Positions 1 through 64,000 of a stretch of 64,000 nucleotides of DNA are shown piece after piece; the first letter of the stretch is position 1, and each line of letters starts with the position of its first letter. The notes beneath the pieces were generated by a model that worked only from the letters and a program-made list of their open reading frames with translations, did no database searches and was not told the origin of the DNA. Origin of the DNA: Prolixibacter sp. NT017 (GTDB taxonomy: Bacteria > Bacteroidota > Bacteroidia > Bacteroidales > Prolixibacteraceae); assembly GCF_009617875.1 (NCBI RefSeq), contig NZ_BLAV01000001.1, positions 744,001 through 808,000 on the forward strand, read 5' to 3'. The position numbers were made by a program, and so were the translations under genes.

Positions 1-702
1 CGAATGATATAATGACATGGAAGCATAATCGACCAGTGCAGCTTCATGTATACTGATATAGTTTCCGCTTTTGGTTTCCAGCGTAAGCGGTGTACAAACA
101 GTATCTGTTAATTCTGAAAGAGGATGGCTGGTGTAAAGATACTCGTAACGGTTGTCGCCATATGCCGGAATCGACCAGGCAGTGTGGTCGCCGCTGAAGG
201 CGAACCCTGTCACTTCGTTGGATATTTCGAAATCTTTCAGGTTTTCTTGCCCCGGGAACTCGTAACGGAAAGCAAAGCCTTCGTTGTACACTCTGAATAT
301 AATGTTCATTTTCCGGTGCAAACCATGCTGTTCTTTCAGTTCAATCTTTAACTCACGGTAGTTGTTCCGAATCTCCTTTTGCTCACCCCAGGGCTGTGTC
401 CAGGTTTGGTCGACCTGATCGCGGTCGAACCGGGTGGCAACGAAATCATCGAGTAGATTGGGAGCGCCTTTTAATTCGAAGCCCAGTTGCGATTTATAGA
501 ATAGTGGTTTTTCGCCCAGTTTGGCCGAATAGAAGGGTTTTCCTTCGTGGTCGAGATAGAAGGTCACGTTCAGTGTTTCGTCGGGAGAGACGACTGTTCG
601 GGAAGTGGTTGGGTTTTCCTCGCAGCGACTTAAAATGAATATGGCAGCGATGATGAGAAATACGGTACTGATGGCGGGAAATATGTTTGGGTATTTTTTC
701 AT
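1..702 (-). CDS. GH97 family glycoside hydrolase (alpha-glucosidase/alpha-galactosidase type), N-terminal part
   Basis: The reading frame starts at ATG 702 and stays open to the window edge, so only the first 234 residues are seen. A hydrophobic N-terminus (about residues 5-23, ending in LSRC) is an export signal; the Cys with Arg before it is not a canonical lipobox. The rest fits the beta-sandwich N-terminal domain of GH97 enzymes: a GxPFYSAKLGEKPLFYKSQL-type opening, FRYEFPGQ, and the EYLYTSHPLSEL and ISIHEAALVDYASM blocks typical of SusB-like proteins. GH97 members release glucose or galactose from alpha-linked glycans in the periplasm. The catalytic barrel lies outside the window, so retaining versus inverting type cannot be judged. 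It is transcribed divergently from the kinase/RapZ gene. Family assignment is fairly sure; the substrate is not. Confidence 0.8.
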   Translation of the reverse strand, partial: MKKYPNIFPAISTVFLIIAAIFILSRCEENPTTSRTVVSPDETLNVTFYLDHEGKPFYSAKLGEKPLFYKSQLGFELKGAPNLLDDFVATRFDRDQVDQTWTQPWGEQKEIRNNYRELKIELKEQHGLHRKMNIIFRVYNEGFAFRYEFPGQENLKDFEISNEVTGFAFSGDHTAWSIPAYGDNRYEYLYTSHPLSELTDTVCTPLTLETKSGNYISIHEAALVDYASMSLYHS

Positions 703-888
703 ATGTCTGTTAGATTAGGCTACGTTTATTAGTACAAATAATTTACTGAAAAAGTTTGAAACGGCCTCAGTGATTTTGATTTGATACTTTAGTTAAAGCT
801 ATCGGAAACGACACGGGGAATGGAATTTGCGCTGGCGTTATGATTCCTGTTCAACGAAAAATGCTTTTCTTTACGCCGGACAGATAGC

Positions 889-919
889 TTTAGAATTTCC
901 GGGCGAATCCTTACATTTG
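889..919 (+). promoter_or_regulatory. Candidate Bacteroidetes-type promoter for the kinase/RapZ gene
   Basis: TACATTTG at 912-919 matches the Bacteroidetes -7 consensus TAnnTTTG exactly. A TTTA at 889-892 sits 19 bases upstream, one base off the -33 TTTG consensus and at the usual 19-21 base spacing. Transcription would begin about 15-20 bases before the TTG start at 942. The match is by eye only. Confidence 0.4.
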
Positions 920-941
920 AACTGCTAAAACCATTGATGCA

Positions 942-2372
942 TTGAAAAAGACGACACAACAACATATCATCGGATTATTTGAGAAAACGTTTGGCGAGAA
1001 AGTAACGGATATCGAGGTATTGCCACCTTCCGGTTCCTATCGGGAATATTGCCGGTTGGTTTCGGACAAACGTAACGTGATTGGTGCCTGGAATGAAGAC
1101 GATAAAGAAAACCGGGCGTTTATCGAATTTTCGAAAGCGTTGCGGACAAGTGGTATCAATGCGCCGGAGATATACAGCGAGGAAACCGAAAAGCATATTT
1201 ATCTGCAGCAGGATTTGGGGAATACCACCTTGTTCCAGTTTCTGAGTGATGTTCGTGAAAAAGATGGTTTTTCGGAGAAGATAGTCGATGTGTACCGCAA
1301 GGTGGTGTCGCAGTTGCCAAAAGTACAGATTGAGGCCGGGAAGAATATCGATTATAGCTATTGTTATCCGCGCGATGCATTCGATCGGCAATCGATGATG
1401 TGGGACCTGAACTACTTCAAGTATTATTTTCTGAAGTTGGCCAAGATTTCGTTCGACGAACAATCGCTGGAGGACGATTTTCAGCGTTTCACCGATTATT
1501 TGCTGGAGGTTGAAAGAGACTTTTTCCTCTATCGCGATTTCCAAAGTCGCAACGTGATGTTGATGGACGGCGAACCCTGGTTCATCGATTACCAGGGAGG
1601 ACGAAAAGGAGCGTTGCAATACGATTTGGCATCATTGCTGTATGATTCGAAAGCCGACATTCCGCAACCGGTTCGAGATGAGTTACTGGAAGCATATCTC
1701 GATGAATTAGAAAAATATCATCCGGTTAACCGGAAAGATTTCCGTGAATATTTCTACGGCTACGTTTTGATTCGTATGATGCAGTCGATGGGGGCGTATG
1801 GATTCCGTGGATTTTATGAAAAGAAAGAGCACTTCCTGAAGAGTATCCCGTATGCGTTGGAGAACCTGGTGATTGTGCTCGATAAATTTTCGTTCCCAAT
1901 TGAGTTGCCGGAACTGGAAAAGGTTCTCCGTTCGTTGCCGGAATCAGAAACACTGAAGAAGATTGCGTCGAAGCAGGATGAAATGACGGTTCGGATTACC
2001 AGCTTTTCATATAAGAAAGGAGTACCACAAGATCCTTCCGGGAACGGAGGCGGCTATATTTTTGACTGTCGCGCTGTGCACAATCCCGGTAGGTACGATC
2101 AATACAAAACCCTGACGGGAAAAGACCCGGAAGTCATTTCTTTCTTTGAAGAAGAATCGGAAATGGAAGATTTTCTCCGGCCTGTTTTCAATTTGGTCGA
2201 TCAAAGCGTGGAGAAATATATCGAACGCAAGTTTAACCATCTGATGGTGAGTTTTGGGTGTACCGGAGGGCAGCATCGCTCGGTGTACGCGGCGGAACGG
2301 CTTACAGAACACCTGAAAAACAAATATCCGGTTCGTGTTGTTACTTTCCACAGAGAGCAGGAAGCTCTGTGA
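942..2372 (+). CDS. AmgK-like anomeric sugar kinase (APH fold) fused to a RapZ C-terminal domain
   Basis: 476 residues. Residues 1-330 form an aminoglycoside-phosphotransferase-type kinase: a catalytic-loop block YRDFQSRNVM (Asp199, Asn204; the usual His is Tyr) and the metal-binding Asp216 in FIDYQGG. Residues about 352-476 match the C-terminal domain of RapZ, including GCTGGQHRSVYAAERL. In E. coli that domain senses glucosamine-6-phosphate and binds small RNAs and RNase E, while AmgK phosphorylates MurNAc or GlcNAc at the anomeric carbon. The RapZ Walker-type N-domain is replaced here by the kinase. The start is TTG, because the ATG at 937 hits a stop after two codons. A MurU-like gene lies 260 bases downstream, which supports amino-sugar recycling. 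The domain calls are firm; the substrate is inferred. Confidence 0.85.
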   Translation: MKKTTQQHIIGLFEKTFGEKVTDIEVLPPSGSYREYCRLVSDKRNVIGAWNEDDKENRAFIEFSKALRTSGINAPEIYSEETEKHIYLQQDLGNTTLFQFLSDVREKDGFSEKIVDVYRKVVSQLPKVQIEAGKNIDYSYCYPRDAFDRQSMMWDLNYFKYYFLKLAKISFDEQSLEDDFQRFTDYLLEVERDFFLYRDFQSRNVMLMDGEPWFIDYQGGRKGALQYDLASLLYDSKADIPQPVRDELLEAYLDELEKYHPVNRKDFREYFYGYVLIRMMQSMGAYGFRGFYEKKEHFLKSIPYALENLVIVLDKFSFPIELPELEKVLRSLPESETLKKIASKQDEMTVRITSFSYKKGVPQDPSGNGGGYIFDCRAVHNPGRYDQYKTLTGKDPEVISFFEEESEMEDFLRPVFNLVDQSVEKYIERKFNHLMVSFGCTGGQHRSVYAAERLTEHLKNKYPVRVVTFHREQEAL

Positions 2373-2391
2373 TTAGTAGCAAAAAGTAGTT

Positions 2392-2523
2392 ATGTCAAAA
2401 ACTTTGTGTAAGTCGAAGAAGGAGTACAAACCTCCTGAGAATCCTAAGTACGAGTGCAAGAAATGCGGCAAAGTGACCTTGAAGGAAAAAAAGGTCTGCA
2501 AGCCTCGGAAAGTAAAAAGTTAA
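2392..2523 (+). CDS. Small Cys-pair (zinc-ribbon-like) protein, 43 aa
   Basis: A short frame 19 bases after the kinase/RapZ gene, starting ATG 2392 and ending TAA 2521-2523. It is strongly basic and carries four cysteines, with CKKCGK in the middle and single Cys near each end (Cys6 and a C-terminal VCKPRK). The spacing could bind one zinc, although the outer cysteines do not form a tight CxxC pair. It is followed directly by a strong terminator, so it would be the last gene of the kinase transcript. Tiny basic zinc-ribbon proteins beside this kinase would fit nucleic-acid or ribosome binding, but no function is known to me. Coding status rests on composition, position and the terminator. Confidence 0.6.
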   Translation: MSKTLCKSKKEYKPPENPKYECKKCGKVTLKEKKVCKPRKVKS

Positions 2524-2547
2524 TTTATTCAACAGAATACATGATGT

Positions 2548-2582
2548 CGGCGGTTTACTCTGTGAACCGCCGATGTTTTTTT
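2548..2582 (+). terminator. Rho-independent terminator after the 43-aa gene
   Basis: Perfect 8-bp stem CGGCGGTT (2548-2555) / AACCGCCG (2565-2572), followed by a run of seven T at 2576-2582. It separates the kinase/RapZ plus small-protein transcript from the nucleotidyltransferase gene, so MurU-like expression depends on readthrough or on its own promoter. Confidence 0.85.
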
Positions 2583-2630
2583 ATTTTCGTGAAGAAACAA
2601 AAAGTCAATTTTTAAATATTGCCGAAACCT

Positions 2631-3350
2631 ATGAAAGCCCTGATTTTTGCAGCGGGTCTGGGAACCCGCCTTCGTCCGCTCACCGATAACAAGCCCAAAG
2701 CCTTGGTGGAAGTTGCCGGAAAAACTTTGCTTCAACGAGCCATCGAAAAGGTGAGTAGTGCCGGCTTTGAAGAGATTGTGGTGAACATTCATCATTTCGG
2801 CGACCAGATTATTGACTTCCTGGAAAGGAATAACAACTTTGGACTGGATATCCGAATTTCCGATGAGCGCGATGAATTGCTCGATACAGGCGGAGGCATA
2901 CTGAAGGCCCGGCCGTTGCTGGAAGATTCGGAACCTTTCCTGGTGTACAATGTAGATGTATTGTGCTCCCTCGATTTGAAAAAGTTACTGCAATGGCACA
3001 AGGAACGTAAGGCGCTGGCTACATTAGTTGTTCGCAGGCGGGACACTTCTCGTTATTTGTTGTTCGATGAGGATATGCAATTGTCCGGTTGGACCAATAT
3101 CAAAACCGGTGAAGTGAAAATGGCCCGGCAAACACCGAAAGTCGAAAAGTTCGCTTTTAGCGGCATTCATATCATCGAGCCTTCCGTTTTTCCCTTAATT
3201 ACTGAAACGGGCAAATTTCCAATTATTCACATGTATTTGCGGTTAGCTGCGCAGAATGCCATTTATGGATTCGAAGATACTTCAGATTTGTGGATGGATT
3301 TGGGCAAACTGGAGCAGTTGCAGGTTGCCGAAGAAAGACTCTCAGAATAA
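2631..3350 (+). CDS. MurU-like sugar-phosphate nucleotidyltransferase
   Basis: 239 residues from ATG 2631; a TTG 12 bases earlier is possible, but the family begins right at MKALIFAAGLGTRLRPLT. The signature GxGTRL and the PKAL lysine (Lys23) are the nucleotide-binding loop, and Asp109 in YNVDV is the metal/substrate aspartate of the NTP-transferase fold. LDTGGGI near residues 84-90 is also typical. The family transfers UMP or another NMP to a sugar-1-phosphate. MurU makes UDP-MurNAc from MurNAc-1-phosphate, the product of AmgK, and the kinase is encoded just upstream, so a peptidoglycan-recycling shunt is the best reading. A mannose or glucose nucleotidyltransferase role cannot be excluded. 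An IS3 element begins 20 bases after the stop. Confidence 0.8.
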   Translation: MKALIFAAGLGTRLRPLTDNKPKALVEVAGKTLLQRAIEKVSSAGFEEIVVNIHHFGDQIIDFLERNNNFGLDIRISDERDELLDTGGGILKARPLLEDSEPFLVYNVDVLCSLDLKKLLQWHKERKALATLVVRRRDTSRYLLFDEDMQLSGWTNIKTGEVKMARQTPKVEKFAFSGIHIIEPSVFPLITETGKFPIIHMYLRLAAQNAIYGFEDTSDLWMDLGKLEQLQVAEERLSE

Positions 3351-3370
3351 CGAACATCCCGGTAGGAAAA

Positions 3371-3394
3371 TGTCTTGTCCTGAAATAGCTTGAC
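3371..3394 (+). repeat. Left terminal inverted repeat of the IS3 element
   Basis: Begins TGTCTTGTCCTGAAATAGC and ends GCTTGAC. It pairs with 4950-4973 on the other strand at 19 of 24 bases. Confidence 0.8.
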
Positions 3395-3410
3395 GTAAAA
3401 AGTCAGGAAA

Positions 3411-3818
3411 ATGAAGAAAGGAAAAGAGGCCATGTTAAGCGATCACATGGAAGGATTTCAGGAAAAACCGATTAATTACAATGCTTACGAAGTTAGTTTC
3501 AGGCGCTGGTTGGTCGGCCAGATAGATGCAGAAAAGATGAGTTTTCAGCAGGCACGCGACCGGTTTGATTTAGGTTCCCAGTACCGGCGCATTATCAGGA
3601 ACTGGCAGGAACGTTATTCCGATGATATTCACTTATCTTTACAGGCGATGAGTGGAAAAGAAAGAACAGATGTAAAAGCGCTGGAGAAGCGTATCAAAGA
3701 GCTGGAAAAACAGCTTGAACTGGCGAAGATGAAAAATGTGGGCCTGAATACGATGATTGACATTGCTGAGCAGGACTACAAATTAGAGATTCGAAAAAAG
3801 TCTGGCCCCAAACAGTAG
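3411..3818 (+). CDS. IS3 transposase OrfA (helix-turn-helix and leucine zipper)
   Basis: 135 residues. The N-terminal half carries a transposase-type helix-turn-helix (FRRWLVGQIDAEKMSFQQAR followed by RFDLGSQYRRIIRNWQERY). Residues 85-115 (KALEKRIKELEKQLELAKMK) are a heptad-repeat coiled coil for oligomerisation. OrfA normally binds the terminal repeats. Near its end at 3794-3800 lies A AAA AAG in the zero frame, the classical IS3 minus-1 slippery heptamer. A slip there joins the frame of orfB, which is open from at least 3770 onward, and yields the active OrfAB transposase. Confidence 0.85.
   Translation: MKKGKEAMLSDHMEGFQEKPINYNAYEVSFRRWLVGQIDAEKMSFQQARDRFDLGSQYRRIIRNWQERYSDDIHLSLQAMSGKERTDVKALEKRIKELEKQLELAKMKNVGLNTMIDIAEQDYKLEIRKKSGPKQ
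3794..3800 (+). promoter_or_regulatory. Programmed -1 frameshift site (A AAA AAG)
   Basis: The heptamer is in the correct phase (CGA AAA AAG in the orfA frame), six codons before the orfA stop, and the -1 frame continues without stop into orfB. This is the standard way IS3 elements make the fused transposase. Confidence 0.75.
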
Positions 3819-3832
3819 ATGTACTGGCACAC

Positions 3833-4726
3833 ATGTACCCGTTGGTATCCAAATCGGTACTGTGTGAACTGTTTGGGTTTAGCCGCCAGGCCTGGTACGA
3901 TAGCAAAAAGCGTCACTCAGTAAAACAAATGCAGGAGGTGTTCATTTTGAAGCAGGTAAAAATACTTCGCCGCGAACATCCCCGCATGGGAGCAGAGAAA
4001 CTCCTTTTATTACTGACTTCCACACTACAGGAACACAACATCAAATACGGAAGAGACAAGTTTTTCAACCTGCTCGGGGAGCACGGTTTGTTGGTGCGGC
4101 GCCGTAAGCGGGGCCCGAAAACCACTAATTCGAACCATTTTTACCGTAAATATCCCAATCTAATCCGGGATATCGAACTGGTCAGTTCAGGCAGACTCTG
4201 GGTCAGTGATATTACTTACCTGCGAACCGAAAAAGGCTTTGTCTACCTGTCCCTGGTAACCGATGCCTATTCGAAGAAAATTGTCGGATGGAGCCTCTGG
4301 CCCGACCTGACCAGTGAAGGGGCCTTAAATGCCCTAAGAATGGCCGTTGCCGGCGAAGGTGTAAAGCCGAACCTGATTCATCACTCCGACAGGGGGATTC
4401 AGTATTGCTGCAATGATTACGTGAACTACCTGAAAGGAGCTAAAATCAACATATCTATGACTGAAAACGGAGACCCTTATGAAAATGCGGTAGCCGAACG
4501 TGTTAATGGTATTCTGAAGGGAGAGTACAGCTTACAGGACACTTTTGCCGATTATCACGCAGCCCTGGAAGCGGTAAAACTCGCTGTATACAAATACAAT
4601 CATAAACGGCCGCATCGTAGTGTGGACATGATGTTCCCCACTGATGCACATAAGCAAACCGGAACATTAAAGAAACACTGGAAAAAGCGGTCCTATCCGT
4701 TGAAGCGTGAATCAGGTGATACATAA
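3833..4726 (+). CDS. IS3 transposase OrfB (DDE integrase domain)
   Basis: 297 residues from the first ATG; in the element the catalytic product is probably the OrfAB fusion made by -1 frameshifting at 3794-3800. An HTH_21-like region lies at residues 40-95, then the rve integrase core with Asp126 (WVSDITYL), Asp186 (HHSDRGIQY) and Glu222 (NAVAERVNGILK), giving the D-(59)-D-(35)-E spacing of IS3. All three residues are present and there is no stop or frameshift, so the element may still be active. Confidence 0.9.
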   Translation: MYPLVSKSVLCELFGFSRQAWYDSKKRHSVKQMQEVFILKQVKILRREHPRMGAEKLLLLLTSTLQEHNIKYGRDKFFNLLGEHGLLVRRRKRGPKTTNSNHFYRKYPNLIRDIELVSSGRLWVSDITYLRTEKGFVYLSLVTDAYSKKIVGWSLWPDLTSEGALNALRMAVAGEGVKPNLIHHSDRGIQYCCNDYVNYLKGAKINISMTENGDPYENAVAERVNGILKGEYSLQDTFADYHAALEAVKLAVYKYNHKRPHRSVDMMFPTDAHKQTGTLKKHWKKRSYPLKRESGDT

Positions 4727-4949
4727 AAATCTGTCGAACGAACCCGGTGTAAGAGAAAACCTGTGATGAGAGAACAGGAATAACAGAGAGAGTTTCCGGC
4801 TACTTCAGGGTTTAGAAACAATCTGAACTCTGTTTTCAGGTTTTACTCTTACAAACGACGGACCGGGCAGGAAGATAAAAAGAAGTATATTTGGAATCCA
4901 GTTGTTACGAAATAACAAGCAACCGGACTCACCAATTAAGTATAAATCT

Positions 4950-4973
4950 GTCAAGCTATTTTAGGGGAGGTCA
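4950..4973 (-). repeat. Right terminal inverted repeat of the IS3 element
   Basis: On the minus strand it begins TGACCTCCCCTAAAATAGC and ends GCTTGAC. A second imperfect copy of its outer part follows at about 4978-4992. Confidence 0.75.
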
Positions 4974-4993
4974 AAATATTTAGGAGAGGTCAA

Positions 4994-5161
4994 TTGCTAC
5001 ACGTGCGGCATGGGCTGCTACAGGTCAGTGGTGCGTTGCTACACATACGGCGTGGCCTGCTACCTGTCAGTCTTGTGTTGCTACACATACGGCACGGCTT
5101 GCTACCAGTCAGTCGTGTGTTGCTTCGTGCGGGGTACTTACTGCTACACGCGGGTATCGGT
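4994..5161 (+). repeat. Tandem array of eight 21-bp units (four 42-bp pairs)
   Basis: Units start at 4994, 5015, 5036, 5057, 5078, 5099, 5120 and 5141. Odd units look like TTGCTACACATACGGCACGG, even units like CTGCTACCTGTCAGTCTTGT, so the true period is 42 bases. The first six units are well conserved and the last two degenerate. All three forward frames are open through the array, so an open frame here is not evidence for a gene. It lies just right of the IS3 end and left of a terminator. The same 8 x 21 design recurs at 35874-36041. Confidence 0.85.
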
Positions 5162-5217
5162 GGGATGTGGCAGAGACTGAAAGCATTTCGTCCTAAAACG
5201 AATTTTCGGATGCAAAA

Positions 5218-5287
5218 AAGGTGTCCCTGTCGGTTAACTCCAGCGTTTGGAAACTGCAGAGCTACCTCGGGGACACCTTCTTTTTTT
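5218..5287 (-). terminator. Hairpin terminator, usable from both sides
   Basis: A 10-bp perfect stem AAGGTGTCCC (5218-5227) / GGGACACCTT (5270-5279) with a 42-base loop that can form its own small hairpin. T runs flank both ends (5281-5287 on the plus strand; the A run 5214-5219 reads as T on the minus strand). It lies 20 bases past the stop of the peptidase gene and could also end IS transcripts. Confidence 0.7.
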
Positions 5288-5306
5288 ATCCTATCGGGAA
5301 TGCCGG

Positions 5307-8123
5307 TTATTTGTCTTTTGTTCCTTTTTCAGGAAGCAACGCAACACTTATGTAGTTGTTGAAATCCCAAACCCATTTGGCTGCCTTCTGCAATTCTTTT
5401 GGATTCAGGGCATTTACCTCGGTATTGAACTGGTTGAAGGTTGAGAAATCACCGTCATGATTCAGGTAGTACGATTTCAGTGCGCTCAGCCAGTAGCTGT
5501 TTTCACGGAGATTGGTTTCACGCTCACGCAACATCTTTTCCATTGCTTTGTGTACTTCTTCCTGAGACGGACCATTTTTGAGCAGATCCTTGATTTCATC
5601 GAAAACAGCTGTTTTCAGTGTGTCAATTTTCTCCGGAGCGGTACCATAATAAATCGTCATGGTATATTCCGGTTCCGGAAGTTTATTGAACGAAGGTTGT
5701 GCTCCGATGTAATATACACTGGATTTGTCCTCGCGAATGCTTTCCAGCAAACGGGTGGTGAGAATTTTAGCCAATGCGTCGAGTTCAACGATGTCTTTCG
5801 TATCGTAGTTCAGCTTACCATGGAATTGGATGTACTGAATACTTTTCGGTTCGGTTCCTTTATATACTTTCTTTTCGACAGCACCTTTTGGTGGACGGAT
5901 ACCCAAATCCTTCCAGTGATCGGTTTTACCGGTTGTAGGCAACGAAGCCAGGTAAGTTTCTACCAGCGGTTTCATTTTGTCGAAGTCGATGTTACCAACA
6001 AAGATGAATTTGAAATCGCCTGCATTGGAAAACCGGTCTTTATCGATAGCCTTGATGCGATCGAAATTCGCCTCTTTCAGGGTTTGTTTTGTCAAAGGAC
6101 GAACCCACGGACTGTAATTGCTGGCAACCACGCGGAAGGTATCGGAGAAGGCCGCTTCCGGAGAAGCTTTCCGGTTGTCGAGCTGACTCTCCATCCGGGT
6201 CATGAAAGAGTTGAAGGCCGATTGGTCAACGCGCGGATGAGTGAAATAGAGGTTCACCAGTTTCATCAGCGTTTCAACATCCTTTTTCGAAGAAGACCCC
6301 TGGAACCCTTGAGTAATCTGGCGGATAAACGGATCGACATTTGCTACTTTGCCGGCCAGTTTTTTGTCCAGCTCGGGAGCCGTAAAGTCAGAAAGTCCGC
6401 TCATCTGCATGATGGTAGCTGCAAAATCAGTGGAAACGTCGTCCGATGGCGAGTAAACCGAATATCCACCCGGTCCGTAAGCTGAGAAAAGAATTTCGTC
6501 ATCTTTGAAATCCGTTTTCTTCAGAATGACTTTGGCACCATTGGAAAGTGTCCACTCTTCTGCATTTACTTCCGGAATTTTCTTCTCGCTGACAATCTTA
6601 CCAGGAGTTGGTTGTTCAGGCATCAGCGGTGCATCGGAAACCTGATCTTTATATGGCTTGATTTTAGCCGTGTCTACTTCCGCCAGAAGCTTTTTGACAT
6701 CGTCGTTGGTCGGAACCGGAACGCCTTTCACGTCCGGAGCGGTGATAATTACCACGCGGTTATCCGGTGTCAACCATTTTTTCGCAAGGGCGTCCACGTC
6801 AGCCAGGGTAATGGTTGGCATCAATTCCTTATAATACTGATACTCCTTGTCAAGTCCCGGAACGGGCTCTTTCCGCTCCAGAAAGTTGCGGCTGTATTCG
6901 TTGGCAATACTGATAGATTGGCGTTTGTCACGATCGTTGTAAGCGGTTTCCATCGAGCTCATCATCGACGCTTTTGCACGCTTCAATTCACTTTCGGTAA
7001 AGCCATAATCTTTCACTCGCTGGTTCTCGATAAGCACGGCTTTCAATCCTTCCGGAATTTTTCCCGGATGGGTAACGACCATGGAGGAATAAACATCCAC
7101 CGGGCCGACCAAGCCGCCATAGCTGGAGCGTGCAAATACAAACGGAGGATTTTCTTTTTGCGCAATTTCCGACAAACGAGCATTGATCATGCTGTTGTAC
7201 AGGCTGTGCATCATCATTTCGCGGTAGCCACCAACGGTTGTGTCGAGCTCCATGGGATGCTTGATGTACAAATTAGCTGAAGAATAGGTTGCTTCGGGGT
7301 CGGTGACGACTTTGATGAGGGTACCTTTTTGGAAAGGAACATCGTATGAAGGCTTTTTGCGTTCGTTTTTGTGAATCGGAATTTGAGAGAATTTCTCTTT
7401 TACCTCCTGAACCATTTTTTTCTGGTCGAAATCGCCCACAACAATGACAGCTTGCAGATCGGGACGATACCAGTCGTTGCGGAAACGACGAACAGCTGAC
7501 GGAGGACAACTGTCGACGACCGACATTTTCCCGATAGGTAAACGGTCGGCATAATGTGAATCTTTGAAGAACACCGGCAGCCACTGTTTCATCATGCGCT
7601 GCTGTGCACCTTGTCCGCCGCGCCACTCTTCGTGAATGACACCACGTTCTTTGTTAATTTCGTCGTTCGAATCGGTCACCTGGGAAGCCCAGTCGTAAAG
7701 AACCTGCAGGCCTTTGTTCATATATTTAGCGCTGTCGAGTGGTACTTTCAACATGTACACAGTCTGGTCGAAGCCGGTGTAAGCATTGATTTCCGGTCCG
7801 AATTCCATACCGATGGATTCGAAATAATTCACGAGCTCATTTTTGGGGAAATTTTTGGTCCCGTTGAAGCTCATGTGCTCGCAAAAGTGGGCGAGTCCCT
7901 GTTGGTCGTCATCTTCGAGAATGGAGCCGGCTGATACAACCAGCATCAATTCTGCACGGTTTTTCGGGGTGTGGTTGGCCCGAACATAATAGGTTAGTCC
8001 GTTTTTCAATACACCTTTGTCCGTCTTCGGATCAAAAGGAATTTTAGCTTTTAAATCCGGCACCTGGGCATAAGAACCCATCGCCAAAAAAATGGTCAAC
8101 AGACCAAGGATTAACTTTTTCAT
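5307..8123 (-). CDS. M16 family zinc metallopeptidase (insulinase/pitrilysin-like), secreted
   Basis: 938 residues from ATG 8123; a TTG two codons earlier is less likely. The signal peptide is MKKLILGLLTIFLAMGSYAQ. The first M16 domain carries the inverted zinc motif HFCEH (His79, Glu82, His83) and the third ligand Glu159 (NKERGV), 76 residues on, exactly as in pitrilysins. Two N-terminal and two C-terminal M16-type domains fit the length, with the second half (from about residue 520) inactive as usual. Such periplasmic enzymes degrade peptides or imported protein fragments. It is a single-gene unit with its own terminator. Confidence 0.93.
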   Translation of the reverse strand: MKKLILGLLTIFLAMGSYAQVPDLKAKIPFDPKTDKGVLKNGLTYYVRANHTPKNRAELMLVVSAGSILEDDDQQGLAHFCEHMSFNGTKNFPKNELVNYFESIGMEFGPEINAYTGFDQTVYMLKVPLDSAKYMNKGLQVLYDWASQVTDSNDEINKERGVIHEEWRGGQGAQQRMMKQWLPVFFKDSHYADRLPIGKMSVVDSCPPSAVRRFRNDWYRPDLQAVIVVGDFDQKKMVQEVKEKFSQIPIHKNERKKPSYDVPFQKGTLIKVVTDPEATYSSANLYIKHPMELDTTVGGYREMMMHSLYNSMINARLSEIAQKENPPFVFARSSYGGLVGPVDVYSSMVVTHPGKIPEGLKAVLIENQRVKDYGFTESELKRAKASMMSSMETAYNDRDKRQSISIANEYSRNFLERKEPVPGLDKEYQYYKELMPTITLADVDALAKKWLTPDNRVVIITAPDVKGVPVPTNDDVKKLLAEVDTAKIKPYKDQVSDAPLMPEQPTPGKIVSEKKIPEVNAEEWTLSNGAKVILKKTDFKDDEILFSAYGPGGYSVYSPSDDVSTDFAATIMQMSGLSDFTAPELDKKLAGKVANVDPFIRQITQGFQGSSSKKDVETLMKLVNLYFTHPRVDQSAFNSFMTRMESQLDNRKASPEAAFSDTFRVVASNYSPWVRPLTKQTLKEANFDRIKAIDKDRFSNAGDFKFIFVGNIDFDKMKPLVETYLASLPTTGKTDHWKDLGIRPPKGAVEKKVYKGTEPKSIQYIQFHGKLNYDTKDIVELDALAKILTTRLLESIREDKSSVYYIGAQPSFNKLPEPEYTMTIYYGTAPEKIDTLKTAVFDEIKDLLKNGPSQEEVHKAMEKMLRERETNLRENSYWLSALKSYYLNHDGDFSTFNQFNTEVNALNPKELQKAAKWVWDFNNYISVALLPEKGTKDK

Positions 8124-8201
8124 AAGCAATTTGTCTTGGAATAAATAATTAATATGATTTTTGTGGGTGTTTCACAATTGGTATAGTGTTTGGCTAATTC
8201 G

Positions 8202-9029
8202 TTACAAATGTTGTCGAACAGCATACGAAAATCCGTCTTCATGGTGAGCCCGGCTGTTCCGGTAACGAAACTTCAATTCGTCTGGTGCATTGTCGACAAC
8301 ATACGAAAGCCGGGTGTAATCGAGCAATTCCATATCGTTAAAATCGTTTCCGATACCCAGCGTATTTTCTTTGGGAATACCTGTTAACTGGCAGACCGCT
8401 TCCACACCGTGTGCTTTGGTAACTCCTTCCGGGAAGATTTCCATCCAGGTGAAATCGGGATGTAGCGGCGAAGTGGCCCGTATAACACTAACGTGCGGAA
8501 ATTGCTTCAGTACTTTTTGCTTGATGACGTCAAAATGTTCTGCGTCGCGCGGAAGAAATATTAAAACCTGGGAAATGGGAAAAGCATCGTTTTCTTTTAA
8601 TTGAACCGCGTCTCCCAACACCTTGTGGTAATTGAGGTAACGTTCAAATTCTTCACAGGGGTTACTTCTCCACCAGGCAAAATGGTGATTGTCCGGAATT
8701 TCGCGCGAAACTTTGAAGTTGAGTTTTTCGGCCATCAGAAACTGAATAATTTCTCCTGCTTCATCGGCCGGAATACTCATGGCCATCAGCAACTTTTGTT
8801 GTTTCCAGTTAATCAAACCTGCACCAGAGCTGAAGATGACAAAATCAAACGGCATATCGGGCGTAAGTACCTGTTTTACCTTCATCAGATTTCTTCCGGT
8901 GGCTGCTACCCGGCATATTCCCAATTTTCCCAACTCTACCAGTGTTGCGTAGTCTGCTTTACTGATGGAATGATCTGCCTGCAACAGCGTGCCGTCCAGG
9001 TCGGTTATCACCATTTTTATTTCTGTCAT
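8202..9029 (-). CDS. Cof-type HAD-superfamily phosphatase
   Basis: 275 residues. Motif I is ITDLDGTLL with nucleophile Asp10 and Asp12. The AATGR block around residue 43 is motif II, and GNDFNDMELL near residue 237 is motif IV. The large C2B cap between motifs II and III marks the Cof/YbiV subgroup, which dephosphorylates sugar phosphates, FMN or pyridoxal phosphate with low specificity. The exact substrate cannot be read. It is transcribed in the same direction as the peptidase gene, 78 bases upstream of it, so co-transcription is possible. Confidence 0.9.
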   Translation of the reverse strand: MTEIKMVITDLDGTLLQADHSISKADYATLVELGKLGICRVAATGRNLMKVKQVLTPDMPFDFVIFSSGAGLINWKQQKLLMAMSIPADEAGEIIQFLMAEKLNFKVSREIPDNHHFAWWRSNPCEEFERYLNYHKVLGDAVQLKENDAFPISQVLIFLPRDAEHFDVIKQKVLKQFPHVSVIRATSPLHPDFTWMEIFPEGVTKAHGVEAVCQLTGIPKENTLGIGNDFNDMELLDYTRLSYVVDNAPDELKFRYRNSRAHHEDGFSYAVRQHL

Positions 9030-9616
9030 TTGAAAAAAAATAATCGAAATTATATTAGATAATCAATGGGTTAAGAATTTTGGGCCTGAAAAGTTAAAAT
9101 TTCCCAAAACCAATAGTCTTTCCGAATGTTTATCTGACGCCAGCCTGCGTCAAGCAGCCAGCAAACAACGTGCCGAAAAAATAATTTTGCCGGCAGAATG
9201 GTTGAAGTTACAATTCCTGAAGAAGGTTTAAAAGTGAAACTTTAAAATTTTAACAGAGGTTTGATTATATAACATAATTTGAAAGATTTAGCCGTTAAAG
9301 AAGGGGAGTCTTTTAGGGTGAAATATGTTTCCGGGTTGTTAAAAAATTGTTAAATTCGGGCGCCGGAAGAAATTAAGTTACCGTGTTTTATCATTTCTTT
9401 GTCGGTGAGCGATCGGGCCGGGGTTACCGTGGCGATGGTATTTGACCGAAGAAGGCTCGGAGCATATAGATTTTAAGGGATGTTGTTCGGTTCGTTGATG
9501 ACATTACAACCTGTATTTTCTCTTCTTTTTTTTGTCAGGGGAATTGTATCTTTCGAATTCAAATTTTTGGCGTGTAGACAACCAAAATCAATGCATACAA
9601 CAAATAACTAATAGAT
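9030..9616. other. Intergenic region upstream of the V/A-ATPase operon
   Basis: 587 bases between divergent genes. It holds a short GACGC/GCGTC hairpin near 9134-9149 and AT-rich blocks near 9240-9350 and 9520-9570. TATCTTTC at 9547-9554 is one base off the -7 consensus but lacks a -33 element at the right distance. No reading frame worth calling and no RNA gene recognised. Confidence 0.5.
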
Positions 9617-10231
9617 ATGGACAACAGACTTCAAGAGCTGACTGATAAGATTTATCAGGAAGGAATCTCGAAAGGAAACGAGGAGGCCGAAAAAATTGTG
9701 TCCGATGCCCGTGCGGAGGCAGAGAAAATTTTGGCTGAAGCAAAGAAGAAAGCTGAGAATATCGTTTCTGATGCCGAGAAAAAATCAGCCGAATTCGATC
9801 AAAACACCAAATCCGAACTCAAGCTGGCTTCCCGCCAGGCAGTTGATGCCCTGAAGCAAGAACTCGTCGGTATCATTAACGGTACCATTACTACTTCCGA
9901 AGTAAAAGCAGCGATGGGGGATACCAAGTTTATCCAGAAAGCCATCGAAACTGCTGTGAAAAACTGGGCTGTACATAACGATGAAACCATCGACATGCAG
10001 GTTCTCATCCCCAAAGAGGACGAAAAAGCCATCAGCGATTACTTTGCCGGTACTGCAAAAGGCGTGCTCGATAAAGGTTTTTCTATCGAAACAGTAAATG
10101 ACCTGAAAGCTGGTTTCCAGGTGGCTCCGGCCGACGGAAGCTACAAGGTTAGCTTTACTGATGAGGATTTCATCAACTTCTTCAAAGAGTTCTTGCGTCC
10201 GAAAATCGTTGAACTTCTTTTCGAAAAGTAA
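9617..10231 (+). CDS. atpE: V/A-type ATPase subunit E (peripheral stalk)
   Basis: 204 residues. The N-terminal third (about residues 15-75) is Ala/Glu/Lys-rich and forms the long helix of the peripheral stalk (EEAEKIVSDARAEAEKILAE). The C-terminal part is the globular domain that contacts subunit B. It is the first gene of the operon. No subunit G gene, the usual coiled-coil partner, is seen here. Confidence 0.85.
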   Translation: MDNRLQELTDKIYQEGISKGNEEAEKIVSDARAEAEKILAEAKKKAENIVSDAEKKSAEFDQNTKSELKLASRQAVDALKQELVGIINGTITTSEVKAAMGDTKFIQKAIETAVKNWAVHNDETIDMQVLIPKEDEKAISDYFAGTAKGVLDKGFSIETVNDLKAGFQVAPADGSYKVSFTDEDFINFFKEFLRPKIVELLFEK

Positions 10232-10396
10232 TAAGAACACAGGGTTAGTACCCAGTGCTTTTGGATGAGAACCTTTTACGAATGAGACAACCAACCGGGC
10301 CAGGATTCCTGTTCCATACTTTTGCTCAGCAAATCAAGGAATAAAAATCATTTTTACTGAATCCGGCAGGCTGTTTGTTTTGGAAAACCATTTCGA

Positions 10397-11248
10397 ATGA
10401 AAAAATATTACTGTCTGGTTGCCGGGCTTCCCGAAATTCGCATAGATGACAACAAACAGAACTTCGATTTGAAGGAGTTCAAGGAGGAGTTGCGTGCCAA
10501 CTTGTCGGAAGGCGATTTTGAGTTGATCAAACTCTTCTACCGGAAATTCGACAACCTGAACCTGATAGCATACCTGAAAGATGCCGAGGCTAAACTTGAC
10601 GACCGGGGAAATCTAACTCAGGATGACTTCACTGAAATCCTTCGGATGGTGAAGGAGGAAGAAAATCCGAAAGATGAGCGAATTCCGGTGTACTTTAAAG
10701 AGTTTATTCCTGCCTGGCTCGAAGAAAAACCGCTGTTCCCCGATATGGCGTGGGAAGATCAGCTGGCAACGCTCTATTACGACGATGCCCTGAAATGCCG
10801 GAATGAATTCTTTAGCAGCTGGTTTGCCTTCAATCTGAATGTGCAGAATATCCTGACCGCTATCAACTGCCGGAACTATGACCTGGATCTGGGGCCGGCT
10901 ATCGTTGGAAACAGCGAAATCGCCAATACCATTCGCGAAAGCAACTCGAAAGATTTTGGTCTGGCAGCCATCTTCCCTTACCTGGATGACGTGCTGCATA
11001 TTTCTGAAGAGGCCAATCTTTATGAACGTGAACGTCGCATTGATGCACTCCGTTGGAAGTGGCTCGAAGAAAATGCATTCTTCAAGTATTTCACGGTAGA
11101 GAAAGTCTTTGCCTATCTGCTGCAACTCGAAATGATTGAACGATGGGTGAAACTGAGCCAGGAAACCGGCCTGAAGATTTTCCGCGATTTTGTTCAGGAA
11201 CTGCAACACTCGTTCGAGTTCCCCGAAGAATTTAAATTAAACAAGTAA
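10397..11248 (+). CDS. DUF2764 protein of the V/A-ATPase operon (probable subunit C counterpart)
   Basis: 283 residues, soluble and largely helical, beginning MKKYYCLVAGLPEIRIDD. This family is found almost only between the E and A genes of spirochaete and Bacteroidetes V/A-ATPase operons, including the gene in the same place in Borrelia. The operon lacks a recognisable subunit C/d, so a role as the socket between the central stalk and the K ring is plausible. The gene is 165 bases after atpE and 9 bases before atpA. Membership is well supported; the role is inferred. Confidence 0.8.
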   Translation: MKKYYCLVAGLPEIRIDDNKQNFDLKEFKEELRANLSEGDFELIKLFYRKFDNLNLIAYLKDAEAKLDDRGNLTQDDFTEILRMVKEEENPKDERIPVYFKEFIPAWLEEKPLFPDMAWEDQLATLYYDDALKCRNEFFSSWFAFNLNVQNILTAINCRNYDLDLGPAIVGNSEIANTIRESNSKDFGLAAIFPYLDDVLHISEEANLYERERRIDALRWKWLEENAFFKYFTVEKVFAYLLQLEMIERWVKLSQETGLKIFRDFVQELQHSFEFPEEFKLNK

Positions 11249-11257
11249 ACAACGAAT

Positions 11258-13015
11258 ATGTCTACGCAAGGTAAAGTCAAAGGAATTATTGCCAACCTGG
11301 TGACAGTGGAAGCCGATGGTCCGGTAGCGCAGAACGAAATCTGCTACCTCCAGACCCGCGGTACCGACCTGATGGCTGAGGTGATTAAGGTCAATGGAGC
11401 CAACGCCTTTGTCCAGGTTTTCGAAAGCACCAGGGGACTGAAAATCGGTGATCCTGTGCGGTTCACCGGACATATGCTCGAAGTAACGCTCGGGCCAGGC
11501 ATCCTCTCCAAAAACTACGATGGTCTGCAAAACGACCTCGACAAAATGGATGGTGTCTTCCTGAAAAGGGGAGATTATACCAATCCGCTGGATGATGACA
11601 CTCTCTGGAACTTTAAGCCGCTGGCCAAGGCAGGCGACGAAGTGGAAGCTGCCAGCTGGCTGGGTGAGGTAAACGAGAATGGTAAACCTCACCGAATTAT
11701 GGTGCCATTTGTGTTTGAAGGTAAATACACCGTTAAATCGGTTGTCGAAGCAGGCGAATATAAAATAAACGACACCATTGCTGTCTTGGTGGATGCCGAC
11801 GGCAAAGAACACAACGTGACCATGGTACAGAAGTGGCCGGTGAAAAAAGCCATTACTGCCTACCGGGAAAAACCCCGTCCGTTCAAACTGCTCGAAACCG
11901 GTGTTCGTACCATCGATACCATTAACCCGATTGTAGAAGGTGGTACAGGATTTATTCCCGGACCTTTCGGTACAGGTAAAACCGTATTGCAGCACGCTAT
12001 CTCGAAGCAGGCGGAAGCTGATATCGTGGTGATTGCTGCTTGTGGTGAGCGTGCCAACGAGGTAGTGGAAATCTTTACCGAGTTTCCCGAACTGGATGAC
12101 CCGCACACGGGTCGGAAACTGATGGAACGTACCATCATCGTGGCAAACACCTCGAACATGCCGGTTGCTGCCCGTGAAGCGTCGGTTTACACCGCGATGA
12201 CCCTTTCGGAATATTATCGTTCCATGGGACTGAAGGTGCTGATGATGGCCGACTCTACTTCCCGTTGGGCTCAGGCCTTGCGTGAGATGTCGAACCGTTT
12301 GGAAGAGCTGCCCGGACAGGATGCATTCCCGATGGACCTTTCGGCCGTTATTGCCAACTTCTACGCCCGTGCAGGTTTTGTTTACCTGAATAACGGTGAA
12401 TCAGGTTCTGTAACCTTTATCGGTACGGTATCGCCTGCCGGTGGTAACCTGAAAGAGCCGGTAACTGAGTCGACCAAAAAAGTGGCCCGTTGTTTCTATG
12501 CATTGCAGCAGAGCCGCGCCGACGGAAAACGTTACCCGGCCATCAACCCAATCGAATCGTATTCCAAATACCTGGAATATCCCGAGTTCGAAGAATATAT
12601 TGCGAAGCGTATTGGCGACAAGTGGATCGCTTCCATTAATGAACTGAAAACGATCCTACTTCGTGGACAGGAAGTTAGTGAGCAGATCAATATTCTTGGT
12701 GATGATGGTGTACCGGTGGAATATCACATCCGTTTCTGGAAGTCGGAAGTTATCGACTTTGTGATTCTTCAGCAGGATGCATTCGATAAGGTCGATATGA
12801 ATACTCCGCTCGAACGTCAGGAATATATGTTGAATAAGGTGATGGGCATTTGCCATACCGATTTTCAGTTTGAATCGTTCACTGAAGTGGGGAGCTACTT
12901 CAAACGAGTGATCAACAACCTGCGCCAAATGAACTACTCGGAGTTTGAAACTGACGAGTTCAAGAAGTTTGAAGAAGAATTGAATCAGATCATTAACGAA
13001 AGAAAAGTAGCATAA
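11258..13015 (+). CDS. atpA: V/A-type ATPase catalytic subunit A
   Basis: 585 residues, normal length. The P-loop is GPFGTGKT (residues 235-242, Lys241) and the catalytic glutamate is in GERANEV (Glu264). The bulge region typical of A subunits (about residues 115-195) separates this from F-type beta. It binds and hydrolyses, or synthesises, ATP in the A3B3 head. The stop overlaps the atpB start (TAATG), indicating translational coupling. Confidence 0.97.
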   Translation: MSTQGKVKGIIANLVTVEADGPVAQNEICYLQTRGTDLMAEVIKVNGANAFVQVFESTRGLKIGDPVRFTGHMLEVTLGPGILSKNYDGLQNDLDKMDGVFLKRGDYTNPLDDDTLWNFKPLAKAGDEVEAASWLGEVNENGKPHRIMVPFVFEGKYTVKSVVEAGEYKINDTIAVLVDADGKEHNVTMVQKWPVKKAITAYREKPRPFKLLETGVRTIDTINPIVEGGTGFIPGPFGTGKTVLQHAISKQAEADIVVIAACGERANEVVEIFTEFPELDDPHTGRKLMERTIIVANTSNMPVAAREASVYTAMTLSEYYRSMGLKVLMMADSTSRWAQALREMSNRLEELPGQDAFPMDLSAVIANFYARAGFVYLNNGESGSVTFIGTVSPAGGNLKEPVTESTKKVARCFYALQQSRADGKRYPAINPIESYSKYLEYPEFEEYIAKRIGDKWIASINELKTILLRGQEVSEQINILGDDGVPVEYHIRFWKSEVIDFVILQQDAFDKVDMNTPLERQEYMLNKVMGICHTDFQFESFTEVGSYFKRVINNLRQMNYSEFETDEFKKFEEELNQIINERKVA

Positions 13016-14340
13016 TGGCAACGAAAGCTTTTCAGAAAATATATACCAAAGTCACACAGATTACGAAAGCAACCTGTACCCTGAGAGCTGAAGGGATTGG
13101 CTACGATGAACTGGCCGAGATTAACGGCCGGCTGGCACAGGTGGTGAAAATCATTGGTGACGATGTGACCCTGCAGGTGTTTGGTGGTACAGAAGGTATC
13201 CCGACCAATGCAGAGGTAACTTTCCTGGGAAAATCGCCTTCGCTGAAAGTGAGTGACCAGCTTGCCGGACGCTTTTTCAACGCTTTTGGCGACCCGATTG
13301 ATGGTGGACCTGCCATCGAAGGACAGGAGATTGCAATTGGCGGACCGTCGGTAAACCCGGTACGTCGTAAGCAACCGTCCGAGTTGATTGCAACCGGTAT
13401 TGCCGGTATCGACCTGAACAACACGCTGGTATCGGGACAGAAGATTCCGTTCTTCGCCGACCCGGATCAGCCGTTCAACCAGGTAATGGCGATGGTAGCA
13501 CTTCGTGCAAAAGCCGACAAGATTATTCTTGGTGGTATGGGACTGACGAACGACGACTACCTCTTTTTCCGCAATGTATTCGATAATGCCGGTGCGCTCG
13601 ACCGTATCGTATCGTTTGTGAATACAACGGAGAATCCACCGGTGGAACGTCTGTTGGTACCTGATATGGCACTGACAGCAGCCGAATATTTCGCGGTAGA
13701 AAAAAACGAAAGCGTGCTGGTACTGCTGACCGATATGACGCTGTACGCGGATGCGCTCTCGATTGTATCGAACCGTATGGACCAGATTCCGTCGAAAGAC
13801 TCGATGCCGGGTTCGCTCTATTCCGACCTTGCTAAGATTTATGAGAAAGCAGTTCAGTTCCCGAGTGGTGGTTCTATTACCATTATCGCGGTAACTACGT
13901 TGTCGGGTGGTGATATTACCCACGCTATTCCTGATAACACCGGTTACATTACCGAAGGACAGTTGTTCCTGCGCCGTGATTCGGATGTCGGCAAAGTAAT
14001 TGTCGATCCGTTCCGTTCGCTGTCGCGACTAAAACAGTTGGTTATCGGGGATAAGACCCGTGAGGATCACCCGCAGGTAATGAACGCAGCCATCCGTCTG
14101 TTTGCCGATGCTGCCAGCGCTAAAACGAAACTGGAAAACGGTTTCGACCTGACGGAATATGACCAGCGTACACTGGATTTTGCCAAAGAGTACTCCAATG
14201 ATTTGCTGGCTATTGACGTCAACATCGGTACGGACGATATGCTGGACACGGGCTGGAAACTTCTCGGCAGACACTTCAAACCTGAAGAGGTTGGTATCAA
14301 GCAGGAGCTGATGAATAAGTACTGGCCGAAAGAGGCATAA
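13015..14340 (+). CDS. atpB: V/A-type ATPase regulatory subunit B
   Basis: 441 residues. It has the F1/V1 alpha-beta fold without a functional P-loop: the equivalent stretch reads ADPDQPFNQV. It alternates with subunit A in the head and carries non-catalytic nucleotide sites. The start codon overlaps the atpA stop. A 147-base gap with a palindromic AT-rich repeat follows before atpD. Confidence 0.96.
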   Translation: MATKAFQKIYTKVTQITKATCTLRAEGIGYDELAEINGRLAQVVKIIGDDVTLQVFGGTEGIPTNAEVTFLGKSPSLKVSDQLAGRFFNAFGDPIDGGPAIEGQEIAIGGPSVNPVRRKQPSELIATGIAGIDLNNTLVSGQKIPFFADPDQPFNQVMAMVALRAKADKIILGGMGLTNDDYLFFRNVFDNAGALDRIVSFVNTTENPPVERLLVPDMALTAAEYFAVEKNESVLVLLTDMTLYADALSIVSNRMDQIPSKDSMPGSLYSDLAKIYEKAVQFPSGGSITIIAVTTLSGGDITHAIPDNTGYITEGQLFLRRDSDVGKVIVDPFRSLSRLKQLVIGDKTREDHPQVMNAAIRLFADAASAKTKLENGFDLTEYDQRTLDFAKEYSNDLLAIDVNIGTDDMLDTGWKLLGRHFKPEEVGIKQELMNKYWPKEA

Positions 14341-14346
14341 ATAATA

Positions 14347-14478
14347 AATTGAAAATTGAGAATTGATAATTGAGTATGAATGAAGTAACTGAGGTTGAAT
14401 ACTCTTACTTCCATTATCCGTACTTCAAAAGGTATTGGGAAGTCTTAATTTTCAATTCTCCATTCTCCATTTTCAATT
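14347..14478. repeat. Inverted AATTGAAAATTGAGAATTG-type repeat between atpB and atpD
   Basis: Left arm 14347-14374, right arm 14444-14478 on the opposite strand; the first 28 bases of the arms agree at 24 positions. Each arm is itself built from tandem GA(G/A)AATT units. The 69-base middle is not repetitive. AATTGAGAATTGA-type repeats occur dispersed between genes in Bacteroidota. Here the element sits inside an operon, so the transcript must read through it, and it may fold into a hairpin that tunes B versus D levels. Confidence 0.8.
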
Positions 14479-14487
14479 GTAAAGAAT

Positions 14488-15090
14488 ATGGCAATAAATT
14501 TTCAATACAATAAAACCGCTTTACAGGGACTCGAGAAGCAACTCAAGGTTCGGGTGAAGGCTTTGCCTACCATTAAGAACAAAGAGTCGGCGCTGCGGGT
14601 CGAAGTAAAGAGGGCTAAAGATGAGGTGAAAAGGCTGAACAAGCTCCTCGAAGAGACCATCGAAGAATACGATTCGATGATGGCACTTTGGGGCGAGTTC
14701 GACGTTTCACTCGTTAGGGTAAAGGATGTGAAGATGTCGGTGAAAAAGATTGCCGGTGTCCAGACACCTATCCTCGACGGTGTGGAATTCGAAATAGCTC
14801 AGTTCAGCGTTTTCAGTAAACCCAAATGGTTCCTCGATGGCATCAAAGTAGTGAAGGAATTGGCCGAAATCGGGATCGAGCAGGAGTTTTTCAACCAGAA
14901 AATGATACTGTTGGATCATGCCCGTAAGAAGACCACTCAAAAGGTGAATCTCTTCGAAAAGGTACAGATTCCGGGATACGAAGATGCCATTCGAAAAATC
15001 AAACGATTCCTGGAAGATAAGGAGAACCTCTCCAAGTCGGCCCAGAAGATTGTGAAATCCCGTCAGGAAACAAGGGAGGTGGAATCATGA
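14488..15090 (+). CDS. atpD: V/A-type ATPase subunit D (central stalk)
   Basis: 200 residues. N- and C-terminal long helices (about 10-70 and 130-195) form the antiparallel coiled coil of the rotor shaft, with the family start NKTALQGLEKQL. It couples rotation of the K ring to the A3B3 head. The last four bases overlap the atpI start (ATGA). No subunit F gene, the usual partner of D, is found in the operon. Confidence 0.9.
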   Translation: MAINFQYNKTALQGLEKQLKVRVKALPTIKNKESALRVEVKRAKDEVKRLNKLLEETIEEYDSMMALWGEFDVSLVRVKDVKMSVKKIAGVQTPILDGVEFEIAQFSVFSKPKWFLDGIKVVKELAEIGIEQEFFNQKMILLDHARKKTTQKVNLFEKVQIPGYEDAIRKIKRFLEDKENLSKSAQKIVKSRQETREVES

Positions 15091-16910
15091 TTATACGAAT
15101 GAAAAAATACACCTTTCTGGTATATCACCGGGAGTATGAAATGTTTCTGGACGCTGTCCGGGAGCGGGGATTACTTCACGTGAAAGAACGGAAAGGTGGA
15201 GAGGTCGAAGACGCTGCCCTGCGTGAGAAGATGCAGCTGCTGAAGCGCATCCGGGATGCGGTCCAATTTCTGCATCATCGCGAAGCGGAACTGGTAGAAA
15301 CTGCCGGCGACATTGACGCGATGAAAGTGCTTCATGATTTCGAGGCTATGCGCCGCGAACGGGAAGTTGCTGAACAGGAGTTGCAGACGCTGCAAAAGGA
15401 CGTTCATCAGCTGGAGCCCTGGGGCGATTTTTCCTGGGAGTCAGTTGAGCGCCTTGCAGAAGATGGCTGGGAGATGAACTTCTTCTCTACATCATCGCGC
15501 CGCTGGGAGAAAGACTGGCCCGAGAAATACAACGCCTTTATCATTTCCGAGACGGGCACAACAACCTTTTTCGTAACGGTTACCCCGGAAGGTGAAAAGG
15601 TTAATATTGATGCTGACCCGGTTCGCTTGCCAGAGCATTCGCTGAGCTATGTTCGAAGTGAAATGGGGAAACTCGGGGAGAAGATAGCGGAGATTGACGC
15701 AGCGTACGATGAGTATGCAGCTAAATACATTCCTGAGCTGGAACAGTTGCAACTGAAAGTTCAGCAGGAGTTCGACTTTGATAAGGTGGTACTCAACTCT
15801 CCGCGTTCAGCTGAAGACAAAGTCGTCGTGCTGGAGGGATATATTCCTGAAAATGAATCGAAAGATTTCGATCAGTTCCTGGAAACGCAAGGAGTCTACT
15901 ACGAGGCTACTTATCCTGATTTGAAAGAGAAGGTGCCGGTATTATTGAAAAATAACTGGTTCACCCGGATGTTCGAAACCATTGGCGACCTGTATGCACT
16001 TCCCAATTACAAAGAGTTGGATTTGACGCCTTACTATGCACCGTTTTATTGGATCTTCTTCGGATTTTGTTTGGGAGATGCCGGTTACGGTCTTGTGCTG
16101 GCTTTGATAGGATTCATCATGGCTGGTCGTGTAAAACCGGATATGAAAGGCCCGATGAAATTGTTGGGAACGCTGGGACTGGCGACCATTATTTTTGGTC
16201 TCATCAGTGGTACGGTTTTCGGAATGAGTTTGTACGAAATGAAGTTCTCCTTCTACGGCACGCTGGCTGATCGTATGGCCGCCAAAGGAAAAACTATCAA
16301 CGACGAACTCTTTACCATGGCCCTGGCGCTGGGAGCTATCCAGATTTTGTTTGGTATGTTCATCAAAGCGGCCAATGAAAAGCACCAGTTCGGCTGGAAA
16401 TATGCCTATGGAACAATAGGTTGGCTGGTATTGATTGTCGGTGGCTTGATCGTGTACCTGATGAGTCAGCTGGGAGTCAATCCATCTGTAGTCAATATTG
16501 TGATGTATGTCGTAATCGGAGTCGGTTTTCTCGGCGCATTCCTGTTCAATAACCCCGAGAGAAACGTGTTTACCAATTTCGGAGTTGGTTTGTGGGATGC
16601 CTATAATATGGTGACCGGCGTGATGGGTGACTTGTTGTCCTACATCCGTTTGTTTGCCCTGGGGGTTTCCAGTGCGATTCTTGGATACGTATTTAATAGT
16701 CTGGCCATGCAGTTGTCACCCGATATTCCGGTGGTGAAGATTTTGGTGATGATAGTCATTTTGCTCATTGGCCATGGTATCACGATTTTCATGTCGACGC
16801 TGGGAGCATTCGTTCACCCGATGCGTTTGACCTTTGTGGAATTTTACAAGAATTCCGGTTTTGCCGGCGGTGGTTTGCGCTACACGCCTTTCAAAAAAAG
16901 AATTTCATAA
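15087..16910 (+). CDS. atpI: V/A-type ATPase subunit I (membrane stator)
   Basis: 607 residues. The N-terminal half (to about residue 300) is soluble, with coiled-coil helices around 85-120 and 190-225. The C-terminal half has seven to eight membrane helices starting near YYAPFYWIFFGFCLGDAGYG. The conserved end FVHPMRLTFVEFYKNSGFAG carries the usual arginine-containing block of the ion half-channel region. A second possible start (Met5, MKKYTFLVYH) matches the family start better than Met1. Overlap with atpD implies coupled translation. Confidence 0.93.
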   Translation: MIIRMKKYTFLVYHREYEMFLDAVRERGLLHVKERKGGEVEDAALREKMQLLKRIRDAVQFLHHREAELVETAGDIDAMKVLHDFEAMRREREVAEQELQTLQKDVHQLEPWGDFSWESVERLAEDGWEMNFFSTSSRRWEKDWPEKYNAFIISETGTTTFFVTVTPEGEKVNIDADPVRLPEHSLSYVRSEMGKLGEKIAEIDAAYDEYAAKYIPELEQLQLKVQQEFDFDKVVLNSPRSAEDKVVVLEGYIPENESKDFDQFLETQGVYYEATYPDLKEKVPVLLKNNWFTRMFETIGDLYALPNYKELDLTPYYAPFYWIFFGFCLGDAGYGLVLALIGFIMAGRVKPDMKGPMKLLGTLGLATIIFGLISGTVFGMSLYEMKFSFYGTLADRMAAKGKTINDELFTMALALGAIQILFGMFIKAANEKHQFGWKYAYGTIGWLVLIVGGLIVYLMSQLGVNPSVVNIVMYVVIGVGFLGAFLFNNPERNVFTNFGVGLWDAYNMVTGVMGDLLSYIRLFALGVSSAILGYVFNSLAMQLSPDIPVVKILVMIVILLIGHGITIFMSTLGAFVHPMRLTFVEFYKNSGFAGGGLRYTPFKKRIS

Positions 16911-16922
16911 ATAAGTAAATAA

Positions 16923-17414
<492 letters not shown>

Positions 17415-17734
17415 GCAAAATATTTGTTGATATATGCCCGGGCCCTTGGTCCGGGTTTTTTTATGTTCTTTCGTTTTTAATGATACTGACGTAGGCTGTA
17501 AGTAGAAAAGGTTCGATATTATTATAATTAATAACCCTTCTAAGGTGAGTTGATGTTCTTGAACATCTGCTTCAACCAAAAAAAATGTTTCGTTGTTGTT
17601 ACGAATTGAAATATAATTAGTTACATTTATGTGGGGAACATTCAGTTAACACTGGCTTAACAAATTAATTTATGAAATCGTTGAGGCCTGTTTAAATAAT
17701 TACTTATTTAGACCAAATATAAGCCTGACTTAAA
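17415..17734. other. Intergenic region between atpK and the first sigma factor gene
   Basis: Contains the operon terminator and then about 270 AT-rich bases. TACATTTA near 17623-17630 is one base off the -7 consensus and could belong to the sigma gene promoter, but no clear -33 partner is seen. No gene recognised. Confidence 0.5.
17437..17463 (+). terminator. Terminator of the V/A-ATPase operon
   Basis: Stem CCCGGGCC / GGTCCGGG (17437-17455) of 8 bp with one G-T pair and a three-base loop, then seven T at 17456-17462. It lies 22 bases after the atpK stop. Confidence 0.9.
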
Positions 17735-18283
17735 ATGAAGCAACAGACGAATCCGGATGACGTTTTGTGGAAACAGATTGTCCGGGATGACAAAAAAGCT
17801 TTGGAGTCGTTGTTTAGAAAGTATTTTGCTCCTTTATGCCGTTTTACCGATTCTTTTGTCGAGAATCCTATGACGACAGAAGAGTTGGTTGCCGATATAT
17901 TTTTGGGGATTTGGACCAAACGTAAGGAGCTTTTCATCCATACCTCAGTACGGGCTTACCTTTTTGCCACTGCCCGCAATACTGCCCTCAATCATCTTCG
18001 CGGAAATACCAAAGGAAAGATTGTTTACCTGCACGAACAAACTGTCGAACCCGGTTTTGTCGATGGGGTAGATGCCGGCCTTGAATATTACGAGCTGTTG
18101 GAACAGGTGGAGGGCATCATCGATAAGATGCCGAAAAAGCGTCAGCAGATTTTCCGGATGCATAAATTGGAAGGTCTAAAGTATAACGAGATTGCCGATC
18201 GCCTTTCTATTTCGGTGAATACCGTACAAAATCAGATGAGTGAGGCAAAAAGATTTATGTCTCAATTTAATGTATTCCTCTGA
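17735..18283 (+). CDS. ECF sigma factor (RpoE/FecI type)
   Basis: 182 residues. The sigma-2 region is at about 20-90 (SLFRKYFAPLCRFTDSFV, then TARNTALNHLRG for -10 binding). Region 4 is at about 122-180, with the HTH LKYNEIADRLSISVNTVQNQ. It stands directly upstream of a FecR gene and a SusC gene with an STN domain, the arrangement of cell-surface signalling: substrate binding at the transporter signals through FecR to free this factor, which then transcribes the transporter genes. Confidence 0.92.
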   Translation: MKQQTNPDDVLWKQIVRDDKKALESLFRKYFAPLCRFTDSFVENPMTTEELVADIFLGIWTKRKELFIHTSVRAYLFATARNTALNHLRGNTKGKIVYLHEQTVEPGFVDGVDAGLEYYELLEQVEGIIDKMPKKRQQIFRMHKLEGLKYNEIADRLSISVNTVQNQMSEAKRFMSQFNVFL

Positions 18284-18390
18284 TTACCTGTCAGAAGATA
18301 ATTTTTATTTGTCGGTTAACAAATAATTAACATTGAAGAATAGTAGGTCGACTTGTTGATTGGTGTCTCAGATATGAGAAACACAACCTA

Positions 18391-19425
18391 ATGAATACGA
18401 CGGATTTCTATGAACTAGCTATTCGGTGCCTGACAAATGAAGGCACGGACCACGACTGGAGGAAACTGGAGAAGTTCCTTCAGAAAAGTGAATACCGTCA
18501 ACTTTATCAGAAACTTGCCTCCTCATTTTCTTCTGAAGAAAAAAAATCCCAACAATATGATATTGAAAGGAGTTTGAATCGCCTTCGTAGTGGTATTTCG
18601 CACGATGAAAAACAGGTTCCCGTCAGGAAGAAGGGAAGGAGCAAAGTGCTTCTTCGTGGTTTGGTAGCAGCATCTGTTGCTGCTGTAATTGCCTTGGGAA
18701 CCCTGAAATATCATTCCGGAAAAGAAGATATCCAATCCAAATCCGAAAAAGTGGCCTGGCTTAAAAAATCAGCGCCGGCCGGACAACAGGTTCGTGTGCT
18801 TCTTTCGGATGGAACCCAGGTGATTTTGAACGGAAACAGTCAACTTCGGTACGCATCCAATTACGCTTCTCAATCGGTGCGAAAGGTGTACCTAAGCGGC
18901 GAAGCTTTCTTCACTGTCAAGCATAACGATAAAAAGGAATTTGAAGTAGTGACCGGTCATGTAGTGACACGCGATTTGGGAACACGATTTAATATCGATG
19001 CTTATGCAGAAGATTCGGTTATTACCGTGGCACTAGTCGATGGTTCCATTGACGTAAGTTCGCCGGTAGCCCGACATCTGCAATTAAAACCTAACCAAAA
19101 ACTTACTTACCACGCGAGTGATAACAGCCAGGAAGTTAATTCCTTTAATGTGGCAGAATTGACCGGTTGGAAAGATCAGCTTCTGATTTTCCATAATAAA
19201 CCGCTTCCTGTGGTTTTGGAAAAACTCTCCCGGCATTATGGAAAGCCCATCGTATTCCGCGACAGTGCATTGAATCAAATCGTTCTGACGACGCAATTCA
19301 AACAAAAGTCGTTGAATCAGGTGTTGGAAGTGCTCTCGTATGCAGTGGGTGTTGAATTTATCGATAAAGGGGACAGCATATTAGCTGTAAAAAACAATAG
19401 TGATAAAAAGAGAAATGAAAACTAA
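18391..19425 (+). CDS. FecR-family anti-sigma factor
   Basis: 344 residues. A cytoplasmic N-terminal part, one membrane helix at about 88-105 (LLRGLVAASVAAVIALGTL), a periplasmic FecR domain (about 125-225) and a C-terminal DUF4974 domain (about 270-335) that contacts the STN domain of the transporter. This is the standard partner of the upstream sigma factor and of the SusC protein encoded next. Confidence 0.92.
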   Translation: MNTTDFYELAIRCLTNEGTDHDWRKLEKFLQKSEYRQLYQKLASSFSSEEKKSQQYDIERSLNRLRSGISHDEKQVPVRKKGRSKVLLRGLVAASVAAVIALGTLKYHSGKEDIQSKSEKVAWLKKSAPAGQQVRVLLSDGTQVILNGNSQLRYASNYASQSVRKVYLSGEAFFTVKHNDKKEFEVVTGHVVTRDLGTRFNIDAYAEDSVITVALVDGSIDVSSPVARHLQLKPNQKLTYHASDNSQEVNSFNVAELTGWKDQLLIFHNKPLPVVLEKLSRHYGKPIVFRDSALNQIVLTTQFKQKSLNQVLEVLSYAVGVEFIDKGDSILAVKNNSDKKRNEN

Positions 19426-19582
19426 AATGGAATATATGGTTTAATCTACTTAGTCTATCTATTCGGGATTCCCCCGAAAATCACCAACAATTGAACACAA
19501 AAAAAGAGTAAAAATGAAGTTTGGCGACCGTCACTTTTACTCTGGAGAGAATTAGTAATTAATTCAAAACTGTTACAAAATT

Positions 19583-22500
19583 ATGAAAAAAAAATTGTTC
19601 CTGACAATTTTCAGGCTGGGATTGTTTGTCCTGCCCAGTCTGTTGTTCTTAAACACGCCGGCTTCGGCCAGTGATTTATCCAGGCGGATAAACATCGATG
19701 AAGGCTCATATACTCTGGGTCAGTTTATTAACATGATTACTGATCAGTCGGGTTATGACTTTACCTACCAGGCAGCAGAACTGCCAATGGAAACAAAAGC
19801 CAGCATTCCTATGCGGGATGAAACTGTTGACAAAGCAACAGAAAGACTGGCGAAAACCTTCCAACTGAAAGTAAACATTCTGAACAACAACATTATTCTG
19901 AAGCCCGGCGATACCAAAGGGAAGCAGGATACCAAAACCATCAAAGGAAAAGTGCTCGACGACAACGGACAGCCGCTTCCCGGTGCAACGGTGGTGGTAA
20001 AAGGAACAACAACCGGTACCATAACCGGTCCTGATGGTACGTTTTCACTGACAGCACCGGCCAATGCCACTGCACTGTCGGTTACATTTATTGGTATGCA
20101 GAGCCAGGATATCACTCTTGACGGACGTGCCAGTTATACGGTCAATATGCGGCCTGAAACTGTTGGGTTGGATGAAGTGGTGGCCATTGGTTATGGAACC
20201 GTGAAAAAGAAAGATTTAACAGGTGCTGTGGGTATCGTTAAATCGAGCGAAATAGAGAGCCAGCCGACCGAAAGTGTCGACAAGATGTTGCAGGGACGTA
20301 TGGCCGGCGTGGATGTGGTTGCTGATAATTCACCGGGTGGTGGTGTAGCTGTTCGTGTGCGTGGTTACAGTACCATTCGTAATAACGAACCACTTTACAT
20401 TATCGACGGAGTTCCGGTTTCAGAAGGAATCAATATGGTTAACCCGAACGACATCGCATCGATTCAGGTACTGAAGGATGCTTCTTCTGCTTCTATCTAT
20501 GGTGCACGTGCGGCGAACGGTGTTGTGATTATCACTACCCGTCAGGGAAAATCAAAAGAACCGTCTCTTCGCGTTGATGCTTACGTTGGTTTGCAGCAGG
20601 CAGCCAATAAGTTAACCATGCTGAATGCACAGCAGTATGGTGACATGCTTTGGCAGGCTATTAAAAACGACGGCGCTACACCGGCGAACGAAATTTATGG
20701 TAACGGAGCAACACCGGTTATCCCGCAATATCTCGATGCTGCTCAAACAGAACCGTCAGCCAATACCAACTGGGTGGACGAAATTTTTCGGACAGCTCCG
20801 GTACAATCGTATAATGTCTCTTTTTCGAAAGGTGACGACAAGTCGAGACAAGCCTGGTCACTCGGTTATTTCAACCAGGACGGTATTATTAAATACACTG
20901 GTTTCGAACGTATCTCCGGTCGGTTGAATTCGGAATATAACTTCTTCGACAAGAAACTGAAAGTTGGGGAGAATATTGGTCTTTCCCATACATGGAGCAA
21001 CGTAGCCGAAAATAACTCAGCATTGGGTGGAGTTGTTTACGAGGCCTATAAAATGCCGTCGATTGCACCGGTAAAAAACCTGAACGGCGAATATGCCAGT
21101 TCTCCGCTGAACGATATTCAGAACCCAATGGGTAAACTGTACCGGAATAAGGATAATAAGGGTAAAACGCTCAAACTGTTTGGTAACGGTTACATTGAAT
21201 ACAAAATTATTGAAGGCCTGACCGCCAAGACAAATTTTGGTATCGATTACACCAACTTCTATGAGCGCAATTACAGTCCCAAATACGTTGAAACATACAC
21301 TCAACAAAACCTGAGTTCGTTGAAAACCAGTAATAACTGGAAGTTTGACTGGGTTTGGACGAATACATTGAATTACGTTCATCAGTTTGGTAAACACTCG
21401 ATTAACGTGTTGGCTGGTATGGAAACGCTGAAATCGCAAATGGAAGGATTTACCGGTTTCCGTGAAGGATTTGCTTACGACGATCCCAACTTCCGCTACC
21501 TGGACGCCGGAGACGGTGGTTCGCAGAAAAACACAGGAACAGGAACTGAGTGGAGCATGATTTCCTACATCAGTAAAGTAGACTATAGCTATGATAATCG
21601 GTACCTGTTGTCGGCTACCTTCCGTCGTGACGGTTCTTCGAAACTGGGTAACAACAAATGGGGAAACTTCCCGGCTATCTCTGCCGGATGGCGCGTCAGT
21701 GAAGAGAAATTCTTCAACGTGGATGCCATTACGAACCTGAAGTTACGCTTCGGTTGGGGACAGAACGGTAACCAGGATGTCCCGGCTTATAGTACCATTT
21801 CTTCTTACTACAGCAACCCGTACTATTCCAACTATGCCATGGACGGTGCGCAGACATCGGTATATACCGGTTTTACTCCGAGTAGAAACGGTAACCCCGA
21901 TTTGAAATGGGAAACTACTACTCAGACGAACTTTGGTGTCGATTTAGGACTGGTGAAAAACCGCATCGAATTTACCGGTGACTATTTCATCAAGACCACC
22001 AAAGACCTGTTGATGGAGCGGCCGCTGCCTCCGACCATTGGTGGTACTACACAAACGGTGTGGACCAATGCCGGTGAAATGCAGAACAAAGGTTTCGAGA
22101 TTACTCTGAATTACCACAGTAAAAAGGTAAACGACCTGCAATGGAATCTTGGGCTAAACCTGTCGCATGTGAAGAATGAATTGACTTCGTTGCCGGAAGA
22201 TATCGACTATATCGGTTTGCCAGGGTCGTATCTGCACAGTGTGAACTTCGACCAGGAGACATCGCGTTCAGCTGTTGGTGAACCCATTTCTTCTTTCTAT
22301 GGCTATAAGGCGCTGGGCCTGTTTAAAACGCAGGCCGAAGTGGATGCATGGGGGAAACAACCCAATGCTCAGCCAGGTGATATCAAGTTTGCTGACCTGA
22401 ATAACGACGGTGTGATTGATGCTAACGACCGTACTTTCATCGGAAGTCCGCATCCTGATATGTCGTTTGGCCTGAATTTCAGTCTGAACTACCGTAGCTG

Positions 22501-22960
22501 GGACTTTTCCTTGTTCGCACGAGGAAGCGTGGGTGCCCAGATTTACGACCTGACCCGTTACTACGGCGATTTCTTCGATTTGTCGGCATACAACAAGCAG
22601 TCGCGTACGCTGAATGCCTGGACAACCGACAACCCGAATGCTACTGTTCCGCGTTTGTCTCTTGACGACCCGAACAATAATATTCGTCCTTCGAGCTACT
22701 ATGTTCAGGACGCCGATTATGTCCGCCTGCAGAATGTGAAGCTGGGATATACCCTTCCGGCAGGAAAACTGCACAGCAAGCGGTTCTACCTCTATGTACA
22801 GGCACAAAACCTGTTCACTATTACCAATTACAAAGGTTTGGATCCGGAAGTCGGATTGCAGAACTACAGTTCAGCTCACAAAAACCTGGATATCGGTGTC
22901 GACCGCGGTATTTATCCTGCAGCACGTACCTATACACTGGGTGTGAATCTGGAATTTTAA
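19583..22960 (+). CDS. SusC/RagA-type TonB-dependent transporter with STN signalling domain
   Basis: 1125 residues. Signal peptide to about residue 29 (ends PASASDLS). STN domain at about 33-108. A carboxypeptidase-regulatory-like domain at about 118-205 (IKGKVLDDNGQPLPGATVVV). TonB-box-like GLDEVVAIGYGTVKKKDLTG, then plug (about 215-330) and a 22-strand barrel to the C-terminal LEF. The STN domain links it to the sigma/FecR pair upstream. It pairs with SusD encoded 22 bases on. The substrate cannot be inferred because no glycosidase is in the locus. Confidence 0.95.
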   Translation: MKKKLFLTIFRLGLFVLPSLLFLNTPASASDLSRRINIDEGSYTLGQFINMITDQSGYDFTYQAAELPMETKASIPMRDETVDKATERLAKTFQLKVNILNNNIILKPGDTKGKQDTKTIKGKVLDDNGQPLPGATVVVKGTTTGTITGPDGTFSLTAPANATALSVTFIGMQSQDITLDGRASYTVNMRPETVGLDEVVAIGYGTVKKKDLTGAVGIVKSSEIESQPTESVDKMLQGRMAGVDVVADNSPGGGVAVRVRGYSTIRNNEPLYIIDGVPVSEGINMVNPNDIASIQVLKDASSASIYGARAANGVVIITTRQGKSKEPSLRVDAYVGLQQAANKLTMLNAQQYGDMLWQAIKNDGATPANEIYGNGATPVIPQYLDAAQTEPSANTNWVDEIFRTAPVQSYNVSFSKGDDKSRQAWSLGYFNQDGIIKYTGFERISGRLNSEYNFFDKKLKVGENIGLSHTWSNVAENNSALGGVVYEAYKMPSIAPVKNLNGEYASSPLNDIQNPMGKLYRNKDNKGKTLKLFGNGYIEYKIIEGLTAKTNFGIDYTNFYERNYSPKYVETYTQQNLSSLKTSNNWKFDWVWTNTLNYVHQFGKHSINVLAGMETLKSQMEGFTGFREGFAYDDPNFRYLDAGDGGSQKNTGTGTEWSMISYISKVDYSYDNRYLLSATFRRDGSSKLGNNKWGNFPAISAGWRVSEEKFFNVDAITNLKLRFGWGQNGNQDVPAYSTISSYYSNPYYSNYAMDGAQTSVYTGFTPSRNGNPDLKWETTTQTNFGVDLGLVKNRIEFTGDYFIKTTKDLLMERPLPPTIGGTTQTVWTNAGEMQNKGFEITLNYHSKKVNDLQWNLGLNLSHVKNELTSLPEDIDYIGLPGSYLHSVNFDQETSRSAVGEPISSFYGYKALGLFKTQAEVDAWGKQPNAQPGDIKFADLNNDGVIDANDRTFIGSPHPDMSFGLNFSLNYRSWDFSLFARGSVGAQIYDLTRYYGDFFDLSAYNKQSRTLNAWTTDNPNATVPRLSLDDPNNNIRPSSYYVQDADYVRLQNVKLGYTLPAGKLHSKRFYLYVQAQNLFTITNYKGLDPEVGLQNYSSAHKNLDIGVDRGIYPAARTYTLGVNLEF

Positions 22961-22982
22961 AAGGTAAAACGGAGTGTATAAA

Positions 22983-24638
22983 ATGAATAGAAAAATGAGA
23001 CGTATATATTTATTTATCATCATAATCGGCTTTGCTTTTTCTTCCTGTAGCAAAAGCTTTCTCAACGATACTCCCATCGGGGAATTATCGGAAACCCAGG
23101 TTCAGACGCCTGATAACCTGGAAGGGCTCGTCGTTTCAGCCTATTCGGTTTTGAACGGTCAGTTCGACGAGGCGTCGAATGCCTTTAACTCGCCGGCTTC
23201 GAACTGGAGCTTCGGTGATGTAGTTTCGGACGATGCTTATAAAGGGGGTGGTGGTACCGGTGACCAGAACCAGATTCATCTGATGGAGATTTTCCAAACC
23301 AATCCGTCCATTATCGATGTGGACCGGAAATGGCTGGCCCTTTACGAAGGGGTGAAACGGGCTAATCTTGCCATCCGCGAGTTGAATAAATCGGAGACGT
23401 TCGACCCGGAGCTGAAAAAGCAGCGTATTGCAGAAATGCGTTTCCTGCGTGGTCACTACTATTTCGAGCTGAAGAAGATTTATAACCACATTCCGTGGAT
23501 TGACGAGACCGATGAAACCACCGACTCGTACTATAAATCGAATACTGAATTAACATCTGACCAGCTTTGGCAGAAAATTCTGGACGATTTCGATGCGGCG
23601 TACAAGGTGTTGCCGGCCGATCAGTCAGCAGAGCCGGCCCGCCCGACCAAATGGGCTGCCCGTGCTTACATGGCGAAGTGTTACATCTTCATGCAGGATT
23701 GGAACGATGCCATTACCGCGGCCGACGATGTGATCAATTCAGGCAAATACCATCTGATGGACAACTTCCGCGATGTTTTCCTTCCGGATAACGACAATGG
23801 TCCCGAGGTTGTTTTTGCCGTGCAGAACTCCATCAACGATGGTTCGCCCAATAACTACAATGGTTCCATTGGCGACCGTTTGTTGACTCCCGGAGGTCCT
23901 TATCCGAACTACGGCTTTCTGCGTCCTTCGCAGAACCTGGTCAATTCATTTAAAACCGATGCATCGGGTATGCCCGTTGACGATAACGTTAACGTAACGG
24001 ATAATGATTATGTCGATCCGCGTCTCGATCATACGGTTGGTCGTCACGGAATTCCGTACCTCGATATGGGGATCTACGACTGGGAACCTCGTGACCCGGT
24101 AACTTATGGCGAATTCATCCAAAAGAAACGCCAGGTTTCGAAAAACTCTCCGGCTTATCTTCAGGTTTGGCCTTATGTTACGTCGATGAACTATTACATC
24201 ATTCGTTATGCCGATGTATTGTTGTGGAGAGCAGAAGCTGCCATCGAGACCGGCGACCTGGAAACCGGACGTACCTATATCAACATGGTTCGCGGACGGG
24301 CTAAGAACAGCGAAGTCGTGAAATTCGACGACGGAACACCGGCAGCCAACTACAGCATCGATACGTACAATACACCGTTCGCCGATAAGGCAGAAGCAAC
24401 TACGGCTTTGCGTACCGAGCGCCGGTTGGAATTTGCGCTCGAAGGACACCGCTTCTTCGATTTGGTTCGCTGGGGGATTGCCGACAGTGTGATGAATAAC
24501 TACTTCGAGGTAGAGAAAACCCGTCGTACCCACTTGTCTAATGCCCACTTTACGGCTGGTAAGAATGAGTACGACCCTATTCCGCAGGCAATGGTCGACC
24601 TGGGCAAAGGCATGATTACGCAGAACCCGGGCTACTAA
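22983..24638 (+). CDS. SusD/RagB-family outer-membrane lipoprotein
   Basis: 551 residues from ATG 22983; a GTG 9 bases earlier is less likely. Lipoprotein signal with lipobox FSSC (Cys22). TPR-rich SusD fold with the family hallmarks near the N-terminus (FLNDTPIGELSE), central AARAYMAKCYIFMQDWNDAI and C-terminal ERRLEFALEGHRFFDLVRWG. SusD caps the SusC barrel and binds the nutrient. Ends in a strong terminator. Confidence 0.95.
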   Translation: MNRKMRRIYLFIIIIGFAFSSCSKSFLNDTPIGELSETQVQTPDNLEGLVVSAYSVLNGQFDEASNAFNSPASNWSFGDVVSDDAYKGGGGTGDQNQIHLMEIFQTNPSIIDVDRKWLALYEGVKRANLAIRELNKSETFDPELKKQRIAEMRFLRGHYYFELKKIYNHIPWIDETDETTDSYYKSNTELTSDQLWQKILDDFDAAYKVLPADQSAEPARPTKWAARAYMAKCYIFMQDWNDAITAADDVINSGKYHLMDNFRDVFLPDNDNGPEVVFAVQNSINDGSPNNYNGSIGDRLLTPGGPYPNYGFLRPSQNLVNSFKTDASGMPVDDNVNVTDNDYVDPRLDHTVGRHGIPYLDMGIYDWEPRDPVTYGEFIQKKRQVSKNSPAYLQVWPYVTSMNYYIIRYADVLLWRAEAAIETGDLETGRTYINMVRGRAKNSEVVKFDDGTPAANYSIDTYNTPFADKAEATTALRTERRLEFALEGHRFFDLVRWGIADSVMNNYFEVEKTRRTHLSNAHFTAGKNEYDPIPQAMVDLGKGMITQNPGY

Positions 24639-24673
24639 GTTCATACATTCTCTATTAGATAACACCAAAGTAC

Positions 24674-24714
24674 CCGGCCCCCAGAATTGTATTGACGGGG
24701 GCCGGTTTTTTTTT
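24674..24714 (+). terminator. Terminator after the first susD
   Basis: Nine-base perfect stem CCGGCCCCC (24674-24682) / GGGGGCCGG (24697-24705), followed by nine T. It attenuates readthrough into the DUF218 gene. Confidence 0.92.
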
Positions 24715-24735
24715 AACAGAAAATAATTTCAACTT

Positions 24736-26040
24736 ATGAGCAATCGAAAAATAGTATTGTTGGTTGTCCTGGTATTGTTCACTCTGGTGGGAAAAGCACA
24801 AACTGCTTCCGCGAAAGTGGATTACCAGCCGGGATACCGATGGACCTTATCAGGCAATTATGTGCAGGATAAAAACTTTTACCTGTTGACCCTGATGGAG
24901 AAAATACCGGCGGTACAAGAGGCGCTGGCAGCCGATCCGGTGTTAAAATCGCTGTTGTCCGAGCGGGTGAAAAACATCAAAGAGGCTACCGGTTATGACT
25001 TACCGAATCAGTCGATGGAATCGATGCGGGACAAAACTTCCCATTGGGCCGAACTATTCCTGCTAAGCAATGACGAAATTGAAAAAGTGGGCGATGAGCT
25101 GAAGAAAATATATCAATCGAATGCTGCATTGCAAGCGTTGGTGAATGAACAGATTCGCCCCAGTGGAGCCTACGAACATTTTGCCAAATTAGATGATGCC
25201 GCATTGCTGGCGCAAGCCTGGAAGATTTCCGCCAAAGGAATCAACGGAATTATCCGGACTTACGCTTTGGGCGAAAAGCCGCTCTACCCGAAAATCGATT
25301 CGGTGAGCTACGACGTAAATTCACAGTATTACCGAATGCTGGTTAATATGCTGGCGAGCAATGTGGGTGACGATACGAAGGACATGAGCTTGTTCTTTCA
25401 GCCCTCTCTTTCCTTTTCGCTGTGGCTATTGAAGATGAACCATCGCGATGAAGCGGCCCGTTTTGAACCCATGGCGACCGGCGAGAATGCCAAAGCGTGG
25501 GAGCAGGTGCAGAAAACCAACTTCGACGAATATCCTTATACGTCTATCTTGTTGCCCGGATACGGCCCGGAAAAGAAAGGTGTCGATTTGAGCCCGGCCG
25601 GCATGCTGCGTTGCAAACTAGCTGCCGAGCGGTATTTCGAAAAGAAAGCACCGTTTATCATCGCTTCCGGTGGCTATGTGCATCCCGACCAAACGCCATT
25701 TTGCGAAGCTGTCGAGATGAAAAAAGAATTGATGGAGCAATACGGTGTCCCGGAAAGCGCTATCATCATCGAGCCCCATGCGCGGCATACCACAACGAAC
25801 TACCGCAATGCAGCCCGGTTGATGATTCATTACGGAATACCCATCCATAAAAAGGCGCTTTGCACTACCACGAAAGGACAGAGTTACTACATCACGAATA
25901 TGGGATTTGAGAAGCGCTGTGTGGAAGCGTTTGGCTACATGCCTTATGTGCCCGGCAAACGGTTAAGTCGGAACGATACCGAGTTCACACCACGTCTTGA
26001 ATCGTTGACTATTGATCCAATGGATCCGCTGGATCCGTAA
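24736..26040 (+). CDS. Secreted DUF218 (YdcF/ElyC-like) protein
   Basis: 434 residues with a signal peptide (ends near GKAQTASA). Residues 30-250 are helical and unassigned. The C-terminal part, about 255-420, is DUF218: SILLPGYGP, FIIASGGYVHPDQTPFCEA and EPHARHTTTNYRNAARLM give the typical GG and T-x-E/N-ARxT blocks. DUF218 proteins are linked to cell-envelope steps (ElyC, SanA, YdcF); the activity is not settled. It follows SusD after a terminator, so its share in nutrient handling is uncertain, though the same strand and own terminator suggest a last gene of the locus. Confidence 0.8.
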   Translation: MSNRKIVLLVVLVLFTLVGKAQTASAKVDYQPGYRWTLSGNYVQDKNFYLLTLMEKIPAVQEALAADPVLKSLLSERVKNIKEATGYDLPNQSMESMRDKTSHWAELFLLSNDEIEKVGDELKKIYQSNAALQALVNEQIRPSGAYEHFAKLDDAALLAQAWKISAKGINGIIRTYALGEKPLYPKIDSVSYDVNSQYYRMLVNMLASNVGDDTKDMSLFFQPSLSFSLWLLKMNHRDEAARFEPMATGENAKAWEQVQKTNFDEYPYTSILLPGYGPEKKGVDLSPAGMLRCKLAAERYFEKKAPFIIASGGYVHPDQTPFCEAVEMKKELMEQYGVPESAIIIEPHARHTTTNYRNAARLMIHYGIPIHKKALCTTTKGQSYYITNMGFEKRCVEAFGYMPYVPGKRLSRNDTEFTPRLESLTIDPMDPLDP

Positions 26041-26063
26041 TTCGCATAGGTTGGATTAGATGG

Positions 26064-26091
26064 GCCCGACTGGTATCAGTCGGGCTTTTTT
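26064..26091 (+). terminator. Terminator after the DUF218 gene
   Basis: Eight-base stem GCCCGACT (26064-26071) / AGTCGGGC (26078-26085) with a six-base loop and a run of T. Confidence 0.9.
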
Positions 26092-26177
26092 ATTACCTGG
26101 TCAGGGGCTTTTCCATATCTCTGGTTAATATTGTCTTCTTCGAATTGAAGTTGAACATCGCGTAGTTGTACTTGAGT

Positions 26178-26759
26178 TTATTTTTGGGAAATACTTGTTC
26201 TTAGCCATTGTTGTAACATCTGAGTCTTTTCCTTTACGTCCCTTGTAATGGCATAAACCGATATGGTAGCACCGGAAATCGCATCGATTCCATGTCCTAC
26301 GCGAAGATCGTTCTTTCCGCTGTAGCCATCAAACTGTTTCAACCACCCGCGTGCGGTAATTTCCTGTCCGTGTGTAGCCTGGTAATTGAATACTTTGGTT
26401 TGAAGGATACTTCCACGGGCATCAAACAAAATGAAATAATCGAAATACTCGTATCCAATTTCACCCGTTATATTACCGGGTGCGGCACATCCTCCGGTAC
26501 GACAGCTGTTTACCCTGCCAACGTATGCATACCGCACCGGGCTCTGGCGATTCTCGTCGCGTGTTTGGAAGAACTTACCATGTATGTTCTCTGTCGGTAC
26601 GTCATCAGAAAATTGTAGTTCTTCCAGGTCGGAGACTCCATTCAGATCCTCTTTTTCGATAGCCCGGATGAACGGCTTGCTGGCAAAATCAATTCCCTTA
26701 TCTGCGAACGTTCCCGTACTTACCAGCAGCCAACTCAAAAGAAGTAGAATTTTCTTCAT
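26178..26759 (-). CDS. Periplasmic FMN-binding domain protein with flavinylation motif
   Basis: 193 residues, signal peptide to about residue 19 (STGTFA). The C-terminal FMN_bind domain ends in DAISGAT (residues 159-165), the D-x-x-S-G-A-T motif at whose Thr165 ApbE attaches FMN covalently, as in NqrC and RnfG. A Cys pair lies at 86 and 91. There is no ApbE gene in the window. The porin gene starts upstream on the same strand and ends 9 bases before it, so the two form a unit. Such proteins carry electrons outside the inner membrane; the donor and acceptor here are unknown. Confidence 0.85.
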   Translation of the reverse strand: MKKILLLLSWLLVSTGTFADKGIDFASKPFIRAIEKEDLNGVSDLEELQFSDDVPTENIHGKFFQTRDENRQSPVRYAYVGRVNSCRTGGCAAPGNITGEIGYEYFDYFILFDARGSILQTKVFNYQATHGQEITARGWLKQFDGYSGKNDLRVGHGIDAISGATISVYAITRDVKEKTQMLQQWLRTSISQK

Positions 26760-26768
26760 ATTGGTCGG

Positions 26769-27971
26769 TTAAAACATGATGCCGATACCTGTATTCAATG
26801 TTTTTGACCAGGCGTTGTCAGCTTCCGATTTCATAAATTGCATATCGGCTTTGATAACGGCCCCGGGAGTTATCTTCCAGGTTAAACCGGTGGTGATGAT
26901 TTTTTTCTCATTGTTGCTGTTGCGGGAGATACCGGCTGCTACGGTATTCTGCGTATTGAGATATGCATAGCGGGCAAACGGAATCAGCTCCCCGTATTCT
27001 TTTTCCAATCCACGAAAAACATTGTAGCCGGCTTCTGCATAATACCCCATCAAAGAACTACCCAAATCATTTGGCGTTCCGTTAGCCGCAGTGAATCGGT
27101 TATATGCCCCGGTGTTGGAAAGACCGGCATAATAGTATTGACCTCTCAACTGCCATCCCCCTGTGGTATAACGGGCATCGACACCTACCATCGATACGCC
27201 GACGACAGAAGAGTCGGCATGAGCGATTGCCGTGTGGTCATTCTTGTCAACACCATCGTATAACGTGCTTTGTGTTTTACCGAAATATCCGGATAAGCCT
27301 ACGTTCAATCCGCGGACACCGAAGTATTCGATTTTTCCGGTCACATTAGGAGCGCTCATAAACGACTCAGCCCCTTTTTGCCGCCCTTTCCGCAGGCCGT
27401 ATTTACCATTCAGGGTACCCGAACCATCGAAGCTTTTGAAGCCATTGACGACGTATACCTGGTATTTCAGAGACGCCGGAAGGTATGTTCCGGAGAAACC
27501 GGCTCCCACTTCGCGCCAGGTAGTCGGGCTGATGTATTTGTCCACGAACGGGCGTTCCACCCCGTTGAATGTTGTTGGTTCGTGGTATTCGTTGATAATT
27601 CCCATTGGGGTTAGCAATAGACCTCCCCGGAAGTTGATGTAGTTGTTGATTTTATATTGCAGGAACGCCTGTTCGACGGCTACTTCACCAATATGTTCGA
27701 ATTCAATTTCGGAGACAAACTGCGCCCGATCGTTGAATTTATAGCCAAACATCAGTACCATTCGGTGTACATCCAGAGAACCGTTATTGCGGATACCGGA
27801 ATTTAACGGCTGGTTGTAATGGATTTCTCCGTAGCCTCCGATTGTCAGCCGGCTTGTATTTAGCATTTGATTATCGGCGCTGTTCAGATAAACATTGGAT
27901 AAGCTGTCGTTTGTCTGGGCATTTACCCCTGAAAAAATGCCCGCCAGAATCAATAAAAGTAGAGTTCGCAT
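26769..27971 (-). CDS. Outer-membrane porin (OprO/OprP-like beta barrel)
   Basis: 400 residues with signal peptide MRTLLLLILAGIFSGVNAQ. Repeating amphipathic strands and a C-terminal aromatic residue (IGIMF) fit a 16-stranded barrel. The N-terminal strands LTIGGYGEIHYNQP and VHRMVLMFGYKFNDRAQF resemble Bacteroidetes phosphate-selective-porin-like proteins. It is transcribed ahead of the FMN-binding protein with a 9-base gap, which suggests that the barrel admits the substrate used by the flavoprotein. Ion preference is unknown. Confidence 0.8.
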   Translation of the reverse strand: MRTLLLLILAGIFSGVNAQTNDSLSNVYLNSADNQMLNTSRLTIGGYGEIHYNQPLNSGIRNNGSLDVHRMVLMFGYKFNDRAQFVSEIEFEHIGEVAVEQAFLQYKINNYINFRGGLLLTPMGIINEYHEPTTFNGVERPFVDKYISPTTWREVGAGFSGTYLPASLKYQVYVVNGFKSFDGSGTLNGKYGLRKGRQKGAESFMSAPNVTGKIEYFGVRGLNVGLSGYFGKTQSTLYDGVDKNDHTAIAHADSSVVGVSMVGVDARYTTGGWQLRGQYYYAGLSNTGAYNRFTAANGTPNDLGSSLMGYYAEAGYNVFRGLEKEYGELIPFARYAYLNTQNTVAAGISRNSNNEKKIITTGLTWKITPGAVIKADMQFMKSEADNAWSKTLNTGIGIMF

Positions 27972-28368
27972 TGTGCTATTGTCATTTAGGTTAACTTATT
28001 ATGATGGCAAAACTACAGGCTGAGAGGATGGTTTGAAATACCTATTTGTGATGATTTGGAGGTTGCCGGCTCACATGTTGTCGGTATCAAAACGGTTAAA
28101 AAAACGTCGGGGCTTCGAGCACCGACAGGGTAGCGGTCCATTCCCCGTCAGTGGTTGTCTAACCCTGACGGTGGTATAAAACAGCGTCGGGAATGAAAGG
28201 ATGAGGTTCCAAACCCTGTCATGGCTTTGCGTATGGGCTTCCCAATTTAAATTCATTCAAAGACGCTTGAGATAAGGGCGAATCGTTTAGAACGATATCT
28301 TTAAACGAAAGTCATATCTCTGAAAAGAGCTATGGATAAACAAAAGGAATAATTAGTGAAGAGAAATC
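27972..28368. other. Intergenic region with a dispersed palindromic repeat
   Basis: 397 bases between divergent genes. It contains one copy of the CCGTCAG/CTGACGG repeat (28106-28178) and AT-rich sequence on both sides that must hold the two promoters; none matches the consensus well. Confidence 0.6.
28106..28178 (+). repeat. Dispersed palindromic repeat, copy 1 (5'-truncated)
   Basis: Reads GTCGGGG...ACCGACAGGGTAGCGG...CCCCGTCAGTGG...ACCCTGACGGTGGTATA. The same order of blocks occurs at 35621, 36980, 40770 and 40910. It lacks the first CCACT of the full unit. Confidence 0.85.
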
Positions 28369-29100
28369 ATGAGTGTGATTACCAAAAGTAAGATTGCAGA
28401 GGCTATCGGGTTGAAAAATCACCCGGTTGCCGCGTTCCGTTCCAATGTTAAACCCGGTAATGCCACCCAGTTTAAAGAGGGACGATGGGGCTGTGTCATT
28501 TCGTTGTTAAACGCCGCAACGAAAGGGAAAACAGCGGTATTCGATGAAAAATCGACCCCTTGCATGGGTGGTCAGGTTGGTCTGGGCCTCGGCTGTTACA
28601 ACATGGATTTCATTACCCATCTTTTGTCGGACGGTTGGCCCGATGGACGGGAAGGCGAGTTCTATCTGAAGAATAGAGATTTGGCCGAAAAATTTGCCAA
28701 CGGATTACCTGAGATTGTGACTGAGAAGTACATGGTGTTTAAACCACTGTTGGAGATGAAAGAAGACGAAACCCCGGAAGTGGTTATTTTCCTGGCTAAT
28801 GCCGATCAGCTTTCTGCGCTGATAACGCTCGCCAATTACGATAAAGAGACGCAGGACAACGTGAAAATAGACTTCGCAGCAGGATGCCAGCAAACCATAT
28901 TGTATCCGCTGGCGGAGGCCGAAAAAGGAGGGGCAACGTGCTTTGTCGGGCTGACAGATATTTCTGTGCGAAAGCTGGTTGACAAAGATACGCTTTCATT
29001 CGCCCTTCCATATCAGCGCTTTTTAGAGTTGGAAGAACAGGTTGAAGAGAGCTTCCTGTCCAAAGGAACGTGGGGACAGATTACATCGAGAATTAATTGA
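28369..29100 (+). CDS. DUF169 family protein
   Basis: 243 residues, soluble. It shows the DUF169 pattern: an N-terminal region with HPVAAFR, a central [21 protein letters not shown] segment and [18 protein letters not shown]. Cys residues at [14 protein letters not shown] and GLGCYNM recall the conserved cysteines of this family, often near redox or metal genes. The function is unknown. It stands alone between the porin and the PAS kinase, with a repeat copy in its upstream region. Confidence 0.8.
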
Positions 29101-29192
29101 TTGGTAGGTTCGCGGGAGCGTTGTGATGCGAAAAGTAAAAATGTCCTCTCGCTTTCATCGGGTATCCAACAGATATGAATTCAATGAATATT

Positions 29193-32100
29193 CTATGTTA
29201 TGACCGGGTTGTATGGGAGCGAGAAACTGAAGTGACTTCCTTTGTTTTTTTCCGTTTTTACCTTCATCGTTCCGCCCAACATTTCTACATATGATTTGGC
29301 AATAGAAAGCCCTAAGCCTATTCCCTCGTACTGTCTGTTCAGCGAAAGTGATGTTTGAACAAAAGGTTGGAAAATCGCCTGACATTGTTCAGGCGTCATT
29401 CCAATGCCGGTATCATTAACGTAGAAGTTGATGGTGTGGTCAGCCATGGTATAGCCACATTGCACGATTCCCTCAGAAGTGAATTTCATCGCGTTGTCGA
29501 GGAGATAAAGGAGGATTTGTTCCAGCTTGCCGGCATCGGAAACTATGGTTGCCTCTCCGTCGGATGCTCCTTTAGAGAATGTGAGATCCAGATTGCTAAA
29601 TTCAGCCTTCCCCTGGTATTTACTATGGAGTTTATCAAGTAGTTGGTTTAAATTCACTTCATCTACTATCACCTGCTCCTGGCCTGAGTCGATGCGGGAA
29701 ATCTCAACAATTTTCATAATGGTATCGAGCATGCGTTGTCCGCTCTGTTCGATGAGTGCAGTGAACTCTTCTTTTTCATCATTGGTGAGCTCAGTAGACC
29801 GGATTAACTCGATAAATCCCATAATGCCATTCATGGGCGTACGAATTTCATGGCTGATATTGGCCAGAAAAGCTGATTTCAGCCGGCTGCTTTCCTCCGC
29901 CTTTTCCTTGGCTTCCACCAGTTCATCGAAAAGCTTTTTCTTCTCGCTGATGTCTTCCTGCAGAACGACATAATGACTTATTTTTCCCGACTTTTGCTGA
30001 ATGGGGGTGATGATGACAGTTTCCCACAACACTTCCCCGTTTTTTTTCTTGTTCAGAATTTCTCCATTCCAGATTTTTCCGCTTCGAATGGTATTCACCA
30101 TATCTTCAAAGAATTCATCGGGATGTTCTCCTGAGCGCATGATGAACGGGGTCTCTCCAATGACCTCTTCCTGCGAATATCCGGTAACCCTTGTAAAGTT
30201 GGGATTTACGTATTGGATACGCCCGGTAGCATTCAATATCAAAACACTGACCTGACTTTGTTCTACCGCTTGATTTAGTACAGCGAGGCGGGACTCCGTT
30301 TCTTTTTTCTCTGAAATATCAACATTGATTCCCTTAAGAATCATCAATTTATTGTCACTGAAAACAGGGATGATCTTATTGTGGATCCACTTGAACTGCC
30401 CGTCAGGGAAGACAATACGGAGCTCCATCTCCTGCGGAGCCTTTTTTTCAAGAATCAATTGATAATAGTCATCGACCAGATGCAGATCATCGGGATGGAT
30501 ACGGCTCCGGAAATACTCATAAGTCGGTTCTGTTTCATTCGGCTCCAGCCCGAAGAGGCGGAAGCAGTTTTCAGACCAGTACGATTTGTGATTGACCAAA
30601 TCGAATTCCCATGAACCCATTTGAGCGATTTCCTGCGATTCATTCAGGGATAATTCGCTATTGACCAGGGCTTCCTGTACTTTTAGTCGTTCTGTAATAT
30701 CGTTGACCAATACCAACCGGGCAGTTTTACCGTCAAATTCGAAAAGATGCGAAGTTATTTCCACATTGATGATCTCACCATTCTTTTTGATATGGCGCCA
30801 GATATTTGCTCTGGAGAGAGGGTTCCCATTGGAAATATCTTCCTTGAATTTATCCACGTCTTCCCGGGGACGGATATCTACCAATGTCATCTGCTGAAAT
30901 TCTTTTCGGGTGTAGCCGTAATGCTTCAGCGCTGTATCGTTTACCTCCAAAAAACGAAGCGTTTCAGGGGAATATATCCACATGATTTGCGGATTGTTTT
31001 GAAACAGGTACCGATACTTTTCTTCGCTGAGTCTGACCAGTTCTTCCGTCGTTTTTTGTTCGGTTATATCGGTTATGGTTCCCACATAACCAATTAGCTT
31101 ATCGTTTTCGTTGAATTCGGGAGTTGCCTGGCCCAATACCCAAACAACGCGGCCATCCGGATGGAGAAAGCGGTACTGGGTTACCGACGACCGATGTTGA
31201 TTGCTGTCGTGTTGCCACATATCCATCAGCCATTGGCGGTCCCTCGGGTGAACCGCTGTTATCCAGGTATGACCTTTGGCAACACTGTCCGGTATTCCGG
31301 ATAACTCCGACCATTTGGGATTGACATACGTGATATAACCATCGGGGCGGGTACGGAAAATTCCCACCGGGGCTGATTTAGCCATGGTATAGAAGAGCTT
31401 TTCGTTGCGTCTGACCTCCTCCTCGGCCTTCTTTCTTGCTGTTACGTCGGTCGCTGTTAAAATAACGGCATTATTTCCTTTCCAGGTAATGGGGCCCAGT
31501 GTATAATCGAGCCATATATCGTCATCGCCGCCTGAGTGGTAATGGAATTCTTTATGCCTCTTTTCGTCTAACGCAATTACCCTGGGATTCTTCTCAACGA
31601 AACTTCTTATTTCATCAGCCAGTTGATGCAACAGAAGGGTGGCCACCGAATCTTTTACCGACCTTTTTAGTGCCGTGTTTTGGTACACAAATTTTCCATG
31701 CTGAAAGATTAGGATAATTGATGAAGTTGTGCCCGCCAGGTCTGCAAATCGTTTTTCGGATTCAGTTAACTCCTGGAAATGCCGTTTTACTTTAAAACGA
31801 AGAATGATGTTGAAAATGAGTATGATTAGTGCAATTCCGGTGACGAATATGGTAAGACGGACATAAAACAGCGGCGTTCGTTTTACTTGCCTCAGATCGC
31901 CCGCATTTCGGGGCCAGATTTGATAAATTCCGTTAGGAATTTCGCGACTGTCGTATTGAGCGAGAATTCCCGTCACTTCAACACTCTCCCCAATGACATA
32001 ATCATCAAACAAATCAGGATATTTTTGCCACGCTGAGTTAAAGACATAAATGGCAGTATCGCTTCCTGCTTCAGGGGCTACCAATAAATAATGTCCTGCA

Positions 32101-32606
32101 CTGTTGCGACCTGTGTTGGTAATGATGCCTGTCACTGTAACCAGTTCGCCTTCGAATGACTCAGGGTTCTGCCCTAAAAGTTGACGGGGAGGTGGTACAT
32201 ACCTGTTCAGGGTATCAAGCAGGTCGATTTGAGGATGGGTCAGCCTGGTAAGACCTTTGTATTGAGCGATAACTCCGGTTACTTTAACACTGTCTCCCTC
32301 TTTCACATTGAGTTGCTGCGTGCTGTCTTCCAGAACAAATATTCCCCCGGTTTCATCCTGGATGGCAAACATCCGGTCCCGTATGTCAAATATGCTGGTT
32401 GAAACAGTTACCCGTCCCGCAACAGCAACCGTGTCGCCTAACCGGTCGGGTTTGAAGTTATTATCCTTATCTGTTTTTATGTCACTGATAGCAGAAAGGT
32501 GATGAACCGGCATATTCCTGCCGAAAATTCCATTAGGTTGTATGAATAATGGAACGAACAGTAGTATCAGCAAATATTGTATATCCAGCGTGCGAATAAT
32601 CCTCAT
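29193..32606 (-). CDS. Long PAS-domain sensor histidine kinase with periplasmic OB-like domains
   Basis: 1137 residues. N-terminal signal/membrane segment (8-23); periplasmic region 50-240 with two or three OB-fold-like repeats (GDTVAVAGRVTV, GDSVKVTGVIAQYKG, GELVTVTGIIT, GESVEVTGILAQYDS); membrane helix 247-270; five PAS/PAC units between about 278 and 890; then a HisKA dimer with phospho-acceptor His919 (NISHEIRTPMNG) and an ATPase domain with N1038, DTGIGM (about 1066-1071) and GIGLGLS (about 1096). There is no receiver domain and no response-regulator gene beside it, so it is an orphan. All catalytic boxes are intact. OB-like repeats as the extracytoplasmic sensor are unusual. Confidence 0.9.
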   Translation of the reverse strand: MRIIRTLDIQYLLILLFVPLFIQPNGIFGRNMPVHHLSAISDIKTDKDNNFKPDRLGDTVAVAGRVTVSTSIFDIRDRMFAIQDETGGIFVLEDSTQQLNVKEGDSVKVTGVIAQYKGLTRLTHPQIDLLDTLNRYVPPPRQLLGQNPESFEGELVTVTGIITNTGRNSAGHYLLVAPEAGSDTAIYVFNSAWQKYPDLFDDYVIGESVEVTGILAQYDSREIPNGIYQIWPRNAGDLRQVKRTPLFYVRLTIFVTGIALIILIFNIILRFKVKRHFQELTESEKRFADLAGTTSSIILIFQHGKFVYQNTALKRSVKDSVATLLLHQLADEIRSFVEKNPRVIALDEKRHKEFHYHSGGDDDIWLDYTLGPITWKGNNAVILTATDVTARKKAEEEVRRNEKLFYTMAKSAPVGIFRTRPDGYITYVNPKWSELSGIPDSVAKGHTWITAVHPRDRQWLMDMWQHDSNQHRSSVTQYRFLHPDGRVVWVLGQATPEFNENDKLIGYVGTITDITEQKTTEELVRLSEEKYRYLFQNNPQIMWIYSPETLRFLEVNDTALKHYGYTRKEFQQMTLVDIRPREDVDKFKEDISNGNPLSRANIWRHIKKNGEIINVEITSHLFEFDGKTARLVLVNDITERLKVQEALVNSELSLNESQEIAQMGSWEFDLVNHKSYWSENCFRLFGLEPNETEPTYEYFRSRIHPDDLHLVDDYYQLILEKKAPQEMELRIVFPDGQFKWIHNKIIPVFSDNKLMILKGINVDISEKKETESRLAVLNQAVEQSQVSVLILNATGRIQYVNPNFTRVTGYSQEEVIGETPFIMRSGEHPDEFFEDMVNTIRSGKIWNGEILNKKKNGEVLWETVIITPIQQKSGKISHYVVLQEDISEKKKLFDELVEAKEKAEESSRLKSAFLANISHEIRTPMNGIMGFIELIRSTELTNDEKEEFTALIEQSGQRMLDTIMKIVEISRIDSGQEQVIVDEVNLNQLLDKLHSKYQGKAEFSNLDLTFSKGASDGEATIVSDAGKLEQILLYLLDNAMKFTSEGIVQCGYTMADHTINFYVNDTGIGMTPEQCQAIFQPFVQTSLSLNRQYEGIGLGLSIAKSYVEMLGGTMKVKTEKNKGSHFSFSLPYNPVIT

Positions 32607-32965
32607 AGTTAAACTATAAAAAGCTTTGGAGCTACGCCCTTTTTATATAGAACGAAATGTGAAAATAAAATATTACCGGGGAGAAAGAGAAGGGAACACC
32701 TTTTGATGCTGATGTTTGTAAGGGGTTGATATATAGGGAAGGACTTAGTTATTTGCTTTTTAATTTATAATGGATTTAAATAATATGGCGCAATGTATAT
32801 AACTGTCGCAGATTGGAAAAAATGAAAAGCCGTTGTTATGAAAGAATGATGGCGGTTACGGGTCGCTTGTTTTACAGGGTAGAACTCGTATATAGTCAGA
32901 TTAACTCTTGTTTAGATTGACTCTTAACGATATAATGATTAAGTTAGGCTATCATTTTGGTTCAA

Positions 32966-32981
32966 CCGGGCGATCGCCCGG
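32966..32981. repeat. Perfect palindrome CCGGGCGATCGCCCGG
   Basis: Sixteen bases, fully symmetric around GCGATCGC. No T run follows, so it is not a normal terminator. It lies about 290 bases upstream of the holin-like gene and could be a dyad operator or a recombination/restriction target. Confidence 0.7.
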
Positions 32982-33096
32982 CTAGCCACAGACAGAAAAC
33001 AATAGCATCAGTTTTACGGGGGAAAAAAAGAAAACAACCGGAATCAACAGGTGATTCCCGGCTGAAAGTGACAAGTATAACCTTAAACTGAGACTG

Positions 33097-33219
33097 ATGA
33101 AACGACCGACGAACAACCTTTTAACCCTACTGGGAAACCTCACTCCGGAGGTAACCGGTTCCCGTGTTTATCCTATCAATGAGAAAAATATCCTGCTTAC
33201 TCCGGGCAGGAGAGATTAA
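33097..33219 (+). CDS. Possible 40-aa leader gene of the holin cassette
   Basis: ATG 33097 to TAA 33219, product MKRPTNNLLTLLGNLTPEVT... ending TPGRRD. Codon use and amino-acid mix look protein-like and it precedes the holin-like gene by 34 bases. There is no recognised domain, signal or membrane segment. It may be a real small protein or chance; only conservation would tell. Confidence 0.35.
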   Translation: MKRPTNNLLTLLGNLTPEVTGSRVYPINEKNILLTPGRRD

Positions 33220-33253
33220 GCTGATCAATCGTTTACCTACCAATCCTATACAC

Positions 33254-33889
33254 ATGAAAAAAGACAAGAAAAGCGGCCTGCGAAAGTTGGGCGAAACCTT
33301 GCTCAAAAAAGGCCTTCCCCTGTTAGGGAGCATTGTTACCGGCGGAGCATCCGACCGGATTATTAACCTCGTTAAAGGCGCGACCGGCATCCTCGACGAT
33401 GACCCGGAAGCTATCGAGAAACAGCTGAGCGACCATCCGGAGCTGCTGGTGAAACTGAAAGAGCTGGAAGCCACCAACAAGGTGCAGTTGCAGGAGCTGT
33501 TGCTGCAATCGGCCCGCATCGAACTGGAAGAAACACAATCGTACCTGGGTGATGTGCAGGATGCCCGCCGGCGTGAAATCCAGGTAACCAATGCTACCGG
33601 ACGTCGCGACTGGCTTTTCCTGGCATTAGCCATTATTGTGGTGGTCGGTTTCTTTACGTTGGTGATGATGGCCGTCATCGGTTCGTTCAACGGGAAGACC
33701 TTCTCCACCAACGGAGCCATTAACCAGCTGTTTGGTGCCCTGGTGGCCGGCTTCACCATGGTACTCTCGTACTTCTTCGGCTCCAGCAAAGGCAGTGCCG
33801 ACAAAACGAACCTGATGGAACAGCGCTTCCGGACGCAGCCGACGGTTATGCCCACGACAAACGAACCCTTTACCAACGCAAAAGGATAG
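33254..33889 (+). CDS. Holin-like membrane protein (GTA_holin_3TM type)
   Basis: 211 residues from ATG 33254 (MKKDKKSGLRK); an upstream alternative start at 33164 adds residues unlike the family. Residues 18-45 (LKKGLPLLGSIVTGGASDRI) are the conserved amphipathic start. A charged helical middle (50-118) is followed by two membrane helices at about 119-144 and 155-176 and a polar tail. This is the pattern of the 3TM holins of gene transfer agents and phages, which open the inner membrane for lysis enzymes. The next gene follows after 3 bases. No phage structural gene is nearby. Confidence 0.7.
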   Translation: MKKDKKSGLRKLGETLLKKGLPLLGSIVTGGASDRIINLVKGATGILDDDPEAIEKQLSDHPELLVKLKELEATNKVQLQELLLQSARIELEETQSYLGDVQDARRREIQVTNATGRRDWLFLALAIIVVVGFFTLVMMAVIGSFNGKTFSTNGAINQLFGALVAGFTMVLSYFFGSSKGSADKTNLMEQRFRTQPTVMPTTNEPFTNAKG

Positions 33890-33892
33890 CCC

Positions 33893-34534
33893 ATGGAACT
33901 GCAAGTGATACGGTACAGTACCTCCGGCGAATCGGCGCTGGGGATGCTGCTCATCAACGGCACTTTTGCCTGTTATACCCTCGAAGACCGACCACGGTCA
34001 ACCAAGGTGAACGGTAAAACCGGCATTCCGGCCGGACGCTACCGCGTGGAGTTATACGAACAGGGCCGTCTGCATACGAAGTACCTGGAACGGTATGGTG
34101 CCGATTTCCACAAGGGAATGTTGCACATCGTGGGTGTGCCTGGCTTCGAAGGTATTCTTATTCATACCGGGAATACCGATGACGACACCGACGGTTGCCT
34201 GTTGGTGGGCGATACCTCGCAGGTGAACATTGAGCGGGATGGTTTTATTGGCGAAAGCCGGAAAGCCTATCAACGCATCTACCCGATGATAGCCAACGTG
34301 CTGGAGCTGGGCGAGGAGGTGTGGATAGCCTACCGGGACAGCCTGAACGGCAAGTCCGAACCCGCAGAAGCGGACCAAACGGTGGTGGCCGACCAGCTCA
34401 ACTTCCGCACCTCGCCGGGCGGTAACCGGATGGGGGTGTTGTTCGAAAACACCGGCGTCGAAACCATCGAACACCGCGACGGCTGGTCCCGCATCCACGT
34501 CGAAGGATGGGTGAGCGGTAAGTATTTGGGGTAA
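33893..34534 (+). CDS. DUF5675 protein with C-terminal SH3 domain (probable cell-wall-acting partner of the holin)
   Basis: 213 residues. Residues 1-145 are DUF5675, with ACYTLEDRPR, GIPAGRYRVEL and IHTGNTDDDTDGCLLVG. His91 and Cys102 in the last block recall the His...Gly-Cys arrangement of L,D-transpeptidase-like folds, though that is my inference. Residues 163-213 form a bacterial SH3 domain (LNFRTSPGGNRMGVL, then WSRIHVEGWVSGKYL), a wall-binding module. No signal peptide is seen, so release would need the holin-like protein encoded 3 bases upstream. Confidence 0.75.
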   Translation: MELQVIRYSTSGESALGMLLINGTFACYTLEDRPRSTKVNGKTGIPAGRYRVELYEQGRLHTKYLERYGADFHKGMLHIVGVPGFEGILIHTGNTDDDTDGCLLVGDTSQVNIERDGFIGESRKAYQRIYPMIANVLELGEEVWIAYRDSLNGKSEPAEADQTVVADQLNFRTSPGGNRMGVLFENTGVETIEHRDGWSRIHVEGWVSGKYLG

Positions 34535-34545
34535 AGTCTAACCCT

Positions 34546-34626
34546 TAACGCTGACAGGTCTGACGACGCTGTCAGGTTAAAACAACCGTAGACCTGTCAG
34601 CGTGCAAAGCACCTGACAGCGTCGGA
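34546..34626. repeat. CCTGTCA-type palindromic repeat upstream of the RAYT gene
   Basis: Two inverted halves: ACGCTGACAGGTCTGACG... (34546-34578) and ...ACCTGTCAGCGTGCAAAGC (34590-34625). It closely matches the copy inside the RAYT frame at 34861-34953 and the half copy at 35714-35750. Confidence 0.85.
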
Positions 34627-34860
34627 AAAATAAATGAGCAATGCAAAAAATCGAACCCATCATCTCCGACCGTTTTTATCACATCTACAACCGCGGCATC
34701 AACGGAGAAAATCTGTTTACGGAAGAAGATAATTATCTCCATTTTTTGCGGTTGTACGATAAATACATTCATCCCATTGCCGATACGTATGCGTGGGTGT
34801 TAATGCCGAACCATTTTCATTTGTTGGTGCGGATAAAGGAGAATGTAGCTTATCGGTATT

Positions 34861-34953
34861 CTAACGCTGACAGGTCTAACGACGCTGTCAGGTTTGACAA
34901 TATGAAGTGGGAAACGATTGACCTGTCAGCGTGTGAAACACCTGACAGCGTCA
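34861..34953 (+). repeat. CCTGTCA-type repeat inside the RAYT reading frame
   Basis: CTAACGCTGACAGGTCTAAC... (34861-34894) and ACCTGTCAGCGTGTGAAAC... (34919-34953) repeat the upstream element with few changes. The copy is translated in frame as a linker between the HUH core and the C-terminal half (SNADRSNDAVRF, then DLSACETPDSVR). Confidence 0.85.
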
Positions 34954-35107
34954 GGACTCCTGACCCGAAACGTCATTTCGCTCATTTATTCAACGCATAC
35001 ACAAAGGCCTTCAACAAACGTCACGCCCGCCACGGAGCGCTGTTCGAACGTCCTTTCAAACGGAAGTTGATAACTGACGAACACTACCTGCGGCAAGTGG
35101 TGATTTA

Positions 35108-35420
35108 CCCTGTCAAATCATTTTAAATTTTTCACGATGGAAACTCTCTATTATGTCTATGTATTACGAAGTTTAAAAGATGGTATGAACTATACCGGAT
35201 ATACCCAAAATTTAAAATTAAGATTTGAACAACACACCAAGGGTAAGGTAGAGTCAACGAAAAACAGACGGCCCTTGGTTTTAATCTATTTTGAAGGCTG
35301 CTTAAATCAACAGGATGCGACACACAGGGAAAAGTATTTGAAAACTCACTATGGTAAAATGTATCTAAAAAATAGATTAAAACATTGGCACGATGAGAGT
35401 TCAAATCTTATTTGACGGGG
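35108..35420 (+). mobile_element. Mini-element: GIY-YIG nuclease gene with terminal inverted repeats inside the RAYT
   Basis: Left end CCCTGTCAAATC (35108-35119, with one further base), right end CCCCGTCAAATA read on the minus strand (35409-35420); 10 of 12 bases agree. The only gene inside fills nearly the whole element, and its stop codon lies within the right repeat. Both halves of the interrupted RAYT gene abut the ends, so this is a real insertion. Exact borders are uncertain by a few bases. Confidence 0.75.
35137..35415 (+). CDS. GIY-YIG family nuclease (UPF0213/UvrC-like domain)
   Basis: 92 residues, a single GIY-YIG domain: YYVYVLRS and NYTGYT are the two motif halves, LRFEQH carries the conserved Arg, and REKYLK the metal-binding Glu. 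Short one-domain GIY-YIG proteins of this type (STKNRRPLVLIYFEGC) are common in Bacteroidota, often in several copies. Here the gene occupies an element inserted into a conserved motif of a transposase gene, the behaviour of a homing nuclease. The catalytic set looks complete. Confidence 0.88.
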   Translation: METLYYVYVLRSLKDGMNYTGYTQNLKLRFEQHTKGKVESTKNRRPLVLIYFEGCLNQQDATHREKYLKTHYGKMYLKNRLKHWHDESSNLI

Positions 35421-35620
35421 TAAACCATTCCTTCTGCGATCACCCATTGGGTTATCCCTGGAGCTCTTACGCCGCATGTGTGTCGGTAAAGCCGACCCGG
35501 TTACATCGTGAAGCAGTGGTGGGGTGGTTCGACGACCGCGCCAACTTCATCGCCATGCATCGGCGCAGCATCGACCGGGAAAAGATTGAACAATGGTTGA
35601 AGATAAATGGATAGAGGAGC

Positions 35621-35700
35621 AGACCACTGTCGGGGTCTACGACCACCGACAGGGATTCGCAACCCACCCCGTCAGTGGTCGAAGACCCTGACGGTGGTCA
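35621..35700 (+). repeat. Dispersed palindromic repeat, copy 2
   Basis: AGACCACTGTCGGGGTC...ACCACCGACAGGG...ACCCCGTCAGTGGTC...ACCCTGACGGTGGTCA. It contains two nested pairs of inverted blocks (CCACTGTCGGGG with CCCCGTCAGTGG, and CCACCGACAGGG with CCCTGACGGTGG). Confidence 0.88.
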
Positions 35701-35713
35701 AAGAATAGAACAC

Positions 35714-35750
35714 AGACCTGTCAGCGTGCGAAGCACCTGACAGCGTCGGA
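35714..35750 (+). repeat. CCTGTCA-type repeat, half copy
   Basis: AGACCTGTCAGCGTGCGAAG... to GACAGCGTCGG, nearly identical to the right half of the element at 34590-34625. Confidence 0.8.
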
Positions 35751-35873
35751 AACAAAGAAGAATTAAACCAAAACAACCAAAAACATTGAACCACACCACT
35801 TCCATAACGCCAACCGGTACCATGGCGTTGGTGGCCGGGCCACACCCGGGTGTAACCACTGGTGCTGAGACCC

Positions 35874-36041
35874 CGCTGAGTGGTGAGGATTGTTCGCTAA
35901 GTGGTGGGCGGACTTCGCTGAGTGGTGGGGATCGTTCGCTAAGTGGTGGGCAGACTTCGCTGAGTAGTGGGGATCGTTCGCTATGTGGTGGGCAGACTTC
36001 GCTGAGTAGTGGGGACTGTTCGCTGGGGGGTGGTCGGCATC
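35874..36041 (+). repeat. Second tandem array of eight 21-bp units
   Basis: Units start at 35874, 35895, 35916, 35937, 35958, 35979, 36000 and 36021, alternating CGCTGAGTGGTGGGGATCG and CGCTAAGTGGTGGGCAGAC types, so the real period is 42 bases. Total length is 168 bases, the same as the array at 4994-5161, but the sequence is different apart from the shared TYGCT start of each unit. Confidence 0.88.
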
Positions 36042-36176
36042 CGCCATGACGTGGGCGTGGATGCTGAATATAAAAACGGGGGAAGTGGATGAAATGGTGC
36101 TACTTTGACAGGTCAACACCTGCTACATCCGCTTACCCCCATCGTTAATTGAAATAGAAATTTAAAAGTAAGTAAA

Positions 36177-36875
36177 ATGGGAATTAATAATCGAATGTAT
36201 TCGACATCGGATGCAGAAATGCTGGAAACAGCTGACGTGATAGCTGCGTCGTTGAATGATGATATCGCTGATTTTACAGCCTTTGATTCAACGCTGACGG
36301 CTGATTATGTGACCACGGTTCAGGGAGCTGTTGGTCGGGTGAAGGAAATCAAGCCGGATGATGTGGTCATCGACGAGATGAGCGAATGGACCCAGAAGGT
36401 GGATGCTGCCATGAAAAAGAGCAGCGATGCCTACTCCAACCTGGCCTACTTTGTCCGCAAGGCGTTTAAGGGAAATGTGGCGGTTCAGAACCAGTTTGGT
36501 TTGAACGACTACAAGAAGGCGCGCGACAGCCAGGCGAAAATGGTATTGTTCATGGAAACGCTGGGCGACCAGGCCACTGCCCATCACGATGAGCTGGTGG
36601 CCGCAGGTTGCGGCGAAGATGTGATTACAACCGTCTCAGAGGTAGCCACCGAACTGCGCGACTCGAATATTGGGCAGGAGAAGTTCAAGAAGGAGCGGGG
36701 CGTATTGACCCAGGAACGGGTGAGACGCCTGAACGAGGTGTACCAGTTGCTGGTTCCCCTTAGCGAGGCCGCGCAAATCATCTATCGCAACGACCCGGCC
36801 CGCCTGGCCAAGTATACCCTGACCAGCACAAGCGGTGCTACGGGCGACTCGGACGAACCGTCTGACGACCTTTAA
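36177..36875 (+). CDS. Unrecognised helical protein, 232 aa
   Basis: I do not recognise a characterised family. There is no signal peptide or membrane segment. The product is almost wholly alpha-helical by composition, with a conserved-looking core FVRKAFKGNVAVQNQFGLND followed by KARDSQAKMVLFMETLGDQA, then a long helical hairpin, and an acidic low-complexity end (GDSDEPSDDL). The GC content and codon use match the holin and DUF5675 genes 2 kb upstream rather than the AT-rich genes downstream, so it may belong to the same accessory cassette, since separated by the RAYT and the array. A 14-base hairpin follows. Confidence 0.7.
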   Translation: MGINNRMYSTSDAEMLETADVIAASLNDDIADFTAFDSTLTADYVTTVQGAVGRVKEIKPDDVVIDEMSEWTQKVDAAMKKSSDAYSNLAYFVRKAFKGNVAVQNQFGLNDYKKARDSQAKMVLFMETLGDQATAHHDELVAAGCGEDVITTVSEVATELRDSNIGQEKFKKERGVLTQERVRRLNEVYQLLVPLSEAAQIIYRNDPARLAKYTLTSTSGATGDSDEPSDDL

Positions 36876-36882
36876 ACTCTCT

Positions 36883-36915
36883 TTTCCCGCCGGCCTGGTA
36901 CCACCGGCGGGGAAA
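36883..36915 (+). terminator. Hairpin after the helical-protein gene
   Basis: TTTCCCGCCGG (36883-36893) pairs with CCGGCGGGGAAA (36904-36915) with one bulged base. No T run, so it is a weak terminator or an RNA-stabilising hairpin. Confidence 0.5.
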
Positions 36916-36930
36916 TGAAAAATGCTGACT

Positions 36931-36961
36931 ACCCTGACAGGGTTCGAAACCCTGTCAGGGT
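36931..36961 (+). repeat. Perfect hairpin of the TGACAGG family
   Basis: ACCCTGACAGGGTT / AACCCTGTCAGGGT, a 14-bp perfect stem with loop CGA, followed by TATTGTTGCAACAT and, 18 bases on, the dispersed repeat copy 3. Near-identical hairpins occur at 40721 and 43434. Confidence 0.85.
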
Positions 36962-36979
36962 TATTGTTGCAACATGGCA

Positions 36980-37058
36980 GACCACTGTCGGGGTTCTCCG
37001 ACCACCGACAGGGTCGTGGCCTATTCCCCGTCAGGGTTTACAACCACTGACGGTGGTG
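36980..37058 (+). repeat. Dispersed palindromic repeat, copy 3
   Basis: GACCACTGTCGGGGTTCTCC... to ...ACTGACGGTGGTG. With the hairpin before it, it forms a composite of about 130 bases, the same as at 40721-40850. Confidence 0.88.
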
Positions 37059-37292
37059 ATTGGGACATTAAAAAGGCATCCTAACCTGTCAGGTTGAAAA
37101 GGAACGCACCCCGAAGTGTTTGATTGGAAATGTTTTGTTAACTTGGGATGACTGAATTATGGACTAGGTGAAAACAAACCCACATTTCCTAGAGAATTAC
37201 ATTCCATTATTTTGTAGAAGAAAAATAATACATTGTTGGCGAGCAGTAGTTGTGTGTAATAATGGAGAGTGTGAAATCATTTAAATTGAAAA

Positions 37293-38132
37293 ATGCAAAC
37301 AGAGCCACTACCGAGAATTGAACCGCTTATTAATGATTTAAAAAGTCTGAAGATGGGAGATTTTTTAAAATCAAATTCGTTTAAGCGTTACTGCATAAAA
37401 GCAGGGTTAGAAGAGTCATGGAGAAATGCGTTTACTTTTATTCAAAAGAATCGTACATATTTTATAGCTGGATTTGATCATGATCACTCTGACTCTCTGG
37501 ATGCATTAACTTTAATAATGAATCATTTGTATAAAAATGATTCAACAAATTTTTTCTATTTCTCAAATGACTTGTTAGTTGCATATGCCGATTGGAGTAA
37601 AGAAGATTTAAAAGTAAAGGACATTATTGAGGATTTGGAATTGCTTTCAGCTCCATCGGAAGTTGTCGAAAATATAACAAAACTAGGTAACCATTTTTCC
37701 AAACCTGTTCCAAAATCAGAAATTCCTGAAAATATATGGAATGCTGATAAATTGGAAACTGCTCTAGATAAAATGGATTCATCCATAAAGCGAAAAGAGT
37801 ATAATATGACTGTTACCTATGCTTATTATTGCCTTGAAGGATTATATAAAGCATTTATTTCAGAAAAAGTACCTGATAAAAAACATCTGGATAAGATTAA
37901 TCAGATGGCAACAGCTGTTCGCGATTATTTGAGAAGTCATTTCATAGCAAACCAAATTGAATATCCGGAGCAAGTAATTAATCTGATACCGACAATCACA
38001 AACGCAATTTCGAATGCTAGAAATAGTTTTAGCGACTCTCACTTTGATGGAGAGTCTGAAAAGTGGTTGGCTGAATTTGCCCGAGATTGCGTCAATTCAA
38101 TAGGAAGACTGATTATTAAGTTTATAAAATAA
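37293..38132 (+). CDS. Unknown protein with an Abi_C-like C-terminal region
   Basis: 279 residues, AT-rich gene. The C-terminal third (about 170-275) has the pattern of the abortive-infection C-terminal domain: a helical run around VTYAYYCLEGLYKAFI, then NAISNARNSFSDSHFDGESE, where the R-N-x-x-x-D-x-H block stands at the place of the family's RN-x-x-G-DAHG, followed by a final helix RDCVNSIGRLIIKFI. The N-terminal half (DHDHSDSLDALTLIMNHLY) is not recognised. Such proteins act in phage defence in some cases. The match is by eye and partial, so a general unknown is the safe reading. Confidence 0.6.
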   Translation: MQTEPLPRIEPLINDLKSLKMGDFLKSNSFKRYCIKAGLEESWRNAFTFIQKNRTYFIAGFDHDHSDSLDALTLIMNHLYKNDSTNFFYFSNDLLVAYADWSKEDLKVKDIIEDLELLSAPSEVVENITKLGNHFSKPVPKSEIPENIWNADKLETALDKMDSSIKRKEYNMTVTYAYYCLEGLYKAFISEKVPDKKHLDKINQMATAVRDYLRSHFIANQIEYPEQVINLIPTITNAISNARNSFSDSHFDGESEKWLAEFARDCVNSIGRLIIKFIK

Positions 38133-38270
38133 AAACGCAAAAACTGGTACGGCAGAGCGTAGTTTGGAGTGCGAATTTTTTTCAACTTTTTGTCCTGCCA
38201 GAAAGAAACGCAATTCGAAAAGTCTTACGTTTCATACCCAAATGTTAGTAGATAATACGATATTGAAACT

Positions 38271-38825
38271 ATGGCTGTTGAAATAATCTTATCAACTGTT
38301 ATCGCTGCAAGCACGGTGATATACACAGCAACAAGTTTAATGCTTTGGATTGAGAGTAGAGCATCAAGAAAGCAAAAACTGACTCCAATGATGGTTGCAT
38401 ATCTTAAAACTACAGAAAACCATAGTATACTTAAACTATGCATTAAGAATATTGGAGAGGGTGTTGCGAAGGATTTAAGCATAAAAGCATTACAAGACTA
38501 TGAACGATTAGGTAAAAGCCATCTGTTGTTATCTGAAATAGGTGTAATTAAAAATGGATTTAACACCTTTCCTCCTCAATACGAGTTGAAGTTTTATCTT
38601 GGAAGATTAACAGAAATATATAAAAAAGACCAAGATGGTTTTGTTCGATTGGAATTCAGTTATAAAAGCTCTGATGATAGAAAGTTTAAAGAGATTTTCG
38701 AACTTCCATTTAAGCAAATCTATGGACAAAACTATTCAAATCCACCTGAGAGCTATATAGGGCAGATCCCATACTATTTGAAGGAAATAAATGAGACGTT
38801 GAAAGCAATCGACAAAGTAGAATAA
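38271..38825 (+). CDS. Unknown membrane-anchored protein, 184 aa
   Basis: One N-terminal membrane helix (about residues 4-27, IILSTVIAASTVIYTATSLM), then a basic stretch and a beta-rich domain (ILKLCIKNIGEGVAKDLSIK) of the kind found in many small anchored unknowns. No catalytic motif. AT-rich like its neighbours. It ends 6 bases before the next gene, so the two are probably co-transcribed. Confidence 0.65.
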   Translation: MAVEIILSTVIAASTVIYTATSLMLWIESRASRKQKLTPMMVAYLKTTENHSILKLCIKNIGEGVAKDLSIKALQDYERLGKSHLLLSEIGVIKNGFNTFPPQYELKFYLGRLTEIYKKDQDGFVRLEFSYKSSDDRKFKEIFELPFKQIYGQNYSNPPESYIGQIPYYLKEINETLKAIDKVE

Positions 38826-38831
38826 TACGTC

Positions 38832-39482
38832 ATGAATTTGTATTGGGTAAAAACAAAAGGCAGTTTTGAAGATTGGTTCATAGTTGCTCCAACCAAAGAA
38901 ATAGCATGCGATTGCCATGAAGGTTTTGAGGGATTTGATGAGGGGGATGCAAAGGCCGAATTTGTTTGTGAAATACCTGATAATATTGAGAAAAAACACA
39001 AAGCAGAATACGATGCAATAAATGGTGGTTATTGGCCATCACACGAGTTGCTTGTTGATCTAGGATTTGAATTCATTGATGATATTTCGCCCAGAATTGT
39101 AAGAGGGCATGGCAGATTGTTTAAGGAAGGAGGTTCGACCCTGGCCTTGACAATTAAACATTTAGACAAAAAGCAAGGTGTTTATTTTATAAACATGAGA
39201 GATACCAGTAAATTTAAGATTGGTATTACACGAAAAATATCGAGAAGACTAAAAGAAATAAAGACAGCTAATCCGTTTGTAATTGATTTGTGGTACTTCA
39301 TTGAATGTGAAAACCCTCGAAAAGTTGAACGGTTATTCCATGAATTATTTAAAGACAAAATAATAAGTGGCGAATGGTACCAACTGAAAACATTTAAGGA
39401 AATATTTTCTGCTATGGAAGTTGTAGAGCAGAAAAATGAAATCAAAATTCATAATATATTGAAAGTAATAGAGAATTTGTAA
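38832..39482 (+). CDS. GIY-YIG superfamily protein (T5orf172/Mug113 type)
   Basis: 216 residues. Residues about 113-188 fit the T5orf172/MUG113 branch of the GIY-YIG superfamily: QGVYFINMRDTSKFKIGIT (GIY and YIG equivalents), RRLKEIK with the conserved Arg, and ERLFHELFKDK with the acidic residue, closing GEWYQL. The N-terminal 110 residues are not recognised. It is not closely related to the small GIY-YIG protein at 35137. This branch is common in phages and mobile DNA. It follows the anchored protein with a 6-base gap. Confidence 0.75.
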   Translation: MNLYWVKTKGSFEDWFIVAPTKEIACDCHEGFEGFDEGDAKAEFVCEIPDNIEKKHKAEYDAINGGYWPSHELLVDLGFEFIDDISPRIVRGHGRLFKEGGSTLALTIKHLDKKQGVYFINMRDTSKFKIGITRKISRRLKEIKTANPFVIDLWYFIECENPRKVERLFHELFKDKIISGEWYQLKTFKEIFSAMEVVEQKNEIKIHNILKVIENL

Positions 39483-39607
39483 AAACTGAAATGCTAACTA
39501 AAAGAATAAAACAGCATCAGCTGGTTTTACTGTATAACCGGGAGCCCTAATTTGAGAAAATGCAAATAAACACGAGTTACAGAAATTTTTAATAAAAGAT
39601 TGAATAA

Positions 39608-39991
39608 ATGCCACAACACAGACTTACCGACTCCAACGAATTTCGATTCTACTATTTTACGAATCGATATGCTGATACAGTCAATTTCTACAAAAGTGTT
39701 ATGCAGCTTGAAGAAGTGAGGTCCTGGGATCGGGGGCATGGCAACAAAGGGACCATATTCAAATTTCCCAAAAGCGAATTCCTGATAGAAGTTGAAGAAA
39801 GCGGAGAAGCACCTTCATTTCATGGAGCCGGCCTTTATATGGAGGTTGATGATGTAGATGCTTGGTATCGCAAAGCAGTAGCTCAGGGTATTCAAATCAA
39901 ACAACCGATTTCCGACACTTCCTACGGTCATCGCTCATTCAAGATTGAAGACCCTAACGGCTTAGCAATTGGGTTGTTTCAATATATGTAA
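39608..39991 (+). CDS. VOC (glyoxalase/bleomycin-resistance) family protein
   Basis: 127 residues, one VOC module: FRFYYFTNRYADTVNFYKSV at the start, GAGLYMEVDDVDAWYRKAV in the middle, and HRSFKIEDPNGLAIGLFQY at the end, where the late Glu/Asp is a usual metal ligand. Enzymes of this fold act on small electrophiles, or bind antibiotics. Which applies cannot be read. The next gene starts 1 base after its stop. Confidence 0.85.
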   Translation: MPQHRLTDSNEFRFYYFTNRYADTVNFYKSVMQLEEVRSWDRGHGNKGTIFKFPKSEFLIEVEESGEAPSFHGAGLYMEVDDVDAWYRKAVAQGIQIKQPISDTSYGHRSFKIEDPNGLAIGLFQYM

Positions 39992-39992
39992 T

Positions 39993-40727
39993 ATGAAAGA
40001 GCAGACACTAAAAGACTATTTCGATGAGAAAGTAACAGTTGACACTTTGGCTACTGATTTAAAAGACAGTCAACAAAAGACTGGGTATGACACGTCGTCT
40101 GTCTGCGTTGACCAAATAAAGGAGGAAGGAGAATATCAAGTAACCAGAAAGCATCTGCTTAAACTATGTAATGACACTATAAAAGGACACTTGACACCGG
40201 GTGACTTAAATACGGTAGCTTTTGCACTTCTTGCTTCAGAGTATTTTACCTGGGACAGTGAAACCGGGAATGGAGACATTGTTTCAACTACAACTTATGA
40301 TTGGGACAATCCTGACCTAAATTTCGATTTGACAATAGATAATTTGAAGCTTTGGAGAGAATATTTGGAGACAGGAGAATACAAACTCAAAGAGGTGTCA
40401 GGACAAAATGAATCCGAATTAAGACCATCACGACGAATTTTAAAGGACAAGAGAGACGCTGAATTACACCCAAAGTGGAAAAAGGACTTTAAAAAGATAA
40501 GGGAGATTTTGAATGAATGGGACCCGTTGGGAGTCGCAGATGTGGTGGATGATGAATACGATGAAATAAACTTTCTGGCCTATTCAGTATTGATGAGAAA
40601 TGGTGGAATTGAGGAAATTAAAAAATCAATTAAAGGATATTTGGCCCAATCGATGGAGATAGATGAGACCGATGAAAAGTTGGAAGAAATATCGATGAAA
40701 ATAAAGAATGCAGTGCAAAAAACCTGA
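39993..40727 (+). CDS. Unknown protein with C-terminal EWDPLGV domain, 244 aa
   Basis: Started at ATG 39993 (MKEQTLKDYFDEKV). The last 90 residues resemble a small domain that recurs in many bacterial and phage unknowns, with the pattern ILNEWDPLGV, then DEYDEIN, then GGIEEIKKSIKGYLAQSM. The N-terminal 150 residues (HLLKLCNDTIKGHLTPGDLN, then LLASEYFTWDSE) are separate and not recognised. Immunity-type or toxin-related proteins carry the C-terminal pattern in some genomes, so that role is possible. The stop codon lies within the terminator hairpin of the TGACAGG family. Confidence 0.65.
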   Translation: MKEQTLKDYFDEKVTVDTLATDLKDSQQKTGYDTSSVCVDQIKEEGEYQVTRKHLLKLCNDTIKGHLTPGDLNTVAFALLASEYFTWDSETGNGDIVSTTTYDWDNPDLNFDLTIDNLKLWREYLETGEYKLKEVSGQNESELRPSRRILKDKRDAELHPKWKKDFKKIREILNEWDPLGVADVVDDEYDEINFLAYSVLMRNGGIEEIKKSIKGYLAQSMEIDETDEKLEEISMKIKNAVQKT

Positions 40728-40756
40728 CAGGTTTCTGAAACCTGTCAGGTTTTTTG
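40721..40756 (+). terminator. TGACAGG-family hairpin acting as terminator
   Basis: AACCTGACAGGTTT (40721-40734) / AAACCTGTCAGGTT (40738-40751) with loop CTG, then TTTT. The TGA stop of the preceding gene is inside the left arm, so the repeat supplies both stop and terminator. Confidence 0.88.
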
Positions 40757-40769
40757 TTGCAGCATCACA

Positions 40770-40850
40770 GACCACTGTCGGGGTTCTCCGACCACCGACA
40801 GGGTAGCGGCCTATTCCCCGTCAGTGGTTGTAAACCCTAACGGTGGCATA
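40770..40850 (+). repeat. Dispersed palindromic repeat, copy 4
   Basis: GACCACTGTCGGGGTTCTCC... to ...AACGGTGGCATA. It begins 19 bases after the hairpin at 40721, joined by GTTGCAGCATCACAG as in the other composites. Confidence 0.9.
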
Positions 40851-40909
40851 AGAATATCCCGCAGACCTGTCAGCGTGCAAACCTGTCTGGTTTTTTGTTG
40901 CAGTATTGC

Positions 40910-40992
40910 AGGCCACTGTCGGGGTCTTTGACCACCAACAGGGTAGCAGCTCCTTTCCCCGTCAGTGGTTGCCCAACCCTGACGGTGGTATA
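40910..40992 (+). repeat. Dispersed palindromic repeat, copy 5
   Basis: GGCCACTGTCGGGGTCTTTG... to ...CTGACGGTGGTATA. It is preceded by GACCTGTCAGCGTGCAAACC and TTTTTTGTTGCAGTAT, so copies 4 and 5 are tandem composites. Confidence 0.9.
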
Positions 40993-41075
40993 GGAAACTG
41001 TTGGTATCGTGGAAACTACAACGGTACATGTTGCCTTCTTCCACCATAAATCTTCATTAAAAAATGGGAAATCAC

Positions 41076-41122
41076 TTGCGCAAGCAAAAACTTGCACATA
41101 TATTTGCAAGCAAAACCTTGCA
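41076..41122 (+). promoter_or_regulatory. Double operator-like repeat before the ArsR gene
   Basis: TTGCGCAAGCAAAAACTTGC (41076-41095) and TTGCAAGCAAAACCTTGCA (41104-41122) are two near-identical direct copies built from TTGC/GCAA dyads, ending 4 bases before the ATG at 41127. The placement suits autorepression by the encoded regulator. Confidence 0.6.
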
Positions 41123-41126
41123 TAAA

Positions 41127-41441
41127 ATGAAAAGAGACGCATTTCAAGCCATAGCAGACCCTACCCGCAGAGCCATCTTGATGTCGCTGCGGGAAAAAGA
41201 ACAAAATGTTAACTCGCTTGCGGAGCAATTCGATATGACCCGGCAGGCTGTTTCGTTGCATGTGAAATACCTGCAGGAGTGTGGAGTGATAAAAGTAAGC
41301 CGGCAAGGACGTGAGCGTCTGTGCCAGCTTGAAGTCACAGAACTAAACAGAGTAAATGAATGGATGGAACCCTTCAAGGAATTACTGGAAAGTCAGTTCA
41401 GAAAACTGGATAACCTCCTTGATGAATTAAAAAACAAGTAA
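41127..41441 (+). CDS. ArsR-family transcriptional regulator
   Basis: 104 residues from ATG 41127 (MKRDAFQAIADPTRRAILMS). An upstream GTG/ATG in frame would be translated through the operator-like repeats and is unlikely. The winged HTH reads VNSLAEQFDMTRQAVSLHVKYLQ, then VIKVSRQGRERLCQL. No metal-binding cysteines are present, so it is the type that pairs with AHSA1 proteins, as it does here (gap 8 bases), rather than a metal sensor. Confidence 0.92.
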   Translation: MKRDAFQAIADPTRRAILMSLREKEQNVNSLAEQFDMTRQAVSLHVKYLQECGVIKVSRQGRERLCQLEVTELNRVNEWMEPFKELLESQFRKLDNLLDELKNK

Positions 41442-41449
41442 AACTGAGA

Positions 41450-41902
41450 ATGATGGAAGATTTAAGCCAAAGGTCACTGAGTGTGACGAGGATGTTCAAT
41501 GCACCGATTAACCTGCTATGGCAGGTACTGACCACCGCAGATTACATCAAGGACTGGTGGGGGCCGGACGGATTTACTAATACGATTCGCATCATGGAAG
41601 TTAGCGAAGGTGGCAAATGGGAATTTACCATGCATGGCCCCGATGGTACCGATTATGAGAATGTGTTTATCTACCGCGAAATCGTACCGCTCAAAAAAAT
41701 CGTGATGGACCACCTGGCCGATCCGAAATTCACCATTTCAATCAGGTTGTTTGACGAGGGCGAACAGACCCGCATGGAGTGGCAGAACACATTTGAGACG
41801 GTTGCCGACTTTAAACTGGCCGTCGACACCTTTAAAGCCGATGAAGGTCTTAAACAAAACATCGAAAGACTGGCAGCTTATATAAATACCCTGACTCAAT
41901 AA
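41450..41902 (+). CDS. SRPBCC (AHSA1) domain protein
   Basis: 150 residues; a second Met follows directly. The START/AHSA1 fold shows LSVTRMFNAPINLLWQVLTT, then IKDWWGPDGFTN, GGKWEFTMHGPDG and the final helix ADEGLKQNIERLAAYI. The fold binds a hydrophobic ligand in a deep cavity. The ArsR-AHSA1 pair is a frequent two-gene unit, with the regulator probably controlling both. The ligand is unknown. Confidence 0.93.
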   Translation: MMEDLSQRSLSVTRMFNAPINLLWQVLTTADYIKDWWGPDGFTNTIRIMEVSEGGKWEFTMHGPDGTDYENVFIYREIVPLKKIVMDHLADPKFTISIRLFDEGEQTRMEWQNTFETVADFKLAVDTFKADEGLKQNIERLAAYINTLTQ

Positions 41903-41960
41903 ACGAATCCGGCACGATCCCGCGCCGGGTTCAAATGTATAACTGACTCAATGAAATTTT

Positions 41961-42881
41961 ATGAAAAAGGTACTTCTTCTCATTGTACTGGTTTCCCTGG
42001 TTCTTATTTCTTGCGGAAACTATAAGCAAAGTCGGTCTGAGAAAGATACGGTAGCTGTGACAACCGACAGCCTGCGCTCTAAAAGCGGTTATTCCAATGT
42101 GAACGGGCTTAAAATGTATTATGAGATTTATGGTGCAGAACACCCCGGAAAACCGCTGGTATTAATTCATGGTGGCGGTTCTACCATCCAATCCACAATC
42201 GGAAGAGTGATACCCATGTTTGCCAGGCACCGGAAACTGATTGCCGTCGAATTACAGGCCCACGGCAGGACCAGTGACAGAAATACGGATCTCTCCTTTC
42301 AGCGGGATGCAGATGATGTGGTAACACTTCTTGGCAATTTGCATGTTGATAAAGCAGACTTCTTCGGATTCAGCAATGGTGGTACTACGGCGTTGCAAAT
42401 CGCTATTCGGCATCCGGAAATCGTCAACAAAATCATTGCAGCTTCCGCACTATGCAAACGCAATGGTGTTCCATCGTGGTTTTGGGGTTTCATGAAAAAA
42501 CAACGTTTGGAGAATATGCCGGATCAGCTAAAAGAAGCTTACCTAAAAGTTTCACTGGACACGGCCGGCTTGCGGGTTATGCATGACAAAGACGTGAAAA
42601 GAATGTTGGATTTCAAAAATATCCCGGACGAACAGCTAAAGGCAATTAAAGCCCCGACATTAATTATAATTGGTGACAGAGATCTGATTACACCGGAGCA
42701 TGCTATCGGGATGCACAGACTAATTGCCAACTCGGAACTGGCAATCATTCCTGGCGGGCATGGTGAATATATTGGAGAGATAACAACCTTAAAACCCGGT
42801 TATAAAGAAAGTGATTTTGTTGCCGTTCCGTTGATTGAGAATTTTCTTGACAAAAAAGAACCGCCAACCACTGGCGATTAA
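41961..42881 (+). CDS. Alpha/beta-fold hydrolase, lipoprotein
   Basis: 306 residues with lipoprotein signal, lipobox LISC (Cys18). Oxyanion block IHGGGSTIQSTIG, nucleophile elbow GFSNGG, acid IGDRDLITPEHA and His in IPGGHGEY complete the triad. It acts on a small ester, lactone or amide at the cell surface or periplasm. The neighbours are unrelated small genes. Confidence 0.88.
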   Translation: MKKVLLLIVLVSLVLISCGNYKQSRSEKDTVAVTTDSLRSKSGYSNVNGLKMYYEIYGAEHPGKPLVLIHGGGSTIQSTIGRVIPMFARHRKLIAVELQAHGRTSDRNTDLSFQRDADDVVTLLGNLHVDKADFFGFSNGGTTALQIAIRHPEIVNKIIAASALCKRNGVPSWFWGFMKKQRLENMPDQLKEAYLKVSLDTAGLRVMHDKDVKRMLDFKNIPDEQLKAIKAPTLIIIGDRDLITPEHAIGMHRLIANSELAIIPGGHGEYIGEITTLKPGYKESDFVAVPLIENFLDKKEPPTTGD

Positions 42882-42934
42882 TGTAACCAACAGCTCTTCA
42901 TTTACGAAAAAGCGTTTACATAAAAGTTTACACC

Positions 42935-43381
42935 ATGGAAAAAAGCAAAAGTGAAAACAAATCGAATGAAGCCGGGGCCAGTCCTTTTTCTCAAACGTTC
43001 TTTCACGGTACCAAGGCTGACCTGAAGATGGGTGACTTCATTGAAATTGGTCTGAACTCGAACTTTGGACAAAGGAAAGAGGCGAAATATATCTATTTGA
43101 CAGCGACCCTGGATGCAGCTGTCTGGGGAGCCGAACTTGCTTTAAATGGAGCTCGTGAACGAATTTATTTAGTTGAGCCAACCGGTCCGATTGAGGACGA
43201 TCCTAATTTAACGGATAAAAAGTTTCCGGGTAATCCAACCATGTCGTACCGGTCAAAACATCCGTTTAAGGTGGTTGGTGAGCTTGCTGTTTGGCAGGGG
43301 CACTCACCGGAACAAGTGAAAACAATGAAAGATGGAGTAGCCAAAGCAAAAGAACAAGGTATTGAGGCAATAGAAGACTAG
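42935..43381 (+). CDS. arr: Rifamycin ADP-ribosyltransferase Arr
   Basis: 148 residues, usual length. FHGTKADLKMGD, AKYIYLTATLDAAVWGAELA and GPIEDDPNLTDKKFPGNPT are the hallmark blocks. The catalytic set of Arr from Mycobacterium smegmatis (His19, Tyr49, Asp84) corresponds to His24, Tyr54 and Asp89 with identical spacing. Arr uses NAD+ to ADP-ribosylate the C23 hydroxyl of rifamycins. The gene is a single unit followed by a TGACAGG-type terminator. Environmental chromosomal arr genes are common, so this alone does not prove recent transfer. Confidence 0.95.
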   Translation: MEKSKSENKSNEAGASPFSQTFFHGTKADLKMGDFIEIGLNSNFGQRKEAKYIYLTATLDAAVWGAELALNGARERIYLVEPTGPIEDDPNLTDKKFPGNPTMSYRSKHPFKVVGELAVWQGHSPEQVKTMKDGVAKAKEQGIEAIED

Positions 43382-43433
43382 GTTGAGGAACTATTTCGTT
43401 TGCTTTCAATCGAACCATCCCGGGATGATTTTC

Positions 43434-43471
43434 AACCTGACAGGTTTCGGAAACCTGTCAGGGTTTTTTTT
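43434..43471 (+). terminator. TGACAGG-family hairpin terminator after arr
   Basis: AACCTGACAGGTTT / AAACCTGTCAGG with loop CGG, then a run of eight T. Same hairpin as at 36931 and 40721. Confidence 0.9.
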
Positions 43472-43591
43472 CCATATAAAATACCGGAGTGTTTGCCCGC
43501 AATGATAAAAACAATGGACTTGCAAACCAGTTAACGGTCGTTGTAAAAAGGCAGCACCCAATTATAACTACCATAAAAAAAACAGAATCCG

Positions 43592-44173
43592 ATGAGAAAA
43601 ATAATTTCGTTTATGCACATATCGCTTGACGGTTTTGTGGCAGGGCCGAACGGAGAAATGGACTGGATTAACGTTGATGAAGAAATTTTTGATTACGTCG
43701 GTGAGCGGATAAGCGAAGGCGACACAGCATTATACGGGCGGGTAACGTACCAGATGATGGAAGATTACTGGCCTACAGCAGGTGATAAGCCGACAGCTTC
43801 CAAACACGACGTGGAACATTCAAAGTGGTATAATCAAGTACATAAGATTGTTTTATCGAAGTCAATGAAAGATGCAGATTTGCCTGACACAACCATCATT
43901 AGCGATAACCTTACGGCCAGGATAAATGAAATAAAACAATCGCACGATGGCGGGAGTAAAGAGATTTTGCTTTTTGGCAGCCCAACAGCCACTCATTCAC
44001 TTATTCAACTGGACTTAATTGACGGCTACTGGCTGTTTGTTAACCCGATTATCCTTGGGCGTGGCATTCCGTTGTTTGCAGGTATCAAAGACAGAACAAA
44101 ACTAAACCTGGTGACTACCCGGCCATTTACCAGCGGAGTAACTGAACTGAATTACACTGTGGCCAGAACATAG
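43592..44173 (+). CDS. Dihydrofolate-reductase-like (RibD C-terminal) family protein
   Basis: 193 residues. KIISFMHISLDGFVAGPNGE at the start, YGRVTYQMMEDYWPTA, KEILLFGSPTATHSLIQ and the closing NPIILGRGIPLFAG, DRTKLNLV blocks mark the RibD-C/DHFR-like NADPH-dependent reductases of unknown substrate. It is common in Bacteroidota as a single gene. It lies 120 bases after the arr terminator. Confidence 0.9.
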   Translation: MRKIISFMHISLDGFVAGPNGEMDWINVDEEIFDYVGERISEGDTALYGRVTYQMMEDYWPTAGDKPTASKHDVEHSKWYNQVHKIVLSKSMKDADLPDTTIISDNLTARINEIKQSHDGGSKEILLFGSPTATHSLIQLDLIDGYWLFVNPIILGRGIPLFAGIKDRTKLNLVTTRPFTSGVTELNYTVART

Positions 44174-44359
44174 GTCGGGGATTGCGATAAATATTCCCAA
44201 TACTTCGGGACTGTCGCTGCTCATATAACTCATCAATTAATGCAAGTTGAATCGGAACCGTCGACACTGGTGGTGATTGTTAATGGGTAGAACGCTGAAG
44301 AAAAAGAAGAATTTGAACACAAAAGAATTAAATCAACAAGAGCTTTAAGAAAAAAAGAA

Positions 44360-44824
44360 ATGAAACGATCGGAGAAGATTGCAGAAAACAAAGATTACAC
44401 AGCTGTTAACCTGGGCAGTATGGACGATATAAAAAATCATTCGTTAATTCATCCTAAATCGGGGAAAGAGGTTAAAGGAAAGGTATTCTTAAAAGAACTG
44501 ACAAAAGCCACCGGAACAGAAATATCCTTTACTTCCTTGCCACCTAAAACCGAGTTGGGATATTTCCATATTCACAACAAAGATGAAGAAACGTATGTCA
44601 TCATTAAAGGAAGTGGTTTTTATCAGGTTAACAATGATTGTTTTCCCATTAAAGAAGGTAGTGTAATAAGAGTTGCGCCGGAGGGAGTGAGAAGTTTATG
44701 TAACACGTCGGATGAGGATATGGTGTATATCTGCGTCCAGTCCAAAATGAATTCCCTGGAAGAACATACCACGGATGATGGTTCACGGGTAGTGTACGAA
44801 TCCAAGTGGAAAGAATTTTTGTAA
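44360..44824 (+). CDS. Cupin-domain protein
   Basis: 154 residues, one cupin barrel with motif 1 GYFHIHNKDEETYVIIKGSG (His, His, Glu metal ligands) and motif 2 FPIKEGSVIRVAPEGVRSLC, in which the usual His is Arg or shifted. It may be a metal enzyme or a small-molecule binder; no more can be said. It ends just before a truncated TGACAGG repeat (44845-44885). Confidence 0.85.
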   Translation: MKRSEKIAENKDYTAVNLGSMDDIKNHSLIHPKSGKEVKGKVFLKELTKATGTEISFTSLPPKTELGYFHIHNKDEETYVIIKGSGFYQVNNDCFPIKEGSVIRVAPEGVRSLCNTSDEDMVYICVQSKMNSLEEHTTDDGSRVVYESKWKEFL

Positions 44825-44844
44825 AAAACTGCAGCTAACTCTAA

Positions 44845-44885
44845 CCTGACAGGTCTTTTTGTTGCGGCATGGCAGCCCCCTGTCG
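44845..44885 (+). repeat. Truncated composite repeat
   Basis: AACCTGACAGGTC, then TTTTTGTTGCGGCATGGCAG and CCCCCTGTCGG, the beginning of the composite seen at 36931 and 40721, without the rest. Confidence 0.75.
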
Positions 44886-44958
44886 GAATGAAGATAAAAG
44901 AAGCTCCGGACGGACTCAACCGGTGGAAAACCGGCCTTCACTTACACCGAAGCCCTTC

Positions 44959-46236
44959 TTATTTTATCACGTAAAACCAGACGGAGCAGAGAATACCAGC
45001 TGCCAGGAGGATGCCAAAATGCAGGCTCATGCGTCTTTTCACCGTTTTGCTACTCAGTGATAGTGCATACATCATTTTTAGTAGGTTGTTGCTGTTGGTG
45101 GCATTCAGGATGGCCAGCGCCACGACAAACACATCGAGGGTGCTCTTTTGCTGCAACAGGTTCATCAGGAACGGGTCGATATCGGTGACCCCCACCACAA
45201 AGGCCAGGGTCGTTACACCTGCACTTCCGTAAGCCTGCGAAACGTAATGGGTAATGAGTCCGAACAATACGAACAGGAGTCCGAAGACCAGGGCGGTCCT
45301 GAATTCGAGCGGGTTCCGGCTGGTACTCTCTACCTGTTTGCCGGTTATTTCCTGTTTTTCAGCTTTCATCAAAGCGGTGCGCGAGAGCACCATTGAAACC
45401 ACGAACAACAGGAGGAACGGTATCACCAGCCGGAGGGCCACGGCGGTGTTGAACAGGAATGCCAGCAGGAGAATGCGCAGGTACATCATGCCGTTGGCCA
45501 TCATAATAGCCGAGACGGCTTCGGCGCCCAGACTTTCACTCTTTTCTTTCCTGGCCAGGATCACGGTAGTAGCAGTTGAGCTGTACAGTCCACCCAGGAT
45601 ACCGGTAATCGTCAGACTCGATTTGGGGAATACCAGTTTCTTCAACAGGTAGCTGGCATAGGAGATGCCCGAAACCACTACGATGGCGAGCCAGATATGA
45701 TATGGCGAAACGGGAATGGAATCGGAGATATTTTCATGCGGCAGCAAGGGAAGAATGATTCCCGCGAAAGCGATAAACTTAGCAAGTGTTATAAATTCGT
45801 CCTGCGATACCTTTTGCATGATGGTGACGAACTCGTCCTTCATTTCGGTAATGACCAGGATGGCTACCACAAACGACAGCGTCAGCCAGATGGGCTGCGT
45901 CATGATAAGCAACGGAATGGAGTAGGTGAGTAGTGCCAAGATGATGCTGGTGAGCCCGTATTTTTGCTGTTCTTTTATCTTCAGATAATAGTGAATGCCG
46001 AGGAGCAGACCCAGGATGATAAAGCCTGTGAGAAAGGGAACGAACGATTTCTCGTTGACGACAATGAGCAGGTAGCCGAGCAGCCCGATAAAGGTAAAAG
46101 TTCGGTCGGTACCGAAGAGTTCGGCGGCCTCTTTGGAGGAGTGATGACGGCGCTGTTCGAGGCCGATCAGTAGCGAGAAAACCAAAACCAGCAGGAAGTG
46201 GATAATTTCATCGGGAATGTTGGGTACAAAGTTCAT
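44959..46236 (-). CDS. MgtC/DUF4010 multi-spanning membrane protein
   Basis: 425 residues with about 12 membrane helices. The N-terminal part (LLVLVFSLLIGLEQRRHH, then FGTDRTFTFIGLLGYLL) is an MgtC/SapB-like module; the second half (ITGILGGLYSSTATTVILAR, GVTDIDPFLMNLLQ, NSNNLLKMMYAL) is DUF4010. These proteins sit in the inner membrane and are thought to affect ion or stress balance; the substrate is unproven. It is the last minus-strand gene after the hydrolase, 100 bases on. Confidence 0.88.
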   Translation of the reverse strand: MNFVPNIPDEIIHFLLVLVFSLLIGLEQRRHHSSKEAAELFGTDRTFTFIGLLGYLLIVVNEKSFVPFLTGFIILGLLLGIHYYLKIKEQQKYGLTSIILALLTYSIPLLIMTQPIWLTLSFVVAILVITEMKDEFVTIMQKVSQDEFITLAKFIAFAGIILPLLPHENISDSIPVSPYHIWLAIVVVSGISYASYLLKKLVFPKSSLTITGILGGLYSSTATTVILARKEKSESLGAEAVSAIMMANGMMYLRILLLAFLFNTAVALRLVIPFLLLFVVSMVLSRTALMKAEKQEITGKQVESTSRNPLEFRTALVFGLLFVLFGLITHYVSQAYGSAGVTTLAFVVGVTDIDPFLMNLLQQKSTLDVFVVALAILNATNSNNLLKMMYALSLSSKTVKRRMSLHFGILLAAGILCSVWFYVIK

Positions 46237-46336
46237 CGGTTCTTTCCTTATCCGTTTACCATGAATAAAGATAGGATTTCGCGTTCATTTTGCATAATTA
46301 TTTTTCAGGCATCCAAGTATCAGGCTTCCCGGGAAC

Positions 46337-47335
46337 TCAGTGTTTCTTCAATGTCTTGTCCAGGAAGGTGACCATATACTTCACGGTTTGGTCGAACCAG
46401 GGATGTACCTGCCAAAAGGAATGTACACTGTTGGGAATAGTATGTACGTTGTTGTAAATATGGTACTTGTCGAGGACTGAAATGACACTGTCACGCCCGG
46501 CATGGAAACGGGGCTGAGCACTGTTGATGAACAGCATGGGCGGTGTATCCTTCCCGGCGTAAATCATAGGAGACGCTTCCACCCATTTGGCCCGATTCTC
46601 TTTCAGCGTGGCACCCAACCAGTAAGCGCCTGCCGAGCGTTTGCCGGGAATTTGATCCTTTGCACTTTCTGCCGGCGTGGTGAAATCGAGGATGCCATCC
46701 ATGTCGATAATGGCCTGTACTTTCGACGAAACCTGGTTGTTTCCCTCATTGCCTTCAAACTTCTTCATATCGCCGGTCATACCGACCAACGCAGCCAGCT
46801 GACCGCCTGCGGAGCTTCCGGAAATAGCGATTCGGTTGGGATCAATGTCATACTTCTTTGCATTGGCACGTAAAAAGCGAATGGCCGCCTTGATGTCGAA
46901 TACCGCTGCCGGATAAAGTGCCTCCGGAGATAACCGGTACCCGACCGCTGTCGTAACATACCCCTTTGATGCGATCTGCTGAGCCATCGGAACCTGAGCC
47001 TCCTTGCTGCCGGAACGCCAGCCTCCGCCAAAGACCAGGATGACTGCCGGATATTTTCCCTGCTGCTCAGGACGAAACAGATTGAGATGCAGTTTACGCT
47101 CGCCATAAGGCGTGTTAGGCAAAGTTGCATAGACTACATTGTATTCCGGTTTAACACCTTCAGGTAACTCCGGCTTCACGAGTGTGACATCGGGATAGTG
47201 TTTTTTGATTTTCACCCAGGCTGAGTAAGGTGTGTAAGAGGTATCGCGCGGAATGGGTTTCGCTCCATTGGTTTGTGCGGAAGCAGTTCCGGCCATAATG
47301 AAAAGTAGTAGCAGAAGTCGGATAGCTCGTATCAT
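46337..47335 (-). CDS. Secreted alpha/beta hydrolase (BD-FAE/acetyl-xylan-esterase-like)
   Basis: 332 residues, signal peptide to about 20 (GTASAQ). VILVFGGGWRSGSK is the oxyanion region (commonly HGGGW, here FGGGW), SGSSAGGQLAAL holds the nucleophile Ser, and a late Asp/His pair (SVHSFW) completes the triad. Close relatives remove acetyl or feruloyl groups from plant-type glycans. It lies downstream of the second SusC/SusD genes, past a terminator, and may deacylate their substrate, which is inference. Confidence 0.85.
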   Translation of the reverse strand: MIRAIRLLLLLFIMAGTASAQTNGAKPIPRDTSYTPYSAWVKIKKHYPDVTLVKPELPEGVKPEYNVVYATLPNTPYGERKLHLNLFRPEQQGKYPAVILVFGGGWRSGSKEAQVPMAQQIASKGYVTTAVGYRLSPEALYPAAVFDIKAAIRFLRANAKKYDIDPNRIAISGSSAGGQLAALVGMTGDMKKFEGNEGNNQVSSKVQAIIDMDGILDFTTPAESAKDQIPGKRSAGAYWLGATLKENRAKWVEASPMIYAGKDTPPMLFINSAQPRFHAGRDSVISVLDKYHIYNNVHTIPNSVHSFWQVHPWFDQTVKYMVTFLDKTLKKH

Positions 47336-47683
47336 GGAATTGAGTTTGTAAAGAACAAAACTTATTAAACAAAGTCATTTTGACAAGTTCCGTTCCATTT
47401 TAATTGTTGTTTTATAGCTATAGTACTTGACCACCAGTGGTTAACTGTTCGTAATAAGTTCTTAACAATAAAAACTACAGAAACGATTGTAACAACAGTA
47501 ACCACGAAGCTTAACCTGACACTTGTAACCTGAAATTTCTAAATCGAAGATCTGAAATCTTTCTTCTTAACCAACTTTCTCAAAAGAAAAGGGGCCACCG
47601 CTGCAGCTGCAGGATGGCCCCGGGTTAAAACCCAACTGTATGAATGATTTGTTTGTTTTTATCGTTCCTTTTCAGGAATTGAA
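47336..47683. other. Intergenic region between the hydrolase and the second susD
   Basis: 348 bases. It holds the terminator at 47591-47621 and AT-rich sequence near 47395-47480 that should hold the hydrolase promoter. No gene recognised. Confidence 0.6.
47583..47621 (-). terminator. Terminator of the second SusC/SusD operon
   Basis: On the minus strand GGGGCCA / TGGCCCC (47615-47621 and 47591-47597) with CTGCAG repeats in the loop, followed by TTTTCTTTT (47582-47590). Confidence 0.85.
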
Positions 47684-49306
47684 TTAATATCCATCGTTTT
47701 GTGAGCTCTGCGGGTTAACGGAAATCTCTTGCTCCGGAATCGGCAGTAACACGTTTCTGTCTTTGAATCCGGCACCTGAAATGGACATGTAATCTTCCTG
47801 ACCATTGGTAAACGTTCCTTCCGGAATCATTTTACCCTGATCAGCCAGTACGTTCTTCGCGTCGCCCCAGCGAACGAGGTCCTGGAAGCGTACACCTTCG
47901 AACGACAGTTCCAGGCGGCGTTCATTCTTGATGTCGGCGAAAAGCTGGTCACCCGATGAGGTGAGGGCAGGGAGATTTACGCGGGCCCGTACCTGGTTGA
48001 TAAGCGGAAGGGCTTTACCATCCTGACCACTGCGGTTGTATGCTTCAGCAGCCATCAGCAGAACGTCGGCATAGCGCATCAAACGGATGTTGGTGGCGTA
48101 GTTCAGCTCTTTCACACTGGTTTCGCTGGTATTCGACTCATCGGCCCATGAGCCGTATTTTAAGCGGATGTAACCTTCACAACCCCATGGATAGGAATTG
48201 CCCTGATCGGGGTTCCGCAGTTTTCCGCCGTGAGCGATTAACTGATCTTCACTCAGCATGGCTGCATTCCGGCGAATCGTATCGTTGTCTGCAGTGTAAG
48301 CGTTCCATAGCGATTTCTGCGGATAAGCAAATCCCCATCCGGCTACCAGGCCGGTATTACCACCGTCAAACCAGCCGTCACCACGCGGACCGCAAAGCTG
48401 CCAGTGGATGTTACTTTCGGTGTTACGGCCGTTGTTGCCCCACTGGAAGTTGCCCCAGTCGTAGTTCTTCTCAGCTGAGTACGAAATTTCGAACAATGAC
48501 TCTTTTCCGAATTCCTGTCCTTTGCGGAGAATTTGAGAATAGTCAGAAATCAGTCCGTATTCGCCCGAATCGATGACTTTCTGGAACTCGGCAGCTGCAT
48601 CGGCGTACTTTTTCTCGTAGAGCAACGATTTACCCAACATAGCCTGGGCCATTCCCTTGGAAACGCGCACCTTGTCGGCTGCCGATTGCTGGCTTTTCAG
48701 CGGAAGATCGGGGATAGCCTCGTTGAGGTCCTTCTCAATCTGCGCCCAGATGTCGGCTACTTTAGCGCGTGGCTGGTTATACTGGTCGGGTGACGATGCC
48801 GGCTCGGTTACCAGCGGTACTTGTCCCCACAGGGTAACCAGGTCGAAATACAACATCGCACGCAGCGATTTCGCTTCGGCAATAGCCTGTTTCTTCGCGT
48901 CCGATTCGGGTTTGATGTTCGCAATCACCAGGTTGGCGCGGTAGATGCCCCAATAGGACATCTGGAACAACCAGGTGATTACCGGGTTGCTGGAGCTGTA
49001 GCGGAATTCATTGATTTCCTCGTAGGGAGGCTGGTCACCGCGGTGTCCTCCACCGGTATAGATTTCGTCGGACAACAGGGTTTTCATCATCCACATGCTG
49101 TCCCAGTCGTAGGCGTACATCGATTGAAGTATGTCGTAAACACCCAGCACGGCGCCTTTAGCGTCGGCATCGGTTTTATAGAAGCTGTCCACAGGGATGG
49201 AGCCTTCGGGCGTGGTGTCCAGGAATGATTGAGAACAGCCCGAAAGGAAGAAAATGGCGGATAGTAACGCCACCTTGAATTTATATTTTTTGATCTGCAT
49301 GTTCAT
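47684..49306 (-). CDS. SusD/RagB-family lipoprotein (second locus)
   Basis: 540 residues, lipobox LSGC (signal MNMQIKKYKFKVALLSAIFF). FLDTTPEGSIPVDSFYKTDA at the start and KNERRLELSFEGVRFQDLVR near the end are family marks. It binds the nutrient over the SusC barrel encoded just upstream (14-base gap). It shares its layout with the first locus but is clearly a different paralogue. Confidence 0.95.
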   Translation of the reverse strand: MNMQIKKYKFKVALLSAIFFLSGCSQSFLDTTPEGSIPVDSFYKTDADAKGAVLGVYDILQSMYAYDWDSMWMMKTLLSDEIYTGGGHRGDQPPYEEINEFRYSSSNPVITWLFQMSYWGIYRANLVIANIKPESDAKKQAIAEAKSLRAMLYFDLVTLWGQVPLVTEPASSPDQYNQPRAKVADIWAQIEKDLNEAIPDLPLKSQQSAADKVRVSKGMAQAMLGKSLLYEKKYADAAAEFQKVIDSGEYGLISDYSQILRKGQEFGKESLFEISYSAEKNYDWGNFQWGNNGRNTESNIHWQLCGPRGDGWFDGGNTGLVAGWGFAYPQKSLWNAYTADNDTIRRNAAMLSEDQLIAHGGKLRNPDQGNSYPWGCEGYIRLKYGSWADESNTSETSVKELNYATNIRLMRYADVLLMAAEAYNRSGQDGKALPLINQVRARVNLPALTSSGDQLFADIKNERRLELSFEGVRFQDLVRWGDAKNVLADQGKMIPEGTFTNGQEDYMSISGAGFKDRNVLLPIPEQEISVNPQSSQNDGY

Positions 49307-49320
49307 TGCGTTTTAGTTGA

Positions 49321-52300
49321 TTAGAATGAAATGGAGGTTCCGAACATCACTTTACGGGCGGTAGGATACGTTCCCCGGTCGATACCAATGTTGTTATTAT
49401 TGTTGTTGTTGGTACCGGCTTCCGGGTCCATACCAATGTAATTGGTGAAAGTGAAGAAATCATCGAGTGATACATAGAACCGGGCAGATTTCATATGTAA
49501 GTTCTGCATCAGTGATTTGGGAAGGTTATATCCCAACTGAATCTGCTTGATGCGCATGAAAGCTCCGTTGAATACCAGGAGGTCACTGTTCCATGCTTTG
49601 GGATCAGTTCCTGCACGTGGCTCGGTCGCTGTGGTATTATCAGCCGTCCAGCGGTTTTTGAAGAAATATTCGGGGCGGTTGATGGTCGGACGGTCGTTGC
49701 GAATCCAGCCCATCAATACATCGTTACCGGACGTTCCCTGGAAGTTCACGTTGAAATCGAAGTTCTTGTACGATGCGTCGAGACTTCCACCGTAATAGAG
49801 GTTCGGAATGGCACTTCCAATGTACTGTTTATCGGCTTCCGTTACATTATTGGTCGGCTGACCACTTTTGTCGAGGAAGATGGGATCGCCGGTTTTCGGG
49901 TCGATACCTTTGGTTTTATAACCATAGAAGAACCAGAGCGGCTCGCCTTTTTGAACCGCCGTGGCAGTCCATCCCGGACCCACCTGGGCACCGTAGAGAC
50001 GGTCGAGTGTCGGGTTGAGGTAGGTCACTTCGTTCTTCAGCGTCGACATATTCAGGTGAATACCGTAATTGAAATCATGGATCTTACTCCGGTATCCCAG
50101 TTCGAACTCAAAACCTTTATTGGTTACGTCGCCGGCGTTGATGGGCGATGCTGCATTTCCGGCTTCCAGTGCAGGCGTATTCTGTGTGATGAGATCGGTT
50201 GTTTTCTTGTTGTAGTAGTCCATGGTGAACGTCAACCGGTCGCGGAAGGCACGAAGATCAAGACCCACATCTGTCTGAACACTGGTTTCCCAGCGGAGGT
50301 TCGGGTTTTCGAGCTGTGAGGGTTCGAATACTGTTCCGAATGAACCATCGGCCATCGGATAGGTCAGCGCATATCCATTACTGGTCGATGAGATGAGTGA
50401 AGCATAGCTGTAGTTCCCCAGGTTGGAGAGGCTACCGTTCTGACCCCAGCTGGCGCGAAGTTTAGCACTGGTGACGAAAGATTTCGGGAAGAAATCTTCG
50501 TTGGAAATTACCCATCCCCCAGAAACGGCAGGGAAGATTCCCCAGCGGCCGCTCTTAGGCAATTGTGACAGGCCGGCTCCATCGCGGCGTAAACTACCTT
50601 CGAGGAGGTATTTATCTTTATAGTTGTATGACAAACGGCTGAAGTAACTTACTTTCCGATTGTCATAAATGCGACCGTTTACCTGGTCGTTTTTCTGTGA
50701 TGAGATGAAATCGAGCTGAGCATACACCGGATTTTCCATAATCATCGGACCACCCTGTGCATTGGTAATGCGGTGTGTGGCTTTTTCGGATGACATACCC
50801 AACAGTAACGTCAGGTCATGATCGCCGAACTTGTGGTTATACGAAGCAAAGTTTTCGAACATCCAGTCTTTCCAAAGATCATTGTTATCAATCACCTTGG
50901 TTGCACTGTTATTCCGCTCTGCAGTATAGTAATACGTCGGATTCCAGGTGTGATAATTCTGGTAGGTCAGGTTCAGGTTGAACCGTGAGGTGATGGTCAA
51001 TCCCTTCAGCGGCGTCAGCACAGCATACACATTTCCCTGCAGTTGATCCTGTTGGGTCTGGTCTTTGGTGATGGCCTGCGTAACGAATGGATTGACAATT
51101 TCTCCGAAAACGTATTTGGAAATACCATAGTAATTTCCGTCCGGAGCTTTCAGAATCGGATTTCCGTTGTTGATGAAAGTCTGAACGTGTGCGGGTACAT
51201 CGCCGGTATATTCTACCGGAGTAGCCGGATCAATCATCAGAGCGCTACCGATAACTCCACCAAACTCACCACCCGATTCGTTAATGGCGGCGCGTTGACT
51301 GTTGGAGTAGGCGAATGTATTTCCGACTTTCATCCAGGGCAGAATCTGGTGATCGGAGTTCAGCCGAACCGTGTAGCGTTTGTATTTGTCCTTCGGACCT
51401 ACCACGATACCATCCTGATTGAGGTACGACATCGACAGCATGTAGGTGGAACCATCTTTTCCTCCTGAGAAGGAGATATGATGCTTCTGCATGGGAGCGG
51501 TTTCGAAGATGGCGCCCAGCCAGTCGGTGTTGTAGGTCTGGTCGACATTCGAAATTAATCCGGCTTCGTTCATGAAGGTGCTGTACTGTGAAGTGTTCAT
51601 CAGCTTCGGCGTATGCCCCACACTTTGGATGCCGTATTGGAAATCGTAAGTGATGGTTGGTTTCCCTGATTTACCTTTTTTCGTGGTGATGATGACAACA
51701 CCATTACCACCTTCGGCTCCGTAAATGGCAGTGGAGGCCGCGTCTTTCAATACCTCCATGGAACTGATATCATCCGGATCGAGGTTCGAAATATCGGTGG
51801 TTTTGATACCATCGACGATGTAGATCGGATTGGAGTTGTTGTTTGATGAGTATCCCCGAATCCTCACTTTAATAGGAGCTCCCGGAGCTCCGGATGCGTT
51901 GATAACCTGCACACCGGAAGTTTTTCCCTGCAGCGCCTGTTGCGCCTGCGAAACCGAAGTGTTGCCGATATCGCTTGAACTCACACTGGCAATGGCACCG
52001 GTGACAACGCTTTTCTTTTGTACACCGTATCCTACGGCTACTACTTCACCAAGACCAATGCTTTCCTCTTCCATCTTTAAATTGATGGTGCTTTGTCCGG
52101 TGTAGGCAACTTCCTTGTTCTTCATTCCCACGAAGGAGTAAAGAAGGGTTACGTTTTCCGGAACATTGGTCAGGTGATAAATACCATTGGCATCGGTGAT
52201 GGTACCTTGGGTTGTACCTTTAATTACTACGGTTACGCCGGGAAGAGGTGCCCCGCTTCCGTCTGTCACCTTACCAGAGACTTCGTGTCCCTGGGGTTGA

Positions 52301-52692
52301 GCATTCCCCGTGGCATCGTCAGTGGTGCGCGACAGGACAATGTGATTGTCGTTGATGCTGTAGTTGACCGGTGTGCCCGCGAATAAGGCATCGAGCACAT
52401 CCTGCAGGCTGGTTTCCTGTTCATTCAGGCTTACTCTTCGGTTGACATCGATTAACTCGCTGCTGTAAATGAAGGAATAGCCTGTTTGCTTCTCGATCGT
52501 TCTCAGGACATTCCTGACAGTTGCATTGTTGACGTTCAGCGATAAATTGGCGTTTTGCGCGGTTGTTTTGTTCGCAAATGAGCTGAATGTGGCCAGTAAG
52601 ACCATGAGTAGTGTCACTCTCATTTTGACAAAGATTTTAGCTCCCCACATTTCCCTGAGGAAAGGAGGTGCCTGTTTAGAGACTTTTTTCAT
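49321..52692 (-). CDS. SusC/RagA-type TonB-dependent transporter with STN domain (second locus)
   Basis: 1123 residues. Signal region to about 46 (KTTAQ), STN domain at about 50-120, a carboxypeptidase-regulatory-like domain at about 135-215 (EVSGKVTDGSGAPLPGVTVV), TonB-box-like GLGEVVAVGYGVQKKSVVTG, plug and barrel to SISF. The STN domain couples it to the FecR/sigma pair encoded upstream. Substrate unknown. Confidence 0.95.
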   Translation of the reverse strand: MKKVSKQAPPFLREMWGAKIFVKMRVTLLMVLLATFSSFANKTTAQNANLSLNVNNATVRNVLRTIEKQTGYSFIYSSELIDVNRRVSLNEQETSLQDVLDALFAGTPVNYSINDNHIVLSRTTDDATGNAQPQGHEVSGKVTDGSGAPLPGVTVVIKGTTQGTITDANGIYHLTNVPENVTLLYSFVGMKNKEVAYTGQSTINLKMEEESIGLGEVVAVGYGVQKKSVVTGAIASVSSSDIGNTSVSQAQQALQGKTSGVQVINASGAPGAPIKVRIRGYSSNNNSNPIYIVDGIKTTDISNLDPDDISSMEVLKDAASTAIYGAEGGNGVVIITTKKGKSGKPTITYDFQYGIQSVGHTPKLMNTSQYSTFMNEAGLISNVDQTYNTDWLGAIFETAPMQKHHISFSGGKDGSTYMLSMSYLNQDGIVVGPKDKYKRYTVRLNSDHQILPWMKVGNTFAYSNSQRAAINESGGEFGGVIGSALMIDPATPVEYTGDVPAHVQTFINNGNPILKAPDGNYYGISKYVFGEIVNPFVTQAITKDQTQQDQLQGNVYAVLTPLKGLTITSRFNLNLTYQNYHTWNPTYYYTAERNNSATKVIDNNDLWKDWMFENFASYNHKFGDHDLTLLLGMSSEKATHRITNAQGGPMIMENPVYAQLDFISSQKNDQVNGRIYDNRKVSYFSRLSYNYKDKYLLEGSLRRDGAGLSQLPKSGRWGIFPAVSGGWVISNEDFFPKSFVTSAKLRASWGQNGSLSNLGNYSYASLISSTSNGYALTYPMADGSFGTVFEPSQLENPNLRWETSVQTDVGLDLRAFRDRLTFTMDYYNKKTTDLITQNTPALEAGNAASPINAGDVTNKGFEFELGYRSKIHDFNYGIHLNMSTLKNEVTYLNPTLDRLYGAQVGPGWTATAVQKGEPLWFFYGYKTKGIDPKTGDPIFLDKSGQPTNNVTEADKQYIGSAIPNLYYGGSLDASYKNFDFNVNFQGTSGNDVLMGWIRNDRPTINRPEYFFKNRWTADNTTATEPRAGTDPKAWNSDLLVFNGAFMRIKQIQLGYNLPKSLMQNLHMKSARFYVSLDDFFTFTNYIGMDPEAGTNNNNNNNIGIDRGTYPTARKVMFGTSISF

Positions 52693-52781
52693 AGATTTGA
52701 AACACTTTTAATTAAACTATATTTACGAATATGGTTTTTTCGGCCGGCGAGGTTCTGCCCAACTTCACCGGCCTTTTTCAT

Positions 52782-53846
52782 TTACCGTTGTGTTGCATAG
52801 ATTTTAATTTGTTTTCTGGTATAGGTTTGATCGGCCTGCTGTTTTTCTGCCGTAACCTCATAGCGAATGGGCAAGGCTTTTTTCAGCAGGTTCAATGTTT
52901 GCATCAGTTGTTCTTTTTGGAAGGTGGCGGTAATCGGCATTTCTTTCAATGCTTCGTTCGCCAGTATGATATTGACATTGTACCACCGGCTTAGCTTTTT
53001 CACGGCGATACCCAGTTTTTCATCCACAAAAATTAGTTTGCCATCGCGCCATGCGGCATATTGCATGGGGTTGACCTTATTGATGGTAAAGGTTTTGTTT
53101 TCGAGGTTGAGACGCGCCTGTTGTCCCGGTTTGATATCTACTCCCTTGTCGATGTGGTCCGACGTCAGCGAAATATGGCCCCGGGTCAACGTTGCTTCAA
53201 AATATTTGTCCTGAGAATAGGCGTTCAGGTTGAACTCTGTACCGGTAACGGTTGTGATCATCAACGGATTTTCGACAATGAACGGCCGTTTAGTATTGTG
53301 TGTGACCTTGAAGTAAGCCTCACCGTCGACGAAAACTTTGCGCTCTTTCCTTGCAAATTTTACCGGATAACGAAGCCGGGTTCCGTCGTTCAGCCAGACC
53401 TGGGTTCCGTCGGCCAGTTCTACTTTCGTAATGCAGCCCGGTTTGGTGAATATTTCCCGGTAGGTGAGTTTCTCCGAGCGGGAAGACTGGTATTGACGAA
53501 CGGACCACCATCCGGTGATAAACAGTAACGGGATGAACAGTATCGCCGCAATTTTGCGGAAGCCATTGATAAATCGTTGAGAACGCGATCGCTTCCCGGA
53601 AATCTTTTCTGAACTTTCTTCATCGAGAAGGTCGATGCGGCGGTGAATGGAATGCAGCATCGAATCGAAATCGGGAGCCGGACCTTTGATGGCTACGCGG
53701 TTCTCCTCCCAAATCTCGGTGAGGTAGCTGCGCACCAATAACTCATTCTCCGGAAGGGCCATCCACGAAACTACTTCCCTGGCGGCTTGCTTGTCCAGTT
53801 TTCCACTTAAATATTGTAAGAGCAAGTCTTTATTCATCAACAGCAA
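52782..53846 (-). CDS. FecR-family anti-sigma factor (second locus)
   Basis: 354 residues. N-terminal cytoplasmic part (AAREVVSWMALPENELLVRS), one membrane helix about 98-116 (IAAILFIPLLFITGWWSV), FecR domain about 135-235 and DUF4974 about 280-350. It precedes the STN-bearing SusC gene, as in the first locus, and would hold the sigma factor of 53986-54567. Confidence 0.93.
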   Translation of the reverse strand: MLLMNKDLLLQYLSGKLDKQAAREVVSWMALPENELLVRSYLTEIWEENRVAIKGPAPDFDSMLHSIHRRIDLLDEESSEKISGKRSRSQRFINGFRKIAAILFIPLLFITGWWSVRQYQSSRSEKLTYREIFTKPGCITKVELADGTQVWLNDGTRLRYPVKFARKERKVFVDGEAYFKVTHNTKRPFIVENPLMITTVTGTEFNLNAYSQDKYFEATLTRGHISLTSDHIDKGVDIKPGQQARLNLENKTFTINKVNPMQYAAWRDGKLIFVDEKLGIAVKKLSRWYNVNIILANEALKEMPITATFQKEQLMQTLNLLKKALPIRYEVTAEKQQADQTYTRKQIKIYATQR

Positions 53847-53985
53847 TTCGTTTTACACAGATAATACGTAAGGAACCGTCCCAACCCCTATCAATGTGTT
53901 TTATAACACATTCTTGGGATGGGGGCTCCGTTTTCTTTTCTGAGTAAAGGCTTAGCTGTTCTGGTAGTCTGTTTGGTTTTCGGTG

Positions 53986-54567
53986 TTACCGAACAAAAAG
54001 GAAGAAAAATAACACGCCCAGGATGCCGTATTGTGACAGTTTCTCCCGGAAGGTACGCAAAGCTGCGGTCATCTGATTTTCGACAGTTTTTACCGAAATG
54101 CTCAACTGCTCGGCAATCTCTTTGTTCGATAATCCTTTTTCCCGGCTTAACAGGAATATTTCTTTTCGTTTTTCCGGCAGTTTTTCCAGAATGTCATGGT
54201 ATATCTTATCGATGTTGAAGAACTCGATTTCCAGCTCTGCATTGTCATCATTTACCGGAAACTCTTGATTGTTATTTATTTGAATGGAGGCCAGCAGATT
54301 TTGTTTCCTCAACTGGGTAATGACGTCCCGGTAGGCAATGGTAAACAGGTAAGATTTGAACGAGAATTTTTCTTCGATGGTATTACGACGTTCCCAAACC
54401 TTGACGAATACATTTTGCACGATCTCTTCCGCGTCGGACGGATTTTTCAGGATGCTTGTTACAAAGGCGTACAACCCTTCGGCATATCTTCCGTACAGCG
54501 CGTCGAATGCCTCGTGATCTCCTTTTTTTAGGCTGGATATTAGCTTCAGGTCTGTAGTTTCGTTCAT
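53986..54567 (-). CDS. ECF sigma factor (second locus)
   Basis: 193 residues. Region 2 at about 20-90 (DALYGRYAEGLYAFVTSILK, then YRDVITQLRK) and region 4 at about 122-175 with HTH LSNKEIAEQLSISVKTVENQ. The end GILGVLFFFLFVR is hydrophobic, a feature of many Bacteroidetes FecI-type factors that may hold them at the membrane. It lies 139 bases upstream of fecR. Confidence 0.93.
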   Translation of the reverse strand: MNETTDLKLISSLKKGDHEAFDALYGRYAEGLYAFVTSILKNPSDAEEIVQNVFVKVWERRNTIEEKFSFKSYLFTIAYRDVITQLRKQNLLASIQINNNQEFPVNDDNAELEIEFFNIDKIYHDILEKLPEKRKEIFLLSREKGLSNKEIAEQLSISVKTVENQMTAALRTFREKLSQYGILGVLFFFLFVR

Positions 54568-54721
54568 CTCTTATGTTAAGATAACCGCACGTGTTAGGTT
54601 GCTGAACCTGCGATTTTAATTGGTAAAAGTGAGAAAAAAAAATTACATCTTCAATTAAAGAGGTGACACGAAAATAGCCCGACATTTTGTTATTGTGACG
54701 AATCGAGAGGGAGTAATGTAC

Positions 54722-55909
54722 TTATGTGTTGATATGGGCAAAGGATTGGTCGCTTTTCCTGACCTTGCGATCCTCGCGGTATTTGCCGGGAGTAATGCCG
54801 GTTTCTTTTTGAAATGCGCGGATGAAGGAATTCAACGATCCGAATCCGGACAGATCGCCAATATGTTCCAGCGTATAGCCGTCGAACGATTCGGTTTCGA
54901 GCATCCGTCGGGCTTCCTTCACACGGTGATGGTTAACATACGTGCAAAAATTCATCCTGTAGTGTTTGTTGATGATGCCCGAAACATAGGTTCGGTTACT
55001 ATTAATCATTTTTGACACTTCCCAAATTTTCAGGTCTTTGTTGAGGTAAGCTTTTTCTGAGGTAAAATATTCCTCCAACTTAACTACCACATCGTTGGGT
55101 TCCTTTTCCGGACGTTCTTCCTGGGGGTACATTTCGTCGAGTTTGACAATCTGACTAACGATCTGATCTTGCCGGTTTCCCAGGTATCCGATAACAAACA
55201 GTAAGACGGAAAAAATGAATGACGGAATGAGCAATTTCACACTGTTGTCGAGAAATGTGCTACGCCCAAGGGCATTGAAGATGAAACCTGCCAACGAGGT
55301 AAGCAACAGAAAAATATACATCAGCTGCGCCCAATTGAGATTCAGCTCTTCGGGGTTGGAATAATATTGAGCAATATTCTCTTTATGATGTCTGATGAGT
55401 CGTATGTTTAGTATCAGGTAGGCGAATATTTGAATGCCAAATACTAGTCGGCTCAGCAGGAAGAGCATTTGGTAGGCATCAATCCAGGGGTTGCCGGAGA
55501 GGTAAAAAGAATGTGAGCCATGTTCTAAGTGGTGAATATAGGCGAGTCGGTTGATTGGTCCCATGAAAATAATCAGAAACAGACTGGCGACCGCCACGAT
55601 AACTCCGGGAAGGTAGTGAAGCAGATCTGAAGGCTTTAGCCGGGTTTCCACTGTCAGTAAGCGTACGTAGTGGTAATACATCGGAAATACAGCTAAACTG
55701 GTGAGCGTGTAGATCCATTCATACCACGTGAAAATCTGAAAATTACGGGTAAAGTAAAAAGCATGCCCCAGGTAAAGAAAAAATGCCACCATCATGAACA
55801 TGCCAAGCATAAACTTGGCCCGGTTTATCCGGAGCGTTCCGATGGTAAGCACGATCGCCCAAAAAAGGGTCGCGTAAAGCGGATTGAGCACAGCCAAATA
55901 TCGTATCAT
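54722..55909 (-). CDS. AraC-family regulator with membrane-embedded N-terminal sensor
   Basis: 395 residues. Residues 1-245 have seven hydrophobic helices (from YLAVLNPLYATLFWAIVLTI to LLIPSFIFSVLLFVIGYLG). Residues about 290-385 are a two-HTH AraC domain: LKIWEVSKMINSNRTYVSGI and DGYTLEHIGDLSGFGSLNSF, closing GITPGKYRE. Such fused membrane-AraC proteins are typical for Bacteroidota. It lies on the same strand as the sigma/FecR/Sus genes, about 150 bases upstream of the sigma gene, and may control that locus. Confidence 0.9.
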   Translation of the reverse strand: MIRYLAVLNPLYATLFWAIVLTIGTLRINRAKFMLGMFMMVAFFLYLGHAFYFTRNFQIFTWYEWIYTLTSLAVFPMYYHYVRLLTVETRLKPSDLLHYLPGVIVAVASLFLIIFMGPINRLAYIHHLEHGSHSFYLSGNPWIDAYQMLFLLSRLVFGIQIFAYLILNIRLIRHHKENIAQYYSNPEELNLNWAQLMYIFLLLTSLAGFIFNALGRSTFLDNSVKLLIPSFIFSVLLFVIGYLGNRQDQIVSQIVKLDEMYPQEERPEKEPNDVVVKLEEYFTSEKAYLNKDLKIWEVSKMINSNRTYVSGIINKHYRMNFCTYVNHHRVKEARRMLETESFDGYTLEHIGDLSGFGSLNSFIRAFQKETGITPGKYREDRKVRKSDQSFAHINT

Positions 55910-56322
55910 AAGCTGTTAGTGCAGTAAGTCAATTAATTCTTGAATGCGACCAAATGAGATCAACTACCTAAGGGGGAAGAAAAATGTACCAATTGAAAAT
56001 TGGTTTTTACCTTCTGCAAGATACAAATAATCTTTTTGTCATACTTTCAAATGCATTAAGGTAAATGAATACAGTATTTTTTTGGGTGTTTTTTGGAGTA
56101 GATACACCTGTTTCTCTCTCCTGTCGTTTGTGTCTGTCACAGCTGCAGGTGGCAACTTGGTTCACATTACACATTGAGTTTTGTGCTTAGGTTACAATTC
56201 AGGTGAAAGGCAAATGTTTGTGCCATCTGCACATGAAGGGTGTTCCGGGGGGGCACCCTTCTTCATTCGGGCCATTCGTCAATGCTGTTGATACGCGAAT
56301 TAGGGATGAACGCGATTGGAAT
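55910..56322. other. Intergenic region between the AraC and oxyR genes
   Basis: 413 bases, AT-rich near the AraC side. It holds one hairpin, GAAGGGTG (56235-56242) / CACCCTTC (56254-56261), around a run of G, placed as a stop signal for oxyR but without a T run. A 63-codon frame (56203-56394) overlaps the end of oxyR and is not called. Confidence 0.55.
56235..56261 (-). terminator. Possible hairpin after oxyR
   Basis: Eight-base perfect stem with an 11-base loop, about 60 bases beyond the oxyR stop, lacking a T run. Confidence 0.4.
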
Positions 56323-57270
56323 TTAAAAACGCAATCCGGTGTCCAATGTCTTCTCTACCGGACTGGCCAGCATTCGTTTGGGAACTACGTTTAACGCTTC
56401 CTGCAAAAGAAACTCGATCAGGCGGTTACTTTTTGATATACGGGTGGTAACCAAACTGATCTCACGAACTGGTGGTGTTCCGGCTATTTCTTTCATCATT
56501 TGCTCTTTTTCAGGACTTACCGAAAGGGTGGCCATTTCAGGAATGAAAGTAATACCGCCGCTGTTTTCCACCACTCGGCAAAGCGATTCGATGGAGTTGG
56601 ACAGATAGACGATATTCTGGTACTCGCCGGGTTCTTTCGCATACACACATACCGAATCGACCTGGTTTTGAAAGCAGTTTCCTTCCTGCAGATACCACAT
56701 CTCTTTCAAATCAACGTTGTTTAAATCAATGCTTTCAGCTGAATACAACTCGTGCTGTTCGGATACATAGAGGTAGAATTTCTCATAGAAAAGCGGACGG
56801 AAGACCATTCCCGGCGCCGACACCGGAGTGGAGATGAAGCCTGCATCCAACAGGCCGTTTTTCAGTTGGGTGATAATCTCTTCGGTCTTTAATTCCTTTA
56901 CCGTTAGCCGGATGTCGGGATATTTCTGAGTGAACTGGTCGAGAAACATGGTAAACCAATAGGGTGCAAGTGTTGAGATGACTCCGATCCGGAGTTCTCC
57001 CTCCGGCTTTTTCTCCAGCTCGAATGGCAAATCTTTCAATTTATCGGCCAATAGCAACAGTTCCCGTGCCTGTTCGGCAAAGATTTCTCCTTCTGCGGTA
57101 AGTGTTATACGGTTTGGAGAGCGCTTGAACAATTGCATGCTCAGCTCTTCCTCGAGTTTACGGATTTGCAGACTGAGGGCCGGTTGTGAGATGTGCAGTC
57201 TTTTCGCTGCCAGCGAGAAAGAATCATGTTGGCTCAACTCCAGGACGTATGATAATTGCAAAAGTGTCAT
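56323..57270 (-). CDS. oxyR: OxyR, LysR-type hydrogen peroxide sensor
   Basis: 315 residues. The N-terminal LysR HTH (FSLAAKRLHISQPALSLQI) is followed by the substrate-binding-fold domain. Cys199 and Cys208 (EGNCFQNQVDSVC) match the redox pair of E. coli OxyR in both spacing and numbering, so peroxide sensing by disulfide formation is well supported. It is divergent from dps, a classical OxyR target, with 100 bases between the start codons, from where both genes are likely controlled. Confidence 0.96.
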   Translation of the reverse strand: MTLLQLSYVLELSQHDSFSLAAKRLHISQPALSLQIRKLEEELSMQLFKRSPNRITLTAEGEIFAEQARELLLLADKLKDLPFELEKKPEGELRIGVISTLAPYWFTMFLDQFTQKYPDIRLTVKELKTEEIITQLKNGLLDAGFISTPVSAPGMVFRPLFYEKFYLYVSEQHELYSAESIDLNNVDLKEMWYLQEGNCFQNQVDSVCVYAKEPGEYQNIVYLSNSIESLCRVVENSGGITFIPEMATLSVSPEKEQMMKEIAGTPPVREISLVTTRISKSNRLIEFLLQEALNVVPKRMLASPVEKTLDTGLRF

Positions 57271-57370
57271 TGTATAATCTTTTACTTATGGATGTATAAA
57301 TATTTATAAAAATAGAAAATATCACCTTTGGAATATCAAAAACGGAAACAAACAATTTAAATATCGAATC

Positions 57371-57823
57371 ATGGAAACAAAAAGAACAAACAACAACGTA
57401 GTAGCGCAATTGAATAATGTACTGGCCGACCTGCAAATCGTTTATCAAAACATGCGGGCGATGCACTGGCTGATTAAAGGCCCCGATTTTTACCAGCAAC
57501 ATAAGATGTTTGAAGGATTTTATACCGAGTTGGCTGATGTGGTGGACGACGTGGCCGAAAGAATCCTTACGTTGGACGGCGTGCCGTATCACCAGTTTAG
57601 CGAATACCTCGATCAGACCAGTATCGAACCGGTTGCCGAGGTGCCTCGTGGTAAAGAAACACTGAAAATAACTGTTGAAAACTTTGAGCATTTGCTCGGC
57701 GAGTACCGCGAAATACTGGAAGCTGCTTCGAACATTGGTGACGAGGGAACCGTCGCGTTGTTTAGCGAATTTATTGCCTCTACCGAGAAGAAGCTGTGGA
57801 TGCTGAACGCTACCTTATCTTGA
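57371..57823 (+). CDS. dps: Dps, DNA-protection ferritin
   Basis: 150 residues. The ferroxidase ligands between subunits are His32, His44, Glu48 (Asp in E. coli), Asp59 and Glu63, with the same spacing as His51, His63, Asp67, Asp78 and Glu82 of E. coli Dps. It oxidises Fe(II) with peroxide and stores iron in a 12-mer. CACCTTTG at 57323-57330 is one base off the -7 consensus. Regulation by the divergent OxyR is expected. Ends in a strong terminator. Confidence 0.95.
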   Translation: METKRTNNNVVAQLNNVLADLQIVYQNMRAMHWLIKGPDFYQQHKMFEGFYTELADVVDDVAERILTLDGVPYHQFSEYLDQTSIEPVAEVPRGKETLKITVENFEHLLGEYREILEAASNIGDEGTVALFSEFIASTEKKLWMLNATLS

Positions 57824-57942
57824 AGTAAAGCTTTTTAAACAGACACTGCTACACAATATGGGATGGGAAGATAACTAGTTTTATTGAGCAGATTATTAAA
57901 GGAATAAGTTCTGTTCCCATATTCTGATAGTAACAACCCCGA

Positions 57943-57974
57943 GGGTATCTGCTTTGGCAGGTGCCCTTTTCTTT
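57943..57974 (+). terminator. Terminator after dps
   Basis: Ten-base stem GGGTATCTGC / GCAGGTGCCC (57943-57952, 57957-57966; two G-T pairs), loop TTTG, followed by TTTTCTTT. It runs up to the stop of the convergent lipoprotein gene. Confidence 0.88.
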
Positions 57975-59379
57975 ATGGTTGCGGTGGTGAGCTTTCTAAT
58001 GTATGGTAAGTGATGAATCGCGTTTCACCGCTTTGTCCGTCTACATCGAAAGTTTCGGTTGGTTTGCCAACAGCAGGCGACAGATGCAGAGTGAGATGAT
58101 TCTGTCCGTTATGAAGCGGAACACGGATGTAGCCAACCTCGTAAGGCAGAGTCTGCCAGTTGCGGGTGTCTGCTTTTTCAGTGACCGCGTTTGCCAGACT
58201 GACCAACATGCCGAGTGCGTCGTTCTTTTTGCTGGCAGCTGCTTCAATTCCTTTCTTGACGGCCAGTCGCAAGATCGCTTTTCCCATTTCGCGCAGCAAG
58301 CGGTCGTGCAATGTTTTGTGTGCTATCGCATCGATGTTTTCTGCTAATTCAAGTTGATAGGTTTTCCCTGAAGCCGTTGTTAAAGTAGCAGAGTTGTATA
58401 CTGGTCGCCGGTCGGAGTAGCGGGGCATGGCCACCCGGATGATACGTAAATCGTCGAGCTCTGATTTTTTACTAGATGTGAGATCGCCTATGTAGACTGG
58501 GAATGAGAGTCCGTACTGGTCGTTCACAAAGTTTGCCCAGCCTCCCTCGCCCTTTACCATGGCAAAGTTCACAGACCATTCACTTTTCACCGGACCCAAT
58601 CCGTTAAGCCAAAAGAAAATTACTGACGAGCCGACGGAATCGGTTGGCTGATACTGAAAGCCAAACTGATCTTCGTATTGATGTTGTTCCTCGGTGAAGC
58701 CGGTTAGCGCTGCGGTTCGGACCAAATCATGTTTCAGTTGTTCGGGGGCTGTCAACCCGAAATTTTTAGCGTAACTACTTTGATAAACATCGTAAGCATT
58801 CCGGTAGGAGATGAAGGCATTGTTATAATCTTTCAGGGCATCGTATATGAGGCCGGTGAGAAGATGCGCAAAGGCATCGTCCTGGTACCGGTTCTTGTGG
58901 TCGGGATACTTGTCGTTTATCTCATGCAGCTGAATGTTGATTCTGCGGCATTCCACCAGCGCATCGTCGTATTGCTTCAGGTCGATGTAGTTGAGGGCCT
59001 GGTAAAAGTGGATGAGCACTTTCTCGAAGTCTTCCGCCCGGTAAGGGGTAGCCATCGGATTGGTGACCAGGGCCAGCGCTTCAGCGCCGTAATTGGTGCT
59101 GTAGTCTTCAATCATGTGGTCAGCCTCGCCAAACAGCTTGATGCTTTCGCGGTAATCGCCCAGCATCCGTGTGGTAACTCCGCGGTTGAGCAGGTAGAGC
59201 AACCGGTCTTTGGGTTTTACCTTTTTCTCCGACTGCTGAATGATTTTCTCGGCATTTTCGATGTTGCCACTTTCGAATGCCTGGTAAAATGCCTGATTTT
59301 TCTGGTAATAGGTGGCACATCCGGTGAAAAGCAACAACGGAAAAAGACACACTCCGGTAAGGAAAAATATTTTCTTCAT
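57973..59379 (-). CDS. TPR-containing lipoprotein (COG3014-like)
   Basis: 468 residues, lipobox FTGC (Cys21). Residues 25-200 are TPR-like helical repeats (FESGNIENAEKIIQQSEKK, ALNYIDLKQYDDALVECRRI, LTGLIYDALKDYNNAFISYR). The C-terminal half (from about 240) is beta-rich, with a conserved IRVAMPRYSDRRPVY segment. Proteins of this type are encoded next to lpoB-like genes in several phyla, as here (97 bases downstream). They are placed at the outer membrane and probably linked to wall synthesis; the molecular role is unknown. Confidence 0.75.
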   Translation of the reverse strand: MKKIFFLTGVCLFPLLLFTGCATYYQKNQAFYQAFESGNIENAEKIIQQSEKKVKPKDRLLYLLNRGVTTRMLGDYRESIKLFGEADHMIEDYSTNYGAEALALVTNPMATPYRAEDFEKVLIHFYQALNYIDLKQYDDALVECRRINIQLHEINDKYPDHKNRYQDDAFAHLLTGLIYDALKDYNNAFISYRNAYDVYQSSYAKNFGLTAPEQLKHDLVRTAALTGFTEEQHQYEDQFGFQYQPTDSVGSSVIFFWLNGLGPVKSEWSVNFAMVKGEGGWANFVNDQYGLSFPVYIGDLTSSKKSELDDLRIIRVAMPRYSDRRPVYNSATLTTASGKTYQLELAENIDAIAHKTLHDRLLREMGKAILRLAVKKGIEAAASKKNDALGMLVSLANAVTEKADTRNWQTLPYEVGYIRVPLHNGQNHLTLHLSPAVGKPTETFDVDGQSGETRFITYHTLESSPPQP

Positions 59380-59414
59380 GCCGGGAAAGGGTTTGACAAG
59401 TTTGCGGAAATGGG

Positions 59415-59470
59415 AAAACAGCCCCGTGTTTTCCGGTTACCGGAACAGGGCTGTTTTATTTTTTTTGATA
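59415..59470. terminator. Hairpin between the lpoB-like gene and the TPR lipoprotein gene
   Basis: AAAACAGCCC (59415-59424) / GGGCTGTTTT (59448-59457), with an inner CCGG/CCGG stem. T runs on both sides. On the minus strand it follows the lpoB-like stop and may attenuate transcription into the next gene. Confidence 0.75.
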
Positions 59471-59476
59471 CGAATT

Positions 59477-60061
59477 TTAGTTGCGGACGGCTTTCTTAAT
59501 TTTCTTTTCGCCCATCCAAACAACTTCATTGGTTTCGAGATTAGTCAGCTCTTCGTTTACCTGGTAGAAAATGACTTTTTCGCGTTTGTACGAATCGACG
59601 ATAGAGCTGATATCTCCCTGCATAATAAAGTCGGCACCCAGTTCGCGTCCCCACTTGGCTGCTGTGCCCGGCGAGGCATAAGTGTTTTGATCCTGACGTT
59701 CGGCACGAAGCTCGTCGCGTTTGGCGCCAGCCTGTACAAGGCGCACTTTCCCACTGTTGATAAACGACCGCTCGATGTCGTTAATGTATGTATCGGTATC
59801 GATGTGTTCGTGCGATTTGTTATAAACCAGTCCTACAACCACAACAGGTTTGCGTCCGTGTGCTCGTTCAAAATCGTCGAGCCAGCGTTGATTGAGCACT
59901 TGTTCGGTGAGTGCTTGTGCAGTGAGTCGCGAGTCAGTATCGTTCCAGCGACCGCTCAGATCGATAGCCTGATCGGTGGCTACACGGGTTACTTGTCGTG
60001 AACAGGAGCCCAGTATCAGGGCAAAAGTTATCAGGCCAAATAATTGAATTTGTCTTTTCAT
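59477..60061 (-). CDS. LpoB-like penicillin-binding-protein activator lipoprotein
   Basis: 194 residues, lipobox LGSC (Cys20). The LpoB fold is seen in GRKPVVVVGLVYNKSHEHID, DIERSFINSGKVRLVQAGAK, GRELGADFIMQGDISSIVD and NLETNEVVWMGEKKIKK. In E. coli LpoB crosses the periplasm to activate PBP1b. Bacteroidetes members share the fold, but their target synthase is not established. Confidence 0.88.
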   Translation of the reverse strand: MKRQIQLFGLITFALILGSCSRQVTRVATDQAIDLSGRWNDTDSRLTAQALTEQVLNQRWLDDFERAHGRKPVVVVGLVYNKSHEHIDTDTYINDIERSFINSGKVRLVQAGAKRDELRAERQDQNTYASPGTAAKWGRELGADFIMQGDISSIVDSYKREKVIFYQVNEELTNLETNEVVWMGEKKIKKAVRN

Positions 60062-60249
60062 GATGATTCCTTTTGGTTACAATCTACTTTCGGTTTTCTC
60101 TTTTACAAAATATATACCGTAAGTTAAGACGATTGTTCGAATTATGCCACGTTATCTAACCACGACTCGTTCAAATTGTCGCAAAGGAAAACTCTGGAGC
60201 TAAATAGAAGAAGCTTTTCTTACTTTTTTATCTTTGCCCGAAAACACTC

Positions 60250-60900
60250 ATGAGCTTCCGGAACATCCTTTTTGATTTAGATGGCACGCTTACCGATCCT
60301 AAAGAGGGAATTTTCAACTCCATTCTTTATGCTTTGCGCGAAATGAATATTGAAGCGCCTAAAGAAGAGACACTCCTTTCTTTTATTGGTCCGCCTCTGC
60401 ACGATTCGTTCAAACATCATTTTTCCCTTACGGATGAAGAAGCTGACGAAGCAGTTGAACTGTATCGGGTTTATTTTCCCGAAAAGGGAATGTATGAAAA
60501 TGAGTTATATGAGGGAATTCCCGAATTGCTTTCATCTGTTAAAGCGGCAGGAAAGAAGATCTATCTCGCCACCAGCAAACCCAAGGTATACGCTACCGAA
60601 ATTCTCCGTCATTTTGGATTGCTGCCGTTTTTCGATGGAATTTCCGGCCCGGAACTCGATGGTACCCGTAATCATAAAGCGGAAGTGATTGAATTTCTTA
60701 TCCAGGTATATGGCATTGTTCCGGAGGAATCAATAATGATTGGTGATCGGCTGCACGATATGAAAGGAGCTTCAACACACAACATAAAAGCGGTTGGCGT
60801 TACCTACGGATACGGTTCAGTCGGAGAGCTTCAGGAAAACGGAGCCTGGAAACTGGTTGACTCGGTAGAGGAGCTGGGCGATCTGTTGATGGAAAATTAA
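60250..60900 (+). CDS. HAD hydrolase, phosphoglycolate-phosphatase-like
   Basis: 216 residues. Motif I FDLDGTLTD (Asp9, Asp11), a helical C1 cap (about 15-85), motif II AT-SKP (YLATSKPKVY), the conserved Lys (NHKAEV) and motif IV MIGDRLHDMKGA. Fits the Gph/PpaX group of small phosphatases. Phosphoglycolate is one possible substrate; it may also act on nucleotides or sugar phosphates. A single gene with no clear terminator. Confidence 0.9.
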   Translation: MSFRNILFDLDGTLTDPKEGIFNSILYALREMNIEAPKEETLLSFIGPPLHDSFKHHFSLTDEEADEAVELYRVYFPEKGMYENELYEGIPELLSSVKAAGKKIYLATSKPKVYATEILRHFGLLPFFDGISGPELDGTRNHKAEVIEFLIQVYGIVPEESIMIGDRLHDMKGASTHNIKAVGVTYGYGSVGELQENGAWKLVDSVEELGDLLMEN

Positions 60901-61109
60901 GGCAGAGGGGCAGGAAAAGGCAAAGAGGATAGATGGAGATTACGTGAACAAGAGAGGCTGAAAACTTTGAATGCCGAATGTTCTCCCGGGAAATCGGGAT
61001 TGAATTGATTTCATATCCCAGGGAATCTTCGTTCGTACCAACAATAATCAACGGTCTTTTCTATTTTCAGTTAATTTTAAAATGAAACATTTGGAATTCA
61101 GCATTTCTT

Positions 61110-61772
61110 CTACCACTCGATCGGAGTTTTCCCATGTTGTTCCAGGTAGGCATTTGTTTTACTGAAGTGGCGGCAGCCGAAAAAGCCGCGGTCGGCTGAA
61201 AAAGGTGATGGGTGAGGTGCTTTTAACACGAGATGTTTATTGGTATCGATGAACTCGCCTTTGCGTTGGGCGTAAGCTCCCCACAGTAAGAAAACAAGGT
61301 TTTCCTTTTCATCAGCGAGTTTCCGGACCACTGCGTCAGTAAAAGTCTCCCAACCTTTGTTTTGATGCGAACCGGCCTGACGAGCCCGGACCGTTAATGT
61401 GGCATTGAGCAGGAAAACTCCCTGATGTGCCCATCGCTCAAGATTACCGCTTTGGGGTGCAGGAATATTCAAATCGTTGTTTAACTCTTTGAAGATGTTC
61501 TGCAGAGAGGGTGGAAAAGCGATTCCATCCTGAACGGAAAAGCAAAGTCCGTGTGCTTGGCCGGGGCCGTGATAGGGATCTTGTCCGAGTACCACCACTT
61601 TTACCTGATCGAACGGGCAGGAATCGAAAGCATTGAACATTTTCTTCCCGGGAGGATAGATGGTGTGTTGGGCATATTCATCTTTGACAAATTTCACCAA
61701 CGATTCAAAATAGGGTTGATCGAATTCTTCGTATAATACATTCTTCCAGCTTTCTTCTATTTTGACATCCAT
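61110..61772 (-). CDS. ung: Uracil-DNA glycosylase, family 1
   Basis: 220 residues, standard length. [18 protein letters not shown] carries the catalytic Asp65 (Asp64 in E. coli). LLNATLTV and [17 protein letters not shown] carry His187 and the DNA minor-groove Leu-loop equivalent. It removes uracil from DNA and starts base-excision repair. It stands alone between the HAD and NhaA genes. Confidence 0.97.
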
Positions 61773-61897
61773 AAAAAAGAGATGTTAGATTCAAGATTTT
61801 AGACTTAATCTTATTCTGATTTTTTTCGCCTTTGCCTTCTCCTGAGCCTGGTCTTCAGCCTTTATTGTTTATTTTTATTGTTCACGGTTCATTATTA

Positions 61898-63241
61898 TCA
61901 CGGTTCCACCGGATAACTGAATTCTTCATTTTTCGGTCGTGGAAGAATCCGGGACAACAGCAAATAGCCGACGACCCCGGCTACCAGCGAACCGCCTAAA
62001 ACACCCAGTTTTGCAGCGTTTAGCATCGAAAGGTCGAAGTAGGCCAGGTTGGAAATAAAGAGCGACATGGTGAAGCCCAAGCCTCCCAGGATAGCGACTC
62101 CAAACATATGCGACCATTTGATATTTTGCGGCAACTCGGCTAATCCAATTTTCACACCGCCCCACGAAAGTAGTGTAATACCCAACGCTTTTCCAACAAA
62201 TAGCGCCAGGGCCACACTCAGGCTCAAATAGCCGTACGGTCCCATGTTGCTTCCATCGAGCACAACACCTGCGTTACCGAGTGCAAATACCGGCATAATG
62301 AAATAGTTCACCATTTTGTGCATCATGTGTTCGATGCGTTGAGCCGGGCTCTGAACCATCTTTATCTGTCGCTTCAGATTATCGAGTTTATGTATTTCCT
62401 GGTCGGGAAGGGTGTATGATGTGGCACAATCGTCGCACATGTTGAATTTGTCGACATGGTCGTTGAATTCATTTGTCATCAGATTCCGGCGAACCGGAAC
62501 GGTAAAGGCTACCAATACACCGGCAATGGTGGCATGAATACCCGATTTCAGGAAGAAATACCAGACAACGGTTCCGATAACGACGTAAACCCATGGCTTG
62601 CGTACTCTCATCCAGTTGAGGATAAGCAACAGGGAAATCAGTGCCAATGCCTGCATCAGGTATTCCAGTTGGAGGTTCGATGAGTAGAATATGGCTATGA
62701 CCATGATAGCTCCAAGGTCGTCGACAATGGCAAGCGCTACCAGGAAAATTTTCAGCGAAAGCGGAACTCGTTTTCCCAGCAGACTCAAAATTCCCAGTGA
62801 AAAGGCAATATCGGTTGCCATCGGTATTCCCCAGCCTTGTGCACCGTCTTTTCCTAATGTGAGGGCCGAGAATAACAGTGCGGGTAATATCATGCCTCCT
62901 AAGGCTCCCAATGCCGGAAGTGCCGCTTTCCGCATGCTCGACAATTCACCGGCGATCACTTCGCGTTTGATTTCCAGGCCAACTACAAAAAAGAAAATGG
63001 CCATCAAGCCATCGTTAACCCAATGCAGCAGGTGCATCCCAACTTCGAAACTGCCCACTTTCAGGGCAATTTCGGTATGCCACAGGTGTTCGTATGTGTA
63101 GTGAAAGGCTGAGTTGGCCCAAAGTAGCGCAATGATGGTACAGACGATGAGCAAAATACCTCCCGAGGCGTCATTCTCGAGAAATTGGTGAAATCTCCGG
63201 CGTGACGCCTGGATAACTCTTTTAGGAACCATTTCCTGCAT
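61898..63241 (-). CDS. nhaA: NhaA-type Na+/H+ antiporter
   Basis: 447 residues, longer than the E. coli protein (388). The catalytic pair Asp174-Asp175 lies in AIVDDLGAIMV, and FFFVVGLEIKREV and MATDIAFSLG are conserved. A hydrophilic loop at about 258-312, with DKFNMCDDCATSY, is an insertion relative to E. coli. It exchanges Na+ for H+ at the inner membrane. Together with a sodium-type V/A-ATPase in the same window, this suggests that the cell runs a sodium economy. Confidence 0.95.
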   Translation of the reverse strand: MQEMVPKRVIQASRRRFHQFLENDASGGILLIVCTIIALLWANSAFHYTYEHLWHTEIALKVGSFEVGMHLLHWVNDGLMAIFFFVVGLEIKREVIAGELSSMRKAALPALGALGGMILPALLFSALTLGKDGAQGWGIPMATDIAFSLGILSLLGKRVPLSLKIFLVALAIVDDLGAIMVIAIFYSSNLQLEYLMQALALISLLLILNWMRVRKPWVYVVIGTVVWYFFLKSGIHATIAGVLVAFTVPVRRNLMTNEFNDHVDKFNMCDDCATSYTLPDQEIHKLDNLKRQIKMVQSPAQRIEHMMHKMVNYFIMPVFALGNAGVVLDGSNMGPYGYLSLSVALALFVGKALGITLLSWGGVKIGLAELPQNIKWSHMFGVAILGGLGFTMSLFISNLAYFDLSMLNAAKLGVLGGSLVAGVVGYLLLSRILPRPKNEEFSYPVEP

Positions 63242-63713
63242 AAGGTGAAATTGTCGTCAGGTTAAGAAAATTTTTGACCAAGCGGCCTGAGAAATAACCC
63301 TGCTAAGGTACGAAATTCCCCCTCCCGGGAAAATTTCAGATCAGACTACCTGATACAAGATAACAAAAAATAACCGGTGAAGTTTGACAAAAATATAGCG
63401 GTAGTTGGTAAGTATTGAATCGCTCTATTAGTGTATTTGTATGTAGATAATTAGCAAAGGCTGGTAAAGAGCTTTAGCGATGATTCGTCACAATTGTTCT
63501 GTTTCGTGCAGATGAATTAAGAGAAGTTTGAGATGCGCAAATAATTCAAAATGTTCAGATTCACTAGTACTTGTTTCGGGTATTGTTGTTAATACAAGAA
63601 CTTCTGTGTAAACATGCACAACTCTTAAATCTTTTTAAAAAATTTTAACAATGACTTGACTTAAATGTAAAATTATCTTTAATTAGTACCTGCAAATATT
63701 GGAAACGCGATAA
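63242..63713. other. Intergenic region between nhaA and the ROK gene
   Basis: 472 bases between divergent genes, AT-rich, especially 63600-63700. TATCTTTA and TGTATTTG occur but without a -33 partner. No reading frame or RNA gene recognised. Confidence 0.5.
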
Positions 63714-64000
63714 ATGATTCTGATAAGTAAAGAGGAAAGCCGAAGATTGACAGTGAATGGTATCAAACGCTATCGTCAGCGCATGCAGATACTAAGTTTG
63801 TTGTATGAGCATCGTTCGCTGTCGGCATCTGATTTAAGTAAGGAGGTTCATATCAGCCTGCCTACGACTAAAACATTGCTCGATGAATTAATCGCACTGA
63901 AAGCGGTTGAGACCAGCGGTATTGGCGAGTCGCGCGGAGGGCGGAAACCGGCTCTTTACAGTTTAGTGGCTGAAGCTTTTTATATCGTTGCCGTCGATAT
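63714..64000 (+). CDS. ROK-family transcriptional regulator or kinase, N-terminal part
   Basis: First 95 codons of a gene running off the window. Residues 22-80 form a winged HTH (RMQILSLLYEHRSLSASDLS, then VHISLPTTKTLLDELIALK and SRGGRKPALYSL), after which YIVAVDI begins the ROK sugar-kinase-type domain. This is the NagC/Mlc/XylR arrangement: a repressor that senses a sugar. Which sugar cannot be told. Confidence 0.82.
   Translation, partial: MILISKEESRRLTVNGIKRYRQRMQILSLLYEHRSLSASDLSKEVHISLPTTKTLLDELIALKAVETSGIGESRGGRKPALYSLVAEAFYIVAVD

Follow-up and report, generated by a model that had tools for sequence, protein, structure and literature searches.

A candidate minimal mobile DNA element with a single GIY-YIG nuclease gene in a split RAYT gene of Prolixibacter

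Comparison with related genomes indicates that a RAYT transposase gene of Prolixibacter sp. NT017 is split by one block of DNA, which carries a GIY-YIG nuclease gene between short inverted ends (Table 1). The block lies in a 64,000-nucleotide stretch (called the window here; positions are numbered within it) that is contained in a single 5.14-Mb contig. Its relatives are widespread and make up a family of tiny elements that has apparently not been described. The reading we favour, and consider probable, is a minimal mobile DNA element, intermediate between homing endonucleases without an intron and insertion sequences. Insertion as a block, matched ends, sense-only orientation, clade-specific hosts and purifying selection on the nuclease, all seen by comparison, support this reading, in which movement is putative.

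Table 1. Features of the element and of the interrupted host gene (window positions).
Feature	Position	Strand	Basis
GIY-YIG element core, CCC to GGG, 313 bp	35108..35420	+	locus comparison, junction alignments
Left terminal inverted repeat CCCTGTCAAAT	35108..35118	+	end statistics, pairing with right end
Right terminal inverted repeat, ATTTGACGGGG on the + strand	35410..35420	-	end statistics, pairing with left end
AT-rich leader, 18 nt, left repeat to ATG	35119..35136	+	sequence; too short for a promoter
TAA inside the element that closes the host frame; the nuclease ATG follows after 10 nt	35124..35126	+	putative termination-reinitiation point
GIY-YIG nuclease gene, 92 aa	35137..35415	+	ORF list; Pfam PF01541, E 2.1e-15
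Host RAYT gene 5' part, NHFH motif intact	34641..35107	+	NCBIfam REP_Tyr_transpos; intact genes in G001 and G002
Host RAYT gene 3' part, VNHSFCDHPLGYPWSSY...KING*	35420..35614	+	ORF list, locus comparison

The element and its host gene in the window

A sequence-only reading had proposed a GIY-YIG gene in a segment with inverted ends, and this is borne out. The ORF occupies most of the element. The product belongs to the GIY-YIG superfamily, matching PF01541 and having the conserved Tyr, Tyr, Arg and Glu; Y5, Y19, R29 and E65 are invariant in ten aligned rows, nine of them distinct, and we take these positions of the domain to be catalytic. The closest solved relatives by sequence are PDB 1zg2 (E 1.9e-10) and 1ywl (E 1.7e-9), members of UPF0213 that are named as hypothetical proteins only and for which the search gave no sign of mobile ends. 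The 11-bp ends pair at ten positions, and the mismatch falls on position 4, which is free across the family. When the two flanks of the window copy were shuffled 200 times, an equally good pair arose in 4 cases. Taken alone, the pair is weak to modest evidence, and it is the comparison with relatives that makes the ends real. The border is ambiguous by about 2–4 bases outwards, where the flanks read TTTA and TAAA.

The same reading held that both halves of one RAYT gene adjoin the element and that the break falls at the I-H-x-N-P of RAYT relatives. Two genomes of the same genus (G001 and G002) agree on both points. At the same locus, without the element, they have an intact RAYT ORF of 214 and 216 aa, respectively, which reads YIHNNPIHHGF and YIHNNPVHHGF at the insertion place. 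The two aligned blocks are 27 nt apart in both genomes, compared with 323 nt in the window (35109–35431). The G002 locus (L202) aligns with 32905–35108 and 35432–35758, and the G001 locus (L201) with 34612–35108 and 35432–35604; the latter has more matches on both sides and lacks 33220–34611 further left. These empty sites imply a single insertion with about 15 host nt lost. One block is thus absent from intact homologues, as had been expected, and the absence is not perfectly clean. The lost codons are those of I-H-x-N-P, and the NHFH of the HUH motif is retained. PVKSF, which the earlier reading gave for the left side, is not host sequence; it is the element end read in the host frame. The right RAYT part begins VNHSFCDHP... 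at the GTA codon at 35420 and has one base in common with the element end. A third congener (G003) was considered as one without any RAYT gene, and this was rejected since a more diverged RAYT gene (L180) lies about 1.3 kb further on. Its locus follows the window as far as the REP-like repeat at 34628, and colinearity is missing on the right side.

No decay is seen in the right RAYT part, whose dN is 0.056–0.075 to the congeners against 0.067 between the congeners; this suggests that the insertion is young or that this part is still used. The left part is 69–70% identical in amino acids to the intact genes and matches REP_Tyr_transpos with E 2.6e-7, under the curated cut-off of that model. Its dN of 0.17–0.18 (against 0.043) includes poorly aligning REP-like sequence.

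REP-like palindromes (CCTGACAGCG type) flank the RAYT gene at 34541–34628, 34862–34955 and 35714–35760, the second of these inside the RAYT open frame. REP-like 8-mers number 30 in the window and 3.6 in shuffles. For RAYT subclass 2.4, parts of PMC6006769 describe REP sequences within the RAYT gene, which the palindromes in the window resemble. The region directly 3' of the RAYT gene (35619–35702) is palindrome-rich; its Rfam matches to mir-552 and MIR1883 are far below gathering scores.

The word CCTGTCA is common to the element end and the REP-like repeats of this genome. Together with the short size, this would suit a decaying relic that another transposase moves in trans, RAYT enzymes that act on hairpins being one example. 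We regard such a passenger as very improbable. The nuclease is under purifying selection (see below), the same ends are found in many hosts other than RAYT, and none of the counted REP 8-mers occur in four RAYT-host loci (L004, L036, L038 and L142). Mobilisation by REP/RAYT in trans was rejected, as the word is not tied to the element family.

Terminal repeats and junctions in the family

Relatives were drawn from four sources: 41 near relatives, 18 of them with a match at E <= 0.001; named genomes, with 341 relatives from 433 stretches (best 80 of 341 kept); 395 genomes of the phylum of the window, 38 with a match at E <= 1e-20; and 393 genomes of its order, 14 with a match at E <= 1e-26. Family counts cover the fetched loci. 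An end pair of the window type was present in 108 of 136 distinct GIY-YIG relatives. The 28 without one are mostly distant, and many of them neighbour tRNA genes or lie within RNase P RNA genes; the end search also failed for five that are fairly closely related (L065, L070, L078, L091 and L119). Removal of near-duplicates left 106 elements, of which 103 entered the end statistics (L008, L080 and L124, whose arms were mis-set, were dropped). Among the named records, Bacteroidota and CPR (Moranbacteria, Azambacteria and others) predominate, and a few bins are assigned to other phyla. No relative was found in IMG/VR by a peptide-pattern scan, among PLSDB plasmids at E <= 1e-12 or among INPHARED phages at E <= 1e-8. 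A search of 390 genomes with a strict end-pair pattern found nothing; the pattern is too strict and excludes the window copy as well.

The 11-bp ends follow the consensus YCCNGTNRRAT, with TTYA and TRAA as flanking bases. Ten of the eleven positions pair in 99–103 of the 103 elements despite base variation, part of this complementarity arising by construction because the search accepted only inverted repeats with a short motif. Position 7 pairs in 99 elements (36.3 with partners shuffled, z 13.5) and position 1 in 102 (66.6, z 12.6), while the unconstrained position 4 pairs in 72. At the second base outside the repeats of these elements, left T/C and right A/G pair 24 times against 44 when shuffled (z -4.2), which could be phylogenetic.

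Across positions 1–11 of the 103 elements, the arms hold 5 G-T pairs and 17 A-C mismatches. G-T is not favoured, which points to recognition as DNA rather than to an RNA helix. This bears on a model in which the block is an intervening sequence that is spliced or cut out of the host transcript at its paired ends, leaving the host gene functional. The undecayed right RAYT part, the sense-only orientation and the insertion in conserved motifs would all be in keeping with such removal. We consider it improbable nonetheless: besides the wobble counts, border variation of about 1 nt would often shift the frame, about 15 host nt are absent in the window copy and the nuclease ORF takes most of the element. 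Rfam returned no ribozyme or intron match in 34500–36100; a self-splicing intron or RNA stem is disfavoured by the wobble counts, the imprecise borders and this null result.

Junctions were read by eye from the gaps in 22 DNA alignments to empty relatives or paralogues, mostly of 65–80% identity; for L003 and L035 the empty site is the RAYT gene of the window itself. The bases gained besides CCC..GGG were four in 11 alignments, three in 5 and five in 4. Two junctions were unreadable, one being the window copy with its loss of about 15 nt, and about 5 nt are apparently lost at L126. A fixed target duplication was rejected, since the 3–5 extra nt at readable junctions show no consistent duplication. 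Blunt insertion into TT^AA and a 4-bp duplication with changes both fit the junctions. The variation of the borders by about 1 nt and the loss in the window are unlike a typical transposase product, and they count against the element model.

A direct repeat of the left and right flanks was found in 11 of the 104 elements tested, namely ten epimerase-type copies (L064, L068, L080, L083, L088, L089, L101, L114, L115 and L136) and L127. The repeats align over 28–82 nt, and the copies are offset by about 68–82 nt. In the epimerase-type cases the left copy ends at the element and the gene start is repeated; in L088 and L101 the epimerase frame carries on to the right of the element. We read these repeats as a probable target duplication that spares a needed gene.

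Host genes, orientation and translation

Host genes were labelled with rough baits on sense segments of the 106 elements. A label was obtained in 41: 15 four-helix-bundle genes (23S rRNA IVP type), 12 RAYT, 6 tyrosine recombinase, 6 epimerase and 2 GxxExxY; further epimerase labels were assigned by hand for the tree. The RAYT insertions fall at four points: L|MPNH (L004, L036, L038, L142), LM|(P)NH (L003, L032, L035, L118), NPV|NH or NPVH|H (the window copy, L039, L037) and HP|EYPW (L033). The first two straddle the Met of the L-M-P-N-H (HUH) motif. The points are up to about 100 codons apart and are intermixed on the tree within the RAYT clade. A tree built from 100 proteins requires 2 changes of the RAYT label, against 11.5 when labels are shuffled, and 11 of the 12 rows in the clade of the window are RAYT-hosted. 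The tree has 96 columns and most of its forks are open, and the clustering of labels comes partly from near-copies. One RAYT clade with four intermixed points argues for a preference for a gene family, not for one codon motif.

The earlier proposal that the element targets active-site codons therefore needs restating. The preference for RAYT stands for the clade of the window, which is nearly all RAYT-hosted, and other copies share the inverted ends; the target point is not constant, and other clades sit in unrelated genes. As a side observation, L075 and L077, from two different CPR genomes, have identical protein rows and 305 of 320 aligned bases alike; they lie just before and about nine codons inside the start of seemingly the same gene.

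These data bear on the alternative of a free-standing homing endonuclease of the T4 seg/mob type, which would cut the uninterrupted allele and be copied by homologous repair, its ends being incidental or marks of an ancestral junction. The nuclease gene lies in no intron or intein, as expected of a free-standing enzyme, and clade-specific host genes, insertion in conserved motifs and the lack of a fixed duplication of the kind most DNA transposons make are in its favour. For the T4-type enzymes, sections of PMC2988022 describe homing without an intron, the splitting of nrdA and a stop-start overlap of the form UAAUGA. There, Aeh1 mobE in nrdA, which depends on upstream promoters, resembles our element as an intronless nuclease insertion that can split a gene and in a stop/start overlap that suggests translational coupling (PMC2988022, in part). 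We nevertheless judge homing unlikely. The ends match and co-vary in 103 elements, and one target per lineage is not what the RAYT clade shows, with its four intermixed points. Many hosts are unrelated and some sites are intergenic, where flank homology cannot carry a copy. Unlike seg/mob genes, the elements are in bacterial chromosomes, have conserved matched terminal repeats and measure about 300 bp.

Open frames of at least 32 codons abutting the elements were scanned against Pfam and NCBIfam (E <= 0.001). The 132 segments that are sense to the element yielded matches to 48 Pfam and 219 NCBIfam families, and the 95 antisense segments gave no match in either library. For the 65 unlabelled loci, the longest ORF lying up to 1 kb away on either side was searched at E <= 1e-5. 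Two RHS loci were omitted, so that 115 of 119 ORFs in sense and 97 of 101 in antisense were used; they match 95 (GIY-YIG itself included) and 9 Pfam families, respectively; six sense neighbours match Epimerase. Every recognisable host frame is sense to the element, and the neighbours are mostly sense.

The distance from CCC to the first ATG has a median of 28 nt and is at most 20 nt in 23 of 94 elements, which leaves no room for a promoter in such short leaders. A left match was present for 34 labelled hosts. In 33 of these the host frame meets a stop before the nuclease ATG or within 12 nt after it (21.7 expected at random phase), and in 5 of the 34 the stop ends after the ATG begins. One codon phase, typically read as (Y/H)-P-V-K-stop, is favoured: it holds for 23 of the 36 labelled cases and 14 of the 26 unlabelled ones. 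Pooled, this is 37 of 62 (p 3e-5), and 24 of 43 (p 0.003) once labelled cases are collapsed by hand by host and site; host labels and codon phase are phylogenetically non-independent. The nuclease stop codon starts exactly after the right GGG in 54 of 100 elements. From the short leader and the host stop near the nuclease start, we infer that the nuclease is expressed by translational coupling to the host gene.

For the minimal mobile element that we favour, about 270–350 bp long, the following course may be proposed. The element would insert into or beside transcribed, mostly accessory genes, in sense only and usually with little host loss (about four extra junction bases). The nuclease would drive movement by cutting DNA at its own ends, at the target or at both, and host repair would fix the element copy. 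The nuclease gene would be promoterless, ribosomes from the host gene stopping in or beside the left end and reinitiating at the nuclease ATG. Reinitiation would explain both the orientation and the codon phase.

The nuclease and known systems

The nuclease is under purifying selection, with a median pairwise dN/dS of 0.18 over 1264 pairs of relatives. Pairs of elements within one genome are 98% (G188) and 99% (G754) alike; their host genes are related and the flanks are also 85–95% alike, so gene duplication may be the source of these pairs.

Like insertion sequences, the elements are short and carry one gene between matched terminal inverted repeats, a gene that would serve movement. Unlike them, they are sense-only, have no short fixed target duplication and encode a GIY-YIG nuclease as their sole gene, and no DDE, HUH, serine or tyrosine transposase. 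The suggestion that the window holds a self-contained, nuclease-only insertion with inverted ends is supported by the RAYT relatives without the block and by the ends of the other copies.

A stronger reading, which we put forward tentatively, sees in the family a new class of autonomous transposable element of bacteria, which may be the smallest. A GIY-YIG nuclease acting on short inverted ends would be its only mobility enzyme. Being promoterless, it would be confined to translated operons through termination-reinitiation. Spread would then be tied to host translation, and the copies that survive would be in sense orientation, most of them sharing one codon phase. Where the host cannot lose the gene, a gene-start duplication of about 70–80 bp would leave an in-frame start copy downstream.

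Portions of PMC11270868 report GIY-YIG insertions in the rRNA genes of CPR; these match neither intron group (I or II), and the paper places them outside homing. Our elements resemble them in having a GIY-YIG ORF and no group I/II intron match and in occurring in CPR (PMC11270868, in part); those insertions are at rRNA sites, and the word 'inverted' is absent from the main text. The GIY-YIG superfamily survey asks, in part of its text, whether further members are parasites (PMC1564403). No matching element family was found among the open PMC matches listed, a scope that leaves subscription papers and preprints outside.

If the favoured reading is true, a one-gene element of 300 bp suffices for mobility in bacteria, and homing endonucleases are linked with insertion sequences by a parasite that rides on host translation. 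The family could account for many genes annotated as 'putative endonuclease' or 'GIY-YIG nuclease family protein' (5024 of 5038 candidate proteins match at E <= 1e-10, counted by protein match irrespective of ends) and could explain some broken genes in Bacteroidota and CPR. With the ends defined, such elements can readily be annotated and the question can be put directly to the test.

More distant GIY-YIG genes show other arrangements. The genome of the window has one (L031, G000:C1:671258-671503; E 1.9e-4, 32% identity). Inverted repeats of about 24 bp enclose L134, L135 and L139, which are located at RNase P RNA genes, directly before GGAGGAAAGTCCGGAC-like sequence. Others lie beside tRNA genes (L129, L130, L132, L133, L137, L140, L141 and G003:C1:3371242-3374050). 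Some of these occur in repeated units that also contain an incomplete copy of the tRNA; in that copy, a CCCGCCT..AGGCGGG-like hairpin takes the place of part of the tRNA. G003 has five tRNA-adjacent copies, mostly about 435 bases apart.
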